Positions 1 through 56,615 of a DNA stretch of 56,615 nt are shown here, piece after piece. The position numbers and the translations under genes were made by a program. The DNA is from Candidatus Anaerostipes excrementavium (GTDB taxonomy: Bacteria > Bacillota > Clostridia > Lachnospirales > Lachnospiraceae). The notes beneath the pieces are model-generated. The model saw nothing but the letters and a program-made list of their open reading frames with translations, was not told the DNA's origin and searched no databases. Within the stretch, counting starts at the first letter, position 1. Every line of letters starts with the position of its first letter. The DNA lies in NCBI GenBank assembly GCA_019114985.1, contig DXEM01000016.1, positions 1 to 56,615 on the forward strand, read 5' to 3'.

Positions 1-352
1 TCATGGTTTTCGTCCACTTTAAGGAAAGCAGCACAATATTTACAATTAAACAGATTGGAATCATTAAGCCGGCAGCACTCCATGCCCATGTAATAGACGA
101 CATCGCCGGCCATCCAATATCGATAATGTCCATATGAAGCCCAAGCCTCTCGGTCATTTGCTGTGCCACTGGTCCCAACTGATCCGATAATAAACCGGTA
201 ACTAAGTTTATTCCAGTAAATCCAATTCCGATCGTTACCCCGGCTTTAAATGATTTCCCAACACCTGCTTTCATAATGACACCCAATATGAAAATAATGA
301 TCGGCAGCATTACAGAAGCTCCACAGTCTAAGATAAAATTAATTACAAACAT
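1..352 (-). CDS. PTS galactitol-type IIC, N-terminal part (runs off window)
   Basis: Reading leftwards from the ATG at 350-352, the first 117 codons encode a hydrophobic protein beginning MFVINFILDCGASVMLP. It aligns by eye with the N-terminus of the GatC family, the membrane channel of galactitol-type PTS systems, and resembles the complete IIC at 13776-15044 (shared TGINLVTG-like and IDIGWPAMS-like stretches). The ribosome site AGAGGAGG lies 8 bases upstream of the start. It is the third gene of a minus-strand operon after IIB and an aldo/keto reductase; the IIA gene is not in view and may lie beyond the window. The C-terminus is missing only because the window ends. The substrate cannot be told from the sequence. 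Confidence 0.85.
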   Translation of the reverse strand, partial: MFVINFILDCGASVMLPIIIFILGVIMKAGVGKSFKAGVTIGIGFTGINLVTGLLSDQLGPVAQQMTERLGLHMDIIDIGWPAMSSITWAWSAAGLMIPICLIVNIVLLSLKWTKTM

Positions 353-374
353 TTTTAACCTCCTCTCTAAATTT

Positions 375-1268
375 TTATGGTACTTTATGACCTTTTACCG
401 CTGTCCAGATCATGAACCACTGCTCTGGAGTCAGCCGATATTTCAAAGCTTTCACTGGTCGCTGCGCTAATTTTATTTCACCTGATCCTGTAATTGGCAG
501 CATTTCGGCCGGATGCGAAAACAGCCATGCAAAGGCTACTTCATCGATATCTTCTGCCCCTATTTCCTCCCGAATGATCTCCAGAACCTTTCTCAGTCTT
601 TTCTCTGTTTCTCCTTCGCCTGTAAAAATTTTCCCTCCGGCAAGCGGAGACCAAAGCATCGGATGTATTCCTTCCTGCATACACAATTGAATGACTCCAT
701 TTTCCAAATTCTGCATTCGAAGTACGGATAACTCTACTTGGTTTGTGATTAAAGGAACTGTTAAATATGATTTCAATAAAGAAAATTCATTCGGCAAAAA
801 ATTCGATACACCAAATGTCCTGACTTTTCCTTCTCTATGTAATTCCTCAAAAGCCTGACTGATTTCACCGGGATCCATAAAAGGACTTGGTCGATGGAGC
901 AGGAGTGTATCTATGCAGTCAATTCCCATATTCTGCAGAGATTTTTCTGCCTGTTGTTTTATATGTTTTTTACTGTAATCGTAATATTTAACTCTCGCTG
1001 TTTCTGATGGATAAACAATTCCGCATTTTGTAATAATCTGCATCCTATTCTTAAGATCCGGACGCTTTTTTAAAGCTTCTCCAAATTTTTCTTCAACCGT
1101 ATAGTTTCCATAAATGTCCGCATGATCCATTGTCGTGATCCCAATCTCTAAACATTCCTCTAAATAATGAATCAGCTGATCTGTGTTCAGGTTCCAATCG
1201 AGCAATCTCCAAAAACCAAGTACAACTCTGGAATATTCAAGTCCTTCTGCCATTTTTACATATTCCAT
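375..1268 (-). CDS. Aldo/keto reductase family oxidoreductase
   Basis: A 297-residue AKR-fold protein, normal length for the family, expected to reduce a carbonyl or oxidise an alcohol with NAD(P)H in the cytoplasm. The catalytic Asp and Tyr lie in DHADIYGNY (about residues 48-56), the Lys in ITKCG (about 79) and the His in LLLHRP (about 124). GVSNF near 153 and the C-terminal ITGSGEI cofactor-binding segment are typical. GGAGG is 7 bases before the ATG at 1268. The gene is sandwiched between PTS IIB and IIC with gaps of 15 and 22 bases, so it probably acts on the imported phosphorylated sugar or polyol, or on its product (inference). Confidence 0.9.
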   Translation of the reverse strand: MEYVKMAEGLEYSRVVLGFWRLLDWNLNTDQLIHYLEECLEIGITTMDHADIYGNYTVEEKFGEALKKRPDLKNRMQIITKCGIVYPSETARVKYYDYSKKHIKQQAEKSLQNMGIDCIDTLLLHRPSPFMDPGEISQAFEELHREGKVRTFGVSNFLPNEFSLLKSYLTVPLITNQVELSVLRMQNLENGVIQLCMQEGIHPMLWSPLAGGKIFTGEGETEKRLRKVLEIIREEIGAEDIDEVAFAWLFSHPAEMLPITGSGEIKLAQRPVKALKYRLTPEQWFMIWTAVKGHKVP

Positions 1269-1283
1269 TTCGATCCTCCTTTT

Positions 1284-1583
1284 CTAATGCCCAGCATCTA
1301 ATTCTTCGATAAGTTTCAATACTTCCTGATCTGTTGCTTCTGCATTCATTCCCGTTAGATAATTGATCGCAAATACCGATGGGGTAACCACTGTGTCAGG
1401 AACTCTCGTACTGGAAACGATAAGATCATAATCCGGCGCTAACCCTTCTACTTCCGTGATCTTTCTCTGTTCAACCTTCACAGAATATCCATGATCCGTG
1501 CATAAATTTTTCACCCGATTTGCAATGACAGTACTTGTAGCAATCCCACTTCCGCACGCAACTAAAATTCGATAGGTATTCAT
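1284..1583 (-). CDS. PTS galactitol-type IIB component
   Basis: A 99-residue phosphocarrier. The N-terminal ILVACGSGIATSTVIANRV is the phosphocysteine loop of GatB-family IIB proteins, with Cys at residue 9 as phosphate acceptor. It passes phosphate from IIA to the sugar during transport by IIC. The ATG at 1583 was preferred to upstream in-frame starts because AAAGGAGG lies directly before it and homology begins there. It is the first gene of the operon IIB - aldo/keto reductase - IIC, with a promoter and palindrome immediately upstream. Confidence 0.92.
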   Translation of the reverse strand: MNTYRILVACGSGIATSTVIANRVKNLCTDHGYSVKVEQRKITEVEGLAPDYDLIVSSTRVPDTVVTPSVFAINYLTGMNAEATDQEVLKLIEELDAGH

Positions 1584-1597
1584 ATTTTCCTCCTTTC

Positions 1598-1611
1598 TGT
1601 TCATATGAACA
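1598..1611. promoter_or_regulatory. 14-bp perfect palindrome, probable repressor operator of the gat-type operon
   Basis: TGTTCATATGAACA is a perfect 14-bp palindrome between the predicted transcription start and the ribosome site of the IIB gene. A further TGTTCA-like half site (TTGTTCA) lies at 1624-1630 over the start point. TGTTCA repeats are typical operators of DeoR-family sugar regulators (established knowledge); the regulator itself is not in the window. Confidence 0.55.
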
Positions 1612-1635
1612 TATATTGTTATTTTGTTCACTTTC

Positions 1636-1664
1636 ATCATAAAGCAGCTCTTTTGTAATTGCAA
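1636..1664 (-). promoter_or_regulatory. Sigma-A-type promoter of the left gat-type PTS operon
   Basis: On the minus strand, -35 TTGCAA (1659-1664), a 17-base spacer and -10 TATGAT (1636-1641). The predicted start near 1629 falls next to the operator half site at 1624-1630. The first gene starts 46 bases downstream. Confidence 0.65.
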
Positions 1665-1773
1665 CATTTTTTGACAAAACCGTTAATCTGCACTATTTTT
1701 TCAGATTTTTTTGTGTAATTTCCCCAAATGCGGAGCGTTTTTTATTTCATAGGGACAAAATTTCTTATAAAAT

Positions 1774-1815
1774 AAAAAAATCCAGGTCCTGAGATATGTT
1801 TCCTCAAGATCTGGA
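1774..1815 (-). terminator. Rho-independent terminator of the L,D-transpeptidase-like gene
   Basis: A stem-loop at 1781-1815 (TCCAG...CTGGA with inner TGAG/CTCA) is followed on the minus strand by a run of T, seen as seven A at 1774-1780. It lies about 27 bases after the stop codon at 1842. Confidence 0.65.
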
Positions 1816-1841
1816 ATAAATTTCCTAATTACAATATTGTT

Positions 1842-2456
1842 TTAAAGATTGTCTGGTTTTTGATAAATACATATCTTTGTTTCTGCCTGAATCTTTCTTA
1901 ATATTGCTTTCATTTTGCTTTCTGGAATTGCGATACAGCCATCTGTATATGAACGATCTCCTTGGCAATGAAGAAAAATAGCCGAGCCCTTTCCTTTGAT
2001 ACACTCCTTATTGTAATCTATCGCCAAACCATAGTTATACAAACCTTTATATTCAATCAAATGTTCTCCTTTACATTCATGCGGATGTTGATTGATATCA
2101 ATGAATCGATTGTAATATGCGTCATCTGTACACCAGTAATGTTTTTCCTTGACCTGAATGTATGGGATTTTTGTCCCTGGATTCTTTTTGATTCCAAATG
2201 CCTGTGTCATCGAAAAGACCCCTTTCGGCGTTTTTTTGTCCCCTTCAACATCCTTCCCGATTCCATTTTTTCCAACAAAACCTTCCGTCCGCAGAACTTC
2301 ATGCCACTCTTTCCCTCTATTTTTCTCATATAAGGTCACGTTTGCACAGGAGTTTTTGAAACATTCTGCAATGATCAAATTCCTGATGTTATCATTTTTA
2401 CTGTATCGTTCCTTGATTTCTTCTTCAAAAACATTTTTTGTCATTTCTTTATGCAC
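1842..2456 (-). CDS. L,D-transpeptidase (YkuD)-fold protein without signal peptide
   Basis: The C-terminal half carries the YkuD signature: His in IFLHCQGD and the catalytic Cys in YTDGCIAIPE, the usual HxnG-S/T-x-GC arrangement. These enzymes crosslink or trim peptidoglycan through the active-site Cys. The GTG at 2456 is favoured because GAGG sits 5 bases upstream; a longer TTG start at 2486 and an ATG at 2444 are possible. No signal peptide or membrane segment is visible with any start, which is odd for an envelope enzyme. It may be exported by a non-classical route, or be a cytoplasmic family member acting on another substrate. It is a single gene with its own terminator. Confidence 0.8.
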   Translation of the reverse strand: MHKEMTKNVFEEEIKERYSKNDNIRNLIIAECFKNSCANVTLYEKNRGKEWHEVLRTEGFVGKNGIGKDVEGDKKTPKGVFSMTQAFGIKKNPGTKIPYIQVKEKHYWCTDDAYYNRFIDINQHPHECKGEHLIEYKGLYNYGLAIDYNKECIKGKGSAIFLHCQGDRSYTDGCIAIPESKMKAILRKIQAETKICIYQKPDNL

Positions 2457-2561
2457 TTTTCCCTCTTCTTTGCTTATGATATGCAAAAATAGATTCGTTG
2501 TTCTATTTTGAAAATAAAATAACCACTTACCTTCCTTTTCTTACCTCTTGCCTGCATTGTA

Positions 2562-2590
2562 TTTACAAAATTTTTTTCTCCTGCTACAGT
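2562..2590 (+). promoter_or_regulatory. Possible promoter of the LytTR/LiaF-like pair
   Basis: TTTACA (2562-2567), a 17-base spacer and TACAGT (2585-2590) precede the LytTR gene. The predicted start is only about 15 bases from the ATG, so the leader would be very short. Moderate match only. Confidence 0.35.
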
Positions 2591-2611
2591 TAAGCCATAG
2601 GAGAAATGCAT

Positions 2612-3088
2612 ATGAAAATACAAATCAAAACAGATCCTTCTCTTGGCAAAGATGAAATAATTCTTCTCTGCCATCAGAAAAATGAAAAGGTTCAGCAAAT
2701 CAAAAGATTGATTGATGAAATGGTCAGCGGGCAAACATCTATGGTCGTTTATAAAGATAAACAGGAAATTTATCTTCCGGTATCTGAGATCTTGTTCTTT
2801 GAGACATCCGGCACGACTATTTACGCTCATACTGCAAAAGAAATGTATGAAACCTCTTATAAGCTCTATGAACTTGAAGAGATTCTTCCCGGCTATTTTC
2901 TAAGGGTGTCAAAATCTACTATTGCCAACATTCATCGCATTGCAGGCATCAGCCGTAATCTTACGGCTTCCAGCACGATTGCATTTGGCAGCACCCATAA
3001 GCAGGCATATGTTTCCAGGCACTATTTTAAAACACTAAAACTTAGATTAGAAGAAAAGAGGAATTTTTATGAAAAGAAAAAGACATGA
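2612..3088 (+). CDS. LytTR-type DNA-binding transcriptional regulator
   Basis: A protein of about 158 residues with a C-terminal LytTR domain from about residue 45: the family pattern runs from YLPVSEILFFET through YELEEILP and FLRVSKSTIANI to HRIAGISR. There is no receiver domain; the short N-terminal segment is unassigned, so this is the stand-alone LytTR class. AGGAG at 2599-2603 suits the ATG at 2612 better than the one at 2606. The 3' end overlaps the next gene by 20 bases, and stand-alone LytTR regulators are usually encoded beside a small membrane protein that controls them (established pattern), so the pair probably forms an envelope-responsive switch. Confidence 0.88.
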   Translation: MKIQIKTDPSLGKDEIILLCHQKNEKVQQIKRLIDEMVSGQTSMVVYKDKQEIYLPVSEILFFETSGTTIYAHTAKEMYETSYKLYELEEILPGYFLRVSKSTIANIHRIAGISRNLTASSTIAFGSTHKQAYVSRHYFKTLKLRLEEKRNFYEKKKT

Positions 3089-3809
3089 TTTATTTTGGGG
3101 ATTCGTATTTATCATACTTGCCGTTATTCTTATTTTGTCGCAGCTTGGGCTCTTAGGAGACATGAGGATTGGTATCTGGACTTTGCTCGCCACCGTTTTT
3201 CTGCTTTCCATCCTTTTGAAAAGTTTATTTTCCATTAGCTTTTGGGGCATCTTATTTTCGATTGCCTTCCTTTGTATCTTATACGACGAACCTTTGGGCA
3301 TTACCGCACTGACCCCATGGACTGTCCTGATCGCTGCTTTTCTGGGAAGTGTCGGCCTATCCATGATCTTTCGTCCGAAAAAAAGACAGTATCACCGAGG
3401 CTCCGGCTCTTATTCTTCCAACAAAACGGTCTATGAGAAATCGGAATGGATTGTAGATGATGCTGACGGGGCTTCGGCTTCCATCCACTGTCAATGCCAT
3501 TTTAGCTCCTGTATTAAATATGTGAATTCTCCCTCTTTCACCGATGGATTCATCGACTGCAGTTTTGGCGGTGTAAAACTATATTTTGACGATGCAGAGA
3601 TTTCCGGTGAATATGCAGAACTTACCGTTGATGGAAGCTTTTGCGGAATTGAACTATTTGTTCCGAAGGATTGGGTCATTACCGATCAGATCCATACCTG
3701 CTTAAGCGGTATAGATGAAAAAAACCCCCAGTCACATGCCGGGGGCGGAAAAAAACTAATTCTGAAAGGACGTTTGAATTTCAGCGGAATCACCATCACT
3801 TATATCTGA
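3069..3809 (+). CDS. LiaF-like membrane protein
   Basis: A 246-residue protein: a short basic N-terminus, about four hydrophobic segments within residues 8-100 (from FWGFVFIILAVILIL to VLIAAFLGSVGLSMIF), then a soluble region from about 130. The repeated glycine-rich beta pattern of that region (DGFIDCSFGGVKLYF, AELTVDGSFCGIELFVP) is typical of the LiaF/DUF2154 C-terminal domain. It overlaps the LytTR gene and probably modulates it or senses envelope stress (inference from LiaF of Bacillus). The last 10 bases overlap the convergent SGNH hydrolase gene. Confidence 0.75.
   Translation: MKRKRHDLFWGFVFIILAVILILSQLGLLGDMRIGIWTLLATVFLLSILLKSLFSISFWGILFSIAFLCILYDEPLGITALTPWTVLIAAFLGSVGLSMIFRPKKRQYHRGSGSYSSNKTVYEKSEWIVDDADGASASIHCQCHFSSCIKYVNSPSFTDGFIDCSFGGVKLYFDDAEISGEYAELTVDGSFCGIELFVPKDWVITDQIHTCLSGIDEKNPQSHAGGGKKLILKGRLNFSGITITYI
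3718..3745 (-). terminator. Terminator of the minus-strand SGNH hydrolase operon, inside the LiaF-like gene
   Basis: On the minus strand, CCCCC (complement of 3741-3745) pairs with GGGGG (complement of 3725-3729) and is followed by seven T (A run at 3718-3724). It lies 55 bases beyond the stop at 3800, within coding sequence of the convergent gene. Confidence 0.6.
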
Positions 3810-4381
3810 TCTGACAATTCTGGTTCCAATATCTGATGCAGACAGCCGCTTACGATATCGTAGGCGGCGTTTGTGAGATGAATTCCGTCTATTGTATACT
3901 CCAATGGTAATTGTCCATCTTCTCCTGCTAATTTTGAATACATATCAATATATTCCATCCGGTGTTTCCTGCATAAATGCCGAATTTCTTCATTGATGCG
4001 CCTTACTTCCTCATTGGTTTTTTCCTTCGCCCAGGATGGCATCCTTCCAATCGGCTTCGTATATGCCGGATATAAGGATTCCACCCATATTTTCACCTGT
4101 GGTATTTCATTCCTGATTCTTTCCGCAAGCTCCACCAGCTGCCCGGCGACCACTTTGCTCCCTCGATACAAAGACATTTGAAAATCATTGGCTCCTCCCT
4201 GCATAATCACGATATCCGGTTCATGTTCCAGAACATCATAACGGACTCTGGCCCGCATCTGCGGCACCGTATCTCCGGCAACGCCGCTGTTGATCCACTC
4301 CGCATGCAAATCGGCTAGTTTTTCCATTGGAAAATAATCCGTCAGGGAATCTCCAAACAGTACAATTTTCTTTTTTTCCAT
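3800..4381 (-). CDS. SGNH/GDSL-family hydrolase
   Basis: A 193-residue cytoplasmic esterase-fold protein of the SGNH superfamily, with all blocks present: GDSLTD (Ser at about residue 11), the Gly in SGVAGDTV, GGAND (Asn near 64) and DGIHLT with the catalytic Asp and His near the C-terminus. Such enzymes hydrolyse esters or acetyl groups; the natural substrate is unknown. It follows the tyrosine phosphatase gene by 12 bases and is probably the last gene of the run from the GTPase-nuclease fusion. Confidence 0.88.
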   Translation of the reverse strand: MEKKKIVLFGDSLTDYFPMEKLADLHAEWINSGVAGDTVPQMRARVRYDVLEHEPDIVIMQGGANDFQMSLYRGSKVVAGQLVELAERIRNEIPQVKIWVESLYPAYTKPIGRMPSWAKEKTNEEVRRINEEIRHLCRKHRMEYIDMYSKLAGEDGQLPLEYTIDGIHLTNAAYDIVSGCLHQILEPELSDQI

Positions 4382-4393
4382 ATTGCACTCCTT

Positions 4394-5167
4394 TTATTTT
4401 AAAACCTTTTCACGGAAATTCTCTATTTCCTGCTCTGGGATTTCCAATGCCTGTCCGATAAATGCTTCCGGGGAACCAAATTCTTTTTTCATGGAATTTA
4501 AAGCAGCCTGCATGAACTCTTCTTTGGCAATAAACATTCCTTCCATGCGCTCTGCACGTCCTTTTGAAATGCCTAAATTTCTCCATTTTTGATACAGCTG
4601 ATCGATCCGTTTCGCTGCGGTTTTGTTGGTCTTTAAATAATCTTCCATCACATCCTGCTCTGAAACATTTAAACAGAACAATACCATAGCAGATAAAAGG
4701 CCGCATCGGTCTTTCCCTTCGGTGCAGTGCCATAAGACTGCGCCGTTTTCCGTATGCATGACTTGTCGCAGCGCCTTGCTCATCTGCTTTCTGCAGTAAG
4801 GATTTTCAACTATCATAACATATAGATCTTCCATTTTAGGCAAATCATCCATTCGCCGCATCATGTGATGCCGATTCTCTTTCTCATGGCTGATCCCAAT
4901 CATACTTTCTACAAAAAACGGAATATTCATATAGCTTGCGCCAGGTACTTCTACGTCTGCTTCCTGCTCTACCTCCATAGGAGTTCTCAGATCAATGATC
5001 TTGCGTAAATGATACTGTTCGCACAAAATATCCGTATCTTTTTTTGTGATCCTGGAAAGCCGGTTGCTGCGGATCAAATGTCCTTTTTGGATGATCTTTC
5101 CATCTGTCGTTTTTAATCCTCCCAAATCTCTTGCATTATCCGCTCCCGCCAAATGTACTTTTCCCAT
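4394..5167 (-). CDS. Tyrosine/dual-specificity protein phosphatase (Tyr_phosphatase_3 type)
   Basis: A protein of about 257 residues with the P-loop HCTEGKDRCG (HCx5R with Lys after Gly, the form seen in lipid and tyrosine phosphatases of this group). The N-terminal ARDLGG and RSNRLSRIT blocks and IIDLRTPMEVE are also characteristic. The ATG at 5167 is preferred to longer starts because AGGAG is 8 bases away and homology begins at NARDLGG. It lies 40 bases after the GTPase-nuclease fusion gene and 12 before the SGNH hydrolase gene, suggesting cotranscription. The substrate is unknown. Confidence 0.88.
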   Translation of the reverse strand: MGKVHLAGADNARDLGGLKTTDGKIIQKGHLIRSNRLSRITKKDTDILCEQYHLRKIIDLRTPMEVEQEADVEVPGASYMNIPFFVESMIGISHEKENRHHMMRRMDDLPKMEDLYVMIVENPYCRKQMSKALRQVMHTENGAVLWHCTEGKDRCGLLSAMVLFCLNVSEQDVMEDYLKTNKTAAKRIDQLYQKWRNLGISKGRAERMEGMFIAKEEFMQAALNSMKKEFGSPEAFIGQALEIPEQEIENFREKVLK

Positions 5168-5207
5168 AAGCTCATCTCCTATCTTTCCGTGCAAATCGGG
5201 ATATCCC

Positions 5208-7913
5208 CTAGGATTCTTTTGCTTTCTCCAGTTCTTTTCGTGCCGCTTCACTGATGCCGTCCACCAAATAATTCTTTCCTGTTTCCTGATTGGATAAATA
5301 TCCTTCTCTTAACTGTCTGGACATTTCCTCCATATCTTCTTTTAATTCTCTCGCGGATAAAAGACGGCAGCCCTGTCCTCGTATAATAACCTGTTCCAGA
5401 CCGTCTGACGTGGCCACCGTTACATCATATTTGCGTCCATGTTCATGGGCAAATTTCTCAATATACTGATCTGCGGTCTCCGCTTCTTTTGTAAATACAA
5501 CGTGAATGTTCTGATAATCCGAAACTTCGGTGTCATGTCCTTTGACACGATAAGCATCAAATACAACGATCAACTCGCATTTCTTCAGACTTTGATAATT
5601 GCAGAGAAGATCTATTAATTTCCCACGGGACGCATCCAGATTTGCCTCTGAAAGCTCCCTTAAATCATCCCAGGCATAAATGATATTATATCCATCGACC
5701 AATAGATATTTCCTGGAAGTATCTCTTTTTACAGAAGCTCTCGCCGCAGATGACCGATAGTCCTGCTCCAATCTTGTCGTCTTTTTTCTCTTCCATTTGT
5801 TCTTTCTGCTTTGGTTCGCATAAAGTGTCTCTTGAAGAATGCGGTCGATCTCTTCCGTATCGATCCATTCTTCCTCTATTTGGGCTCGGCGTTCGGCAAG
5901 CAAATCTGCTGTTTCGTCTTCTTTTTTGGACTGCAGGACACTGTCGATATGCATATAATCTTTTACTTCCTGCCATGGCACATAGAATCCTGCTCCATGA
6001 GAACAAAAAACAGAACCAGAAGGGTTTTCCACATCCCGTTCCGGATCATATCCAATCTCTTCTATGACTTTCTGCGTATCCTGACATGGTTCATACCCAT
6101 GAAAAGAACAAAACAGTTTTCCCTGTCCTTTTGTGTAGGCTGTCACTTCTCGGAAATAGTCCTGCATATGAGCTGCCGGAACGATTCCTTCCAATACTGC
6201 CATTTCTCCTTCTGTCAGCGGCGTCTCCATCGTTCCGCCCATTCTCTCAATGTCCGTCATCGCTCTTCCGATCATTGTCTGTGGAACTTCCAGTCGGAAT
6301 TCATAATAAGGTTCCAACAGGACAGAGTGCGCCTGCATAAGCCCCTGGCGGACTGCCCGATAAGTGGCTTCACGGAAATCCCCGCCTTCCGTATGTTTTG
6401 CATGGGACTTCCCGGCAGCCAGACGTATTTTTATATCTGTCAACGGCGATCCTGTCAAAACTCCTAAATGCTCTTTTTCTTTTAAATGGGTGAGAATCAG
6501 TCTCTGCCAATTTCGATCCAACACATCTTCACTGCATCCGCTTTCAAATACCATTCCGCTGCCTCGTGGTCCCGGCTCTAAGATCAAATGGACTTCCGCA
6601 TAGTGACGCAGAGGTTCAAAATGTCCGATTCCTTCTACTTGATCTGCAATGGTCTCACGATACAATATTTTCCCAGATCCAAACTCCACTTCCACGCCAT
6701 AGCGATCCATAATCTGGCGTTTCAGGATATCGATCTGCACTTCTCCCATTAACTGCACCTGGATCTCCTGCTGCTCTTCTTTCCAAGCGATGTGAAGCTC
6801 CGGTTCTTCTTCCATGAGCTGATATAATTTGGGCAGAAAACTTTGCACGCTGCAGTCCGGCGGAAGAATCATCTGGTAAGTAAGCACCGGTTCTAACATC
6901 GGCGCCCCGCCGTCTTCTTCCATCCCCAGTCCCTGCCCCGGTCTGGTATCCGTAAGTCCCGTTACCGCACAAATCGTTCCAGCAGCTGCCTCATCGGCCA
7001 GCTGATACTTTTCACCGGAGTAGATTCGAATCTGATTGACCTTTTCGCTTTTTTTCCTGCTGTCTCCGTCAAAGATCACATCTTTTACCTTTAGTGTTCC
7101 CCCAGTCACTTTCAGATGCGTCAGTCTGCTGCCCTGAGGATCTCTGGAAATCTTGTAAACTCTTGCGCCAAAGGATCCCGGATATTGCGGTGCTCTGGCG
7201 TAAGTCTCAATTCCTTTGAGCAATTCTTCCGTTCCTTGTAATTTCAAAGCCGATCCAAAAAAACAAGGAAATATCTTACGCCCTGCGATTGCTTTTTGAA
7301 TTTCTTTTGTTGAAAGGCTTCCCTGCTCCAAAAACTCATCCAACAGATCTTCATCTTGAAGAGCCGCAGCTTCAAAGAATGACTCACTTCCCTCTTCTCC
7401 AAAGTCAATACATCCTTCCGACAAAGTCTTTTTCAATTCCTCGATTAATGCATCTTTATTTGTTCCCGGCTGATCCATTTTGTTTACAAATAGAAAGACC
7501 GGTATCTCGTATTTCGAAAAAAGCTTCCATAACGTTTTCGTATGACTCTGAACTCCATCTGCGCCGCTGATGACCAAGATCGCATAGTCCAAAACCTGTA
7601 GGGTTCGTTCCATTTCTGCGGAAAAATCTGCATGTCCCGGTGTATCTAAAAGCGTTACTTGAAGGCTGCCAAGGGAAAAAACGGCCTGCTTGGAAAAGAT
7701 AGTGATTCCTCTCTCTCGTTCCTGTGTGTCGGAATCAAAATAGGCATCCCCATGATCCACTCTCCCTAATTTTCGTATCTGCCCGGTAGAATACAGAATT
7801 GCTTCGGACAACGTTGTCTTCCCTGCATCTACATGAGCCAGCAAGGCAGTACATATATGCTGTGACATATTTTCTGTTGTTTTTTTGTTATTTTTTTCGG
7901 ATGTATTTTCCAT
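5208..7913 (-). CDS. Tet(M)-family translational GTPase fused to a Rae1/YacP NYN nuclease domain
   Basis: A 901-residue protein, about 260 longer than Tet(M). Residues 20-650 are an EF-G paralogue: P-loop AHVDAGKTT (26-34), RERGIT switch I, DTPGHADF, NKMD, then domains II-V. After a charged linker (about 650-730), residues 732-895 form a YacP/Rae1 NYN domain with VDGYNIIYAW, VVFDAY, FTKEAETADQYIEKF and VATSDG, all acidic catalytic positions in place. Rae1 cuts mRNA in the ribosomal A site (known for B. subtilis), and Tet(M)-type GTPases enter the same site, so a ribosome-directed nuclease is inferred. The domain IV tip that reads YSPVS in Tet(M) is SHAKHTEGG here, so tetracycline protection is doubtful. 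The start has GGGG 8 bases upstream, inside an inverted repeat. Confidence 0.9.
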   Translation of the reverse strand: MENTSEKNNKKTTENMSQHICTALLAHVDAGKTTLSEAILYSTGQIRKLGRVDHGDAYFDSDTQERERGITIFSKQAVFSLGSLQVTLLDTPGHADFSAEMERTLQVLDYAILVISGADGVQSHTKTLWKLFSKYEIPVFLFVNKMDQPGTNKDALIEELKKTLSEGCIDFGEEGSESFFEAAALQDEDLLDEFLEQGSLSTKEIQKAIAGRKIFPCFFGSALKLQGTEELLKGIETYARAPQYPGSFGARVYKISRDPQGSRLTHLKVTGGTLKVKDVIFDGDSRKKSEKVNQIRIYSGEKYQLADEAAAGTICAVTGLTDTRPGQGLGMEEDGGAPMLEPVLTYQMILPPDCSVQSFLPKLYQLMEEEPELHIAWKEEQQEIQVQLMGEVQIDILKRQIMDRYGVEVEFGSGKILYRETIADQVEGIGHFEPLRHYAEVHLILEPGPRGSGMVFESGCSEDVLDRNWQRLILTHLKEKEHLGVLTGSPLTDIKIRLAAGKSHAKHTEGGDFREATYRAVRQGLMQAHSVLLEPYYEFRLEVPQTMIGRAMTDIERMGGTMETPLTEGEMAVLEGIVPAAHMQDYFREVTAYTKGQGKLFCSFHGYEPCQDTQKVIEEIGYDPERDVENPSGSVFCSHGAGFYVPWQEVKDYMHIDSVLQSKKEDETADLLAERRAQIEEEWIDTEEIDRILQETLYANQSRKNKWKRKKTTRLEQDYRSSAARASVKRDTSRKYLLVDGYNIIYAWDDLRELSEANLDASRGKLIDLLCNYQSLKKCELIVVFDAYRVKGHDTEVSDYQNIHVVFTKEAETADQYIEKFAHEHGRKYDVTVATSDGLEQVIIRGQGCRLLSARELKEDMEEMSRQLREGYLSNQETGKNYLVDGISEAARKELEKAKES

Positions 7914-7916
7914 GAA

Positions 7917-7983
7917 AATACCCCTTTCTGTGTTTTATGATACAGTGAATATCATATCACAGAAAGGGGCATAAGTCGATAAA
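7917..7983. repeat. Promoter-bearing direct repeat, copy A
   Basis: About 67 bp nearly identical to 9586-9652, with only a few mismatches. It holds a 12-bp inverted repeat, CCCCTTTCTGTG (7921-7932) and CACAGAAAGGGG (7958-7969), with inner ATGATA/TATCAT arms. Copy A lies directly before the GTPase-nuclease gene. Confidence 0.85.
7951..7979 (-). promoter_or_regulatory. Promoter of the GTPase-nuclease gene, overlapping the inverted repeat
   Basis: Minus strand: TCGACT (7974-7979), a 17-base spacer and TATGAT (7951-7956). One arm of the 12-bp inverted repeat lies between -35 and -10. The other lies downstream of the start and contains the AAAGGGG ribosome site, so a bound regulator could cover both elements. 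Confidence 0.55.
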
Positions 7984-7993
7984 CATAATTCCA

Positions 7994-9484
7994 TTACAGA
8001 ATCCTATACTTTCGTCCTTTATTTTTTCCTATTGCCTCTATTTTTCCTTTTTTCACAAGTTTATTTATCAACAATCTTGCTCTCGATTCTTTAACTCCCA
8101 ACACAATAGAAATCTCACTTGTTTTATACTCTTTCCCTGGTTCCATATAATTTAAAATTGTTTTTATTTGGCGCTCAGTTTTTTTTGAAACTTTCTTTTT
8201 ATCGCCATTTTTTATCGCCACTTTTTTATCGCCATTTTTTATCGCCACTTTTTCTACAAACGATAATTTTAAGATCGTTCTGTCAGGTCCATATTGTTCT
8301 ATAATTTCTGGTGGCTTCCACCCCTGTTGCTCCCACACGCTATATATATCCGGGACGCCACTTCCGGCTCTTTCTCCTATGCCAATCAAATTAAACATTT
8401 TCATCAAAGCTTTGTTTCGAGGATCAGATATACCGCCTTTTAGCATCTGCTCTTTTCCGGTTCTAATACTCCCTGGATTCTCCATAATAATAGAATCTGG
8501 GACCTTCCGAATCACAATCCCTCTTGGAAAATAAAAATCCGTATTTATTAAACAATTTGCCAGAGCTTCTCTTAGCGCTTTATGCACCGGTGTATCATCT
8601 ATACGAGTTATTCCATCTAATTTAAAAGGAATTTTTAAATCTTTCACAAGTTTCCCATAAACCCGGAAAAAGAAATCAAATAAATTCCCCGTCCAATCGC
8701 CAGAAGAGGACTGAAATCGGTCTGTCCAACGGATCGTAGGGTCGAGGACTTCTCGATAATCGAGAAAGTAGTCTGGAAATTCATATAAAATCTTATACTC
8801 CTCTCCAAACATAAGCAGTCCTGCCGCAGTAGGATGTAACATATTATCTTTGGATGATAATCTCGCAGCACCTATTCTCTCTAAATAGTCAGGATCATCT
8901 AACTTCTCCCACACATGTTCTGTTCTATAGGCCATATGACGATTACGATAAGCTCGTACAGTCTCCAAATTCAGCACATCAAGAGACATATCCTGCAAAA
9001 CTTTCATATCAGCAGTTTCATCTGGCTGGTCACGCAGCATTGCAAGTACTTCACTGCGTTCACAATGATAATCTCCCTCCCAATTTCTGCGAAAAGTACC
9101 ATTAAATATATCCCCATTGATATATACCGGTTTCTGCTCACGCTTTGCCATAGGCACATGAATAACCATAATAGCGTTGTTCTTCTCTTCAAATATTTCT
9201 ACATCTTTATCCTTCAAAAGATTTATCGATACTTTATTCTTATTATTAATTGTATCCCAGAATTCTTTTTGCAGTTTTGCCGCATTATCTAACCCGGTCA
9301 TTTGCCAACTTCCATCTCTATTTTCTTTGATCCCAAGAATAATAACTCCACCATAACAATTGGCAAAAGCTGAATACGTTTCCCACAGTGAAACTGGCAG
9401 ACCACTTTTCGCCTTTTTCACTTCTCTTCTATTGTCTTCTCGATAAAATTCAAATTGAGACATATCAAAATTCAAACTTATCAC
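7994..9484 (-). CDS. AlbA/Schlafen-type ATP-binding transcriptional regulator-like protein
   Basis: A 496-residue protein with an N-terminal AlbA_2/Schlafen domain (ANCYGGVIILGIKENRDG, about residues 41-58) and a GHKL-type ATPase-like middle (ALREALANCLINTDFY, NPGSIRTG, GIGERAGSGVPDI). The C-terminal winged helix (YKTSEISIVLGVKESRARLLINKL) begins near 450. Such proteins are common in accessory DNA and are thought to be regulators or defence-related; the function here is unknown. Translation probably begins at the GTG at 9484 or the TTG nine bases later, both beside GGGAGTGGGG. A lysine-rich tandem repeat (two copies of KVAIKNGDK) lies near residue 412. The gene lies between the two promoter repeats, which points to insertion or duplication. 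Confidence 0.85.
   Translation of the reverse strand: MISLNFDMSQFEFYREDNRREVKKAKSGLPVSLWETYSAFANCYGGVIILGIKENRDGSWQMTGLDNAAKLQKEFWDTINNKNKVSINLLKDKDVEIFEEKNNAIMVIHVPMAKREQKPVYINGDIFNGTFRRNWEGDYHCERSEVLAMLRDQPDETADMKVLQDMSLDVLNLETVRAYRNRHMAYRTEHVWEKLDDPDYLERIGAARLSSKDNMLHPTAAGLLMFGEEYKILYEFPDYFLDYREVLDPTIRWTDRFQSSSGDWTGNLFDFFFRVYGKLVKDLKIPFKLDGITRIDDTPVHKALREALANCLINTDFYFPRGIVIRKVPDSIIMENPGSIRTGKEQMLKGGISDPRNKALMKMFNLIGIGERAGSGVPDIYSVWEQQGWKPPEIIEQYGPDRTILKLSFVEKVAIKNGDKKVAIKNGDKKKVSKKTERQIKTILNYMEPGKEYKTSEISIVLGVKESRARLLINKLVKKGKIEAIGKNKGRKYRIL
8196..8253. repeat. Short tandem repeat inside the AlbA-type gene
   Basis: ATCGCCA occurs four times (starting at 8201, 8214, 8228 and 8241), spaced 13, 14 and 13 bases apart and separated by runs of T. 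This makes two perfect 27-base units. Loss or gain of one 13- or 14-base subunit would shift the reading frame before the winged-helix domain; loss of a 27-base unit would not. Confidence 0.85.
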
Positions 9485-9538
9485 CCCACTCCCATTTTAT
9501 AAAAAGTTCACAAAGAAACCATAATCGCCCCATTACAA

Positions 9539-9563
9539 ATTTTCCAGACACCGTCTGGAAAAT
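9539..9563. promoter_or_regulatory. 25-bp perfect hairpin or operator upstream of the AlbA-type gene
   Basis: ATTTTCCAGAC (9539-9549) and GTCTGGAAAAT (9553-9563) form 11-bp perfect arms around a 3-base loop. It lies between promoter repeat copy B and the start codon, so it would be in the leader RNA or act as an operator. No T run follows on the minus strand. Confidence 0.6.
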
Positions 9564-9585
9564 CTTTCGTTACTCTTTGTAAAAT

Positions 9586-9652
9586 AATACCCCTTTCTGT
9601 AATTTATGATACAGTGAATATCATATCACAGAAAGAGGCATAAGTCGATAAA
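9586..9652. repeat. Promoter-bearing direct repeat, copy B
   Basis: Second copy of the repeat at 7917-7983. The promoter is kept: TCGACT (complement of 9643-9648), a 17-base spacer and TATGAT (complement of 9620-9625), reading towards the AlbA-type gene. Arm changes (GTG to GTA, AAAGGGG to AAAGAGG) weaken the inverted repeat. Confidence 0.85.
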
Positions 9653-9663
9653 GCATCTGCTCT

Positions 9664-10077
9664 CTATTTTTTATTAGAAAAGTTACATATCTGCATTGCG
9701 GTACCGTCTGCCATCACCTGAAAACCGAATTTTTCATAAAAAGCTATATTTTTGCTTTCCTCCGGCATAATTTCAAGATATAGGTAATCTTTATATTTTT
9801 CTTTTACTCTCTCAATCATTTGACTGGCAATTCCGCATCCATGGTAATCGGGATGTACTAAAACATAATGCATATAAGCGACCAATTCACTGTCATCAAT
9901 TACCCTTGCTAAGCCTACCAGTTTATCCTGGTCCCACGCTGTAATGACCGTGGATGAATTCATCAGCGCCTTATACAGACGTTTGGGATATTGTCCGGAA
10001 ATCCATCCGACCGATAAAAATAATTCCTGCACTTCCTGCTGTGTGAATTTCTTTTCTTCTGTATATAAAATCTTCAT
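9664..10077 (-). CDS. GNAT-family N-acetyltransferase
   Basis: A protein of about 137 residues with the GNAT acetyl-CoA loop at HPDYHGCGIASQMI (Q/RxxGxG/A variant) followed by YLEIMPEESKNIAFYEKFGF, the usual C-terminal NxxAxxFYEKxGF block. The ATG at 10077 follows GGAGG and overlaps the stop of the HxlR gene as ATGA, so the two are translationally coupled. The substrate is unknown; HxlR control suggests a stress-related acetylation. Confidence 0.9.
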   Translation of the reverse strand: MKILYTEEKKFTQQEVQELFLSVGWISGQYPKRLYKALMNSSTVITAWDQDKLVGLARVIDDSELVAYMHYVLVHPDYHGCGIASQMIERVKEKYKDYLYLEIMPEESKNIAFYEKFGFQVMADGTAMQICNFSNKK

Positions 10078-10463
10078 TCTGCAGTTCCTCCTCGATAATT
10101 GCATTTCCTACACTGGGGCAATGATAACTCCGAATCTTCACTATGATAAATGCCGGCCCATCGGCAGATACTTTGAAGGATTGGCACGACAGATTCCCCT
10201 TTGGGAGACAAATTGTACTCTACACGAGGCGGAATTTCGTCATATTGTTTCCGCTGAATCATTCCATCTGCCATCAATTCTTTTAATGTCGTTGCCAGCA
10301 CTGCATCTGTGATATTTGCCATTTCCCGGCGCAATTCCCTGTATCTTAATCGTTTTTTCTCTGCCAATACACAGATAATTCTGGACTTCCACTTTCCTCC
10401 AAACACTCCTAATCCATATTCCAACGGACAGCGAATATCTTCTTCTAACTTTTTTTGATACAT
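10074..10463 (-). CDS. HxlR-family transcriptional regulator
   Basis: A 129-residue winged-helix protein with the HxlR pattern: CPLEYGLGVFGGKWKSRII at residues 12-30, LRYRELRREMANITDAVLATTLKEL as the recognition region and the wing EIPPRVEYNLSPKGES. A pair of Cys near the C-terminus (CRKCNYR) and Cys 12 could be redox-sensitive, as in some relatives (inference). AAGGAGG precedes the ATG at 10463. It is followed by the GNAT gene with a 4-base overlap. Confidence 0.92.
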   Translation of the reverse strand: MYQKKLEEDIRCPLEYGLGVFGGKWKSRIICVLAEKKRLRYRELRREMANITDAVLATTLKELMADGMIQRKQYDEIPPRVEYNLSPKGESVVPILQSICRWAGIYHSEDSELSLPQCRKCNYRGGTAE

Positions 10464-10519
10464 TGCCTTTCCTCCTTCCGTTCCTCATTCTATCACGTTA
10501 ACTCGTTATACAAAAGTAA

Positions 10520-10554
10520 CTATGAAATTTATGAGTGACTCATAAATTTCATAG
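10520..10554. terminator. 35-bp perfect palindrome: terminator of the RLP operon or HxlR operator
   Basis: CTATGAAATTTATGAG (10520-10535) and its exact complement (10539-10554) flank TGA. It lies 12 bases beyond the stop of lplA, the last gene of the large operon, and about 57 bases upstream of the HxlR start. On the minus strand it is followed by TTACTTTTG, a weak T run, so it could end the operon, serve as an operator, or both. Confidence 0.55.
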
Positions 10555-10565
10555 CAAGCCTGCAT

Positions 10566-11555
10566 TTACTGAATTAATATTTCAATCAGCTGTTCTTTGG
10601 ACATGTTATGAAAATAGTCTTCTACTGAGATAGCATAAAGCCTTGTTTCCAATTCTTTTTCTTTTAATTTTGCTCCAATCAAATAAGGTACCAGCCCTCG
10701 GCTGTCCAAATTGGAAAAATAATCTCCTGAAAATGCCAGTCGATCGATTCGTCCATTTTTTATATCCATATGGATTTCTATATTTCCACAGTTTTCAACT
10801 CTTCTTTTTTTCAATATTTCATAATCCGGCGAAAATCCATAATTCCATTCCCAGGTATCATACCGTTCATGCTGCAGCGCTTTGACCGCATCCAAATCTT
10901 CTTCTGTCAATTCATATGTATCTAACTGATTTTCTTTCAGCATAAATTGTTTGATGACATGGAAGAATTCTTTTGTTTCCATGTCATTTTTAAGATAAGG
11001 CCTTATATTCGTCACTCTGCTCCGAACAGAATCATGTCCTTTGGAGCGGATCTTGTCTTCTGGCACAGACAGCGCTTTCTCTAACACCTCCAACTCACTG
11101 TCAAACATTAAAGTCCCATGATGCATAATCCTTCCCTCTTTTGCGTATTGAGAATTCCCTGAGAATTTCTTTCCATCTATTTCCATGTCATTTCTGCCAT
11201 TAATTTCTGCATGAACTCCCAACTGTTTCAACGCTTTTGCCACCGGAAGGCAAAATTTTGAGAAATCGAATAGTTCACTATTTTGATCTGTAATATAGGT
11301 GAAATTAATATTTCCCATGTCATGATACACCGCGCCTCCTCCGGATAATCTTCGAACAACATGGATCTGATTTCTTTTCACATAATCCTGATGAATCTCT
11401 GCTGCTGTATTCTGATGTTTTCCGATAATGATTGATGCATCGTTCTGCCAAAGCATAAAATAACTGTGGTGCCGATTCATCTTATCAAATACATATTGCT
11501 CCAACGCTAAGTTAAATCTTGGATCATTGCTTTTGCTCTCGATATAATACATCAT
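10566..11555 (-). CDS. lplA: Lipoate--protein ligase
   Basis: A protein of 329 residues that activates free lipoate with ATP and attaches it to lipoyl domains. The family hallmark RRLSGGGAVYHDMGNINFT lies near residues 67-85, with the K(F)SGNSQ lipoate pocket near 130 and an LplA C-terminal domain. The ATG at 11555 is preferred over one seven codons upstream that overlaps the GGAGG site. It overlaps the MBL gene by 4 bases (ATGA). As the last gene of an operon that also encodes a lipoyl-domain protein, it probably lipoylates that protein from scavenged lipoate. Confidence 0.93.
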   Translation of the reverse strand: MMYYIESKSNDPRFNLALEQYVFDKMNRHHSYFMLWQNDASIIIGKHQNTAAEIHQDYVKRNQIHVVRRLSGGGAVYHDMGNINFTYITDQNSELFDFSKFCLPVAKALKQLGVHAEINGRNDMEIDGKKFSGNSQYAKEGRIMHHGTLMFDSELEVLEKALSVPEDKIRSKGHDSVRSRVTNIRPYLKNDMETKEFFHVIKQFMLKENQLDTYELTEEDLDAVKALQHERYDTWEWNYGFSPDYEILKKRRVENCGNIEIHMDIKNGRIDRLAFSGDYFSNLDSRGLVPYLIGAKLKEKELETRLYAISVEDYFHNMSKEQLIEILIQ

Positions 11556-12331
11556 AAGTTTTCTCCTCCCTCCCATATCCTTTCGACTCTAAATGTCTGT
11601 CCCGGCTTCTGAAAAGGAATCACCGGTATCTTGCTGTTATATCTTTCTATATCTTTTGTCACCATATGCTGTAAATGCCACTGATCATCCTCAGTAAAAG
11701 GTAAATGATAGACAAAAATATACTCTGTGCTGAATATATCCAATAAAATATCCTGTCCCACGGGATGATGATAAAAAAGCGGATTTACAAATATTCCTTG
11801 AAAATGTTTATGAGGAAATCTTTGAAAATCTTCTGAAAAAAAATCTACATCTGCGGTCAGCAAAAATCTTTCTCGAAAAATTTCCAGTATCACGCAAAAA
11901 TGAAGCGTATCTCCAAAGTTTTTTCCCAAATGTCTGGTTTTGATAAAACTTATCTCAATCTCTTTTTCTACCTGATAAGCTTCATAATTTCCCGAGATAT
12001 ACCGAATACTTTCCGGATTCCCTGTATCTTCCAAAATCGATAAACTTTCTTTCTGATCTGGAAGGAAAACAGCCCGCGGACGATGTTCGGCCAAATAAGT
12101 ACAAAGGAGTTTCTTTGAATAATGATCGAAGTGACAATGTGAAAAAATAAGGTAATCCGGTTTCGGCAGCTTCCCTTCCTTCTCAAAAAGATCCTGATAA
12201 ATACTTTCAGGAATAGGACTTGCGTGGAATCCTGTCCCGCTGCAGTCGTATAATCCATCGATCAGACAAGCTTTTCCTTGAGATTCAATCAGAATTCCCG
12301 CATTTCCTATCAGATAAATCCGGCTTTTCAT
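11552..12331 (-). CDS. MBL-fold metallohydrolase
   Basis: About 259 residues. The metal-binding motif HCHFDH (about residues 65-70) is present, with a later His in TRHLGKNFGD and Asp in LTADVDFF, as expected for a two-metal site. Members of this group include lactonases and phosphodiesterases. The ATG at 12331 with AAAGGA upstream starts one base after the RLP stop. Placement in the RLP operon suggests a lactone or phosphate-ester intermediate as substrate (inference). No signal peptide. Confidence 0.8.
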   Translation of the reverse strand: MKSRIYLIGNAGILIESQGKACLIDGLYDCSGTGFHASPIPESIYQDLFEKEGKLPKPDYLIFSHCHFDHYSKKLLCTYLAEHRPRAVFLPDQKESLSILEDTGNPESIRYISGNYEAYQVEKEIEISFIKTRHLGKNFGDTLHFCVILEIFRERFLLTADVDFFSEDFQRFPHKHFQGIFVNPLFYHHPVGQDILLDIFSTEYIFVYHLPFTEDDQWHLQHMVTKDIERYNSKIPVIPFQKPGQTFRVERIWEGGENL

Positions 12332-12332
12332 T

Positions 12333-13577
12333 TTAATGTCCTTTGGTTCCCCATACATCGATAGCCGCTTTTAATTCCTTACAATCTTTTGCCGCTTCTA
12401 AAATTGTTTTTCCTTCCATCTTGGCTTCAATTGCGTGAAGGATTGCTTTCGCACCTGCACAAGCTCCCATCGGATGTCCATAGATCCCTCCGCCGGCCAT
12501 TAAAATACAGTCATTTCCCAGAAGATCCATTAGATATTCGATCGCTCCCGGCTGTACTCCGCCTGCAACTGTCATAAAAGCACGTTTTATATTTTTCATT
12601 GGCGCAATGCATTGAGCGTGTGTTTCTACGAATTCGTTGGTGCTAAGCCCAAAACGTCCGCTGTCAGGATAGACTAACGGCATATCCATCCCTGCTAGCC
12701 TGGCTAATTTTCCACAGGCAAGAGCCGTTGAAATCCCATTGGTTTTTGACCGATAATATGCTCCCATTCCCGCGCAGTGTCCAAAGATCGGATATATCAG
12801 ATTTTCTTTTTTCATGCCGCGGACAAAATCTTCCACAGCGCCCCATCCCATTGCCTGATAATTTACCATCAAAGCATTGGCACCGGCGTCAATCGCTCTT
12901 TTCGCGCGCTCTAATAAATTCTCTCCTGTGATATTTACTGCATACAGACAAGTCTTTTCTTTTCCAATATCTTTAAGCTGTTCCATCACTGCCGCTGTTC
13001 TTTTTTCCATAGGAGAATATTCTGGATAGGATAAAAGTTCATCATCTTTGATGACATCTGCTCCTCCCAGAGCGGCCTGTCTTGCTCCTTTTGCGCTCAC
13101 TTCCGGAGGAACTCCGATACATGGTTTTAGGATGGCTCCTACCAATGGCCTTTCTGCCACTCCAATCCTCTTTCTAATTCCGTCGATCCCCATCAGCGGT
13201 CCCGGAATCTCCTTTAAGATCTTCTCTGGAAAATCAATATCTACCAACTTGATTCCATCTTGTCCTAGTACATTTCCGGCAACGGTGCTCAGGATCATAG
13301 GAAGATAGGCAGGAAAGTTGGCAATCGGAAAGGCAATTCTGGCAATACATGCCCTTTCTTCTGCCATTGGATAAATCCCAATGACTTTTCCTCCATAATT
13401 TTCAATTACTTCCGGAGTTTCTCCCTCCACATGGGTCCAGGTCCCTGCGCTCTGGTCTGCTGCCACCAGTTTGACCCATTCATAGAGATCTGGTTCTTTC
13501 TCTGATTTCATGTAATATGTAGCCGTCAAAAAATCTTCATTGATACTTTCTGATACTCGCATTGTTTCAAATTTCAT
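12333..13577 (-). CDS. RuBisCO-like protein (form IV), decarboxylase/enolase/isomerase type
   Basis: 414 residues with the RuBisCO large-chain barrel. Key residues seen: Lys151 in AILKPCIG (Lys175 equivalent) and Lys177, Asp179 and Glu180 in GGADVIKDDE (the carbamylated Lys and metal ligands), plus His267 in IFGHCAG and late phosphate-site glycines (VAGGVQ, AGGGIYGHP). The loop-6 Lys of true RuBisCO is not evident and KPKLG is replaced by KPCIG, so CO2 fixation is unlikely. Known RLPs act as MtnW enolase, methylthioribulose isomerase, or OiaX/OiaT on oxo-isoapionate phosphate. The ATG at 13577 follows AAGGAGG; an upstream ATG at 13718 is rejected. It lies 20 bases after a small membrane-protein gene. 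Confidence 0.9.
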   Translation of the reverse strand: MKFETMRVSESINEDFLTATYYMKSEKEPDLYEWVKLVAADQSAGTWTHVEGETPEVIENYGGKVIGIYPMAEERACIARIAFPIANFPAYLPMILSTVAGNVLGQDGIKLVDIDFPEKILKEIPGPLMGIDGIRKRIGVAERPLVGAILKPCIGVPPEVSAKGARQAALGGADVIKDDELLSYPEYSPMEKRTAAVMEQLKDIGKEKTCLYAVNITGENLLERAKRAIDAGANALMVNYQAMGWGAVEDFVRGMKKENLIYPIFGHCAGMGAYYRSKTNGISTALACGKLARLAGMDMPLVYPDSGRFGLSTNEFVETHAQCIAPMKNIKRAFMTVAGGVQPGAIEYLMDLLGNDCILMAGGGIYGHPMGACAGAKAILHAIEAKMEGKTILEAAKDCKELKAAIDVWGTKGH

Positions 13578-13597
13578 ATTGTGCCTCCTTCTATTCG

Positions 13598-13696
13598 TTA
13601 GGCTTTCTGCTTCATCTGTTTCTTTTGGTTCCTGTTTTTTCTGCGGACCAGTGTCCATACGAAAGCTCCCGCCATCCATACAAGCAAAAATTCCAA
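13598..13696 (-). CDS. Small membrane protein, 32 residues, TTG start
   Basis: A short ORF between PTS IIC and the RLP. AAAAGGAGGT lies six bases before the TTG at 13696. The product has one hydrophobic segment (FLLVWMAGAFVWTLV, residues 3-17) and a strongly basic tail (RRKNRNQKKQMKQKA) ending at TAA 13598-13600. The layout suggests a single-pass protein with a cytoplasmic tail. I recognise no family. It could assist the PTS IIC or tether a cytoplasmic enzyme (speculation). The strong ribosome site and 20-base gap to the RLP gene support translation. Confidence 0.65.
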   Translation of the reverse strand: MEFLLVWMAGAFVWTLVRRKNRNQKKQMKQKA

Positions 13697-13727
13697 GGTC
13701 ACACCTCCTTTTCTTCAAAGAGATTTT

Positions 13728-13756
13728 CAGATGGAGACAATCAATGCCTCCATCTG
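13728..13756. promoter_or_regulatory. Intercistronic stem-loop between PTS IIC and the RLP segment
   Basis: CAGATGGAG (13728-13736) pairs with CTCCATCTG (13748-13756) across an 11-base loop. On the minus strand it follows the IIC stop by about 20 bases and is trailed by AAAATCTCTTT, so it may be an mRNA processing or partial termination point that sets different levels for transport and RLP genes. Confidence 0.5.
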
Positions 13757-13775
13757 TTTCAGGGGAAGATTTATG

Positions 13776-15044
13776 TTAAATCACCGTCTGGTGAAAGATC
13801 TGAAGGACTTTATATATGATCCATGTAATTGGATTTCCTCCTTCAGATAAACAGCTTGTTAATGTATTTGTACTATCCAAAGAACCGCAAATATATGCAA
13901 TATTCGTATGTGCTTCCGCTAGTGCTGTAGCACATAAAAAGTAAACTGCAAATACAACAATGGCTGCAATCAGTGTATGCAGAATATTATCTTTTGCATA
14001 ATAAGCCAGTGGAATAATGAACCACGGCACCGCTACCAGACTCGCTACTGCCAACATTCGATTGCCGGGAATAATGGACATCACCGTAACAATTGGCGTC
14101 ATCAGCATAATGACCGTCATATTACATGGATTTCCCATCAAAGTAGAAGCATCAATTCCAATCCAGATCTTTTTCCCATGCATTCTTTTTTCGCAAAATT
14201 CCTGCGCCGCATTTGATATTGGAAGCAGACCTTCCATCATTATCGAAATCATACGCGGAAGTAAAATCATAACTGCGCCTACATTAACGCCAAGCAAGAA
14301 GATCTGAATCGGTCCAAATCCTGCCAGAATTCCGATCACAACTCCTATGATCGCTCCCATGACCATCGTCTCTCCGAAGATCCCCAGCTTTTCCTGTAAA
14401 GTCTCCGGATCTGCTTTTACATCTTTTAATCCGGGAATCTTTTGACATAATTTTATAACAGGGAATCCGATCATAGCCGGCGCTATAATCGCTCCAGTTG
14501 GCCATGTGCAGCCTTCCATTCCGCTTGCCTCTTGGAAGATCGGTGCAATCCAGTCAGACCATTTCCACGTAATCGTCATATAAATTGCCGTTGCAGCGAC
14601 TGCCCAGATAATACTTTCCGTTGCCCCATAAATTAAAGCGCCGCATGCCAGAAAACTCCAATAATTCCAAAAGTCAATCATCAATGTCTTAGTGAAATTG
14701 GTTGCCAGCAATAACAGATTCAGCCCGATTCCGACTAGGATCAACAGGCCGCCTACCGGTGATCCCCAGGCATAAGACATCAAAGACCATCCGGTATCCA
14801 CAATATCCAGATTCCATCCCAGCCTTTCTACCATCGCCGTCGTTGCCGGTTCCATCTGTGCTACCAACATATCCGTTGTTAGATTCATTCCGACCATACC
14901 AACAGCTCCGGTCAATGCGGCTCGAAGCGCATCTCCCACTTTCATTCGAAAAATCAGGCCAATGATGAATAATCCAACCGGCACAATTCCATTTGATCCA
15001 AGCTGTGACAATACGTCTGTAATGACGTTTAAATTAAATCCCAT
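13776..15044 (-). CDS. PTS galactitol-type IIC component
   Basis: 422 residues with many hydrophobic segments; a complete GatC-family channel. Conserved stretches include GMVGMNLTTDML, the loop LDIVDTGWSLMSYAWGSPVGG and ISNAAQEFCEKRMHGKKIWIGID. It moves the substrate inward while IIB phosphorylates it. AAAGGAG precedes the ATG at 15044. It follows IIA by 15 bases and is less closely followed by the small membrane-protein gene. Substrates of GatC relatives include galactitol, arabitol and sugar acids, so none can be assigned. Confidence 0.92.
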   Translation of the reverse strand: MGFNLNVITDVLSQLGSNGIVPVGLFIIGLIFRMKVGDALRAALTGAVGMVGMNLTTDMLVAQMEPATTAMVERLGWNLDIVDTGWSLMSYAWGSPVGGLLILVGIGLNLLLLATNFTKTLMIDFWNYWSFLACGALIYGATESIIWAVAATAIYMTITWKWSDWIAPIFQEASGMEGCTWPTGAIIAPAMIGFPVIKLCQKIPGLKDVKADPETLQEKLGIFGETMVMGAIIGVVIGILAGFGPIQIFLLGVNVGAVMILLPRMISIMMEGLLPISNAAQEFCEKRMHGKKIWIGIDASTLMGNPCNMTVIMLMTPIVTVMSIIPGNRMLAVASLVAVPWFIIPLAYYAKDNILHTLIAAIVVFAVYFLCATALAEAHTNIAYICGSLDSTNTLTSCLSEGGNPITWIIYKVLQIFHQTVI

Positions 15045-15059
15045 ACTGTTCTCCTTTCA

Positions 15060-15521
15060 TCAGCATGTTGATGCGTTTTCAAAAGCTTTTGTCACAATTT
15101 CCTTAATGTCTTCGCATGTTTTTGCGTCAATAATTTCTTGAATGACTTTCTCGTTCTGTATGACATCCATAAGCTTAGAAATCACTTCCAGCTGTCCCTG
15201 ATCCGTATCAACAGCCAGCATAAAAATAGCTTTTGCATTTATATATTCTTTATCCGCATCGATCCGTTCAAATGTTATTCCTTCTTTTCTTGGCTGCCCT
15301 ACCAAGATTGCAGTTTTTAAGACTCCGTCTCTCTCACAATGGGGAATTGCTACCGCATTGGGTTCTGTACAGATTCCCGTAGGATATTCATTTTCCCGAT
15401 CGATCACAGATTGTCCATAAGTTGGTTTCACCATTCCCATGGACGCCAGATAATCTGCCATCTCATGTAAGACTTCATCCCTTTTCGTATTTTGAATTTT
15501 GTATCCTATAATTTGGGGCAA
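15060..15521 (-). CDS. PTS IIA component (GatA/fructose-type)
   Basis: 153 residues of the PTS_EIIA type 2 fold. The phospho-accepting His lies in NAVAIPHCERDG (about residues 55-66), and AIFMLAVDTDQGQLEVISKLMDVI is the usual following block. It receives phosphate from HPr and passes it to IIB. The start is unusual: a TTG at 15521 is the only good in-frame start before the domain, yet the strong AGGAGG is 26 bases upstream and a two-codon ATG mini-ORF lies between. Translation may be inefficient or the start misjudged. Confidence 0.88.
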   Translation of the reverse strand: MPQIIGYKIQNTKRDEVLHEMADYLASMGMVKPTYGQSVIDRENEYPTGICTEPNAVAIPHCERDGVLKTAILVGQPRKEGITFERIDADKEYINAKAIFMLAVDTDQGQLEVISKLMDVIQNEKVIQEIIDAKTCEDIKEIVTKAFENASTC

Positions 15522-15573
15522 TTTTAATGCATTGTTTATTTTGCTCGCCTCCTATCGCTGTCTCTTCACTTCT

Positions 15574-15873
15574 TTAGGCATTCTTCTTTATCGCTTCCAT
15601 TAACGCTTCTTTCACTTCTGCCTTTCCTCTTCCGGTGATAAGAGGGATGCCATTGACCACTGGGATATCTCCGAAATCCAACGTAATTTTAGCCATTAAT
15701 AAAATGACATCCGGTTTCAACTGTTTTACTGCCGTTTTTCCCTGGGTAGCCGGTCTTTTTTGTACATTTCCTTTGATTCCCAGTTCCTTACATACGTCTT
15801 CGCACATTTTCGCTCCAACAGTAGATGTAGCAAATCCTGCTCCGCACAATACTAAAATTGTCTTATTTTCCAT
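15574..15873 (-). CDS. PTS galactitol-type IIB component
   Basis: 99 residues with the phosphocysteine loop ILVLCGAGFATSTVGAKMC near the N-terminus and the GKAEVKEAL C-terminal helix. It belongs with the IIA and IIC that follow. The ATG at 15873 has GAGGT 8 bases upstream; a GTG three codons earlier is less likely. Confidence 0.92.
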   Translation of the reverse strand: MENKTILVLCGAGFATSTVGAKMCEDVCKELGIKGNVQKRPATQGKTAVKQLKPDVILLMAKITLDFGDIPVVNGIPLITGRGKAEVKEALMEAIKKNA

Positions 15874-15914
15874 TCCGATCACCTCAATTTCTGATTTGTT
15901 CTTAAGATTTAGAC

Positions 15915-16958
15915 TTATTCAAAAACAACGACTCCTTTAATCATTTTACCCCGCCGCATTTCATCATATCCCTTGGCTAAATCTTTTAACGCATATCGGT
16001 TCGTAATAAATTTTTTTGCATCCAGCTGACCACTTAAGACCAAATTCAAAGCTATGCGGTTTACCTCCGGCGAATAAGCAGATGCTCCATAAACCGTGAT
16101 CTCTTTATAGTGAATCATATTGGTATCAATGATTGCCGCACTTTTCTCAGATATTCCTCCAAAAAAGATAACTTTGCCTCTTTTCCTTGTCAGGCTAACC
16201 GCATCTGCCTGTGCCTGTCCCACCGGACACGCACAGATTACGGTATCCGCTCCCCTGCCTCCTGTCTTTTCCATGATCAATTCCTTTAATTTCGGATCAC
16301 TGCTGCTCATCGTATAGACATTCTCAAACCCTTGTTTTCTCGCAAGCTCTGCTTTCTCAGGATTCATTTCCACAATGATGACTTCCTTCGTCCCTCGGAT
16401 TTTGGCGATTTCACTGTGAAGACATCCGATGGTTCCGGCTCCAATGACCACGACCAGATCTTCCATTACAATATTCGTTTGGATCTGCGCATTCAGCACA
16501 GAAGACGCTGTCTCTGCGATGACTGTCTCAATCGGATCTATTCCCTTAGGAATTTCATTAAAACAACCGTTTTCCAGCATATCTCCGGTAAATGCAACAT
16601 ACTCCGCAAAACCTCCTGGAATCCCTTCTGCCGTGCCGATCATTTGCATATCATCGCATTGATTTTGGATTCCGTTTTTACAATACCAGCATTTTCCACA
16701 CGGTATCACCGGCGCGATTGACAGTTTCATACCTTGCGGATATTTCTTATTTTTGCTTTCCGCTACTTCTCCCGCGATCTCATGTCCGGAAATCGAAGGA
16801 TATTGGGCTTTTGAAGATCCTCCTCCATAGGTTCTTAAATCCGATCCGCAGATTCCACATGCAATGGTCTTTAACAAAATTCCATTTTCAGGGCATTGTG
16901 GGGTCTCGACTGTTTCATATCGAAGATCTTCTGCTCCATACAACACTGCCGCCTTCAT
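15915..16958 (-). CDS. Zinc-dependent medium-chain alcohol/polyol-phosphate dehydrogenase
   Basis: 347 residues. Catalytic zinc ligands are in CGICGSD (about 34-40) and GHEIAGEV (about 59-66). The structural zinc site is CGKCWYCKNGIQNQC, and the Rossmann motif is VVIGAGTIGCLH near 170. Relatives include galactitol-1-phosphate 5-dehydrogenase, sorbitol dehydrogenase and threonine dehydrogenase. It lies 41 bases before PTS IIB, so it probably oxidises the phosphorylated product of this PTS to a keto-phosphate with NAD (inference). GGAGG precedes the ATG. Confidence 0.9.
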   Translation of the reverse strand: MKAAVLYGAEDLRYETVETPQCPENGILLKTIACGICGSDLRTYGGGSSKAQYPSISGHEIAGEVAESKNKKYPQGMKLSIAPVIPCGKCWYCKNGIQNQCDDMQMIGTAEGIPGGFAEYVAFTGDMLENGCFNEIPKGIDPIETVIAETASSVLNAQIQTNIVMEDLVVVIGAGTIGCLHSEIAKIRGTKEVIIVEMNPEKAELARKQGFENVYTMSSSDPKLKELIMEKTGGRGADTVICACPVGQAQADAVSLTRKRGKVIFFGGISEKSAAIIDTNMIHYKEITVYGASAYSPEVNRIALNLVLSGQLDAKKFITNRYALKDLAKGYDEMRRGKMIKGVVVFE

Positions 16959-16979
16959 TTCATGTTCCCTCCTTTCTTA

Positions 16980-17633
16980 TCATGCATCTAGTGTTTCTAA
17001 TCGCTCTGCCAGCGCCGTCAAAAATTTAGCTCCGGTTGCTCCGTCAATCACACGGTGATCCATATTCAAAGCGATTTGCATCGTTTTCCCTGCGACAATC
17101 TTTCCATCTTTTATAATCGGAACGTCTTCCATTCTCCCAACAGAAATAATAGCTCCATTCGGCGCATTTACAATTGCGGTAAAAGCATGGATATGAAACA
17201 TTCCCAGATTGCTGACGACGAATGTCCCTCCGCTTAGATCCTCCATAGAAAAATTGCCTTTCACAGATTTTTTCTTAATCTCTTCCATTGCCTGATGGAT
17301 CTCTTCCAAAGATTTTTTGTCTGCGTCTTTGATCACAGGGACAAGAAGCCCTCTCTTCGTATCTACGGCGACGCCCATATGAATATTCTCATGCAGAATG
17401 ATCTTTGTTCCGTCATCCCAGGAAGCATTCATAATAGGAAACTCGGCGATCGTATCTGCCACCGCTTTGATCAGAATCGTGGTATATGAGACTTTAACTG
17501 GAAGTTTTTTGTGGTACGCGATCATATTTTCGCAGTTGATCACTGAAAAATGTGTAAACTGCGGCGCTTCCCAGCTTTTTATCATCTGTCGTCCCATGCT
17601 TTTTCCCAGCGCAGACAATCTTTTCTCACTCAT
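16980..17633 (-). CDS. Dihydrolipoamide acyltransferase catalytic domain (truncated-type E2)
   Basis: 217 residues that match only the C-terminal catalytic domain of E2 enzymes of 2-oxoacid or acetoin dehydrogenase complexes: FTHFSVINC, PIMNASW, GVAVDTKRGLLVPVI, FVVSNLGMF and the active-site MDHRVIDGA near the end. No lipoyl domain and no clear peripheral-subunit-binding domain are present; the lipoyl domain is a separate gene whose stop overlaps this start by 8 bases (ATGAGTGA). Splitting of E2 into two chains is unusual, though coupled translation could keep the ratio. The acyl group transferred to CoA is unknown. Confidence 0.9.
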   Translation of the reverse strand: MSEKRLSALGKSMGRQMIKSWEAPQFTHFSVINCENMIAYHKKLPVKVSYTTILIKAVADTIAEFPIMNASWDDGTKIILHENIHMGVAVDTKRGLLVPVIKDADKKSLEEIHQAMEEIKKKSVKGNFSMEDLSGGTFVVSNLGMFHIHAFTAIVNAPNGAIISVGRMEDVPIIKDGKIVAGKTMQIALNMDHRVIDGATGAKFLTALAERLETLDA

Positions 17634-17868
17634 CGACTTCCACCCAGGCAATCGTTTTTGTAATCTCGACGGTATCGCCTTCATCAGCTACAATTTCAGC
17701 TAATGTACCATCCAACGCAGATTCTACTTCCGTGACTGCCTTATCTGTCTCGATTTCAACCAACACATCACCCTTCTGTACTTGATCACCTACTTTCTTT
17801 TTCCACTCTAAAATCGTTCCTTCTTCCATATCCAGGCCGATTTTCGGCATAATAACTTCTTTTCGCAT
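17626..17868 (-). CDS. Free-standing biotin/lipoyl-domain protein
   Basis: 80 residues forming one lipoyl domain and nothing more. The lipoylated Lys is in EIETDKAVTEVES (about residue 43), with IMPKIGLDMEEGTI at the start and GDTVEITKTIAWVE at the end. It should carry the acyl group between E1 and the separate E2 catalytic chain. AAAGGAG precedes the ATG at 17868. The encoded lipoate ligase at the end of the operon presumably modifies it. Confidence 0.92.
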   Translation of the reverse strand: MRKEVIMPKIGLDMEEGTILEWKKKVGDQVQKGDVLVEIETDKAVTEVESALDGTLAEIVADEGDTVEITKTIAWVEVDE

Positions 17869-17888
17869 AACATGTTTCTCCTTTCATA

Positions 17889-19256
17889 TTAAAATTTAAA
17901 AATTGCTTCTCTGATGATCTCACTGACAGACGGATGCGGAAAAACAATTTTTTTCATTTCTTCTATCGTAACTTTCTGCTCCATCAATGCTCCAATTCCC
18001 CATATCATTTCTGATGCATAACTGCCCAAAATATGAGCTCCTGCCAGACATCCTGTGTCTTGATCCATAAGCAGCTTACAAATTCCGCCTATACCATCAT
18101 TTTCCGCCACAAATCTTCCGGAATATGCCATTGGGATTTCCACTGTCTTCATTCTCAGTCCTTTTTCCTTCGCTGACTCTTCGGTTTCCCCAACGGAAGC
18201 AAGCTCCGGGTTTGTATAAATAACCGATGGAATTACACCATAATCTATTGTGTCCTGGATTCCAAACATGTCATTTACTGCTGTTTCACTTTCACGGTAT
18301 GCCGTATGTGCAAGCATCATTTTCCCATTTACATCTCCCGCTGCATAGATACCTTCCACAGACGTCCGAAGATGTTCATCTGTTACGATTTTTCCATTTT
18401 CTATCTTGAGATTAACAGATTCCAATCCAAGTCCTTTTATGATCGGATGTCTGCCGACTGACCATAAGATCTTATCCGCTTTGCATCGGATCCATTGATC
18501 CTCTTTTTTACAAACCACTCCATCTTTTTCTATCTCCGTTACCTGATACCCCAGCATGAATTGAATCCCTTTTTTCTCCAATTCTTTTTGAAGCATTTTT
18601 GTGATTTTCCGATCCATTGTTCCGGCAATTTTATCAAGCATCTCTACAACCGTTACCTTCGTACCCATTCCAGCAAAATATGCGGCCATTTCCAATCCAA
18701 TCACGCCGGCTCCTACAATAACCAGCTTGTTTGGCAGCTGAGGAAAATCTAACAGTTCCCGGCTTGTTACCGCCAATCCGCTTTCCATTGCCTCTTTCCC
18801 TCCTTTGATTGGAGGAATCACCGGTTGGGACCCTGCAGCAATTAAGAGATTCCTTGCCTCGTATATTTCCCCTTCTGCTTCCACCAAAAATCCTCTGTCT
18901 GTTTTCCCTTTGATTTTTGCCTGTTGATAGATGACTTCGACTTTATGTTTTTTCATCGTCATTTTGACGCCGCCAACCAACATATGTATGACTCTATTTT
19001 TTCTTTTCTGTATCGCTGTTGGATCAATCAAAACGTTCTCCGTTAATATTCCGAATGAGTTTCCATTCTTGGTATGTTCATAAATCTTCGCCGAATTCAG
19101 CAATGTTTTTGTTGGGATACAGCCTTCATTAAGACATACCCCTCCTAGTTTGTTTTTTTCAAACAGGAGAACTCTTTTCTTTTTTTTCGCCGCCCTTTGT
19201 GCACCCAAATATCCGGCAGGTCCTCCTCCGATTACAATGAGATCATATGGCTCCAT
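17889..19256 (-). CDS. lpdA: Dihydrolipoyl dehydrogenase (E3)
   Basis: 455 residues, full length. N-terminal FAD motif VIGGGPAGYLGAQRA, redox disulfide GGVCLNEGCIPTK, NAD motif VIVGAGVIGLEMA, second FAD block YAAGDVNG and the C-terminal catalytic His-Glu in HPSVSEII (the usual HPxxSE). It reoxidises the dihydrolipoyl domain with NAD. There is no extra lipoyl domain at the N-terminus. It lies between E1 beta and the lipoyl protein with gaps of 13 and 20 bases. Confidence 0.95.
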   Translation of the reverse strand: MEPYDLIVIGGGPAGYLGAQRAAKKKKRVLLFEKNKLGGVCLNEGCIPTKTLLNSAKIYEHTKNGNSFGILTENVLIDPTAIQKRKNRVIHMLVGGVKMTMKKHKVEVIYQQAKIKGKTDRGFLVEAEGEIYEARNLLIAAGSQPVIPPIKGGKEAMESGLAVTSRELLDFPQLPNKLVIVGAGVIGLEMAAYFAGMGTKVTVVEMLDKIAGTMDRKITKMLQKELEKKGIQFMLGYQVTEIEKDGVVCKKEDQWIRCKADKILWSVGRHPIIKGLGLESVNLKIENGKIVTDEHLRTSVEGIYAAGDVNGKMMLAHTAYRESETAVNDMFGIQDTIDYGVIPSVIYTNPELASVGETEESAKEKGLRMKTVEIPMAYSGRFVAENDGIGGICKLLMDQDTGCLAGAHILGSYASEMIWGIGALMEQKVTIEEMKKIVFPHPSVSEIIREAIFKF

Positions 19257-19269
19257 ATTTCTCCTCCTT

Positions 19270-20238
19270 CTAAAGAATCGACTTCACAGCTTTTAAAATA
19301 TCCTGATCATTCGGAAGATAGGCATCCTCCAGCACCGGCGCAAATGGAACCGGAACGTTAGGCGCTCCCACTCTCTGTATTGGTCTCTTCAAATCTTCAA
19401 ATGCTTTTTCCTGGATGATAGACGCGATTTCTGCTCCAAATCCACCTTTTACACATGCTTCATGAGCAATAACAGCCTTTCCTGTTTTCTTGACGGATGC
19501 AAGGATCGTTTCTGCATCGAACGGCTCGAGACATCTTACATCTACGACTTCTGCTTCGATTCCCTGCTCGGCCAATTCTTTCGCTGCTTTCAATGACTGA
19601 TCTACCATAGAAGAATAGGCTATGATCGTAATGTCTTTCCCCTGCCGTTTAATATCACAGGTATAATCACATTCATAGGGTTCCTCCGGCACTTCACACC
19701 TTTTCTTATACAGCGCTTTATGTTCAATAAATACGACTGGATTATTATCCCGGATCGCACGCAGAAGCAGACCTTTTGCATCGCATGCATTTGATGGAAT
19801 TACCACTCGAATCCCAGGAACATGGGCCAGCAAAGCTTCCAAAGATTGTGAATGCTGCGCGCCGTTTCCAAGTCCCGCACCGCCCTGCGTCCGAATTACC
19901 AGAGGAAGACTGACACGTCCGCCGTACATATACCTTAACTTTGCAGCCTGATTCATGATCTGATCAAAACAAACGCCAATAAAATCAATATAAGAAATTT
20001 CCACGACCGGACGAAGCCCCAGCATCGAAGACCCGATCGCTGTTCCGATAATCGCATTTTCGGAAATTGGCGTATCCATGATTCTGCCCTCTCCAAAGTG
20101 TTCTATCAGATCATAGGAACATCGAAGCTGTCCTCCATAGACTGCAATATCTTCTCCGATCGAAAAAACATTCGGGTCACTGCTGAATGCGATATGCAGC
20201 GCTTCATTAATTGCCTGACGCATAGATAATTTTCTCAT
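19270..20238 (-). CDS. Thiamine-diphosphate dehydrogenase E1 component, beta subunit (acetoin/pyruvate type)
   Basis: 322 residues of the transketolase-like pyrimidine and C-terminal domains: MRQAINEAL, VFSIGEDIAVYGG, DTPISENAIIGTAIG, GRVSLPLVIRTQGGAG and the C-terminal KAVIAHEACVKGGFGAEI. It pairs with the alpha subunit encoded 5 bases upstream. It is equally similar by eye to AcoB (acetoin) and PdhB, so the substrate remains open; the operon context suggests a diketone, hydroxyketone or 2-oxoacid derived from the imported sugar. Confidence 0.93.
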   Translation of the reverse strand: MRKLSMRQAINEALHIAFSSDPNVFSIGEDIAVYGGQLRCSYDLIEHFGEGRIMDTPISENAIIGTAIGSSMLGLRPVVEISYIDFIGVCFDQIMNQAAKLRYMYGGRVSLPLVIRTQGGAGLGNGAQHSQSLEALLAHVPGIRVVIPSNACDAKGLLLRAIRDNNPVVFIEHKALYKKRCEVPEEPYECDYTCDIKRQGKDITIIAYSSMVDQSLKAAKELAEQGIEAEVVDVRCLEPFDAETILASVKKTGKAVIAHEACVKGGFGAEIASIIQEKAFEDLKRPIQRVGAPNVPVPFAPVLEDAYLPNDQDILKAVKSIL

Positions 20239-20243
20239 TCTGT

Positions 20244-21260
20244 CTACCTCCCCTGATTCTCATATACTTTCCATGAAATGTCCGCGTAAGTCTCATCGTA
20301 CAGATCATTTTGCAGATCTTGCGGAGATGGTTCTTTTTCTTTTTTTGCACTTTCGCTGGCTGCCAGTACAAGCTCTTCCTCTTCCTTCTGCATCCTCCTA
20401 AGTTCGTCTTGAGATATTTTGCAAGTCTTCACGAGTATTTCTTCCAAATGTTTGATCGGGCAGCGTTCCTTCCATTTGGCAACTTCTTCGCGTGTCCTAT
20501 AATTTTCGTTGTCACCGTAATAATGCCCGGCCATTCGATATGTCTTCATTTCCATTAAGATTGGTCCGTTTCCGTTTCGCACCTTTTGGGCAGCTTTCCC
20601 GAAGCTTTGATAAACTGCCTCAATATCGTTTCCATCAACCGTAACGCCTTCTATTCCATATCCAATTGCGCGGTCGCTTAAATTTTCCACACTGCAGGAC
20701 TTTTTCTGACTTGTAGAAATTGCATACTGGTTATTCTCACATACAAATATGACCGGTAAGTTCATGACTGCCGCCATATTGATCGATTCATGAAAGGTTC
20801 CTTCATTTGCCGCCCCATCTCCAAAGAAACAAACGACGATATTCTTCGTGTGCTGATATTTCAATGCAAAACCAGCTCCAACGGCAATCGGAATACCTCC
20901 TCCTACAATTCCATTTGCTCCAAGCATGCCGATCGACATATCCGCAATATGCATGGATCCGCCCTTCCCTTTACAATAGCCAGTCTCTCTTGCCATCAGC
21001 TCCGCAAACATCTTTTTCATGTCCGCGCCCTTTGCGATACAATGCCCATGTCCGCGGTGTGTAGAAGTAATATAATCCTGATCTGATAAGTGGGCACAGA
21101 TTCCCACTGCAATCGCCTCTTCTCCGTTATAGGTATGTACGACTGCCCGTGTTAAATTCATTTTTGCCAGCTCGATTGCTTCATTTTCAAAAGCTCGAAT
21201 TCTTACCATCTTCCGATAAAATTCAATCAGCTGCTCTCTTGACAACACCTTCTGATTCAT
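20244..21260 (-). CDS. Thiamine-diphosphate dehydrogenase E1 component, alpha subunit (acetoin/pyruvate type)
   Basis: About 338 residues. The thiamine diphosphate motif runs from FFGDGAANEGTFHESINMA to FVCENNQYAIST, preceded by GKGGSMHI and followed by MKTYRMAGHYYGD. With the beta subunit it decarboxylates or cleaves the substrate and acylates lipoamide. The ATG at 21260 is 12 bases after AAAGGAG; a TTG at 21269 is better spaced and may be the real start. First gene of the large operon. Confidence 0.92.
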   Translation of the reverse strand: MNQKVLSREQLIEFYRKMVRIRAFENEAIELAKMNLTRAVVHTYNGEEAIAVGICAHLSDQDYITSTHRGHGHCIAKGADMKKMFAELMARETGYCKGKGGSMHIADMSIGMLGANGIVGGGIPIAVGAGFALKYQHTKNIVVCFFGDGAANEGTFHESINMAAVMNLPVIFVCENNQYAISTSQKKSCSVENLSDRAIGYGIEGVTVDGNDIEAVYQSFGKAAQKVRNGNGPILMEMKTYRMAGHYYGDNENYRTREEVAKWKERCPIKHLEEILVKTCKISQDELRRMQKEEEELVLAASESAKKEKEPSPQDLQNDLYDETYADISWKVYENQGR

Positions 21261-21315
21261 ATCGCCCAATATTCTCCTTTCGCTTTGTCTCCGTCTGCTG
21301 TTATCTTGTGATTTT

Positions 21316-21344
21316 ATTGTAGCAACGCCTATTTTGACCTTCAA
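21316..21344 (-). promoter_or_regulatory. Promoter of the 13-gene RLP/acyl-CoA operon
   Basis: Minus strand: -35 TTGAAG (21339-21344), a 17-base spacer and -10 TACAAT (21316-21321), about 55 bases before the E1 alpha start. The rest of the 205-base divergent region is AT-rich with no strong second promoter; the PRD regulator probably binds here. Confidence 0.65.
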
Positions 21345-21465
21345 TGCGCCCCAAACTCTTTCTGGTAGAATTTACTTCCGTCATGTTGAACAACTTTTCT
21401 TGCTTTTTCATTTTTCTTTTGTTAACCTTTACTTATTACAAAAAATAACGGGAAGGAGAATTCTT

Positions 21466-23475
21466 ATGAATCGAAAGCAGCACCAACTGATGAACCTTTT
21501 TACATTAACCGAGAAGAAAAAATATTCTTGCGAAGAGTTGTCCGATCTTCTTCAGCTTGGAAAACGCTCGATCACCAACTACATCAATGAAATTAACAGC
21601 TTTTTATCCGGGAATGATTTTGAGGAAATTCGCCTTCTCCCAGATAATACATATCAGTTGGATGTACCTTTACAGGAGCTTGCAAAGATCCGAAAAAAAT
21701 ATTTTTCACAGCCGCTCTATGAATACCACTTTTCTTTGGATGAGAGGATTACGATCATAAAACTGCTGCTTTGCAAACAAAATACCGTCACGACTTCGGA
21801 TATCATGCGATCTTTAGACATCAGCAAAAAGACATGCCTTTCTGATATGAAGCATGTCGCAAACGATCTGGCACAGCAGGATATCCCTTTCCTTTCTGCA
21901 GCAAAAGGATATTCCATCGATGTAAACGAAGTTTTTCGAAGAGATTATTTGATCAATAGTTTCCACACCTTTTTAAATGTTTTAGGAGATAACTCTCCAT
22001 TTTCTGAAATATCAGGGATCGATCTCTGGATTTCTCAGTATTTTCATCTTGAATTATTAAAAGACCGCATATTTCCAATCTTACTGAACTGGCAGAGAGA
22101 AAATCAGATCAATATTGAAGGCTATCAATTTTATCAGCTTTTGTGGATCCTGGTCGTCGCAGCAGACCGCATCCGTCAAGGATATCCGATCAGCGCCTAT
22201 CCCTGCGCATCTGATTACAGTACGATCCAAATTTCAGAAAATTTATGTTCCCATTTAGAAAAGGTTTTAGACCTTTCTTTCCCTGCGGCGGAAGTTTATT
22301 TTCTCGCCTCTTACATCGATGGGCTCTCCCTGACCTCATTGCCGCAAATGCCTCTTGGAACGATTCCGTCCAATACGGTCATCCATACATTCTTAGTAAA
22401 TGTATCCCGTGATCTAAAATTAAAACTGGCCAATGATACCAAACTTTATACGCAGCTTTCTGCTCATATTAAAAGCTTTTTTTCTATTTTGGAAAGAAAT
22501 ACGACATTCGACCGGAATTTTTATAAAGAACTGGAGGAAGAATACCCGTTAATCTGCAGATCTGTGAAAAATAACCTTTATATTTTGGAACATAGTTTCC
22601 ATCGGACTTACAAGGAAAATGAAGCCGCCTTCCTTGTGATGCATATTGCCGCAGCTGTTTCTAAAATCCTAGCAGAACGACAAGATTTTAAGGTGCTTGT
22701 TGTATGCGATTCCGGAACCGCCATGGCATCTTATCTTATGAATAAATTGAAATACTTTTGTAAAATCGATGATATTGTTACAGTTTCATCTTTTGAGCTT
22801 CATAACTATTTGCGCAGGATCAACCCGGCGCCTAACCTTATTATTTCTCTTTATCCAATCGATGGCATCTCTATTCCGATGGTTATCGTCTCTCCAGGGC
22901 TGCCTTCCAGCGATCTGAGCCGCATTCAGGAAAAAATGTATGCCTCAAAAAAAGATGAAAATAACCTTTTAAAGAAACGTTATGGATATACCTCTCACCA
23001 AACCTCTTACAAAATCGAGGCATCCAACAGTATCTTAGATCCTGGGCAAATTGCATTGGATTTTGAGGCCGATACTTGGCAGGATGCTTTACAGTTAGGC
23101 GGAAACCTGCTGATGGAAGAAGGTATCGTTACGCAAAATTATATTGATTCCATTATCCGAAATGTAGAAATCAACGGTCCTTATTTTGTATTCTGGCCAG
23201 GCATTGCTTTGGCGCACGCAAATACAAGTTCTAAATCGATTCCGTTCCAGGCAAGCCTGATACGTTTAAAGCACCCTGTTTTCTTTCATAATGATCTGAA
23301 CGACCCTGTGAGATATATTTTTACTTTTATTGCCTCCGACACTCCAGAAAATGATGATAAAATCGTTTCCATCATTCACCTGGCATCCAGCCCTACATTA
23401 TTCCAGCATCTGGATCATTCAAAGACACCTCAGGAAGCTTTTGAAATTATTCGAAGAACAGAACGAGATATTTAA
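21466..23475 (+). CDS. PTS-regulation-domain transcriptional activator (BglG/MtlR type)
   Basis: 669 residues, in order: N-terminal winged helices (SCEELSDLLQLGKRSITNYI), two PRDs in about 160-420 with conserved His residues, a GatB-like IIB domain (VLVVCDSGTAMASYLMNKL) and a C-terminal fructose-type IIA domain with GIALAHAN. HPr and the cognate IIB/IIA phosphorylate these domains to set activity (family knowledge). AAGGAG precedes the ATG at 21466; an in-frame upstream ATG at 21334 is rejected. It diverges from the RLP operon, which it most likely activates when its PTS is working. Confidence 0.92.
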   Translation: MNRKQHQLMNLFTLTEKKKYSCEELSDLLQLGKRSITNYINEINSFLSGNDFEEIRLLPDNTYQLDVPLQELAKIRKKYFSQPLYEYHFSLDERITIIKLLLCKQNTVTTSDIMRSLDISKKTCLSDMKHVANDLAQQDIPFLSAAKGYSIDVNEVFRRDYLINSFHTFLNVLGDNSPFSEISGIDLWISQYFHLELLKDRIFPILLNWQRENQINIEGYQFYQLLWILVVAADRIRQGYPISAYPCASDYSTIQISENLCSHLEKVLDLSFPAAEVYFLASYIDGLSLTSLPQMPLGTIPSNTVIHTFLVNVSRDLKLKLANDTKLYTQLSAHIKSFFSILERNTTFDRNFYKELEEEYPLICRSVKNNLYILEHSFHRTYKENEAAFLVMHIAAAVSKILAERQDFKVLVVCDSGTAMASYLMNKLKYFCKIDDIVTVSSFELHNYLRRINPAPNLIISLYPIDGISIPMVIVSPGLPSSDLSRIQEKMYASKKDENNLLKKRYGYTSHQTSYKIEASNSILDPGQIALDFEADTWQDALQLGGNLLMEEGIVTQNYIDSIIRNVEINGPYFVFWPGIALAHANTSSKSIPFQASLIRLKHPVFFHNDLNDPVRYIFTFIASDTPENDDKIVSIIHLASSPTLFQHLDHSKTPQEAFEIIRRTERDI

Positions 23476-23479
23476 AAGA

Positions 23480-23515
23480 AGGGCATCGGTTCTTGAATCT
23501 ATGAACCGATGCCCT
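23480..23515 (-). terminator. Terminator of the MMPL exporter operon
   Basis: AGGGCATCGGTTC (23480-23492) pairs perfectly with GAACCGATGCCCT (23503-23515). On the minus strand it is followed by TCTTTTAAA. It lies between the convergent exporter-partner and PRD regulator genes and could block read-through either way. Confidence 0.75.
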
Positions 23516-23530
23516 GGCATATGAACCGTC

Positions 23531-25894
23531 TTATGAAAATAATCCCTTGATCTTGTCAAGAAGAGTTTCCTTTTTCTTTGTTTTCTCTTCTGATTTTTTC
23601 TCTTTCTTTTTAATGCCATCTGTTTTCATTACAAACTGTACGGATTTTACATTGCTGTTTTTGGAAGAAACAAAAGATTTCACTTTATAATCTTCTCCGG
23701 AGAAACTTCCAAGCTCCTCCTCGATTCCATCCAGAATCTTATTGTCCATTCCGCTTGTCTGTTCTTCTAATGTCTGTGTGCCTTGTGATAGTTTTGATGT
23801 GGCTTCTTTCAGCTGACTGGCTCCATCTGTAATATTCACAATGTTGGATGACAATGCGCCGCTTCCGTCTCTTACGGCTTTCGCTCCTGATAAAAGCTCC
23901 TCTCCGCCGTTTTTTAAAGAACTGCTCTGCGCTGACAGCCGGCTGGTTCCTTCGGAAAGCTGTTTGATTGCTGATGCCAGCTGATTGACCTCGCCCAGCA
24001 CGGAAACCGTTGATTGATATAAGGTTCCCATTCCCTGATGGAGAGATAATGCGCCGGTTTTTATACTTTGGGCCTTACTTCCATACAAAGCCTGTTCCAT
24101 GGCATCCACACCTTCTATTAATGCATCTACCCCTTCCGTCAATCCATTTTTATCGGTTATCACTTTTTGCAGGTCCGTAAGCCCACTGTCAAGACTATCT
24201 TCGTTTCCATACAGCCCCTTAGCGATCTGATCCGCTCCGCTGCTGCACTGTTTCAAAATCGTCTTTAACCCTGCAGTACTTCCTGACCCATCTAAAATAC
24301 CTTTCATCTGAGCTGAATTTTTCTTCATAGATTGATACAAAGAGGACAGCTCTTCTGTCTGACTTCCTGCTTTTTCTGTTTTTGTCGTTTCATTGGTCAC
24401 TGTATTTGTTACCGTGTTTGTTCTTGTCTGATAGATGTTATTGGTGATCGTAACAACCGTATTTCCATTTTCATCCGTCGTGGTTTCTTTGCTGGTCTCT
24501 GTTCGATCTGTCTGATATTCTCCCTCGTCTTCCTGTGTTTTGGTCTGTGTCTTTGTTTGTCCATTAGAACCTGATTGATCAGAAGAATTTGTACTTTCCT
24601 TTTCTATGATCTGCTTTAACTGTTCTGCCTGGTTATCATAGGTTTCTGACACAGAAGAAAGCTTGCTTACATAACTTTCTGCTCCTTTGATTCCTGCCTG
24701 CAGGCTTTCCATGCCGGATTTTAATTCTCCGTTTCCTTCCAGGCTTTTTTTCATCTCTTTAATGCCTTGTGAATCGATTTGCTGCAGACCTTTTTCCATA
24801 TTCGCAAGACCTTCTTTTATCTGTTTCATTCCGTTTTCAATCTGTGTCCAAGTCTTTTCATCTGCCAGATCGGCACTTCCTGTTTGGAGCTGTTTACATG
24901 CCGCAGTTAAACCCTTCATCAGCTTCGGAAGATCTTTTGTTTTTTGTTCTAATTCCCGATTCCCTGCAGCCGCTTGATCTACACCCGAAGTATAGGCTTC
25001 GATCCCTGCATCTGCCTGTTTCGCCCCGGCAAATAAAGTGTCCGCTCCGGCATACAGCGTATCAATTCCCTGCTGATATAGATTCAGCCCATTTTTCATT
25101 GTGTCAGCGCCGTCATCTGTCTTTTGTGCTCCTTCATTCAGAGCTTTGACACCATCTTCTAACTCTCCTGTTTTCTCTGTTAGTGCACTCGTATCCATTT
25201 GATCTAAATCGATATCAAATGACATTGGAACGCCATTAATTGTGATTGGATCCATCTGAAAATTCTTCACATCGGTTTGGATCGTCAGATCTTTTTCCTG
25301 CCTTGCCAGAATATTGTAGGTCAGCTGCTTATTTTTTCCGGAATTGGCTGCTGTGGCGCCTTCTGCTTTGATATTTTTACATTTCTCCGTGTCAAGTGTA
25401 AGTGTTGCCTGCAGCAGAAAATGTTCAAAAAAGTCTTGATCTGCTTCTTTATTCTTGCCAATGTGAATCTTGATCTTTAAATTTCCGCTTTTTCCGGCTA
25501 ATGATTGAGGCGAAATCTTTTTGCCGTCCAGCTGATATTCTATTTCGATCTTCCATGGGATCTGAGCCGCATCCAGATCTCCTTGATAATAGAATTTCCC
25601 TTCTTCCCCTTCTACGGTTATTTTTTCTCCATTTACTTTTATTTTGTTGTCTGTAGAAAGGTTTTCTACCGCTGTGTAATCCCCATAATCCAGAACTTTT
25701 TGATCCTTTTTAAGGTCATAGGCATTGACTACATACACACCGTCTACCGAACCGTCTTCTTTCAAATTAACGTAAACATTCTCTTCTTTCTGTGTATTTT
25801 TCTGTGCCGCAAAAGCCGGCGTTACGGTTGTTCCCACGATTGCTGCTGATAACATTAACACAGCCGCCGGTCTATATATTTTCCTGCAATTCAT
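23531..25894 (-). CDS. Secreted coiled-coil partner of an MMPL exporter (YhgE-like repeats)
   Basis: 787 residues. A signal peptide is clear (KIYRPAAVLMLSAAIVGTT, cleavage after AFAA). Then come a beta-rich region (30-240) and long helical stretches with repeating LxxGxxxLxxGxxxL patterns (DGADTMKNGLNLYQQG, LSEGTSRLSAQ) as in YhgE/Pip proteins. A threonine- and asparagine-rich insert sits near 460-510. The C-terminus is strongly basic with no transmembrane segment. GGAGG precedes the ATG at 25894. The gene overlaps the end of the MMPL gene by 23 bases, so the two probably work as one export unit. Confidence 0.8.
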   Translation of the reverse strand: MNCRKIYRPAAVLMLSAAIVGTTVTPAFAAQKNTQKEENVYVNLKEDGSVDGVYVVNAYDLKKDQKVLDYGDYTAVENLSTDNKIKVNGEKITVEGEEGKFYYQGDLDAAQIPWKIEIEYQLDGKKISPQSLAGKSGNLKIKIHIGKNKEADQDFFEHFLLQATLTLDTEKCKNIKAEGATAANSGKNKQLTYNILARQEKDLTIQTDVKNFQMDPITINGVPMSFDIDLDQMDTSALTEKTGELEDGVKALNEGAQKTDDGADTMKNGLNLYQQGIDTLYAGADTLFAGAKQADAGIEAYTSGVDQAAAGNRELEQKTKDLPKLMKGLTAACKQLQTGSADLADEKTWTQIENGMKQIKEGLANMEKGLQQIDSQGIKEMKKSLEGNGELKSGMESLQAGIKGAESYVSKLSSVSETYDNQAEQLKQIIEKESTNSSDQSGSNGQTKTQTKTQEDEGEYQTDRTETSKETTTDENGNTVVTITNNIYQTRTNTVTNTVTNETTKTEKAGSQTEELSSLYQSMKKNSAQMKGILDGSGSTAGLKTILKQCSSGADQIAKGLYGNEDSLDSGLTDLQKVITDKNGLTEGVDALIEGVDAMEQALYGSKAQSIKTGALSLHQGMGTLYQSTVSVLGEVNQLASAIKQLSEGTSRLSAQSSSLKNGGEELLSGAKAVRDGSGALSSNIVNITDGASQLKEATSKLSQGTQTLEEQTSGMDNKILDGIEEELGSFSGEDYKVKSFVSSKNSNVKSVQFVMKTDGIKKKEKKSEEKTKKKETLLDKIKGLFS

Positions 25895-27971
25895 GTAAAT
25901 TTCCTCCTCGTTCCCTGTGATAAAAGTTTGCATTCCAAGTTAATTTTTCAATAGCTCCATCGAACATAAGCAGCAGTCCCGGCAAGATAAAGATGACAAG
26001 CAGGAATGAAATAACTGCTCCTCTTCCAATCAGCATTCCAAGCTGGCTTAATACTCCGTTCGTAGACACGATTCCTAATACAGTCCCGGCAATGGCTAAA
26101 ATGCTGGCTGATGTTGCAATGGAGATGGTACAGCTTTGTATCGTTCGCAGCGCTGCCATCTTTTTCCCCATATTTTGGCGGTATTCCCGATAGCGATCTG
26201 TAAATAAGATTCCATAATCAATCGTCGCTCCTAACTGTACGGATGAGATGATTAAATATCCGATATAAAACAGCTCGCTGTCTGCAAAATACGGAACCGT
26301 CAAGTTGATCCAAATGGATGCCTCAATAACCAGGGTTAAAATAACCGGCAGCAGAATCGACTTAAAGTTCAGAAGCAATATCAGGAATACAAAACCGATG
26401 GACAATACATTGACCTTTGTCATATCCTGGGTGATCGTCGTCTTCAAATCCAGCGCGCTGGCCAGATTACCGGCTACAAGAGCGTCATCCCCATAATATT
26501 TGCTTCCTGTCCGCTTAATATCTTCTACCAGATCATTCCATCCATCTACTCCTTCTTCTGCATCCACGGTTAACACATAACGGCTGTAATGTTCTGAGTA
26601 CAGCTGGGAAACTTGTTCTTCCGGCACAAATTCCTTCGGAATGGATTCTCCAACAGAATTAATGTAAGATACGACCGAAGTCACACCATCGATCTGCTTC
26701 AGCTGCCGATTCATTTGAATTTCCTTTTCCATATCGCCCTTCGGGACCATCAAAACTACCTGGCTGCTGACACCGTATTCATCTTCAATCACATTCATAT
26801 CCCTTCCCAGCTGAGTCGCATTGGTCTGATAGACCTTCGTTCCTCCATAAAGAAAGCTATTCTTTTGCTGGCCCAGATAGGAAGGTATCGTGACGATTAA
26901 GAATAAAATCAGCATTGGAACTCTCCAATCCAGAACCACCTTCGACAACAGCCGGAATTTCGGAACCAGCGGTTTATGTTCGGTGCGGTCGATCAGCGGG
27001 TAACAAACCATTGTCAGCATTGGAAGCAGGCACAGCACTGCCAAAAGACTAAATAGAATCGCTTTGACCATAACCCATCCCATATCCGGTCCAATCTTAA
27101 AGCGCATAAAGATCAATGCTGCAAATCCAGTCACTGTTGTAAGCCCGCTTGACATAATACTTCCAACCGACTGTCTTACCGCGTCCTTCATCGCCTGTTC
27201 TGCATCTTCTCCTGACTGACGATTCTCTGCAAATCGATGAAGCAGGAAAATACCATAATCCATCGATACCGCCAATTGCAGAACACTTCCTGCTGCGTTG
27301 GTCACAAAAGAAATCGTTCCAAACATCAGATTTGTGCCTCGATTCAGCAAGATCGCAATCCCGATTGTTGCCATGAAGAGTACCGGTTCAAACCAGGAGT
27401 TGGTCGTTAATAATAAAATTGCAAATACCAGAGGAATGACAAAGAAGATAATTTTCTGAATTTCTGCCGCTGTTGTTTTTGGCGTCAGGGCGTCAATGAC
27501 TCCATCTCCTGTCATATAATTTTCATCTCCGATGACTTTGCGGATTTCATGAACCACTCGTTCTCCGTCATCTTCATCCATCGTCACTTGATATAGTGCA
27601 TTCCCATCCTTGTAATAATCATCAATCGTATCTTGATCTTCTATTTCCAAAGGTGCGTAAATATTAGCAGCATCATCTAACCAGTTTACCTCCTGAACGC
27701 CATCGATCTTCTCTATCTTTTCTTTGTAATCCATGGCCTGAGAAATAGATACGTCTTTGATCATGACTCGTACATTCGGCACCGCCTGATCGTATTCTTC
27801 CTCCATAATATCCAGCGCTCTTGTTGATGGGGCATCGTCCGGAAGATAATCCGCGAACTTATAATCAACTCCCACCAGAGTGGATAGGATCGCACATATT
27901 ACCGCTGCTGCGACAAACAGAACGATGAGGATGTTCTTATGCTTTAATATAAAATTTGTGTAATGTTCCAT
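25872..27971 (-). CDS. RND superfamily MMPL-type transporter
   Basis: 699 residues with the two-fold RND layout: one membrane helix (NILIVLFVAAAVICAIL), an outer domain of about 150 residues, five helices, a second outer domain and six more helices. The conserved GAxxDYGIFL-type motif occurs twice (AVSMDYGIFLLHRF and GATIDYGILFTDRY), holding the proton-relay Asp residues. Such proteins export lipids, peptides or drugs. It is first in a two-gene operon controlled by a TetR regulator encoded divergently. Confidence 0.92.
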   Translation of the reverse strand: MEHYTNFILKHKNILIVLFVAAAVICAILSTLVGVDYKFADYLPDDAPSTRALDIMEEEYDQAVPNVRVMIKDVSISQAMDYKEKIEKIDGVQEVNWLDDAANIYAPLEIEDQDTIDDYYKDGNALYQVTMDEDDGERVVHEIRKVIGDENYMTGDGVIDALTPKTTAAEIQKIIFFVIPLVFAILLLTTNSWFEPVLFMATIGIAILLNRGTNLMFGTISFVTNAAGSVLQLAVSMDYGIFLLHRFAENRQSGEDAEQAMKDAVRQSVGSIMSSGLTTVTGFAALIFMRFKIGPDMGWVMVKAILFSLLAVLCLLPMLTMVCYPLIDRTEHKPLVPKFRLLSKVVLDWRVPMLILFLIVTIPSYLGQQKNSFLYGGTKVYQTNATQLGRDMNVIEDEYGVSSQVVLMVPKGDMEKEIQMNRQLKQIDGVTSVVSYINSVGESIPKEFVPEEQVSQLYSEHYSRYVLTVDAEEGVDGWNDLVEDIKRTGSKYYGDDALVAGNLASALDLKTTITQDMTKVNVLSIGFVFLILLLNFKSILLPVILTLVIEASIWINLTVPYFADSELFYIGYLIISSVQLGATIDYGILFTDRYREYRQNMGKKMAALRTIQSCTISIATSASILAIAGTVLGIVSTNGVLSQLGMLIGRGAVISFLLVIFILPGLLLMFDGAIEKLTWNANFYHRERGGNLHELQENI

Positions 27972-27994
27972 CCTTTTCTCCTTTTTTCTTTAAT

Positions 27995-28006
27995 CAACAT
28001 ATGTTG
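27995..28006. promoter_or_regulatory. Palindromic operator candidate for the TetR regulator
   Basis: CAACATATGTTG, a perfect 12-bp palindrome, lies between the predicted transcription start (about 28018) and the start codon of the MMPL gene, where repressor binding would block transcription. Confidence 0.5.
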
Positions 28007-28024
28007 CATATTTAACTGTTATGA

Positions 28025-28053
28025 ATTATAATCACAATAGATACCAAATACAA
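28025..28053 (-). promoter_or_regulatory. Promoter of the MMPL exporter operon
   Basis: Minus strand: TTGTAT (28048-28053), a 17-base spacer and a consensus TATAAT (28025-28030). Confidence 0.7.
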
Positions 28054-28134
28054 TAAGCAATATTTTTTATAATCGTTACATAAACAACAGTCATTTTATC
28101 TTTTGTTTATTATATGATTTGAGAGGATGATTTT

Positions 28135-28707
28135 ATGGACAAAAAAAAGACGGACCGAAGGGTCCGACGAACCAAAACAAGATTGACCGAAGGCCTTTTG
28201 CACCTTCTGATGCAAAAAGATATCAAAGATATTTCTGTTCGTGAGCTGGCAGAATATGCGGATATTAACCGCTGTACTTTTTATCTGCATTATAAGGATA
28301 TTTACGATATGATTGAGAAAATAGAAGAAGAATTGTTCCAGGAATTCAACGAGATTCTGGATGCAGCGGATCTTTCCGAAGACAGTTTAAATCCCGATCC
28401 GGTTCTTCATAATATTTTTGACTGCCTTTATCAAAATCAGACAGCCGTTGCCGCTTTCCTAGGACCTCACGGCGACCGAACCTTTTTAAATAAGATCAAA
28501 AAACTTTTAAAAGAACGAATGTACAATATATGGGAAGAACATTCTTATCAGATTGAAAATTTTGAATATTATAATTCTTTTATTATCTCCGGATGTATCG
28601 GAATGGTGGAGTTCTGGGCGCAGAACGGATTCCAGAAATCGCCGGAAGAAATGGCGCAGCTTTCCACCTCTATGATTTTAAAAGGAATGGAAACTTTCTC
28701 CATATGA
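28135..28707 (+). CDS. TetR/AcrR-family transcriptional regulator
   Basis: 190 residues. The N-terminal TetR helix-turn-helix is plain (RRTKTRLTEGLLHLL, DISVRELAEYADINRCTFYLHY), and the C-terminal half is the ligand-binding type found in Lachnospiraceae regulators (FIISGCIGMVEFWAQNG). GAGAGGA precedes the ATG. It diverges from the MMPL exporter operon and very probably represses it until an exported compound or membrane stress is sensed. Confidence 0.92.
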   Translation: MDKKKTDRRVRRTKTRLTEGLLHLLMQKDIKDISVRELAEYADINRCTFYLHYKDIYDMIEKIEEELFQEFNEILDAADLSEDSLNPDPVLHNIFDCLYQNQTAVAAFLGPHGDRTFLNKIKKLLKERMYNIWEEHSYQIENFEYYNSFIISGCIGMVEFWAQNGFQKSPEEMAQLSTSMILKGMETFSI

Positions 28708-28715
28708 AATAACGA

Positions 28716-28757
28716 AACGGCAGCCATCAGGAATCAAACTTCCCAATGGCTGCCGTT
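28716..28757. terminator. Bidirectional terminator between tetR and xpt
   Basis: AACGGCAGCCAT (28716-28727) and ATGGCTGCCGTT (28746-28757) form a perfect 12-bp stem between two convergent genes. Both sides are followed by T-rich tracts (GTTCTTCT and TTCGTTATTTC). Confidence 0.7.
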
Positions 28758-28767
28758 GTTCTTCTAA

Positions 28768-29349
28768 TTATTCATCGCCCCGAAATACAATCTCTCCGGT
28801 CTTTTCATTCATACTTTCCACGATGGCAAGTGACTCTAAATGTGTTCTCTTGCGCAGCATATCACCGCCTGGCTGGAAACCTTTTTCAACTACGATTCCA
28901 GCTCCTACCAATTCTGCTCCGGAATCTTCTACCAGCTGAACCAATCCTTCCAATGCTTTACCATTGGCAAGAAAATCATCAATCAAAAGAACTTTATCTC
29001 CTTTTCCCAGAAACTCTTTGGCCACGATAATATCATAGATCCGTCCATGAGTGAATGATTCTACCTTTGTCGTGTACACATCTCCGGCAATGTTCTTCGT
29101 CTGCGTCTTCTTTGCGAACACGACGGGAACATCAAATACTTCCGCAGCAATACAGGCAATTCCGATTCCTGAAGCTTCAATGGTCAGAATCTTCGTAATC
29201 TCCTCTCCTGCAAAACGTCGCTGAAACTCTTTCCCAATCTCACGAAACAGCTTTACATCCATCTGATGATTTAAAAAGCTGTCCACCTTTAATACATTTC
29301 CTTCTTTTACTTTTCCATCCTTACGGATCCTGTCTTTTAATAACTGCAT
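28768..29349 (-). CDS. xpt: Xanthine phosphoribosyltransferase
   Basis: 193 residues, the usual length. The PRPP-binding motif is [14 protein letters not shown], preceded by [18 protein letters not shown] and VVFAKKTQ, as in B. subtilis Xpt. It makes XMP from xanthine and PRPP. It lies 40 bases after the MobA-like gene at the end of the xanthine dehydrogenase run, so xanthine formed or degraded by that enzyme can be salvaged. No separate purine riboswitch was found directly upstream. Confidence 0.95.
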
Positions 29350-29389
29350 CCTCCAGCCTCCACAATCTTTCGTATTTTTAAATTATATT

Positions 29390-29992
29390 TTACTTTTTTT
29401 CTTCTCTATTTGCAACCATTCCCGGCATGTCTTCTAAAATATCGATATCTTTTAATTCTCTGGCTTCCTTTACAGAATAAAAACAGGCTTCCTCCCGATG
29501 CCGATTCAGCACCTTCTTCCCACCTTGATCTCCGCCAAGAGATCCAAGTTCCTCAAAATATTTCCTGCCAAACCACACAGGATTCCCTGTCTCTCCCTGA
29601 CAAATCACACAGCCAAGCTCTGCTTGCTTCTGTTCCATCGTCTCCAAAAAGTTTCGGGCGGTTTCTTCTCTTAGGAATGGCTGGTCTGCCACAAAGAACA
29701 CACAGGCTTCTTCCTCTTTGATTCCTTCCATTCCTGCCTTGATCGACCAGGAAACGCCATGGACACTTTCCTCACAGAAACGAACATTGATTCCTTCTTC
29801 CTGCAATCTTTTCATAATCTCTGGATATTGTGTCACAACCACTAATTCCCAATCCTCATGCTCTCGGCATAATTTCCTCAGCCGTTCTAAGAGATGGCGG
29901 TACATTGGCCTGCCGTTTAATGAGTACAAAAGTTTATTTGCTCCAAACCGCCTGCTGTTGCCGGATGCCAGATAAATCACTCGGATTTTCAT
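29390..29992 (-). CDS. MobA/MocA-like molybdopterin nucleotidyltransferase
   Basis: 200 residues, starting VIYLASGNSRRFGANKLLYSLNGRPMY, the nucleotide-binding loop of MobA-type transferases, with VFFVADQPFL (metal-binding DxP region) and GNPVWFGRKYFEEL. It probably adds a nucleotide, likely CMP, to the molybdenum cofactor used by the adjacent dehydrogenase. The start overlaps the stop of the molybdenum subunit gene as ATGA. Confidence 0.88.
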   Translation of the reverse strand: MKIRVIYLASGNSRRFGANKLLYSLNGRPMYRHLLERLRKLCREHEDWELVVVTQYPEIMKRLQEEGINVRFCEESVHGVSWSIKAGMEGIKEEEACVFFVADQPFLREETARNFLETMEQKQAELGCVICQGETGNPVWFGRKYFEELGSLGGDQGGKKVLNRHREEACFYSVKEARELKDIDILEDMPGMVANREEKK

Positions 29993-32268
29993 TGTTTTTT
30001 CAGAAGCCCCATTGCGATCTTTTCGCTGGAAATCGGTAACTCTCTAAACCAGATTCCAGTTGCATTATAAATCGCATGCGCCAACGCCGGAGATGGCGTA
30101 TTAATCACAATCTCTCCAATTGATTTGGCGCCGAACGGACCTGTTTCCTCATAACTGCTTTCAAATTCTACACGGAGCCTTCCCATATCCAATCTGGTCG
30201 GTACTTTATACTGCATAAAGGAATTATTTTTCATCTGGCCTTTCTCTGTATAACTAATTTCCTCATATAAAGCCATACCAATTCCCTGTACGATACCGCC
30301 TTCCGTCTGCACTCGTGCAAGATTTGGATTCACCGGTGTTCCACAGTCCACGACTGCCACATAATCCAAGATCTCTACCTGACCGGTCTCTTTATCCAAT
30401 TCAATCTCTACCATCCCTGCCATAAACGGCGGAGGTGAAACTTTAGAACTGCTGCTTTCGGTTACCTGAAGGGCATCTGGATTTCCACACATGGAAGCAG
30501 TACCAATCTCCTGCAAAGTCACCTTTTTCCCGGATGCTTCATGACAGACACATGTTCCGTCAAATTCCATTTCATCTTCCGGCAGTTCCATCATTTTCGC
30601 AGCCTGATGAATGATCCTGCGTTCCAGCTTCATACAGGCTTTCTCTACAGCTTTACCGGTCACATAAGTGGTACTGGAAGCATAAGAACCGGAATCATAT
30701 GGTGAGGTATCCGTATCGGCTCCTACCACCGTGATGTCGTCCATCGAACAATTCAGACATTCTGCTGCCATCTGCGCCAGAATCGTATCACATCCGGTTC
30801 CCATATCCGCAGCACCGATCATCAATGTATAAATTCCATCTTCATTTAATTTAATGGTCGCAGATCCTACATCGACACCGGAAATACCGGAACCTTGCAT
30901 TGCCATAGCCATTCCAACGCTTCTTACTTTGCCATTTCCCATGTCTCTGCATGGATATTTCTCATCCCATCCGATCATTTGTCTGGCACGCTCTACACAG
31001 CGATCCAAAGCACAGCTGTTCGCTTTCTCTCCATAATAAGCCGGCATGATCTGACCTTCTCTTACCATATTGATCTCTCTCATACGAACCGGATCAATCT
31101 TAAGGATTGCTGCCAGTTCATTGACTGCAGATTCTACAGCAAAGATTCCCTGAGTCGCTCCGTATCCACGGTAAGCTCCGGCAGACATCGTATTGGTATA
31201 GACCACATCGTAGGCAAACCGATGGGCTTCCGGCGTTCCATACAGCGGAATAGATTTATGCCCTGACAATCCTACCGTTGTCGGTCCATGTTCTCCATAA
31301 GCTCCGGTATTTGACAATGTATAGACATCAATCGCTCGAATTTTTCCATCACGATTTGCGCCTACCTTTACATGGACTTCCATCTCATGACGAGGGCTGG
31401 AAGCGATCTGAGATTCTTCACGGGTGAAAATCATTTTGGAAGCTTTTCCTGTCTTCCAGGTAACAAACGCCGGAAAAATCTCTGCTACCACTGTCTGTTT
31501 CGCACCAAATCCTCCGCCGATCCTCGGTTTTGAAACCCGAATCTTTGACTTCGGAATGCCTAATGCATTGGAAAGAATTCTTCTCACATGGAAAACAATC
31601 TGCGTAGAACTTAAAACATTCAGCCTTCCATACTCATCCATATAACACAGGGTACGGAATGTTTCCATCATCGCCTGCTGATCGGCTTTCGTATGATATA
31701 CACGATCAACCACTACATCACAGTCTGCTAACACCTGATCTACGTCGCCATCATGAGACTCATCACTGGCACATAGATTTCTTTTATTATCTGCCCCTAC
31801 CGGACAAAGCGCTTTCCAGCTGTCTTCCGGATGCACCAGCGGAAGCTGATCCTTAGCCTTATGAAGATCTAAGATCGCAGGCAGGACTTCATATTCCACA
31901 CGAATCATTTTGATTGCCTGATCCACACAAGCCTCATCTTTTCCTGCTACGATTGCCACCGGATCCCCTACATACCGTACATGGCGATCCAAGATCAATC
32001 GATCGTAAGGACTTGGCTCCGGATAAGTCTGTCCTGCCATCGTAAAACGTTCCTTCGGCACATCTTCCCAAGTGTAAATTGCTTCAATTCCAGGAACTTT
32101 CTCCGCAAATTTCGTCACAATCGAAGTGATCTTAGCATTTGCATGAGGACTGCGCAGAACTTTTACAATCAAACAATCTTTAGGCGCCTTATCATCCATA
32201 AAGACCGGTTTTCCGGTCACAAGCGCCATGGCATCCTTTTTCATAATCGGCTGATTTACCGTTTTCAT
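29989..32268 (-). CDS. Xanthine dehydrogenase-type molybdopterin-binding subunit
   Basis: 759 residues covering the a/b hammerhead domain and the two Mo-binding domains: GGGFGAKQTV (about 255), GAYRGYGATQG (about 360), MAMQGSGISG and the C-terminal GPFGAKSIGEIVI, whose Glu is the catalytic base position. It should hydroxylate a purine such as xanthine or hypoxanthine. The start overlaps the 2Fe-2S subunit stop by 4 bases. Neighbouring xpt supports a purine substrate, though nicotinate or other N-heterocycles cannot be excluded. Confidence 0.92.
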   Translation of the reverse strand: MKTVNQPIMKKDAMALVTGKPVFMDDKAPKDCLIVKVLRSPHANAKITSIVTKFAEKVPGIEAIYTWEDVPKERFTMAGQTYPEPSPYDRLILDRHVRYVGDPVAIVAGKDEACVDQAIKMIRVEYEVLPAILDLHKAKDQLPLVHPEDSWKALCPVGADNKRNLCASDESHDGDVDQVLADCDVVVDRVYHTKADQQAMMETFRTLCYMDEYGRLNVLSSTQIVFHVRRILSNALGIPKSKIRVSKPRIGGGFGAKQTVVAEIFPAFVTWKTGKASKMIFTREESQIASSPRHEMEVHVKVGANRDGKIRAIDVYTLSNTGAYGEHGPTTVGLSGHKSIPLYGTPEAHRFAYDVVYTNTMSAGAYRGYGATQGIFAVESAVNELAAILKIDPVRMREINMVREGQIMPAYYGEKANSCALDRCVERARQMIGWDEKYPCRDMGNGKVRSVGMAMAMQGSGISGVDVGSATIKLNEDGIYTLMIGAADMGTGCDTILAQMAAECLNCSMDDITVVGADTDTSPYDSGSYASSTTYVTGKAVEKACMKLERRIIHQAAKMMELPEDEMEFDGTCVCHEASGKKVTLQEIGTASMCGNPDALQVTESSSSKVSPPPFMAGMVEIELDKETGQVEILDYVAVVDCGTPVNPNLARVQTEGGIVQGIGMALYEEISYTEKGQMKNNSFMQYKVPTRLDMGRLRVEFESSYEETGPFGAKSIGEIVINTPSPALAHAIYNATGIWFRELPISSEKIAMGLLKKQ

Positions 32269-32732
32269 CGCGCACCTCCATTCTTCCTATATTCCATAAA
32301 GTCGAGAATTCCTCGAAGCTGTCCTTCATACCCAGAACAACGGCAAAGGTTTCCTGCCAGATATTCCTTGATTTCTTCCACCGTAGGTTCCGGGATTTCA
32401 CGAAACAGAGCAATCGCGTTCATGACCATTCCAGGATTACAGAATCCGCACTGTTCCGCTCCCTGATTGGCAATAAAATATCCAAATTCTTCCGCTTCTT
32501 CCTGAAGCCCCTCCAGCGTATCGATCTTATGTCCATCTGCCCTTGCCGCAAGAATCGAACAAGAAAGGATCGGCTCATCATCCATAAATACCGTACATAA
32601 TCCACAGTTTGATGTCTCACATCCTCTTTTTACACTGCTGCATCCCTGCTGCCTGACAAAATCAATCAGAAGCATATCCGGCTTGATTTCCGCTTCTATT
32701 TTCTTTCCATTCAACGTAAGTGTGATCTTCAT
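32265..32732 (-). CDS. Xanthine dehydrogenase-type 2Fe-2S subunit
   Basis: About 155 residues. The first cluster is CETSNCGLCTV plus C in ILSCSIL; the second is CGFCNPG and CRCSGY. This matches the small subunit of molybdenum hydroxylases and passes electrons from Mo to FAD. The ATG at 32732 follows GGAGGGG and begins one base after the FAD-subunit stop; an upstream TTG is less likely. Confidence 0.93.
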   Translation of the reverse strand: MKITLTLNGKKIEAEIKPDMLLIDFVRQQGCSSVKRGCETSNCGLCTVFMDDEPILSCSILAARADGHKIDTLEGLQEEAEEFGYFIANQGAEQCGFCNPGMVMNAIALFREIPEPTVEEIKEYLAGNLCRCSGYEGQLRGILDFMEYRKNGGAR

Positions 32733-32733
32733 C

Positions 32734-33522
32734 CTAATGTCCCCTCCTTTCTTGCGCAAGCTTTTTCATACTTCGAACTAAAAGAACTTCTGCCAAATGT
32801 TTCCGATATGCTGCAGATGCCCTCATATTGCTTCCGTATGTTGTCTGCTGTGCAATCCGGACGGCAAGCTCCCGACAGTCCTCTTCCTGTTCCCAATTAG
32901 CTGGAAGTTCCATTCTCACAGCTCTTCCCGGCCTCGCTCCAATTACTGCATATCCCTTTCCATCCAAAGAAGATACGGCACAAGTTAACACCGGAAAATC
33001 TGTCTTTGTATTCCGATGTGTCAAATAAACACATTGGGCGTTCATCTTCTTTACAATCAGGCGCACTAAGATATCCCTGTCATATGGCTGTTTTGCAAAT
33101 TCTTCCAGAGGAATAATCCCTCCATGATACAATTCTACATACGTATCCAACGCAAGAAAACATGTCAATACATCAGAGAATCCAAACCGACCAAAAATGC
33201 TTCCTCCGACCGTTGCCATATTCCGAAACTGTACTCCAACAATGCTTTTCACACTCTCTGCTGCGATTCCCTGACAAAATTCATTGAATCTTTGATGCTG
33301 CTCCAGCTGCCTTAACGTAACCATTGCCCCAATCGAAAACGCTTCCTCCGTTTCTTCGATCTGATCCAGTCCAAGTCCTGACAAATCTACCGCTTTTTGA
33401 AACGTTCGATTGCTCATCTTCAGCCACAGCATTCCACCTAAAATACAGGTGCTTTTCTTCTGGTTGAGTTCGTATGCCTGTGCAAGACTCTCTGCCCTCA
33501 CATACTCTTTGATCTTCAACAT
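32734..33522 (-). CDS. Xanthine dehydrogenase-type FAD-binding subunit
   Basis: 262 residues of the CoxM/XdhB family. The FAD loop ILGGMLWLKM (near 27-36) and the second motif TVGGSIFGRFGFSDVLTCFLALD (near 105-127, normally TxGGN/S) are seen. It takes electrons from the 2Fe-2S subunit to NAD or ferredoxin. First gene of the five-gene purine module; GGAGGAAG precedes the ATG at 33522. Confidence 0.92.
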   Translation of the reverse strand: MLKIKEYVRAESLAQAYELNQKKSTCILGGMLWLKMSNRTFQKAVDLSGLGLDQIEETEEAFSIGAMVTLRQLEQHQRFNEFCQGIAAESVKSIVGVQFRNMATVGGSIFGRFGFSDVLTCFLALDTYVELYHGGIIPLEEFAKQPYDRDILVRLIVKKMNAQCVYLTHRNTKTDFPVLTCAVSSLDGKGYAVIGARPGRAVRMELPANWEQEEDCRELAVRIAQQTTYGSNMRASAAYRKHLAEVLLVRSMKKLAQERRGH

Positions 33523-33550
33523 AAAACTTCCTCCGCTTATCTATCGTGCA

Positions 33551-33640
33551 AATAAAAAACAGATTTCGGAATCTACAAGCACCTCTTAAATGCTGTCATC
33601 TGCACTCTTTTCTGCCACATGACCCGTCTCCAAAATCTGT
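33551..33640 (-). promoter_or_regulatory. Structured leader with intrinsic terminator: candidate riboswitch of the xdh operon
   Basis: ACAGATTTTGGA (complement of 33629-33640) pairs, with one G-U, with TCCGAAATCTGT (complement of 33559-33570) and is followed by TTTTTTATT. The enclosed 58 bases can form two further hairpins, GTCAT...ATGAC with inner GCA/TGC, and AGCA...TGCT, giving a three-way junction. The purine riboswitch consensus is absent. Position between the promoter and the first gene suggests transcriptional attenuation by a ligand or protein. Confidence 0.55.
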
Positions 33641-33658
33641 CGCTGCATTCACGTTCGT

Positions 33659-33700
33659 ATTATACTATTTCATCTTACATGATTGAATTTTCCTTGTCAA
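33659..33700 (-). promoter_or_regulatory. Two overlapping promoters of the xdh operon
   Basis: Minus strand: TTGACA (33695-33700) and TAAGAT (33672-33677), 17-base spacer; and TTCAAT (33682-33687) and TATAAT (33659-33664), 17-base spacer. Both would transcribe the structured leader at 33551-33640. They lie just after the stop of the preceding gene at 33705. Confidence 0.65.
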
Positions 33701-33704
33701 TTCT

Positions 33705-34769
33705 CTATCCTTCGATTCCGGAAGGAAATTCTTTTACCGCTGCGCTCCGATCCTTCCCTTTAAAAAATCCCCCATTCCCCTGCGGCTGTCCCTTGCGGCA
33801 TTTGGATATCATAAAATAAATACGGAACTTATAATCCGGCGCTTCCAGGATCGTAAATGGCTGTTGTTCCACTGCCTGAATCCAAATGTTATCTTTCTCA
33901 TATTCCGGATAACTCCCTCGAAATCCTTTCTTTTTCAGCCATGCATCTGCTTCTCGTCTTTGCTGATCGATTTTCTGCTGTTCTTCTATTTTATAACGCC
34001 GTTTGGGATATTCCAAAGAAGCTTCTCTGATCTTTTTATAAATTGTCCGATACAAAGCCTCACTGGATGGCTTTGCTAACCTTTGGCTTAACCATTGTTC
34101 CAGTTTTCGAAACGGAAATTTCTGATAAATCCGCAGCATAAACTGGTATCGTTTATCTCCTGCCTCCTCTGCAATCCGCTTCATACATTGAATTCCTTCA
34201 TAAGTCGGCGGATATTTCTCTTCCAAATCATCCTGAATCGGAGACCATCTGCGAAATGGCCCAAACTCAATGAGCCGATAAAGCTCTTTTTCCCTCTCAT
34301 TACAGGCTGCATCGCCGAGATAATCATATTTATCATGCAGAGTCCCTGCCATATAGACGAGCTGCCGCCACTGCTCCTGACCTTTCCGCCAAAAATGTCC
34401 GATCTCATGATAACAGTAAAGATTCATCGTCCAGTGAATCTCATCAAACCAAAGAGTAAACACATTCCCTCTTGCCTGACGGACAATCAATGCATATCCC
34501 TTTTCTTCTGCAAGCAGTTCCCCTTCCGTGTATTCCGTCTCGTCTGACTTATAGACACCTGTCATATGACATTTTTCTATTTTTAGATAAGATTCTACCG
34601 CATCATTCATCATATATGGAATATAATATCCGACTTGTCCATCATCTTCATCTATTATGCATAATTCAAACACCTGATTTCGGAAAACCTCCGCCAAACG
34701 CCAGAAAGGCTCCGAAAGATCCTCCCCAAGCCCCGGCAAAGCATCCGTTAATTCCAGCTGATTATCCAT
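33705..34769 (-). CDS. Uncharacterised protein with an HEIGH motif
   Basis: About 354 residues, rich in Trp, Tyr and charged residues, with no signal peptide or membrane segment. I do not recognise the family with confidence; it resembles Lachnospiraceae DUF proteins of similar length. Near residue 122, CYHEIGHFWRKG fits the HExxH zinc-protease pattern; a possible third ligand is not evident. A helical basic region (KKIREASLEYPKRRYKIEEQ) lies in the last third. The ATG at 34769 has GGAG at a good distance; an ATG two codons earlier is too close. It appears monocistronic. Confidence 0.7.
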   Translation of the reverse strand: MDNQLELTDALPGLGEDLSEPFWRLAEVFRNQVFELCIIDEDDGQVGYYIPYMMNDAVESYLKIEKCHMTGVYKSDETEYTEGELLAEEKGYALIVRQARGNVFTLWFDEIHWTMNLYCYHEIGHFWRKGQEQWRQLVYMAGTLHDKYDYLGDAACNEREKELYRLIEFGPFRRWSPIQDDLEEKYPPTYEGIQCMKRIAEEAGDKRYQFMLRIYQKFPFRKLEQWLSQRLAKPSSEALYRTIYKKIREASLEYPKRRYKIEEQQKIDQQRREADAWLKKKGFRGSYPEYEKDNIWIQAVEQQPFTILEAPDYKFRIYFMISKCRKGQPQGNGGFFKGKDRSAAVKEFPSGIEG

Positions 34770-34855
34770 TTTCATTCTCCATGTTCTCTTTGATTTTTTC
34801 TAAGATTTTATTAAACTTTTTTAGAAATCGTTTATAATTGTTTATATTCTGTCTA

Positions 34856-34884
34856 TTGATTATGCCTCCGGTCCTGCGTATACT
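34856..34884 (+). promoter_or_regulatory. Promoter of a candidate small RNA
   Basis: TTGATT (34856-34861), a 17-base spacer and TATACT (34879-34884) on the plus strand, in a region with no plus-strand gene downstream before nth (opposite strand). Confidence 0.6.
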
Positions 34885-34890
34885 TAAGAC

Positions 34891-34981
34891 ATAGTTTTTC
34901 ATATATTTTTTAATCCTCTCTTTTCATAATAAAAATCACTTGCTGGGAGAATATCCTTTCTCCCAACAAGTGGTTTTTTTA
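34891..34981 (+). ncRNA. Candidate small RNA of about 90 bases
   Basis: Transcription from the promoter at 34856-34884 would start near 34891 and end at a strong terminator hairpin with seven T at 34974-34980. No ORF of note lies inside. The unpaired part is U-rich with a CU-rich stretch (AATCCTCTCTTTTC, about 34911-34924) able to pair with ribosome binding sites, and CCTTTCTCCC occurs in the terminal hairpin. These traits fit a trans-acting antisense regulator. Alternatively the hairpin only serves as nth terminator and the promoter is fortuitous. Confidence 0.45.
34937..34980. terminator. Bidirectional terminator (small RNA and nth)
   Basis: CACTTG-C-TGGGAGA pairs with TCTCCCA-A-CAAGTG. 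The plus strand is followed by GGTTTTTTT, the minus strand by ATTTTTATTATG. A second, imperfect inverted repeat with a central TCGAATTCGA lies at 35028-35057 between it and nth; I can give that no function. Confidence 0.75.
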
Positions 34982-35072
34982 TCCATTTCTTTAGTGACAT
35001 CGTAAATGCGTTTGCTCCTGCCTGCTTTTTAACCCCCTCGAATTCGATGGGTTTAAAATCTGTCTTCACGGT

Positions 35073-35705
35073 CTAAATAATTTGTCCGCATATATCATTT
35101 AAGCAGCACTGATCACAATGAGGTTTCGTTCTTGCTGTACAAACATCTCTTCCGTGATAGACCAGACGATGGCAGAAATCGCTGCCTTCTTCCGGCGGAA
35201 TAATCTCCCACAGTGCCATCTCTACTTTTTTGGGATCCTTAATTCCATCTACTAATCCAATGCGGTTTACCAGACGGATACAGTGAGTATCTGTTACGAT
35301 TGCAGGCTCCCCAAATACATCGCCCATAATTAGATTTGCGCTCTTTCTTCCCACACCGGGAAGTTTCAGCAACGATTTGAAATCTGTAGGGATCTTTCCA
35401 TCATACTCATCCCGCAGAATTTTCATACATTTACTAATATCTCTTGCTTTGCTTTTTCCAAGCCCGCAAGGGCGCACAATCTCTTCAATATCAGCCACAT
35501 CTGCAGCCGCCAAAGATTCTACGTCCGGATATTTTGCATACAAATCTTTCACCACCACGTTTACTCTGGCATCGGTGCACTGGGCTGCCAATCTTACGCT
35601 TACCAACAATTTCCATGCTTCATTATAATCTAAAGTACATCCGGCGTCCGGATATTCTTTTTTTAATCTGGCGATTACTTCCAACGCCAACTCTTTTTTT
35701 GTCAT
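35073..35705 (-). CDS. nth: Endonuclease III (DNA glycosylase/AP lyase)
   Basis: 210 residues, the usual length. The helix-hairpin-helix LLKLPGVGRKSANLIMG contains the catalytic Lys; TDTHCIRLVNRIG holds the catalytic Asp. The C-terminal Fe-S loop C-x6-C-x2-C-x5-C is complete (CTARTKPHCDQCCLNDIC). It removes oxidised pyrimidines and nicks the abasic site. GGAGG precedes the ATG at 35705, and it has its own promoter. Confidence 0.95.
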   Translation of the reverse strand: MTKKELALEVIARLKKEYPDAGCTLDYNEAWKLLVSVRLAAQCTDARVNVVVKDLYAKYPDVESLAAADVADIEEIVRPCGLGKSKARDISKCMKILRDEYDGKIPTDFKSLLKLPGVGRKSANLIMGDVFGEPAIVTDTHCIRLVNRIGLVDGIKDPKKVEMALWEIIPPEEGSDFCHRLVYHGRDVCTARTKPHCDQCCLNDICGQII

Positions 35706-35760
35706 ATTTCCTCCATCGTTCTATTCATTATCTTTCGTTTTTTCCTTCACTGATAAGCAC

Positions 35761-35789
35761 AGTATAACATTGAGGAAAATATAATTCAA
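35761..35789 (-). promoter_or_regulatory. Promoter of nth
   Basis: Minus strand: TTGAAT (35784-35789), a 17-base spacer and TATACT (35761-35766), 55 bases before the start codon. Confidence 0.6.
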
Positions 35790-35797
35790 TCAAGGGT

Positions 35798-35827
35798 AAA
35801 AAAATAAGGCGGAACAAATCCACCTTA
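35798..35827 (-). terminator. Terminator of the small membrane-protein gene
   Basis: TAAGGTGGA and TCCGCCTTA (complement of 35805-35827, one G-U pair) followed by TTTTTTT (A run 35798-35804) on the minus strand, 12 bases after the stop at 35839. Confidence 0.75.
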
Positions 35828-35838
35828 CGAAATCATGT

Positions 35839-36183
35839 TTATTTTTGTTTTACCATTGAGACAACTGCAAGTACCGCATTGATTAGACACCAGCCTGCCC
35901 AGATATTCAAATCTGTGAAACTGCCTGCCATGGTGAAACCTACGATTGCTCCGATTCCAAAGATTACAATCAGCGCTATATTAAGTCCCCTTTTCCCCTT
36001 TCTTGCACAGATAGAAACAATTCCTCCTGCAAGAAGCATAATAGCAACAATAATACCTGCGCTTCCTCCGGATTCTCCGTTTTCAGCGATCGCATTTCCC
36101 ACTCCGGCAGCACATGACTGGAGCGCAACAAATACAAACAATACAATCGACAAAATTCCTGAAACAAGCTTCCAAGTTTTCAT
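35839..36183 (-). CDS. Small membrane protein, four predicted helices
   Basis: 114 residues. Hydrophobic segments at about 6-26, 42-58, 67-87 and 93-110, with a short glycine- and serine-rich loop (NGESGGSAG) between the first two and a basic loop (ARKGKRG) before the third. A Cys pair is absent; CAA near 24 is not a clear lipobox. I recognise no function. AAGGAG precedes the ATG. It lies 78 bases after the kinase gene and may be cotranscribed with it. Confidence 0.7.
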   Translation of the reverse strand: MKTWKLVSGILSIVLFVFVALQSCAAGVGNAIAENGESGGSAGIIVAIMLLAGGIVSICARKGKRGLNIALIVIFGIGAIVGFTMAGSFTDLNIWAGWCLINAVLAVVSMVKQK

Positions 36184-36261
36184 TTGTCTTTCTCCTTCCC
36201 TTTTTTCCCTATTATGTCAAAAAGGACTCTCTGATTGTTCCGCTGCCAGCGTACAATTTTC

Positions 36262-37377
36262 TTATCTCGATCCCCAAAGAAAGTTTTCTATAATGACCAT
36301 GCATGTAACAATCAAAATCATAATTCCTGCCACACAAAGCGCTTCGATGATCCAACGAATCAAACGCTGGTCTTTCCACCTGCCAATGGATCTTTCTCTT
36401 AGATTTGCAAAATTGCCCAGATATAAAATGATGACAAAAAGCATTCCTAATGCGAAGATTCGCTCTAACCACAAATGTGCCCCGACAATCGGAATCCCGT
36501 CCTGATCGGTGATCTCCATCTCCAGACAAATGTAAATCACAAAAAGATATCCAACAACCGCCACTGCCATTTTCCAAGGTACCTTTGAGCGAAATCCCGG
36601 AATACCGGATGTTTTGTGTTCTGATTTCTCCGGTCCATTTTCGATTCTGTTTTTTTCTTTTTGGCAAGCTTTTTCTAATGCTTTTTGCAGCGCTTCTATC
36701 GTCTGATAGCGTTCTTTCGGGTCCCATTTCACGCATCTGTTAATGATATTTCCCATGGTTTCTTCCGGCATCTGCTTATCTGGATAAGTCCCGGTCAGTA
36801 TCACGTTGAGCATAACTCCCAATGCATAAATATCCGATCTGACATCGGTCTGCCCCAGGCCATACTGTTCCGGCGGCGCATAATGTTTTGTTCCCAGCAG
36901 CTGGGTATCCTTAAATTTCTCTTCCGAATACACTCTCGCCGCGTCAAAATCAATGACATACACCGTTCCCTCCGCACTTATCATAATATTGGAAGGCTTG
37001 ATATCCCTGTGGATAATCGGATTTTCCTGTTTATGAAGCTTTTTTAAAATCTCACATACAGTCAAAATGATCTCTGCTGCCGCTTTCCCATCAAGAGCTC
37101 CATTCTGTTCCAGAATTTTCTCCAGACTGCTTCCATGAATATACGCTTCTATGACAAACGCCTGGTCTTCCTGCTCGATTAATTCATATACTTTTGGAAT
37201 TCCCGGAATGTCGATCTGACGAATTTTTTGATAAACCGGGATGACTTCTGCCGGTATTTCTTTTTTTACAAAAATATCTCCTGTCGTTATCTCTTTTACC
37301 AGATGAACTTTTGGATTCTGTCCTATTTCTGTCAGCTCTTCATAGCAGGACAACTGATATTCCTCTTCCAATCCCAT
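36262..37377 (-). CDS. Membrane-anchored Ser/Thr protein kinase (PknB/Hanks type)
   Basis: 371 residues. The kinase domain spans about 10-260: catalytic loop IIHRDIKPSNIM, metal site VIDFDAAR (DFD in place of DFG, common in this clade), APPEQYG activation segment and DIYALGVML. The N-terminal glycine loop is degenerate and the Lys is in IFVKKEI. The C-terminal part holds about three membrane helices (MAVAVVGYLFVIYICLEM onward) but no PASTA domain. It diverges from an HTH protein gene 80 bases away, a likely substrate (inference). GGAGG precedes the ATG. Confidence 0.9.
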   Translation of the reverse strand: MGLEEEYQLSCYEELTEIGQNPKVHLVKEITTGDIFVKKEIPAEVIPVYQKIRQIDIPGIPKVYELIEQEDQAFVIEAYIHGSSLEKILEQNGALDGKAAAEIILTVCEILKKLHKQENPIIHRDIKPSNIMISAEGTVYVIDFDAARVYSEEKFKDTQLLGTKHYAPPEQYGLGQTDVRSDIYALGVMLNVILTGTYPDKQMPEETMGNIINRCVKWDPKERYQTIEALQKALEKACQKEKNRIENGPEKSEHKTSGIPGFRSKVPWKMAVAVVGYLFVIYICLEMEITDQDGIPIVGAHLWLERIFALGMLFVIILYLGNFANLRERSIGRWKDQRLIRWIIEALCVAGIMILIVTCMVIIENFLWGSR

Positions 37378-37457
37378 ATTCTTTCCTCCGCTTTTCTGGT
37401 AAAATTTATTATAACATGTTACGATATAGAAAAAAATACGAGAGGAACCACAATAAA

Positions 37458-37898
37458 ATGAATTGTCAGTCTACCGAAGAACTCAATGAAACTTTAAAAT
37501 CTACTTCCTGCAATGATTTTCCTGATTACTTAAAACAGCTTCATCAAGCTCCTAGTCTTCAGGACTATTTTTCTATTTATATGGCGCGAAATGAAATCAC
37601 AGCGGCCTGGATTATTAAAAACAGCGGTCTCTCCAAAAGCTATGCCTATGAAATTTTAAATGGCAGGAAGCCTCACCCTTCCAGAGATCACCTTCTGGCC
37701 TTGTGCCTGGGAGCTCATATGGATCTTGACACCACCCAGCACGCCTTAAGAATCGCCCAGCAGGGAGAACTTTATGCCAAAGTTCCAAGGGACGCCGCCA
37801 TTATGATGCACATCAACCACAAAGTATGGAATCTGGTAAAAATCAACCTCTTTCTAGAAGAACAAGGGCTGGACGGTATCGGGAAGAACCATTGCTAA
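37458..37898 (+). CDS. Helix-turn-helix (XRE-like) regulator, kinase-linked
   Basis: 146 residues. The central region AAWIIKNSGLSKSYAYEILNGRKPHPSRDHLLAL (in parts: SGLSKSYAYEILNG) is an XRE-type helix-turn-helix. The tail (residues 110-146) is alpha-helical with no known domain. AGAGGA lies 11 bases upstream of the ATG at 37458; an upstream in-frame ATG at 37311 lies inside the kinase gene and is rejected. The intergenic region holds a TAACATGTTA palindrome (about 37414-37423) that it or the kinase promoter may use. Confidence 0.8.
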   Translation: MNCQSTEELNETLKSTSCNDFPDYLKQLHQAPSLQDYFSIYMARNEITAAWIIKNSGLSKSYAYEILNGRKPHPSRDHLLALCLGAHMDLDTTQHALRIAQQGELYAKVPRDAAIMMHINHKVWNLVKINLFLEEQGLDGIGKNHC

Positions 37899-37940
37899 AA
37901 TAATATTCATTCATCAGATGATTTTATTTTTACACATTAC

Positions 37941-37978
37941 AAAAAGATGCCGGCTTCTACATTTTCCACCGGCATCTT
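37941..37978 (-). terminator. Terminator of the fructose-type PTS operon
   Basis: AAGATGCCGG (37944-37953) and CCGGCATCTT (37969-37978) form a 10-bp stem. On the minus strand it is followed by TTTTTG and lies 12 bases after the aldolase stop. Confidence 0.75.
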
Positions 37979-37989
37979 ATCAAGACAGT

Positions 37990-38841
37990 TTAAGCTTTTC
38001 CTACACTTTTGCATATTTTCATTTTATTCATGACATATTTCTTCACTTCTTCTAAACCTAATCTTCCATATTTCTTAGGATCAATCATCCCATCATCCCC
38101 AGTTAAGGCTATCCTTACACCATTTGTAAAAGCAATTCTAAGGTCTGTCGCATAATTGACTTTACATATACCTCTCAAAATACATTCTTCCACTGTCTCA
38201 TCCGGCACTCCTGATGTTCCATGAAGAACCAGCGGTACGGATACTTTTTCACGGATATCGCTAAGCCTTCCTAAATCTAGTTTCGGTATTCCTTTGTATA
38301 TACCATGAGCCGTACCAATTGCCACTGCAAGAGAATCAATTCCTGTTTCTTCTGTAAATTCCGCTGCTTGATTTGGATCTGTATATGGATTATCTTCTCC
38401 TCCATCCAAATCATCTTCTTTTCCACCAACTTTTCCAAGTTCTGCTTCTACCGGAATTTGTCCGGAATGACACATCCCCACTACTTTTCTAGTGATTGAT
38501 ATATTTTCCTCCATACTTCCATGAGATCCATCAATCATAATTGATGTATAGCCTGCCTGAAATGCCTGAGCAGCAAGTTCAAAACTATTTCCATGATCTA
38601 AATGGAGCGCTACCGGAACAGAAGCTTTTCTTGCTTCCCTTTCCACCATTGCATGATACATCTGTACCCCTGCATATTTCACAGTTGAAGGTGTTGTTTG
38701 AATAATCACCGGGGACCTAAGCACCTCTGCGGCTTGTATCACAGCCTGTGCCATTTCCATATTCTCTACATTAAACGCCCCTATCGCATAATGTTCTCTT
38801 TGCGCTTTCAAAAGTAATTCTTTTGTCGTTACGAAAGACAT
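37990..38841 (-). CDS. Class II fructose/tagatose-bisphosphate aldolase
   Basis: 283 residues of the zinc-dependent aldolase family. HLDHGNS (catalytic Asp and zinc His, about 81-87), SIMIDGSH, VEAELGKVGG, AIGTAHGIY and LHGTSG are all present. It is close to GatY/KbaY and to short Fba enzymes, so it may cleave tagatose- or fructose-1,6-bisphosphate. It follows a fructose-type PTS and a PfkB kinase gene, giving a complete route from sugar to triose phosphates. Confidence 0.92.
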   Translation of the reverse strand: MSFVTTKELLLKAQREHYAIGAFNVENMEMAQAVIQAAEVLRSPVIIQTTPSTVKYAGVQMYHAMVEREARKASVPVALHLDHGNSFELAAQAFQAGYTSIMIDGSHGSMEENISITRKVVGMCHSGQIPVEAELGKVGGKEDDLDGGEDNPYTDPNQAAEFTEETGIDSLAVAIGTAHGIYKGIPKLDLGRLSDIREKVSVPLVLHGTSGVPDETVEECILRGICKVNYATDLRIAFTNGVRIALTGDDGMIDPKKYGRLGLEEVKKYVMNKMKICKSVGKA

Positions 38842-38860
38842 TTTTCTCTCCTTTCGGTTT

Positions 38861-40705
38861 TTATTTCATTAACAATTCCATGATTTTTTCTTTTGATTCT
38901 GCATTTTTCAATGCCTCTCTGAATTCTTCATGCATTACTTTTCCTGATAATTTTGCCAATGTATCCAAATGCAGGTTCTGATCTTTTTCTGTTACCGCAA
39001 TCATAAAAATTATATGAGCCGGTTTCCCATCTTCCGAATCAAAATCAAACCCTTTTTTTGAGATTCCTACCGCAGCTCTTGGTACCTTCACAGCAGAGGT
39101 TTTGGCATGAGGGATCGCAATTCCCATACCCATACCTGTCGTTGACTGTTTTTCCCTTTCATAAATAGCCTGAATGTAAGCTTCTTTATCTTTAAGTACT
39201 CCATCCGCTTCGAGCAGATCCGCCATTTCTTGGATTACTTCATCCTTAGTTTCACCTTTTAGATCCATTGTGATTGTTTCCGACGAAAACAAAATCCTAT
39301 TATTTTCTTTTTGTCCCGTTTCTTTTCCTCTTATCTCAGTTATTACAACAGGCGTTACGGCAACATATAACAAAGCTCCTACAGCAGATCCAACAAGAAT
39401 ACATACTACCCACAACAGTGGTTTATTGACCAAGCCAAGAATCAGAAAACCTCCATGCGGCGCCGGAACTTCAATCTGCAGTATGTAGGTCAATACTGCC
39501 GAAATAGAAGATCCTGCCATAAGGACTGGTATGACTTTCAGCGGATTCTTAGCAGCAAACGGAATTGCTCCTTCTGTGATATGTGTGCATCCAAGAATAT
39601 AGTTTAACAATCCCGCCGTTCTATCTTCTTTTGTAAATCTGTTCTTAAAAAATGTTGCTGCAATTGCAATGATCAATGGCGGGGTAATACATGCTGCAGA
39701 TACTCCTGCCATGAAAAAGTAGTTTCCCTGTCCCAACAGCATTGTGCCAGTTACATAAGCTGCTTTATTTACAGGACCGCCCATATCAAACGCAGACATA
39801 CAGCCGATCACAATTCCCAGAAGCACCGGACTGGAATCCTGAAGATTTTCCAAAAAGTTCATCAAAGCATTATTCAGTGCAGAACACGGTGTCCCGATTA
39901 ATACCATAATCGTTCCTATGACTCCTACTGATATAATCGGTATTAAAAATATGGATTTTAATCCTTCTAGCTGCCGCGGCATTCTATGCATCAACCTTAA
40001 CAGAAATTCTACAAAATATCCTGCCAGGAAACCTGCAGCAATACCACCGATAAATCCTGAGCCTGTTTCACTTGCAATAACTCCTCCTACCAGACCGGCC
40101 AGCATGCCAGGTCTTCCGGAAATAGACTGTGCTATGAACGCTGCAAGAACTGGAACCATAAGATTCATTGAATATCCGCCGACCGTTTTCAACATAGCTG
40201 CAATCGCATTATATTGATCTGATGTAGGATCGGCAGAATAAATTCCCCATAAGAAGGAAATTGCTGTTAATACTCCTCCTGCTACGACAAGAGGCAGCAT
40301 ATGAGACACGCCGCTCATTAAATGCTTATAAATCGTATGTCCAACAGATTGTCCCTTGTTATTGTCATTATTTTCTCTGACTGCACCTTCTCTTACCGGA
40401 GCCAAACCATCCATACATTTTCGAATTAATTCTTCCGCTTTATTGATACCGTCTGATACAGACACTTCAATTACCGGTTTGCCATTAAAGCGATCCATAT
40501 CTACATTTTTATCACATGCGACAATGATCGCAGCTGCCTCTTTTATATCTTCTGCTGTTAATTGATTTTCAGCTCCTGCTGCGCCATTCGTTTCAACTTT
40601 AATTTCGCAGCCAAGTTCGGCAGCTGCCTTTTTCAGAGCCTCTTCTGCCATGAAGGTATGGGCAATTCCAGTAGGACACCCTGTAACGCCAAGTAGTTTT
40701 TTCAT
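38861..40705 (-). CDS. PTS fructose-family IIB-IIC-IIA fusion protein
   Basis: 614 residues with three parts. IIB at 1-98 has the phosphocysteine loop VTGCPTGIAHTFMA (Cys10). IIC at about 125-455 has many hydrophobic helices and GGPVNKAAY and EGAIPFAAKNP blocks. IIA at about 475-614 carries the phospho-His in GMGIAIPHAKT. It imports and phosphorylates a ketohexose at C1. GGTGG lies upstream of the ATG, three bases after the kinase stop, showing tight coupling. Confidence 0.94.
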   Translation of the reverse strand: MKKLLGVTGCPTGIAHTFMAEEALKKAAAELGCEIKVETNGAAGAENQLTAEDIKEAAAIIVACDKNVDMDRFNGKPVIEVSVSDGINKAEELIRKCMDGLAPVREGAVRENNDNNKGQSVGHTIYKHLMSGVSHMLPLVVAGGVLTAISFLWGIYSADPTSDQYNAIAAMLKTVGGYSMNLMVPVLAAFIAQSISGRPGMLAGLVGGVIASETGSGFIGGIAAGFLAGYFVEFLLRLMHRMPRQLEGLKSIFLIPIISVGVIGTIMVLIGTPCSALNNALMNFLENLQDSSPVLLGIVIGCMSAFDMGGPVNKAAYVTGTMLLGQGNYFFMAGVSAACITPPLIIAIAATFFKNRFTKEDRTAGLLNYILGCTHITEGAIPFAAKNPLKVIPVLMAGSSISAVLTYILQIEVPAPHGGFLILGLVNKPLLWVVCILVGSAVGALLYVAVTPVVITEIRGKETGQKENNRILFSSETITMDLKGETKDEVIQEMADLLEADGVLKDKEAYIQAIYEREKQSTTGMGMGIAIPHAKTSAVKVPRAAVGISKKGFDFDSEDGKPAHIIFMIAVTEKDQNLHLDTLAKLSGKVMHEEFREALKNAESKEKIMELLMK

Positions 40706-40708
40706 TTT

Positions 40709-41629
40709 TTACTCCACCTTTCTTACTTTTATATTTTTTATATATTGCTCTACTTTTTTAAGGTCTCCGATTGCATTGCTTTCTGCAACATTCGCACCTG
40801 TTGCTGCTGAAAGCTTCAGTGCATCTTCTAGTTTCTCCTGTTCAAAGATCCAGATACTTAAGAAAGCCGCTAGCGCTGAATCTCCCGCACAGGCTGAACT
40901 TAACAGTTTCACAGGCTGTGCACTGGTAAAATAAATATTTCGGCCATTATAAAAATAAGAACCTCGATCTCCCAATGTCAGAAGAATATTCTGTGCTCCT
41001 TCTTCATAAAGATTATGCAGCACATTAATTATGTCGGTTTCGTTCCTCATTGCAATACCGAATATGGATTGAATTTCCTCATCATTCGGTTTGATAAGGT
41101 ACGGCTGATACCGCATCAATTCTTTCAATTTATTTGAACTGATATCCAGTATGACCTTTACTTTTTTCTGTTTACAGACTTTCATTAATCTTTCATAAAA
41201 CTCCTCATCCATTCCTTTTGAAAGGCTTCCATTAACAGTTAAATAGGTCATATCCTCTAAATTCTGAATCAATTCAAGCATCTCATTTTCCTGCTGCCTC
41301 GTAACAAGTGCCCCTTCATTCACGAACTTAAATTCTTTTTCACCATCATTTAAGAAGATATTGATCCTGGTCGTATCATCCACCCAGACGGGTATCACAT
41401 GAACTCCTTTTTTTTCTGATTCCTCAACAATATAACGACCGGTAAAACCACCGAAAAAACCAAGAATATGAGAATCTACTCCAAAGTGTTTCAATACAAA
41501 ACTTACATTGATTCCTTTTCCGTTTGCCGTATATATCGGAGAAAACGTTCTGTTAACAACTCCAGGCTGTATACTGTTTGATATGACATTCAGATCAACC
41601 GCTGGATTTGTTGTAAGTGTGTAAATCAT
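40709..41629 (-). CDS. PfkB-family hexose-phosphate kinase (1-phosphofructokinase/tagatose-6-phosphate kinase type)
   Basis: 306 residues. It begins IYTLTTNPAVDLNV, has GKGINVSFVL, IKPNDEEI and the ATP/catalytic SSACAGDSALAAF (normally GAGDS; Cys here before AGDS). These fit 1-phosphofructokinase or LacC-type enzymes. It would phosphorylate the PTS product to a 1,6-bisphosphate. GGAGG precedes the ATG. The Cys-for-Gly change next to the catalytic Asp is tolerable but worth noting. Confidence 0.9.
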   Translation of the reverse strand: MIYTLTTNPAVDLNVISNSIQPGVVNRTFSPIYTANGKGINVSFVLKHFGVDSHILGFFGGFTGRYIVEESEKKGVHVIPVWVDDTTRINIFLNDGEKEFKFVNEGALVTRQQENEMLELIQNLEDMTYLTVNGSLSKGMDEEFYERLMKVCKQKKVKVILDISSNKLKELMRYQPYLIKPNDEEIQSIFGIAMRNETDIINVLHNLYEEGAQNILLTLGDRGSYFYNGRNIYFTSAQPVKLLSSACAGDSALAAFLSIWIFEQEKLEDALKLSAATGANVAESNAIGDLKKVEQYIKNIKVRKVE

Positions 41630-41655
41630 TTTGCGTCCTCCCTCCTAACGCATTT

Positions 41656-41689
41656 ATTGTACGAAAAAAAGAAATGAAAATCTTTTCAT
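41656..41689 (-). promoter_or_regulatory. RpiR-type operator and promoter of the fructose-type operon
   Basis: ATGAAAA-TC-TTTTCAT (41674-41689) is a near-perfect palindrome, of the TGAAA/TTTCA form used by RpiR-family repressors. It sits just upstream of a minus-strand -10 TACAAT (41656-41661). A clear -35 is not seen. The PfkB operon can thus be transcribed independently of rpiR. Confidence 0.5.
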
Positions 41690-41718
41690 CATTTGAAAAG
41701 AAAATCATCTCTTTTTCA

Positions 41719-42459
41719 TCAGCCATATAAAGCAATGTAGTCTATTACAATTCTGGCAACAATCTGTAATGATAGCCTAGAGGCAACTTCATATTCTTTT
41801 ATGGAATCATTGGCATCCCGGTAACCTACAATACTAAGATCCGACAATTCCAATAGCTGAGATTTTTCACTGCTGCAGCAGGTTATGACCTTGGCACCAC
41901 ATACATTGGCGTTTTCAACAGATTGTAGCAATTCTTTCGTTTTTCCATTCAGTGAAAAAACAATGAGGAGTTCATCCGAGTTTAATTGCTGGCTTTTTCT
42001 CATCATAATATTAGGATCCCTTATAAATACAGAATCATATCCCAGAAGCTGCAATTTTAAGGAGAACTCTTCGCCCACATATTCTGTAAGTCCTCTGGCA
42101 ATTACATATATTCTTGATACCTGATTGATCATCTTAATGATTTCCAAAATAGAGGAAACCGATGTCTGTTCTATCACTCTTTGTGCTTCGATCAAAGATT
42201 TATTCATAACATCCGCCATGTTGGATACTTCTTCTTTTCCCGTTTGCATACTTGAACGATATCTTAGTTCATTAAATCCATTTACGCCACATTTTCTGAC
42301 AGCTCTCGAAACAGTAGATGGGGATGAGAAAGTATCAAAGGCAATATCCACGATTGACAATTCTGACATTCTTCCTTCATTTTGGTTAATATATTTTATG
42401 ATTTCCAACTCTGTTTTTGTCAGCTGCTCAATAATGCCCTTATTCAATTCAATTAGCAT
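41719..42459 (-). CDS. RpiR/MurR-family transcriptional regulator
   Basis: 246 residues. The N-terminal RpiR helix-turn-helix includes VDIAFDTFSSPSTVSRAVRKCG, preceded by LTKTELEIIKYI, and the C-terminal SIS domain (YVIARGLTEYVGEEFSLKLQLLGY, LLIVFSLNGKTKELL) binds a phosphosugar. The ATG at 42459 has AAGGAG upstream; longer ORF starts overlap the ileS terminator. It lies just upstream of the PfkB kinase gene and probably represses that operon in response to the phosphosugar. Confidence 0.92.
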   Translation of the reverse strand: MLIELNKGIIEQLTKTELEIIKYINQNEGRMSELSIVDIAFDTFSSPSTVSRAVRKCGVNGFNELRYRSSMQTGKEEVSNMADVMNKSLIEAQRVIEQTSVSSILEIIKMINQVSRIYVIARGLTEYVGEEFSLKLQLLGYDSVFIRDPNIMMRKSQQLNSDELLIVFSLNGKTKELLQSVENANVCGAKVITCCSSEKSQLLELSDLSIVGYRDANDSIKEYEVASRLSLQIVARIVIDYIALYG

Positions 42460-42480
42460 ATAAACTCCTTCTTTAAAAGA

Positions 42481-42510
42481 AAAGCACTTTGCCATTTTTG
42501 CAAAGTGCTT
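42481..42510 (-). terminator. Terminator of ileS
   Basis: AAGCACTTTGC (42482-42492) and GCAAAGTGCTT (42500-42510), an 11-bp perfect stem, followed on the minus strand by TTCTTTT. It is 20 bases past the ileS stop. Confidence 0.8.
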
Positions 42511-42530
42511 CCCTCTATTTTCAAAAATAC

Positions 42531-45500
42531 TTATCGTTTTTCTACGCCTAATTCTACTTTTTCTCCGTTGATGTTCCATTCTTTGGTAAATCCGGAAACT
42601 TCTCCTTCTTTTACCTCGTCTGCCAGAACATCTCCGGCAATCTCTGCTTCATTCTTCGCGATGATATCCTGCGCTTTGTTGCTTCCTTTGTAAGATAAGG
42701 TAATGTGATCTGTTACCTCGAATCCGGCTTCTTTACGCATAGACTGTACTTTGCTGACTACCTCGCGGACAAATCCTTCTTCCAGAAGTTCCGGTGTCAG
42801 ATTTGTATCCAATACAACCGTTACTCCATTATCCGCTTCCGTCACAAAGCCTTCCTGTTTTACCATCTCGATCAACAGATCTTCTTCTGCCAGCTCTACC
42901 GGTGTTCCATCTACCGTAAATTCCAGTACGCCTTTGGCATCCAGATCCGCTTTCGCCGCATTACCGTCCACATTTGCAAGATAGTTGCGGATTCCGCCAA
43001 CCAGCTTGCCGTATTTCGGTCCTACCGTCTTTAACTGCGGTTTGAAATTGTAAGTAGTAAATGCAGATACGTCATCGGTAAATTCCAGTGCTTTCACATT
43101 TAATTCGTCTAAGATGATTTCCTGATCGTAATCCGGAAGATCTCCTTCTGCCTTCACATACATCTGTCCGATTGGCTGACGGTTCTTGATGGCCGCACTG
43201 TTTCTGCAGGCACGTCCGAGAACTACAATCTTTAATACCATATCCATGTCAGCTTCCAGTTTCTCATCTACCTGATCCGCCTGATATGCAGGGAAATCGC
43301 ATAAATGAATGCTGGCAGGTGCACTGTTATCCACACTTCTTACGATATTCTGATAAATTTCTTCTGTCATGAATGGAATCATCGGAGCCGCTGCTTCGCA
43401 TACGGTTACCAATGCTGTATATAATGTCATATATGCATTGATCTTATCCTGTTCCATGCCTTTTGCCCAGAAACGGTCACGGCAGCGTCTTACATACCAG
43501 TTGCTCATGTCATCTACAAATTCCTGCAGAGCCCTTGCAGCTTCCGGGATCTTATAATCCCCAAGATTTTCATCTACTGCTTTCACCATGCTGTTCATCT
43601 TAGAAAGCAGCCATTTATCCATAACGGAAAGCTTATCATATTCTAAAGCATACTTCGTCGGATCGAACTGATCGATTTCCGCATAAAGAACATAGAAAGC
43701 ATAAGTGTTCCATAAAGTTCCCATGAATTTACGCTGTCCTTCTGTTACTGCTTTATCGTGGAAACGATTCGGCAGCCATGGTGCGCTGTTGGTATAGAAA
43801 TACCAGCGGATCGCATCTGCTCCATGTTCCTCTAATGCCTCAAATGGATCTACCGCATTTCCTTTGGATTTGCTCATCTTCTGTCCGTTTTCATCCTGTA
43901 CGTGTCCCAAGACGACAACGTTCTTATAAGGCGCCTTATCAAACAGCAGCGTAGAAATTGCCATCAGAGAATAGAACCATCCACGGGTCTGATCCACTGC
44001 CTCGGAAATAAAGTCTGCCGGGAAGTTATCTTCGAAGATTTCTTTATTCTCAAACGGATAATGCCACTGTGCGAACGGCATGGATCCTGAATCAAACCAG
44101 CAGTCGATGACCTCTTCCACACGGTGCATTTCTTTTCCGCAGATCGGGCATTTAATTGTTACATCGTCAATATATGGACGATGAAGTTCAATGTCGTCCG
44201 GGCAATTGTCAGACATACTCTTTAACTCTTCAATGGAACCGATAGAATGCTGATGTCCGCATTCGCACTCCCAGATATTTAACGGAGTTCCCCAATAACG
44301 GTTTCTTGAGATTCCCCAGTCCTGTACATTTTCCAGCCAATCTCCAAAACGGCCTTTTCCGATGTTTTCCGGTACCCAGTTTACCGTATTATTGTTGGCA
44401 ATCAGCTGATCTTTTACTTCGGTCATCTTGATAAACCAAGATTCTCTTGCATAATAAATCAGCGGTGTATCACATCTCCAGCAATGCGGATAGCTATGCT
44501 CAAATTTCGGAGCATCATATAACAAACCTCTTGCATCCAGATCTTTTAATACCTCCGGATCGGCTTTTTTCACAAACAATCCGGCAAATGGCGTCTCAGG
44601 AGACATTTCTCCCTTTTCATCTACCAGCTGTACAAACGGCAGGTCATATTTGCGTCCCACTTTCGCATCGTCCTCACCAAATGCAGGGGCAATATGAACG
44701 ATTCCCGTACCATCTGTCAATGTTACATAACCATCGCAAGTCACATAAAATGCTTTTTTATGCTGTTTTTCTGCTACTTTGGCAGCACATTCAAAGAGAG
44801 GTTCATATTCTTTATATTCCAGATCTTTTCCTTTATATGTCTCTAAAACTTCATACGCAGGAGTTCCTGCCTCCTCATCTGCAAGCTTTCCAAGAACAGT
44901 ATCCAGCAGAGCTTCTGCCATATAATAAACATATCCGTCTGCTGCCTTTACTTTCACGTAATCCTCTTCCGGATTCACGCACAGACCGATGTTGGACGGC
45001 AATGTCCAAGGTGTGGTCGTCCAGGCAAGGAAATAAGCATCTTCATCCTTCACTTTAAAACGTACAATTGCAGAACGTTCTTTTACATCTTTGTATCCCT
45101 GGGCAACTTCCTGGGCAGACAGCGGAGTTCCGCATCGTGGACAGTACGGTACGATCTTAAATCCTTTATAAAGAAGTCCTTTGTCCCAGATCTGCTTTAA
45201 TGCCCACCATACAGATTCAATAAAGTTGTTGTCATAGGTTACGTATGGATCATCCATATCCGCCCAGAATCCAACGGTGTTGGAGAAATCCTCCCACATT
45301 CCTTTATATTTCCAAACGCTTTCTTTACATTTCTTGATGAATGGTTCCAGACCATAATTTTCGATCTGGTCTTTTCCATCCAAACCAAGAAGCTTCTCTA
45401 CTTCCAGTTCCACCGGAAGACCATGGGTATCCCATCCTGCCTTACGGATGATTTTGTGGCCTTTCATTGTCTGATAACGTGGAATCATATCTTTGATAAC

Positions 45501-45686
45501 ACGAGTCAATACGTGTCCGATATGCGGCTTTCCATTGGCAGTTGGCGGTCCGTCATAAAATGTATACGTCGGATCGTCCTTTCTCTCTTCGATACTTTTC
45601 TCAAAGATCTTATTTTCTTTCCAGAACTTAACGGTTTCTTTCTCTCGATCTACAAAATTCAGATCGGAAGACACTTTCTTGTACAT
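42531..45686 (-). CDS. ileS: Isoleucyl-tRNA synthetase
   Basis: 1051 residues, the length of the longer bacterial/eukaryote-like IleRS form. Signature PTANGKPHIGHVLTR (HIGH) near residue 47, KMSKSKGNAVDP (KMSKS) near 600, and the editing domain with TGIVHIAPAFGEDD. It charges tRNA-Ile and edits valine. GAAGGAG precedes the ATG at 45686; an upstream in-frame ATG at 45854 would lie in the T-box terminator and is rejected. The long form tends to be less sensitive to mupirocin (family knowledge, not testable here). Confidence 0.96.
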   Translation of the reverse strand: MYKKVSSDLNFVDREKETVKFWKENKIFEKSIEERKDDPTYTFYDGPPTANGKPHIGHVLTRVIKDMIPRYQTMKGHKIIRKAGWDTHGLPVELEVEKLLGLDGKDQIENYGLEPFIKKCKESVWKYKGMWEDFSNTVGFWADMDDPYVTYDNNFIESVWWALKQIWDKGLLYKGFKIVPYCPRCGTPLSAQEVAQGYKDVKERSAIVRFKVKDEDAYFLAWTTTPWTLPSNIGLCVNPEEDYVKVKAADGYVYYMAEALLDTVLGKLADEEAGTPAYEVLETYKGKDLEYKEYEPLFECAAKVAEKQHKKAFYVTCDGYVTLTDGTGIVHIAPAFGEDDAKVGRKYDLPFVQLVDEKGEMSPETPFAGLFVKKADPEVLKDLDARGLLYDAPKFEHSYPHCWRCDTPLIYYARESWFIKMTEVKDQLIANNNTVNWVPENIGKGRFGDWLENVQDWGISRNRYWGTPLNIWECECGHQHSIGSIEELKSMSDNCPDDIELHRPYIDDVTIKCPICGKEMHRVEEVIDCWFDSGSMPFAQWHYPFENKEIFEDNFPADFISEAVDQTRGWFYSLMAISTLLFDKAPYKNVVVLGHVQDENGQKMSKSKGNAVDPFEALEEHGADAIRWYFYTNSAPWLPNRFHDKAVTEGQRKFMGTLWNTYAFYVLYAEIDQFDPTKYALEYDKLSVMDKWLLSKMNSMVKAVDENLGDYKIPEAARALQEFVDDMSNWYVRRCRDRFWAKGMEQDKINAYMTLYTALVTVCEAAAPMIPFMTEEIYQNIVRSVDNSAPASIHLCDFPAYQADQVDEKLEADMDMVLKIVVLGRACRNSAAIKNRQPIGQMYVKAEGDLPDYDQEIILDELNVKALEFTDDVSAFTTYNFKPQLKTVGPKYGKLVGGIRNYLANVDGNAAKADLDAKGVLEFTVDGTPVELAEEDLLIEMVKQEGFVTEADNGVTVVLDTNLTPELLEEGFVREVVSKVQSMRKEAGFEVTDHITLSYKGSNKAQDIIAKNEAEIAGDVLADEVKEGEVSGFTKEWNINGEKVELGVEKR

Positions 45687-45800
45687 GTTCACTTCTCCTT
45701 CTATGAAAAATATTGCTCTTTGTATTACATGAAAGAATCCTGCTTTGCAGGATTCTCCGCCTGCGGCGGGAATCTTCTGATTCATAGGATATCCTATAGA

Positions 45801-46038
45801 AAAAGAAAAAGGTGCTGTCCTAAAAATAGGACAACACCGTTGCTTACAAACCACCTATTTCACATACATCATAATATGTTATCCCGTTAACGGAGGATAC
45901 CGGCACAGCTTACTTCGTTCAGCCTGCAGCTTGGGAGTGATCTTCCTCATACGTCTACTGGCATCCGGCTCTCACCATCCCGGACTCGCTCCTGCGTTCC
46001 TCCTATGAGTACTGTCTCCTTCATCGCTTTTCTCATAT
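45801..46038 (-). promoter_or_regulatory. T-box riboswitch of ileS (tRNA-Ile)
   Basis: The minus-strand leader carries Stem I features (AGTACTCATAGGAGG, then AGCGAGTCCGGGATGGTGAG and AGCCGG) and a specifier region GAAGATCACTCCC with the Ile codon ATC. An AGGTGGTTTG T-box sequence follows near 45845-45857. It ends in a strong terminator, GGTGTTGTCCTA with TAGGACAGCACC (45811-45838), then TTTTTCTTTTT. UGGU pairs with the ACCA end of uncharged tRNA-Ile. The T-box core after UGGU departs from the usual ACCGCG. Between it and ileS (45687-45800) lie extra hairpins including GAATCCTGC/GCAGGATTC and ATAGGATATCCTAT. Confidence 0.85.
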
Positions 46039-46044
46039 GCGACT

Positions 46045-46074
46045 ATCTTACCACTGAATCCCCTGTTTCGTCAA
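46045..46074 (-). promoter_or_regulatory. Promoter of the ileS T-box transcript
   Basis: Minus strand: TTGACG (46069-46074), an 18-base spacer and TAAGAT (46045-46050), starting just after the stop of the YARHG gene at 46083. Confidence 0.65.
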
Positions 46075-46082
46075 TAGATGAT

Positions 46083-47000
46083 TCAGTATTTTATGCCGGT
46101 ACCGCCGCAGTAACTGCATTGATAATTTCCACGACAGTAATTACAGTTTCCTGTACCTCTGCAGTAACTGCAGGAAGTTTTTCCGAGACCGCTGCAGGTT
46201 CCGCATCTTCCGGTTCCCCGGCAGGATGTGCAGGTGCTCTTTCGGAACATGATACCCGTTCCTTTGTATGTATATCCATTGCCGCCGCAAGGTCCGCATC
46301 TTCCAGTTCCCCGGCAGCCTATGCATCTCTGTGTCCTCATACCTTTGCACATGGAGCAGGATCCGGTCAAACAATATTTACAGTGACCCAAGCCCCCGCA
46401 AAAACTGCAGATACTAGAGGAAGAGCCTTTTCCGGAAGACGAGGAACCGCCTCTGTAAGAAGAGCTTCCACTTCCTGAGGATGAACTGGAACTGCTGCTT
46501 CCAGAAGATGAGCTGCCGCTTCCTGAGGAAGAGCTGGAACTGCTGCCGCTTCCATTCTCCTCATAACGGGCAATAAATTTTGCATTGTATTTTTCTATGG
46601 AATCCAGGATCTCATCTTCATCAAAATCTTCCGGATCAATGGTTCCTTTATACCAGCTCTTATCCTCGAAATAACTTCGAATCCAGCTGGTATCAAACTT
46701 TCTTCCATGACGAGCGTAGATTTCATTCCTTGCCAGCTGAAGTTCTCTGCTGCTTAATGATTTAAGATCGCTGTTTGTCACTCTTTTTTTGTCACTGTCA
46801 GGCAGAATGTATTCCTCTTCCTCAGAATTTTCTTCTTCTGCCGCTTCTGTCGCTGCTTCCGTCGTTGTCTCCTGTGTCGATTCCTGACCACTTGAAATAC
46901 GATTCCCTTCTGTAGAAACATCCGTTTTCTTATCACAGCCGGTCAGGAAGAAAGACATAACGATTGTCATCACAATGAAATGCCATACATACTTTTTCAT
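46083..47000 (-). CDS. YARHG-domain lipoprotein with CxxC zinc-finger-like tail
   Basis: 305 residues. A lipoprotein signal peptide (FIVMTIVMSFFLTGC, Cys22) is followed by an acidic linker, a YARHG domain (LQLARNEIYARHGRKFDTSW, about 88-107), a Ser/Gly-only linker (about 150-195) and a Cys-rich tail. The tail has some nine CxxC or CxxCxG repeats (CSFCGG, CRGTGRCG, CSYCGGTG) like the DnaJ zinc finger. The surface-exposed role is unknown; cell wall or metal binding is possible. Own promoter: CTGATT-17-TAAAAT near 47053-47081 by eye. Confidence 0.85.
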   Translation of the reverse strand: MKKYVWHFIVMTIVMSFFLTGCDKKTDVSTEGNRISSGQESTQETTTEAATEAAEEENSEEEEYILPDSDKKRVTNSDLKSLSSRELQLARNEIYARHGRKFDTSWIRSYFEDKSWYKGTIDPEDFDEDEILDSIEKYNAKFIARYEENGSGSSSSSSSGSGSSSSGSSSSSSSSGSGSSSYRGGSSSSGKGSSSSICSFCGGLGHCKYCLTGSCSMCKGMRTQRCIGCRGTGRCGPCGGNGYTYKGTGIMFRKSTCTSCRGTGRCGTCSGLGKTSCSYCRGTGNCNYCRGNYQCSYCGGTGIKY

Positions 47001-47108
47001 TCCTTTTCTCCTTTCTCCCTATACAGACTTCCGTTCTATGATTCTTAGTATCATTTTAACATAAGACTGCTGAAAAATCAGAGAAAGGCAGAAAATTCTT
47101 ATCTTTTT

Positions 47109-47777
47109 TCAGAGAAGTCTCGATTCTGCCGATGTTTCCTTCAGAATTTTTACCAAACGGCTGGTTCCCAATCGATCTGCCCCGAGAGACAGGAATCTTT
47201 CCCCATCTTCAAAGGAACTGATTCCGCCGGCTGCTTTGATCTTAACATCCGGTCCTACATGATCCTTAAACAGAGCTACATCTTCCGGCGTCGCTCCTCC
47301 GCTTGAAAATCCTGTGGAAGTTTTGATATAATCAGCTCCGGCCTCTGTTACCACGTGGCACATCCTGATTTTTTCATCCTCTGTCAAAAGACATGTCTCA
47401 ATGATTACTTTCAGAATTTTAGATCCGCAGGCCTCCTTGATCTTTTGGATTTCTTCCCTTACTTCATCGTATTTTCCATCTTTTACAGCGCCAATGTGAA
47501 TGACCATATCAATCTCGTCTGCTCCATTTTGGATCGCATCTTTTGTCTCAAATATTTTTGTCTCCGTCGTGCTGTATCCGTTGGGAAATCCGATGACCGT
47601 ACAGATCTTCATCTTTTCTCCCACATATTCTTTGGCATGTTTTACATAGGCTGCCGGAATGCAGACGGATGCTGTCCCATATAGGATGGCGTCGTCACAA
47701 ATCTGTCGGATTTCGTTCCATGTGGCACACGGATCCAACAGCGTATGATCGACCGTTCGCATTATATCTTCTCTCAT
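47109..47777 (-). CDS. deoC: Deoxyribose-phosphate aldolase
   Basis: About 222 residues of the DeoC/LacD class I aldolase family. The Schiff-base Lys is in [13 protein letters not shown]; the other conserved Lys is in [10 protein letters not shown], and IKAAGGIS binds phosphate. It cleaves 2-deoxyribose 5-phosphate to acetaldehyde and glyceraldehyde 3-phosphate; related enzymes act on other pentulose phosphates. The ATG at 47777 lies 9 bases after AAAAGGAG; a TTG seven codons upstream is weaker. It is the last gene of the ascorbate-family PTS/transketolase operon. Confidence 0.93.
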
Positions 47778-47813
47778 CACACAATTCTCCTTTTCCAATC
47801 AAAACCTTGTTTT

Positions 47814-48776
47814 CTATTGTCCCAGCTGCATGCGAATTACCTGTTCCAGATCTTCTGCCGTCAATCCAAATTCTTTTTGAAGAAATTCCGGTGTTCCGAC
47901 CTGACCAAATCGATCTTTCACTCCTACCCGTTTCAAAGCGGCCGGAATCTTTTGCTCTGCCATAACTTCTGCCACAGCGCTTCCAAGTCCTCCATATACA
48001 GAATGATTTTCAAAAGTCACAATCAGGCGTTTGCCCTCGCTTTCCTTTTGAATCAATTCTTCATCCAGCGGCTTAATCGTAAACATATCGATGACTTCTA
48101 CGGAAATATGATCTTTTTCCAAACTCTCCGCACAGTCCAGCGCATCGGAAACCAGCTGTCCGGCTGTGATCAGCAACACATCCGTTCCTTCTTTTAAAAT
48201 ATTTCCTTTTCCGATGACGAATTCAGATCCAGGAGCATATACGTTCCGGACTGCCTTTCGATTTCCTCTGACATAATGAATCCCTTCTCGTTTTGCAAAT
48301 TCCTTCAGAATCCATTCCATCTGAACATCATCTGCAGCATCGCAAACAACAGCCTGGGGGATTTCTCTCATCAATGCCACGTCTTCCCAGGTCGTATGGG
48401 TTCCTCCGTTGGCTCCTACGGTAAATCCCGGATCTGATCCATAAATATTCATCGTATTTCCTGCATAAGCGCCGGATAAATATAACTGATCGAAAATTCG
48501 CCTTGTTGCAAACGGTCCAAAAGTATGAAGAAACGGTTTAAATCCGGTAATGGAGAGTCCTGCGGCTACTCCTGCCATATTTGCTTCCGCGATCCCGCAC
48601 TGCACAAATCGATCCGGATTTGTTTTCTGGATTTTTGTAAATCCGCTGGCCCCGCCAAGGTCCGCTTCCAATGCGACGACTTTGTCGTCATAAGTCATTA
48701 AATTCTGGATCGTTTCTACCACACAGGTGCGCAGTTCACGCCCTTTTTGATTCCTGTCTTTCGCTAATTGATACAT
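47814..48776 (-). CDS. Transketolase, C-terminal half subunit
   Basis: 320 residues covering the pyrimidine-binding and C-terminal transketolase domains: ALEADLGGASG, CGIAEANMAGVAAGL, YGSDPGFTVGANGGTHTTWED and VEVIDMFTIKPLDEE. It complements the N-terminal subunit, overlapping its gene by 13 bases. Together they transfer two-carbon ketol units between sugar phosphates. Confidence 0.93.
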   Translation of the reverse strand: MYQLAKDRNQKGRELRTCVVETIQNLMTYDDKVVALEADLGGASGFTKIQKTNPDRFVQCGIAEANMAGVAAGLSITGFKPFLHTFGPFATRRIFDQLYLSGAYAGNTMNIYGSDPGFTVGANGGTHTTWEDVALMREIPQAVVCDAADDVQMEWILKEFAKREGIHYVRGNRKAVRNVYAPGSEFVIGKGNILKEGTDVLLITAGQLVSDALDCAESLEKDHISVEVIDMFTIKPLDEELIQKESEGKRLIVTFENHSVYGGLGSAVAEVMAEQKIPAALKRVGVKDRFGQVGTPEFLQKEFGLTAEDLEQVIRMQLGQ

Positions 48777-49633
48777 GATCCCGCGCTCCCTCCTTCAATC
48801 AAATCTTCCAGATCTTTGATAGCTTTATGGTTTATCTGGAGAATCTCATCATTGTTAAATTTCACAGAATGATTCCCTTCCATTTGTTCATAATACGGAA
48901 CTCCGGCACCTTTGATCGAATCCAGCACAATACATACCGCCTGATCTGTGATGCTCTTCGCCTGATCAATTGCCGCATCAATTGCTTCTTCATCATTTCC
49001 TTTTACTCTTTGTACATGAAAACCGAACGCTTTCATTTTCTCTTCCAAGTCAAATGGATTCATGACTTCTTTCGTGGTTCCGTCTAACTGTCTTTTATTT
49101 TCATCGATGATTACAACACAATGATTCAGCTTGTAATGAGCAATGTACTGAAATGCTTCCCAGCACTGACCTTCATTTAATTCTCCATCCCCAACGATTA
49201 GATAGACATACTGATCGCTTCCTTTCATTCGGAAACCGGTCGCAATCCCTGCTGCTGCGGAAGTTCCCTGTCCCAAAGAGCCTGTTGTCATATCGACTCC
49301 CGGTGTTTTTTGACGGTCCGGATGTGACGGCAGCCTTGTTCCTCCGTCATTTAAAGTATAGAGCCAATCTTTTTCAAAAAATCCCTGCTCTGCCAGCGCA
49401 CAGTACCAAGCTGGTCCCGCATGTCCTTTTGAGAGGACCACCATATCCCGTTCCTCCCAATCCGGACGTTTAGGATCATATCGAAGCTGCTTTCCATACA
49501 AGACGCTCATAAGTTCTACGATCGATAAAGCCCCTCCCAGATGTCCATATCCCCGTTTTTCCAACATTTGCAAAATATCTCTTCTGATTTTGGCTGATAA
49601 TTGTTTTAACGCCCAAAGCTCACTTTTTTCCAT
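48764..49633 (-). CDS. Transketolase, N-terminal half subunit
   Basis: 289 residues with the thiamine diphosphate domain: HLGGALSIVELMSVLY, LSKGHAGPAWYCAL, MTTGSLGQGTSAAAG and VGDGELNEGQCWEAFQY. Split transketolases are frequent in anaerobes and often sit in sugar operons. Here it follows PTS IIB by 13 bases and precedes the C-terminal half, indicating that the imported substrate enters pentose-phosphate-like interconversion. Confidence 0.93.
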   Translation of the reverse strand: MEKSELWALKQLSAKIRRDILQMLEKRGYGHLGGALSIVELMSVLYGKQLRYDPKRPDWEERDMVVLSKGHAGPAWYCALAEQGFFEKDWLYTLNDGGTRLPSHPDRQKTPGVDMTTGSLGQGTSAAAGIATGFRMKGSDQYVYLIVGDGELNEGQCWEAFQYIAHYKLNHCVVIIDENKRQLDGTTKEVMNPFDLEEKMKAFGFHVQRVKGNDEEAIDAAIDQAKSITDQAVCIVLDSIKGAGVPYYEQMEGNHSVKFNNDEILQINHKAIKDLEDLIEGGSAGSCIN

Positions 49634-49646
49634 ACACAGTTCCTCT

Positions 49647-49925
49647 TTATTCTTTCTCGAATTCTGCCTTTAACTTCGTCTCCAGCTCTTCTTTGTCCAT
49701 GATATTGTCAAGGACAATGACCCTTGGCAGCTCTTTTACGAAATTCTCCAAGTCTTTTCCAACAACAAACAGATCTGCTGCCCCTTCTGCCGCATCCGAT
49801 AAAGAGGAATGGGATACAGATACTCCGGAAACTCCCAGTTTCTGTACAGCCTTTTCCACATTCATTCTAACCAACATACTAGAACCAAGTCCTGAACCAC
49901 AACAACACATAATTGAACGAATCAT
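49647..49925 (-). CDS. PTS ascorbate/lactose-type IIB component
   Basis: 92 residues starting IMCCCGSGLGSSMLVRMNVE, the SgaB/UlaB phosphocysteine loop (Cys in CCGSG), with a C-terminal helix. It carries phosphate from IIA to the substrate moved by the IIC at 50061. Confidence 0.9.
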   Translation of the reverse strand: MIRSIMCCCGSGLGSSMLVRMNVEKAVQKLGVSGVSVSHSSLSDAAEGAADLFVVGKDLENFVKELPRVIVLDNIMDKEELETKLKAEFEKE

Positions 49926-49982
49926 AATTTTACCTCCTAATAATATAAATGAATATTTAGTTCTGTTTTTTCATATAGCGGA

Positions 49983-50040
49983 GAAATCGGCTCGTGCCGA
50001 TTTCCCCTCCCTGTTTTGGAACTGCCGATTCACCGACAGC
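49983..50040 (-). promoter_or_regulatory. Double stem-loop between PTS IIC and IIB
   Basis: GAAATCGGC (49983-49991) and GCCGATTTC (49996-50004) form a 9-bp stem with a 4-base loop. A second imperfect stem (CTGCCGATTCACCGACAG) lies at about 50021-50038. No T run follows, so mRNA stabilisation or processing is more likely than termination. Confidence 0.5.
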
Positions 50041-50060
50041 CCCACATTCAGCTTTGAGCG

Positions 50061-51440
50061 CTATTTTTTCTTAGGCGCCACAAGGTTATAAACAATCGGA
50101 ATCAGATACAGTACGATACATACAACGAACAGTCCGCCGCCCTGAATAAACTGAGCGATATTTCCAAGGATAATTCCGGCTACTGAGAAATCCGCATCAG
50201 AGAATGTACAGTTGGCAAAGTTCAAAGATCCCATAACCGGCATACAGATTGCCGGTAAAAATGTAATCAAAAGACCGTGAAGGAAGGATCCTAACAGGCA
50301 TCCTTTCAGACCACCCTGCGCATTGGCAAAAACTCCGGCTGTCGCACCGCAGAAGAAATGCGGAATTACACCTGGGAGAATTAATGCTACCGGTACCAGT
50401 GATTTATTGATTCCTCCCAAGATGAAGAGGCCTACGATTCCACCAACAAAAGATACTAAGAATCCAATCAATACTGCATTCGGAGCATACGGGAATACTA
50501 CCGGACAATCCAGCGCCGGTTTTGCGCCAGGAACGATTTTTTCCGCGATACCACGGAAGGCAGGAACGATTTCTCCGATAATCAAACGCACTCCGCTTAA
50601 GATAATATAAACACCGCCGGCAAAGCTAAGCCCTTTTGTAATCGCCCATACCAGCCAGTGGGTCTGCGTCTCACCCTGGAAGAAAGCAGAAATCGTTGGA
50701 TCATTCATACCGTCTTTTACAACAACCGCCACAAATGTTACAATAGTAAAGAAGATTACCATGGTAAGTCCGATGGCAACGGTCGTATCCCGCAGGAAAG
50801 AAATACGCTGTGGAAAGTTCGTTTCTTCTGTGGATTTGCTCTTGCCTTTGAAAATCTTACCAATTTGTGCAGCGAACCAGTATCCGACGCCTCCAAAATG
50901 TCCGAAACCGAGTTCGTCTGTACCGGTAATCTTTGACATTGTCGGCTGACAGATTGCCGGAGATAATACCATGATCAATCCCAGTACCAATCCTCCGCCG
51001 ATCCATAACTGAGGACCGCTTAACTGTCCGACATTTAAAATAACCGCCAGCATACATGCCATATACAACGTATGATGTCCTGTTAAGAATATGTAATGCA
51101 GTCTGGAGAATCTTGCCATGACAATATTGGCAATCATTCCAATACACATAATATATGCCGTATCACTGGCGAACTTCTCCAATCCAAGAGATACGATTGC
51201 TTCGTTATTCGGAACAACCCCCTGCATGTTAAATGCATAATTAAAGATTGTTCCAAAATCATTTAAGGAACCTGTCTGCAGGAAATTAGAACCTGCGGTT
51301 AATACAAGGAATCCAACAATCGTTTTTAAAGTACCTTTTACAATATCTTCTATCGGTTTCTTTTGTAAGGTCAACCCGATCAATGAAATTAATCCAACCA
51401 GGATTGCCGGTGTTGACAAAATGTTAATAATAAAATCCAT
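50061..51440 (-). CDS. PTS ascorbate-family IIC component (SgaT/UlaA)
   Basis: 459 residues, about ten hydrophobic segments. Starts FIINILSTPAILVGLISLIGL and shows LVLTAGSNFLQTG, GHHTLYMACMLAV, ELGFGHFGGVGYW and GVIPHFFCGATAGVFANAQGG, all typical of UlaA. It forms the channel for L-ascorbate in E. coli, but members in Firmicutes also sit with transketolase genes and may take other five- or six-carbon substrates. AAGGAGG is before the ATG at 51440. Confidence 0.92.
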   Translation of the reverse strand: MDFIINILSTPAILVGLISLIGLTLQKKPIEDIVKGTLKTIVGFLVLTAGSNFLQTGSLNDFGTIFNYAFNMQGVVPNNEAIVSLGLEKFASDTAYIMCIGMIANIVMARFSRLHYIFLTGHHTLYMACMLAVILNVGQLSGPQLWIGGGLVLGLIMVLSPAICQPTMSKITGTDELGFGHFGGVGYWFAAQIGKIFKGKSKSTEETNFPQRISFLRDTTVAIGLTMVIFFTIVTFVAVVVKDGMNDPTISAFFQGETQTHWLVWAITKGLSFAGGVYIILSGVRLIIGEIVPAFRGIAEKIVPGAKPALDCPVVFPYAPNAVLIGFLVSFVGGIVGLFILGGINKSLVPVALILPGVIPHFFCGATAGVFANAQGGLKGCLLGSFLHGLLITFLPAICMPVMGSLNFANCTFSDADFSVAGIILGNIAQFIQGGGLFVVCIVLYLIPIVYNLVAPKKK

Positions 51441-51457
51441 TTAAATCCTCCTTCTCT

Positions 51458-51913
51458 TTAGTCATCCACAGCGTGGACAAACAATTGATAAATTTCATCT
51501 GGTGTCTCTGCATGAATCACTTTTTCAACGCTCTCTGCTTCGGAAAATAATTCAGACATTGCCTGTAACGCTTCCATATGTGATTCCGGATCCGTTGCTG
51601 CCAAAGTAACCAAAACTCTGACATCATGCCCATCTTCCCGAAACCTTACCGGTTCACGAAGCAAAGTGATTGCAATCTGCCGCTTTAATACACCCTGATC
51701 CGCACTGCCATGAATCAATGCAAGATTTTCACACAGCACATAATACGGCCCTAATTTTTCGGTATTTTTAATAATCTCATCTGCGTATCTGGCTTCGCAA
51801 TATCCTCCTTTCGTTAATGGTTCTACCGCTTCATAAATCGCCTCCTTCCAATCCTTAACCCCGGGAATTATCCGGACATTTTCTGGTTTTAACAAGTTAT
51901 AAATTTCTTTCAT
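51458..51913 (-). CDS. PTS IIA component (ascorbate/mannitol type)
   Basis: 151 residues with the phospho-His in ENLALIHGSADQGV (about 62-75) and the IAITLLREPVRF and VRVLVTLAATDPESHMEAL blocks. The ATG at 51913 follows AGGAGGGATC and overlaps the regulator stop by 4 bases. It resembles the C-terminal domain of the regulator encoded upstream (both carry NVRII/NIQII-type openings), a sign of domain duplication. Confidence 0.9.
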   Translation of the reverse strand: MKEIYNLLKPENVRIIPGVKDWKEAIYEAVEPLTKGGYCEARYADEIIKNTEKLGPYYVLCENLALIHGSADQGVLKRQIAITLLREPVRFREDGHDVRVLVTLAATDPESHMEALQAMSELFSEAESVEKVIHAETPDEIYQLFVHAVDD

Positions 51914-53964
51914 GATCCCTCCTGTAACATGTGATAAATAACATCTTGCACCTCTTTCACACTTCTGCATTTGCAGATCCGTTCCGTATTTTCCTCCTCT
52001 TTAAAAATCGTCATGATTTCATTTAGGATTTTAATATGTCTGGTCTGATCCTGCGTAGAAAGCACTAGAATAATTTTGGCCTTTCTTTCTTTTTGATCCT
52101 GCGTCCAAAAAGTCACCGGCTCCTGGAATATGGTCAATGCAATTCCCAATAGATTGGCTCCGGCCTCTATTTCGGAATGTGCCAGCACAACATGATCTGT
52201 TATAAACATATAGGGGCCATACTTCTTTGTCTTCTGAATCATACTCTCAATATAGGACTCCTCAATCGATCCATCCTCCACAAGACTCTCCGATGCCGTA
52301 TAAATTGCATCTTTCCAATCCATTGGCTGCTGTATGATCTGTATATTGGACGGTTTTAAGGTCTGACAGATGCCATCCCCATAGTGATTTTTCCTTCGAT
52401 AAGTTTCTAAAATCAAATTAGAACAGTATTCCGTTAATTCTTTTTTGAATTTCAGAAGATCCTCTTCCTCCATATATTTCTTCGCGATTTCTGTAATCTG
52501 ATAGACATTCAGGCTTCCTTGATTCTCATACTTCATACATTTTTTTAAAATGCTGATCCTGTCATTATCCGTAAGAATCGGATGAACCATGATCAGGTTT
52601 TCCTCATTTTCAATGACCATCGTGGAAATCACCATATTATATCCATGATCCTTTCGATATTCTTTCATGGAAATCATATCAACGGTCTCAGCATTCGGCA
52701 CCAATGTATAGATTTCTTCACGAATCATATTTGCAGTGCTCAGTCCATTGGGACAAACAACCAAAATATTCAGTTTTTCTTCTTCCGGGTGTGTTCCGGA
52801 ATTGATAAAAGCGCCAAAATGAAGGGCGAGATAGGCAGCTTCCCCTTCCGGAATCGGAACCTCAATCTCTCGTTCCAACTCTCTGCATGCCTGGCTGGTG
52901 ATTTCAAACAAATCTCCATATTCATTCTTTATATCATCCAGCATTGGATTTTCCAGCTGAATTCCATAATGATACCGATATAACGAAGTCTTTAAGTGGG
53001 ATGTAATCGCCTGAATTAATTCGTCCTCCCGGTCAAAACTGACGCATGCAATTCTGGAAAAAGCTCTCACTAGGATTATGGAGAGCTTATGGACTTCCCT
53101 CCCGTCTGTTCCATTCATAATATCTGCTGATATACTTTGAACTCTGGATCCTAATAAATGCAACGTCAAATAAAGCAGTTCGCCTTCCTCTAATTCACTG
53201 AAATATTCCTGAGCCAGCATAAATTCTTTCGTATGAACGATCTCCTGTTTCTGTCCCTCTGTAAATTCCATCGTTTCTGTCCGACTTTCAATCGTTGAAA
53301 AAAATACAGCGATCGAATACAGAATTCCTGTAACATATTGAATATCCAGTGCTTCTTCAATATTTTTCAGTTTTTTAAGAATCGCCTGGACCTTTTCCAG
53401 ATTTTCCACAGGAAGTATCCCTTTTTTATAAAAATCTGCTATAGAACTGAAATATAAGAAATAAATACTTCTTTTTTTCACCAAATCGCCAACAATATGG
53501 TAACCTTTCTTGTTGTCATAACAAAAATAAAGCTGGAACTTCGCTATCTCATCGGATGCTGCTTTTAAATCTTTGATAATTGTATTCCTGCTTACCTGAC
53601 AAAGGTCCATAAAATCATCAATGTGCATATTTCTGCTTCGAAGCAATACCGAACATATGATAATCTTCATTCTTTCTTCCGGAGAAAAAATATAAGCTAA
53701 TTTCAGAGGAATCTCTTTTAGCCGTTTCCTGATCTTTGCCTTTTGTTTTTTCCCAATCAAGATACCCTTTTTACGCTCGATTTCCAATGGCGGCATTTGC
53801 TGCGCCTCCAGCCATTCATTAATCTTACGGATGTCATAATACGCACTTCTTTTGGAAATACTCTTTTCATCAGCAATCTGCTGTATCGTCGTATAGCCGT
53901 CTTTGTACAAGAGATATTCCAATATTTCATAGCATCTTACATTCAAGTTATAAATGATTGACAT
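51910..53964 (-). CDS. PRD-containing BglG/MtlR-type transcriptional regulator
   Basis: 684 residues: N-terminal winged helix (YTTIQQIADEKSISKRSAYYDI), second helix-turn-helix (MDLCQVSRNTIIKDL), two PRDs (about 190-420, His in LHLLGSRV and LALHFGAF), IIB-like ILVVCPNGLSTANMI and a C-terminal IIA domain with VVLAHSEI. It is regulated by phosphorylation through HPr and the PTS. GGGAGG is before the ATG at 53964. As first gene of the PTS-transketolase-deoC operon it likely controls its own operon. No clear promoter was found in the 284 bases upstream, shared with pfkA. Confidence 0.92.
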   Translation of the reverse strand: MSIIYNLNVRCYEILEYLLYKDGYTTIQQIADEKSISKRSAYYDIRKINEWLEAQQMPPLEIERKKGILIGKKQKAKIRKRLKEIPLKLAYIFSPEERMKIIICSVLLRSRNMHIDDFMDLCQVSRNTIIKDLKAASDEIAKFQLYFCYDNKKGYHIVGDLVKKRSIYFLYFSSIADFYKKGILPVENLEKVQAILKKLKNIEEALDIQYVTGILYSIAVFFSTIESRTETMEFTEGQKQEIVHTKEFMLAQEYFSELEEGELLYLTLHLLGSRVQSISADIMNGTDGREVHKLSIILVRAFSRIACVSFDREDELIQAITSHLKTSLYRYHYGIQLENPMLDDIKNEYGDLFEITSQACRELEREIEVPIPEGEAAYLALHFGAFINSGTHPEEEKLNILVVCPNGLSTANMIREEIYTLVPNAETVDMISMKEYRKDHGYNMVISTMVIENEENLIMVHPILTDNDRISILKKCMKYENQGSLNVYQITEIAKKYMEEEDLLKFKKELTEYCSNLILETYRRKNHYGDGICQTLKPSNIQIIQQPMDWKDAIYTASESLVEDGSIEESYIESMIQKTKKYGPYMFITDHVVLAHSEIEAGANLLGIALTIFQEPVTFWTQDQKERKAKIILVLSTQDQTRHIKILNEIMTIFKEEENTERICKCRSVKEVQDVIYHMLQEGS

Positions 53965-54200
53965 TCGAACCTCCCATCTTGCCTCCCTGCTTTTAGGATA
54001 ACGGATAATTTCGTTTCTAGTAAAGTCCAATAAATGTCATAAAAATTAATTTATTCTGCACAATTTGCACCATCCATTTGCTGTTCATTTCTTTGTCTTT
54101 TCGTGCAAAAAATAGACAGCAATAAAAACGACATTGTGGCTGAATAGTTACAATTTTTTAAATAAATTTTATATCATCCATAGGATAGTTCCTAAATTTG

Positions 54201-54209
54201 TGTTAAAAT
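54201..54209 (+). promoter_or_regulatory. Extended -10 promoter of pfkA
   Basis: TGTTAAAAT gives an extended -10 (TG plus TAAAAT) 40 bases before the pfkA start. No good -35 is seen, consistent with extended -10 dependence. Confidence 0.45.
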
Positions 54210-54248
54210 TAGAAAAAACAAAAAATGAGTAAATGGAGGAATTGCAGT

Positions 54249-55322
54249 ATGTTAAGAATCGGATTATTGACAAGCGGCGGCGACTGCCAGGCTTTGAATG
54301 CAGCAATGCGCGGCGTCATCAAAGGCATAAGCGCCAAGAGAGACGATTTGGAGATCTATGGCTTTCAAGATGGTTACAAAGGTTTGATGTATGGAGACTT
54401 CCATATTATGACTCCGGATGATTTCTCCGGAATCCTTACAAGAGGAGGAACGATCCTGGGAACATCCAGACAGCCTTTTAAGAAAATGAGAGTTCCGGAT
54501 GAGAATGGACTGGATAAAGTGGAAGCAATGAAATCCACCTATCACAAATTAAAACTTGACTGTCTTGTGATTTTGGGCGGCAACGGAACCCATAAATCCG
54601 CTAATATGCTTAGAGAAGAGGGGCTTAATGTCGTTACCCTTCCAAAGACAATTGATAACGACCTTTGGGGAACCGATATGACTTTCGGATTCCAGAGCGC
54701 TGTTGATATCGCCACGGATACCATCGACAAGATTCATACAACTGCTTCTTCTCACAGCCGTGTATTTATTGTAGAAGTCATGGGACATAAAGTCGGATAC
54801 GTAACACTGCATGCCGGAATCGCCGGCGGCGCGGACGTTATTTTAATTCCGGAGATTCCTTATGATATCAACGAAGTTACCAAAGTCATCAAGAAACGTT
54901 CTGAGTCCGGCAAAACATTTACAATCCTTGCAGTGGCTGAAGGAGCTATTTCCAAAGAGGATGCAAAACTTAAAAAGAAGCAGTATAAAGCAAAGCTTGC
55001 TCAGAGAAAATATCCATCCATTGCCTACGAACTGGCCGCTGAGATTGAAGAAAAGATGGACAAGGAAGTTCGCGTTACCGTTCCGGGACATACCCAAAGA
55101 GGCGGATCTCCTTGTGCATATGACCGTGTCATTGCAACACGCGTCGGCGCAGCTGCGGCTGAATTAATCCTTAACAAAGAATATGGATATATGATCGGTA
55201 TTGTCAATAATGAAACGGTCAAAGTTCCATTAAGTGAAGTTGCAGGAAAACTGAAGATGGTAGATCCAAAATCCAAACTTGTTCAGGAAGCAAAAGCTAT
55301 CGGTATCAGCTTTGGAGATTAA
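54249..55322 (+). CDS. pfkA: 6-phosphofructokinase
   Basis: 357 residues, starting MLRIGLLTSGGDCQALNAA. Substrate blocks PKTIDND (about 142-148), HTTASSHSRVFIVEVMG and PGHTQRGGSPCAYD are present. The nucleotide loop reads LGGNGTHKSA with Asn where E. coli has Asp103, Gly at position 104 and Lys at position 124. Gly104 with Lys124 is the combination of actinomycete-type ATP-PFKs, while PPi enzymes normally have Asp104 with Lys124 (family knowledge). ATP use is thus more likely, but the donor should be tested. GGAGG lies before the ATG at 54249; monocistronic. Confidence 0.93.
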   Translation: MLRIGLLTSGGDCQALNAAMRGVIKGISAKRDDLEIYGFQDGYKGLMYGDFHIMTPDDFSGILTRGGTILGTSRQPFKKMRVPDENGLDKVEAMKSTYHKLKLDCLVILGGNGTHKSANMLREEGLNVVTLPKTIDNDLWGTDMTFGFQSAVDIATDTIDKIHTTASSHSRVFIVEVMGHKVGYVTLHAGIAGGADVILIPEIPYDINEVTKVIKKRSESGKTFTILAVAEGAISKEDAKLKKKQYKAKLAQRKYPSIAYELAAEIEEKMDKEVRVTVPGHTQRGGSPCAYDRVIATRVGAAAAELILNKEYGYMIGIVNNETVKVPLSEVAGKLKMVDPKSKLVQEAKAIGISFGD

Positions 55323-55338
55323 GAATTGTTTTTAATAG

Positions 55339-55368
55339 AAAAGGATGCGCACACAAACGCATCCTTTT
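55339..55368. terminator. Bidirectional terminator of pfkA and the EamA gene
   Basis: AAAAGGATGCG (55339-55349) and CGCATCCTTTT (55358-55368), perfect 11-bp stem, followed by CTCATTTTATTT on the plus strand. Confidence 0.85.
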
Positions 55369-55374
55369 CTCATT

Positions 55375-56265
55375 TTATTTCTTATCAAAAACAGCCAGAG
55401 CTGTAACGCCTCCGATAATACAAACCATCCCCAGGATATCCATAGCTCCAAAGACCTGTCCAAGAACCGCTGCTGATAAAATCGATGCCGCCAAGGGCTC
55501 TACACATCCAAACATACTGCCCTTTACCGGTCCCAGCAAAGCGACTCCATGCAGATAGCATCCGAACGCTATGATTGTACCAATCAGGACCACGCCTGCC
55601 ATCATCAAAACCGTCATAGAATCCCAATTCCCAGGTACTTCCCAGACCTTCGTTACTGGAGCCGCCAGGATTCCTCCCACAAGCATCCCCCATCCAACAG
55701 TTTCTAAGGTACCAAACTCTTCCAACAGCTTTTTCGGCTGTATATTATACACGGCACAGGTCACAGCTGAAATCAGTCCCCATGCCAGCGCCTGCTCTGT
55801 AATTGCCAGACTCTTTATATTCCCATGAGTCGCCAGCATAAAAACGCCGATAATAACAGATGCCAGTACCGTTACTTCCAAAAGCCTCGGCATCCTTTTC
55901 TCTTTTCCTAAACAAAACAGCATGATCAGAACCGGCGCAAGATATTGCAGCACCGTAGCCGTACCCGGATTAGAATACTGCACCGCCAGAAAATAGGACA
56001 TCTGACAAGCCGCCATTCCAAAAATACAGAAAATAAATTGGCGTACTGCAGAATCTTTCCGTTTCCAAACATCAAAAATCTTCATTCCACGTTTTGCCCA
56101 TGCCGCTGCCAGCATCAAGGCCCCGGCAGATAACAATCTGACAGTGACTAGCCAAACTGCTGTGAGCTCTTTTACATCAAATAAATATTTTCCCATGACC
56201 CCGGACAGCCCCCAGCAGGAACCTCCGATAATGGCAAAACAAATTCCTTTGGCACTTCGACTCAT
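55375..56265 (-). CDS. EamA-family (drug/metabolite) transporter
   Basis: 296 residues with ten hydrophobic segments in two EamA repeats: GGSCWGLSGVMGKYLF in the first and ISAVTCAVYNIQPKKLL and EPLAASILSAAVLG in the second. Such proteins export amino acids or other metabolites. The ATG at 56265 has AAAGGA upstream and matches where homology begins; the longer in-frame start at 56373 is rejected. Alone in its transcription unit. Confidence 0.9.
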   Translation of the reverse strand: MSRSAKGICFAIIGGSCWGLSGVMGKYLFDVKELTAVWLVTVRLLSAGALMLAAAWAKRGMKIFDVWKRKDSAVRQFIFCIFGMAACQMSYFLAVQYSNPGTATVLQYLAPVLIMLFCLGKEKRMPRLLEVTVLASVIIGVFMLATHGNIKSLAITEQALAWGLISAVTCAVYNIQPKKLLEEFGTLETVGWGMLVGGILAAPVTKVWEVPGNWDSMTVLMMAGVVLIGTIIAFGCYLHGVALLGPVKGSMFGCVEPLAASILSAAVLGQVFGAMDILGMVCIIGGVTALAVFDKK

Positions 56266-56505
56266 ATATTTTTTCCTTTCTTCTTTCGTTACATTGCCTA
56301 CTATCATATCATAAACGCCATATTCCTGTAAAATCATATTCTTCATCCACAAATTGTGTAAAAATTTTTGCAAAATTTTCTATCTGTCCAAATTTTTTAT
56401 TTAACGTTACAATATGTTCATAGGGTTGGAATGGGGTACGAAAAGAGTTCCATTCTGCCCGTCCTACACAAGGACAATACAAAGAGAAAAGGAGGAATAT
56501 GAAAA

Positions 56506-56615
56506 ATGGTAGGAATTATTCTTGCTACACATGGCGATTTTGCCAAAGGGATCCTGCAGTCCGGATCTATGATCTTCGGTGACCAGCCGAATGTTGCGGC
56601 TGTAACATTACAGCC
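56506..56615 (+). CDS. PTS mannose-family IIA, N-terminal part (runs off window)
   Basis: The first 36 codons read [19 protein letters not shown] and onward, the start of a PTS EIIA type 4 (mannose/sorbose) protein; His9 is the phospho-acceptor. GGAGG is 10 bases upstream. A TACAAT -10 lies near 56409 and the leader contains a GAATGG/CCATTC hairpin (about 56428-56455). The remaining IIB, IIC and IID genes would lie beyond the window. Confidence 0.85.

Follow-up and report, generated by a model that had tools for sequence, protein, structure and literature searches.

A RuBisCO-like protein linked to a lipoate-dependent dehydrogenase complex suggests how Anaerostipes might convert sugar alcohols to acyl-CoA

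To our knowledge, few functions have been assigned to RuBisCO-like proteins (RLPs). MtnW, the 2,3-diketo-5-methylthiopentyl-1-phosphate enolase, shares its carbamylation triad with the RLP studied here, and OiaX and OiaT of apionate catabolism are likewise RLPs in sugar catabolism. In the MTA-isoprenoid shunt of R. rubrum, an RLP isomerizes 5-methylthioribulose 1-phosphate on the way to 1-deoxyxylulose 5-phosphate (DXP), according to the available part of PMC4958253; its ketose 1-phosphate chemistry, with a DXP-type ketose onward, is what we propose below for our RLP. Acetoin dehydrogenase (AcoABCL) and pyruvate dehydrogenase (PDH) complexes have the same E1 alpha/beta, lipoyl carrier, E2 and E3 components and motifs as the operon described here. 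Judging by titles and the opening lines of abstracts, and by the available parts of PMC10892978, PMC8307300 and PMC13001223, no paper among the literature matches listed describes a pathway that combines an RLP with an E1/E2/E3 complex or has an RLP feed a lipoate-dependent complex.

The window analyzed is a stretch of 56,615 nucleotides from Candidatus Anaerostipes excrementavium. A sequence-only reading had claimed a continuous run of minus-strand genes, and we indeed found a thirteen-gene operon (10566-21260) with intact catalytic motifs, its spacing ranging from an 8-base overlap between the lipoyl and E2 genes to a largest gap of 79 bases. The E1 alpha, E1 beta, E3, free lipoyl, E2, Zn dehydrogenase, phosphotransferase system (PTS), RLP, metallo-beta-lactamase-fold hydrolase (MBL) and LplA genes that it named are all present on the minus strand in that order. 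The PRD regulator that it placed divergently is also there (21334..23475, plus strand; PF00874 and PF00359). Its "one good promoter" fared less well: a minus-strand site lies upstream (21344-21316), but it is weak, with a 9/12 match and a TG before the second hexamer. A terminator scan placed a hairpin with a 17-pair stem 3' of lplA (10519..10555, minus strand). Neither kind of signal exceeds chance in the region, with 31 promoter-like matches observed against 27.5 expected and 8 terminator-like matches against 8.6.

The first five genes encode a complete set of the PDH/acetoin dehydrogenase type. E1 alpha is a TPP-dependent dehydrogenase of 338 aa (20244..21260; PF00676, 306 bits) with a GDG motif; it scores 368.6 bits against TIGR03182, which needs 393.85, and its likely start is the ATG at 21260 rather than the TTG at 21344. 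E1 beta (322 aa, 19270..20238; PF02779/PF02780) has PDH E1 beta 3duf as its best PDB match (310 bits). The E3 dihydrolipoyl dehydrogenase (455 aa, 17889..19256) carries CxxxxC and exceeds the TIGR01350 cut-off (471 bits; 408.8 needed). The lipoyl domain is a free protein of 80 aa with its motif lysine in ETDKA (17626..17868; PF00364, 76 bits), and the E2 acyltransferase is a catalytic chain of 217 aa (16980..17633) with HxxxD and PF00198 (230 bits) as its sole Pfam match. We detected no fused lipoyl or peripheral subunit-binding domain in E2: PF00198 stands alone in the window and in orthologous loci L033 and L034, and the E2 of L036 has PF00198 plus a marginal AATase match. In contrast to AcoABCL and PDH, the complex is tied to an RLP operon. 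Its architecture is unusual as well, with a separate lipoyl domain and an E2 devoid of the module by which E1 and E3 are usually anchored.

The RLP (414 aa, 12333..13577, likely start 13577; PF00016/PF02788) has the intact carbamylation triad claimed for it: K177, D179 and E180 are invariant in 8 aligned RLPs, so that the RuBisCO pattern of carbamylated lysine and metal ligands (K-x-D-E) is present. It falls in a clade of its own (support 100/99) with the signature YPD[ST]GRFG. The MtnW models score below their cut-offs (TIGR03332, 257.8 of 513.6; NF007095, 302.2 of 409). N102 (in GNVLG) occupies the N123-equivalent position, where the MtnW of locus L159 has a lysine (GKLSL) that we take to be the catalytic base. 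On these scores and this residue we rejected MtnW as its identity; its gene neighbors differ as well. OiaX was rejected on its model score (NF042437, 178.7 of 700 bits needed) and on residues, and no four-carbon acid sugar kinase was found in the 15 orthologous loci. In the PDB comparison, MtnW structures reached 222 bits and 3qfw, which we take to represent the R. rubrum-like class, 106 bits. Because MtnW structures outscore 3qfw, the RLP is not an evident orthologue of the R. rubrum isomerase; it apparently belongs to another group and, unlike the shunt enzyme, is tied to a PTS and a lipoate complex, with no sulfurylase cupin recognized. C268 and R308 lie at the aligned places of what are presumably the RuBisCO second-phosphate arginine (R295) and loop-6 lysine (K334). 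Neither is conserved, which suits a monophosphate substrate. The AlphaFold model was mediocre (mean pLDDT 66.6 from an 8-sequence input).

If the RLP and the acyl-CoA-forming genes were found apart in relatives, a joint pathway would lose its basis. Instead, the RLP, E1 alpha, E1 beta, lipoyl protein, E2 and E3 occur together in 15/15 orthologous loci from 13 genomes of Clostridia and Enterococcus, with E2 damaged in one locus. At the orthologue level, the presence of E1 beta and RLP agrees in all 11 congeneric genomes (5 with both, 6 with neither) and in all 105 Enterococcaceae genomes (6 with both), 116/116 in all; the corresponding chance values, 1 in 462 and about 6e-10, assume independent genomes, an assumption that does not hold here. 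The RLP-linked E1 beta also forms its own clade (support 100/100). We conclude that the RLP and the E1/E2/E3 set are strictly linked among the loci found.

Distant RLPs showed no such linkage where their surroundings were covered: the family has 28 places with a distant RLP, and in the 20 that were opened the complex never stood beside it. A class-level scan gave an RLP match at 1e-60 in 12/391 genomes, the window's own being the only one at orthologue level, and a phylum-level scan gave matches in 36/398 genomes and added a single orthologue, that of L034 (genome G1140); neighborhoods of the distant RLPs from both scans (L059-L095) were covered to 1.5 kb. The operon DNA had no match in the plasmid collection, and an RLP protein search of plasmids returned 366 records, every one below 60% identity.

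Not every gene of the operon shares this linkage. The MBL (11552..12331; PF00753, 29 bits; HxHxDH-type motif) occurs in 5/15 loci and the lipoate-protein ligase LplA (329 aa, 10566..11555; TIGR00545, 422 bits, cut-off 280) in 4/15, all Anaerostipes-type, the contig of L032 ending after the MBL gene. Both recur in 3/10 other E1/E2/E3 loci lacking an RLP, and for this reason they probably serve lipoate handling, the MBL being linked to LplA rather than to the RLP. An earlier view of the two as parts of the sugar chemistry finds no support in this comparison. We also rejected the MBL as a pathway lactonase, since it is absent from the covered stretch in 10/15 loci and accompanies LplA/E1 elsewhere; it had no NCBIfam match and no meaningful PDB match.

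The front ends differ among loci, comprising a PTS with a Zn dehydrogenase, a PTS with a D-2-hydroxyacid dehydrogenase, or an ABC transporter with an FGGY kinase. In the window, the PTS consists of IIB (15574..15873; PF02302; PRK10310, 45 of 95 bits needed), IIA (15060..15521; PF00359; PRK09665, 86 of 139 bits needed), both of GAT type, and IIC (13776..15044). The sequence-only reading called it galactitol-type; membership in the EIIC-GAT family stands (PF03611, 192 bits, cut-off 24.2), but galactitol specificity does not (TIGR00827, 330 of 542 bits), and we reject galactitol as the substrate on the low model scores. The Zn-dependent medium-chain dehydrogenase (15915..16958; PF08240/PF00107), a candidate polyol-phosphate dehydrogenase, is kin to threonine, sorbitol, idonate and galactitol-1-P dehydrogenases, none of them over cut-off. 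It is found in 11/15 loci and is replaced in 3/15 (L035, L036, L037) by a D-2-hydroxyacid dehydrogenase, a relative of enzymes for 3-phosphoglycerate, glyoxylate and phosphoerythronate. L035 has an ABC permease fragment and an FGGY kinase; among NCBIfam models, the kinase scores best against XylB (291 bits, with 380 needed). Two haloarchaeal plasmids, one of them a record without annotation, carry relatives of the D-2-hydroxyacid dehydrogenase and FGGY kinase in a mixed sugar neighborhood that points to no substrate. Genes for HPr, EI and a type I GAPDH (440.8 bits; 367.2 needed) are part of the L034 cluster itself; that GAPDH is one of three in its genome and the only one seen in the 15 loci.

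A small membrane protein had also been claimed between the PTS and RLP genes. We found it (32 aa, TTG start, 13598..13696) without a Pfam match, and an [AG]-x-[AV]-W-T-L protein sits at the same place in 6/6 clostridial PTS-type loci (window, L032, L033, L034, L108, L109). A string search over the whole locus in 6/8 Enterococcus loci (L112 and L116 lay outside it, as did L035) gave three short matches (L036, L037, L115), which we judged unrelated.

From the observed gene content, intact motifs and linkage we infer a catabolic pathway, with all its reactions and its substrate, that would convert a sugar alcohol to an acyl-CoA and a sugar-phosphate fragment; we know of no description of it and consider the chances that this general scheme is right to be evenly balanced. 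GAT-family transporters carry polyols, and the PTS would import a polyol as its phosphate, which the Zn dehydrogenase would oxidize to a ketose phosphate. PTS import and oxidation, both proposed earlier, fit the gene content, but the RLP decarboxylation proposed with them finds no specific support, as the OiaX score illustrates. The RLP, with carbamylated K177 and its metal site, may take a proton next to the carbonyl and move the carbonyl along the chain via an enediol, in the manner of the R. rubrum RLP with 5-methylthioribulose 1-phosphate, giving an alpha-hydroxyketone, R-CO-CHOH-CHOH-CH2-O-P. The model for the next reaction is the cleavage of acetoin by acetoin dehydrogenase: the R-CO group would pass from TPP to lipoamide to CoA, with release of glyceraldehyde 3-phosphate (GAP) and formation of NADH by E3, on a lipoyl carrier maintained by LplA and probably the MBL. 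The type I GAPDH of the L034 cluster is consistent with GAP as a product. Counting against the scheme are the D-2-hydroxyacid dehydrogenase of three loci, for which it offers no evident role, and the sighting of a GAPDH in just one locus of 15.

Our leading, though tentative and individually unlikely, candidate for the intermediate is DXP, which would yield acetyl-CoA and GAP; alternative feeds are 6-deoxyhexitols (lactoyl-CoA) or plain polyols (glycolyl-CoA). The operon might then be a catabolic DXP dehydrogenase, a speculative proposal in which DXP, or a 1-deoxyketose phosphate much like it, comes from the RLP and is split by the TPP/lipoate complex. As the available part of PMC3424233 describes, purified PDH can join pyruvate and glyceraldehyde to 1-deoxyxylulose, which is a substrate for phosphorylation by XylB; a reference cited there has pyruvate and acetoin dehydrogenase forming a 1-deoxyketose, judging by its title. 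The L035 kinase, with XylB as its top model, is in keeping with this precedent.

The same mechanism could act on an ordinary pentitol, hexitol or 6-deoxyhexitol, a version overlapping the general scheme that we regard as somewhat unlikely. The GAT-family PTS and a dehydrogenase related to those for sorbitol, idonate and galactitol phosphate speak for it, but common polyol phosphates reach central metabolism without an RLP, and no gene for using glycolyl-CoA or lactoyl-CoA was recognized in the operon. Rather unlikely, in our judgment, is a sugar-acid route, in which oxidation of a sugar acid or its phosphate yields a 2- or 3-oxo acid. The RLP would then decarboxylate or rearrange this acid, and the complex would release acyl-CoA and CO2 like any common 2-oxo-acid dehydrogenase. 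The three loci with a D-2-hydroxyacid dehydrogenase and the PDH match of E1 beta speak for it, as do the apionate-pathway RLPs, which use 3-oxo-isoapionate 4-phosphate according to the available part of PMC6302742. Against this stand the Zn dehydrogenase in 11/15 loci, a transporter family of polyol movers, the OiaX score (179 of 700) and the absence of a DUF1537 sugar-acid kinase from the 15 loci by BLAST with two queries.

The MtnW models and structures, the best-scoring named relatives of the RLP, raise an enolase/phosphatase route, in which the RLP, like MtnW, tautomerizes a 2,3-diketo-1-phosphate, a HAD phosphatase takes off the phosphate and the dicarbonyl or reductone so formed is the compound that the complex cleaves; possible feeds are 2,3-diketones resembling autoinducer-2. 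Three of the 15 loci have HAD-IIB genes nearby, L034 and L035 directly beside the cluster and L037 5 kb upstream, and L035 adds its permease fragment and an FGGY kinase matching autoinducer-2 kinase (178 of 528 bits). We nevertheless find this route improbable, given N102 in place of the presumed MtnW base, the sub-cut-off MtnW scores, and a window that, unlike the MtnW locus L159, lacks relatives of those HAD genes and of mtnK, mtnX and mtnB. The parts, all from known families, might also be chance neighbors, with an RLP-PTS sugar operon on one side and, unconnected to it in function, a standard operon for pyruvate or acetoin dehydrogenase on the other. Loose company does occur: Enterococcus has E1/E2/E3 sets adjoining a GAT-type PTS without an RLP (L178-L180), and one genome (G133) has a distant RLP and a 45% E1 beta 35 kb apart on one contig. 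Yet the orthologous RLP and E1 beta, each a single clade, were never found apart in 116 genomes and stay together across Clostridia and Enterococcus while the front ends change, so that coincidence is very improbable.

A parallel to the DXP proposal comes from plasmid clusters (L118, L120, L126) that likewise combine a sugar transporter, E1/E2/E3 and a possible, predicted DXP-supplying enzyme. There, the place that the RLP has in the operon is taken by DRL/DXR-II, which belongs to the DXP/MEP step. DRL/DXR-II lies within 8 kb of 13/25 plasmid E1 beta matches listed (879 records in all), 6 of the 13 plasmids being near-copies, and BLAST found no E1 in the covered stretch of 4/6 DRL records opened. 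The E1 beta tree does not group the RLP-linked with the DRL-linked proteins and so lends no support to special kinship between them; the parallel is an analogy only. If the DXP reading is true, DRL/DXR-II would act in place of the RLP in the rhizobial plasmid clusters, 1-deoxyketoses or autoinducer-2-like compounds might enter through the enterococcal and kinase variants, and the first step of isoprenoid synthesis would be undone as an energy-yielding route for 1-deoxy sugars or deoxypentitols.

If the general scheme holds, RLPs would gain a new metabolic role, and fermentative gut-type bacteria would be able to form acyl-CoA from sugar alcohols while bypassing pyruvate. The action of E1/E2/E3 complexes on phosphorylated alpha-hydroxyketones would then become testable.

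The sequence-only reading had described a thirteen-gene operon joining a PTS, a RuBisCO-like protein (RLP) and a lipoate-dependent dehydrogenase, and this arrangement was borne out. The window carries a minus-strand run in the order E1 alpha (E1a), E1 beta (E1b), E3, lipoyl protein, E2, Zn dehydrogenase, IIB, IIA, IIC, a 32-aa ORF, RLP, metallo-beta-lactamase-fold hydrolase (MBL) and lipoate-protein ligase (LplA), with spacing from an 8-base overlap to a 79-base gap and a divergent PRD/EIIA regulator. Motif inspection found intact catalytic motifs in E1a, the lipoyl protein, E2, E3, the dehydrogenase, IIA, IIB, MBL and LplA. The RLP carbamylation triad is also intact, as had been claimed: K177, D179 and E180 are invariant in eight aligned RLPs, and so is K151. 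A search of the 2.69-Mb host genome identified this RLP as the only RuBisCO-family protein (two matched pieces, one gene). Elsewhere in the window, a 320-aa ORF (47814-48776, minus strand) is weakly similar to E1b (21%, 3e-9), like a transketolase-type half subunit.

The association of the RLP with the dehydrogenase complex held when RLP neighbourhoods were compared. A first contig scan gave seven loci with RLPs 68-87% identical, and whole-genome searches supplied further loci. The resulting set comprised 15 distinct loci in 13 genomes, window included: Anaerostipes-type loci (window, L032, L033, L108, L109), one in a Clostridia MAG (L034, the same locus as L117), one in a Eubacteriales MAG (L035, the same locus as L113) and eight in Enterococcus (L036, L037, L038, L111, L112, L114, L115, L116). 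E1a, E1b, lipoyl protein, E2 and E3 clustered with the RLP in all 15, counting as damaged the E2 of L032. On that MAG contig a single ORF (L032:7274-7972) has an E2 match at its start and a IIB match at its end, and the Zn dehydrogenase is absent, reflecting either an assembly artefact or a deletion. Within the genus, the five genomes with an RLP (of 11) were also the five with E1b; the remaining six gave no E1b match at 1e-30. Among 105 Enterococcaceae genomes, the six with an RLP were likewise the six with an E1b at least 71% identical (eight loci each); in nine more genomes, and at an additional site in both G1180 and G1182, E1b matched at only 50-52%. The probability of such agreement by chance is 1 in 462 for the genus and about 6e-10 for Enterococcaceae, values that take no account of shared ancestry. 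Among 397 genomes sampled from the family, an orthologue-level RLP or E1b was present in the window's genome only.

The RLPs clustered with E1/E2/E3 (E1-linked RLPs) are also distinct as proteins. MtnW was the top-scoring named model for the window's RLP, yet fell below its cut-off. The loop 6 signature YPD[ST]GRFG was present in 15/15 E1-linked rows and in none of 56 others. Its arginine, at the position of RuBisCO K334, aligns with lysine or glycine in most other RLPs. In a midpoint-rooted tree of 71 non-identical RLPs (reduced from 79 by removing duplicates), the 15 E1-linked rows formed one group (100/99, stem 0.86). The nearest rows outside it were a pair of plasmid RLPs linked to DUF1537, whose branch is very long; given this branch and the midpoint root, the sister group is unsure. 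The E1b tree (35 sequences) likewise placed 14 RLP-linked rows in one group (100/100), with DRL-linked and Enterococcus E1b grouping together away from them (91/93).

RLP matches occurred in 26 of the 397 family genomes, own included, at 28 foreign places with a best identity of 45%. We inspected 20 of these places (L039-L058; L041 is just 3.7 kb long), and none had an E1/E2/E3 set within 6.5 kb. L053 has a weak E1b match (29%) inside a transketolase-like pair, and in G133 a single contig holds a distant RLP together with a 45% E1b, separated by 35 kb. Judged by ORF starts, neighbours at L039-L058 include UPF0261-like, TIM-barrel and RpiB-like proteins, DUF1537-like kinases and PTS genes. Lachnospiraceae hold several further RLP groups, whose distinct neighbourhoods are apparently uncharacterised.

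The front ends of the 15 loci vary. Eleven have the Zn dehydrogenase at 72% identity or more (window, L033, L034, L108, L109, L038, L111, L112, L114, L115, L116), three have a D-2-hydroxyacid dehydrogenase (L035, L036, L037), L032 has neither, and no cluster has both; the E. pallens and E. florum genomes each carry two loci, one per type. Every locus but one (14 of 15) has a GAT-family PTS; the exception, L035, instead has an FGGY kinase and a fragment of an ABC permease. L034 (11290-17325) has its own HPr, enzyme I and type I GAPDH downstream of the RLP, plus a sigma-54-type PRD regulator; its genome has three GAPDH matches. An HPr-like gene lies between IIC and RLP in L108 and L109 (Pfam-tested in L109). 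All six clostridial PTS-type loci (window 13598-13696, L032, L033, L034, L108, L109) encode a membrane protein of 32-47 aa, marked by an [AG]-x-[AV]-W-T-L motif, in the interval that separates the RLP from IIC or HPr.

The complex has a separate 80-aa lipoyl protein and an E2 that is a bare catalytic chain (window 16980-17868); no peripheral subunit-binding domain of E2 was detected in the window or three scanned relatives (Pfam at 0.001). Three PF00364 biotin/lipoyl domains occur in the genome. One of the others has an EAMKM biotin motif and the other lies between fabF-like and accC-like ORFs, leaving the operon's domain as probably the only lipoyl domain within this family. Of the 15 loci, five have MBL and four have LplA, every one of them Anaerostipes-type; the L032 contig stops after MBL. 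Ten E1/E2/E3 loci without RLP (L121, L168-L176) served for comparison: three had LplA and an MBL of the same family at 24-30% identity (L121:5689-6459, L175:2217-2912, L176:14143-14883; window member 11552-12331), L174 had LplA alone, and six had neither. The L121 record was the single MBL match in 72,556 plasmid records. We read MBL as a partner of lipoate handling; this family, which accompanies LplA and E1/E2/E3 whether or not an RLP is there, is possibly a lipoyl- or acyl-lipoyl-processing enzyme.

A parallel exists on plasmids, where the E1b matches listed (48-51%) sit in sugar operons. A 441-aa protein adjoining E1 in L118 and L120 matches structures 3upl/3upy, which we take to be Brucella DRL, at 685 and 489 bits. 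Fourteen records were common to the best 25 of 879 plasmid E1b records and the 40 of 47 DRL records listed; by hand comparison of listed coordinates, E1b and DRL lay about 1.1 kb apart in 12, 7.3 kb in one and about 42 kb in one, six records being near-copies from Rhizobium. L126 has lipoyl synthase and a sugar kinase besides DRL, and L122 an FGGY kinase. The neighbours of DRL/DXR-II on rhizobial and other plasmids (L118, L120, L122, L126), which are E1/E2/E3, lipoyl synthase, kinases or transporters for sugars, suggest that it serves catabolism, in the breakdown of methylerythritol or 1-deoxyxylulose 5-phosphate (DXP), rather than isoprenoid synthesis. Against the parallel, four of six DRL records inspected (L123, L124, L125, L127) had no E1 in the stretch examined. 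DRL/DXR-II is reported to produce MEP (PMC3847144), and a text search of that paper's main text returned no mention of pyruvate dehydrogenase (PDH) or acetoin. Three RLP-free Enterococcus loci (L178, L179, L180) combine a PRD regulator, GAT-type PTS, SDR-like oxidoreductase, another regulator and E1/E2/E3.

Precedents exist for the chemistry. 1-Deoxyxylulose is a product of purified PDH acting on pyruvate plus glyceraldehyde, XylB phosphorylates it, and PDH mutants raise DXP in vivo, the wild-type effect being too small for growth rescue (PMC3424233). A Deep-Ykr RLP isomerises MTRu-1P to MTXu-5P en route to DXP (PMC4958253). From these precedents, the RLP-complex linkage, the L034 GAPDH and the XylB-like kinase of L035, we infer every reaction of the scheme that we favour, in which a polyol phosphate would become a ketose phosphate, the RLP would shift its carbonyl, and the complex would cleave the product to acyl-CoA and glyceraldehyde 3-phosphate. 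The D-2-hydroxyacid dehydrogenase of L035, L036 and L037 has no explanation in this scheme. Among the open-access literature matches listed, we found no report of an RLP joined with an acyl-CoA-forming lipoate complex, which is weak evidence of absence. Judging from the literature searched, we conclude that the operon brings known families together in a new working set.
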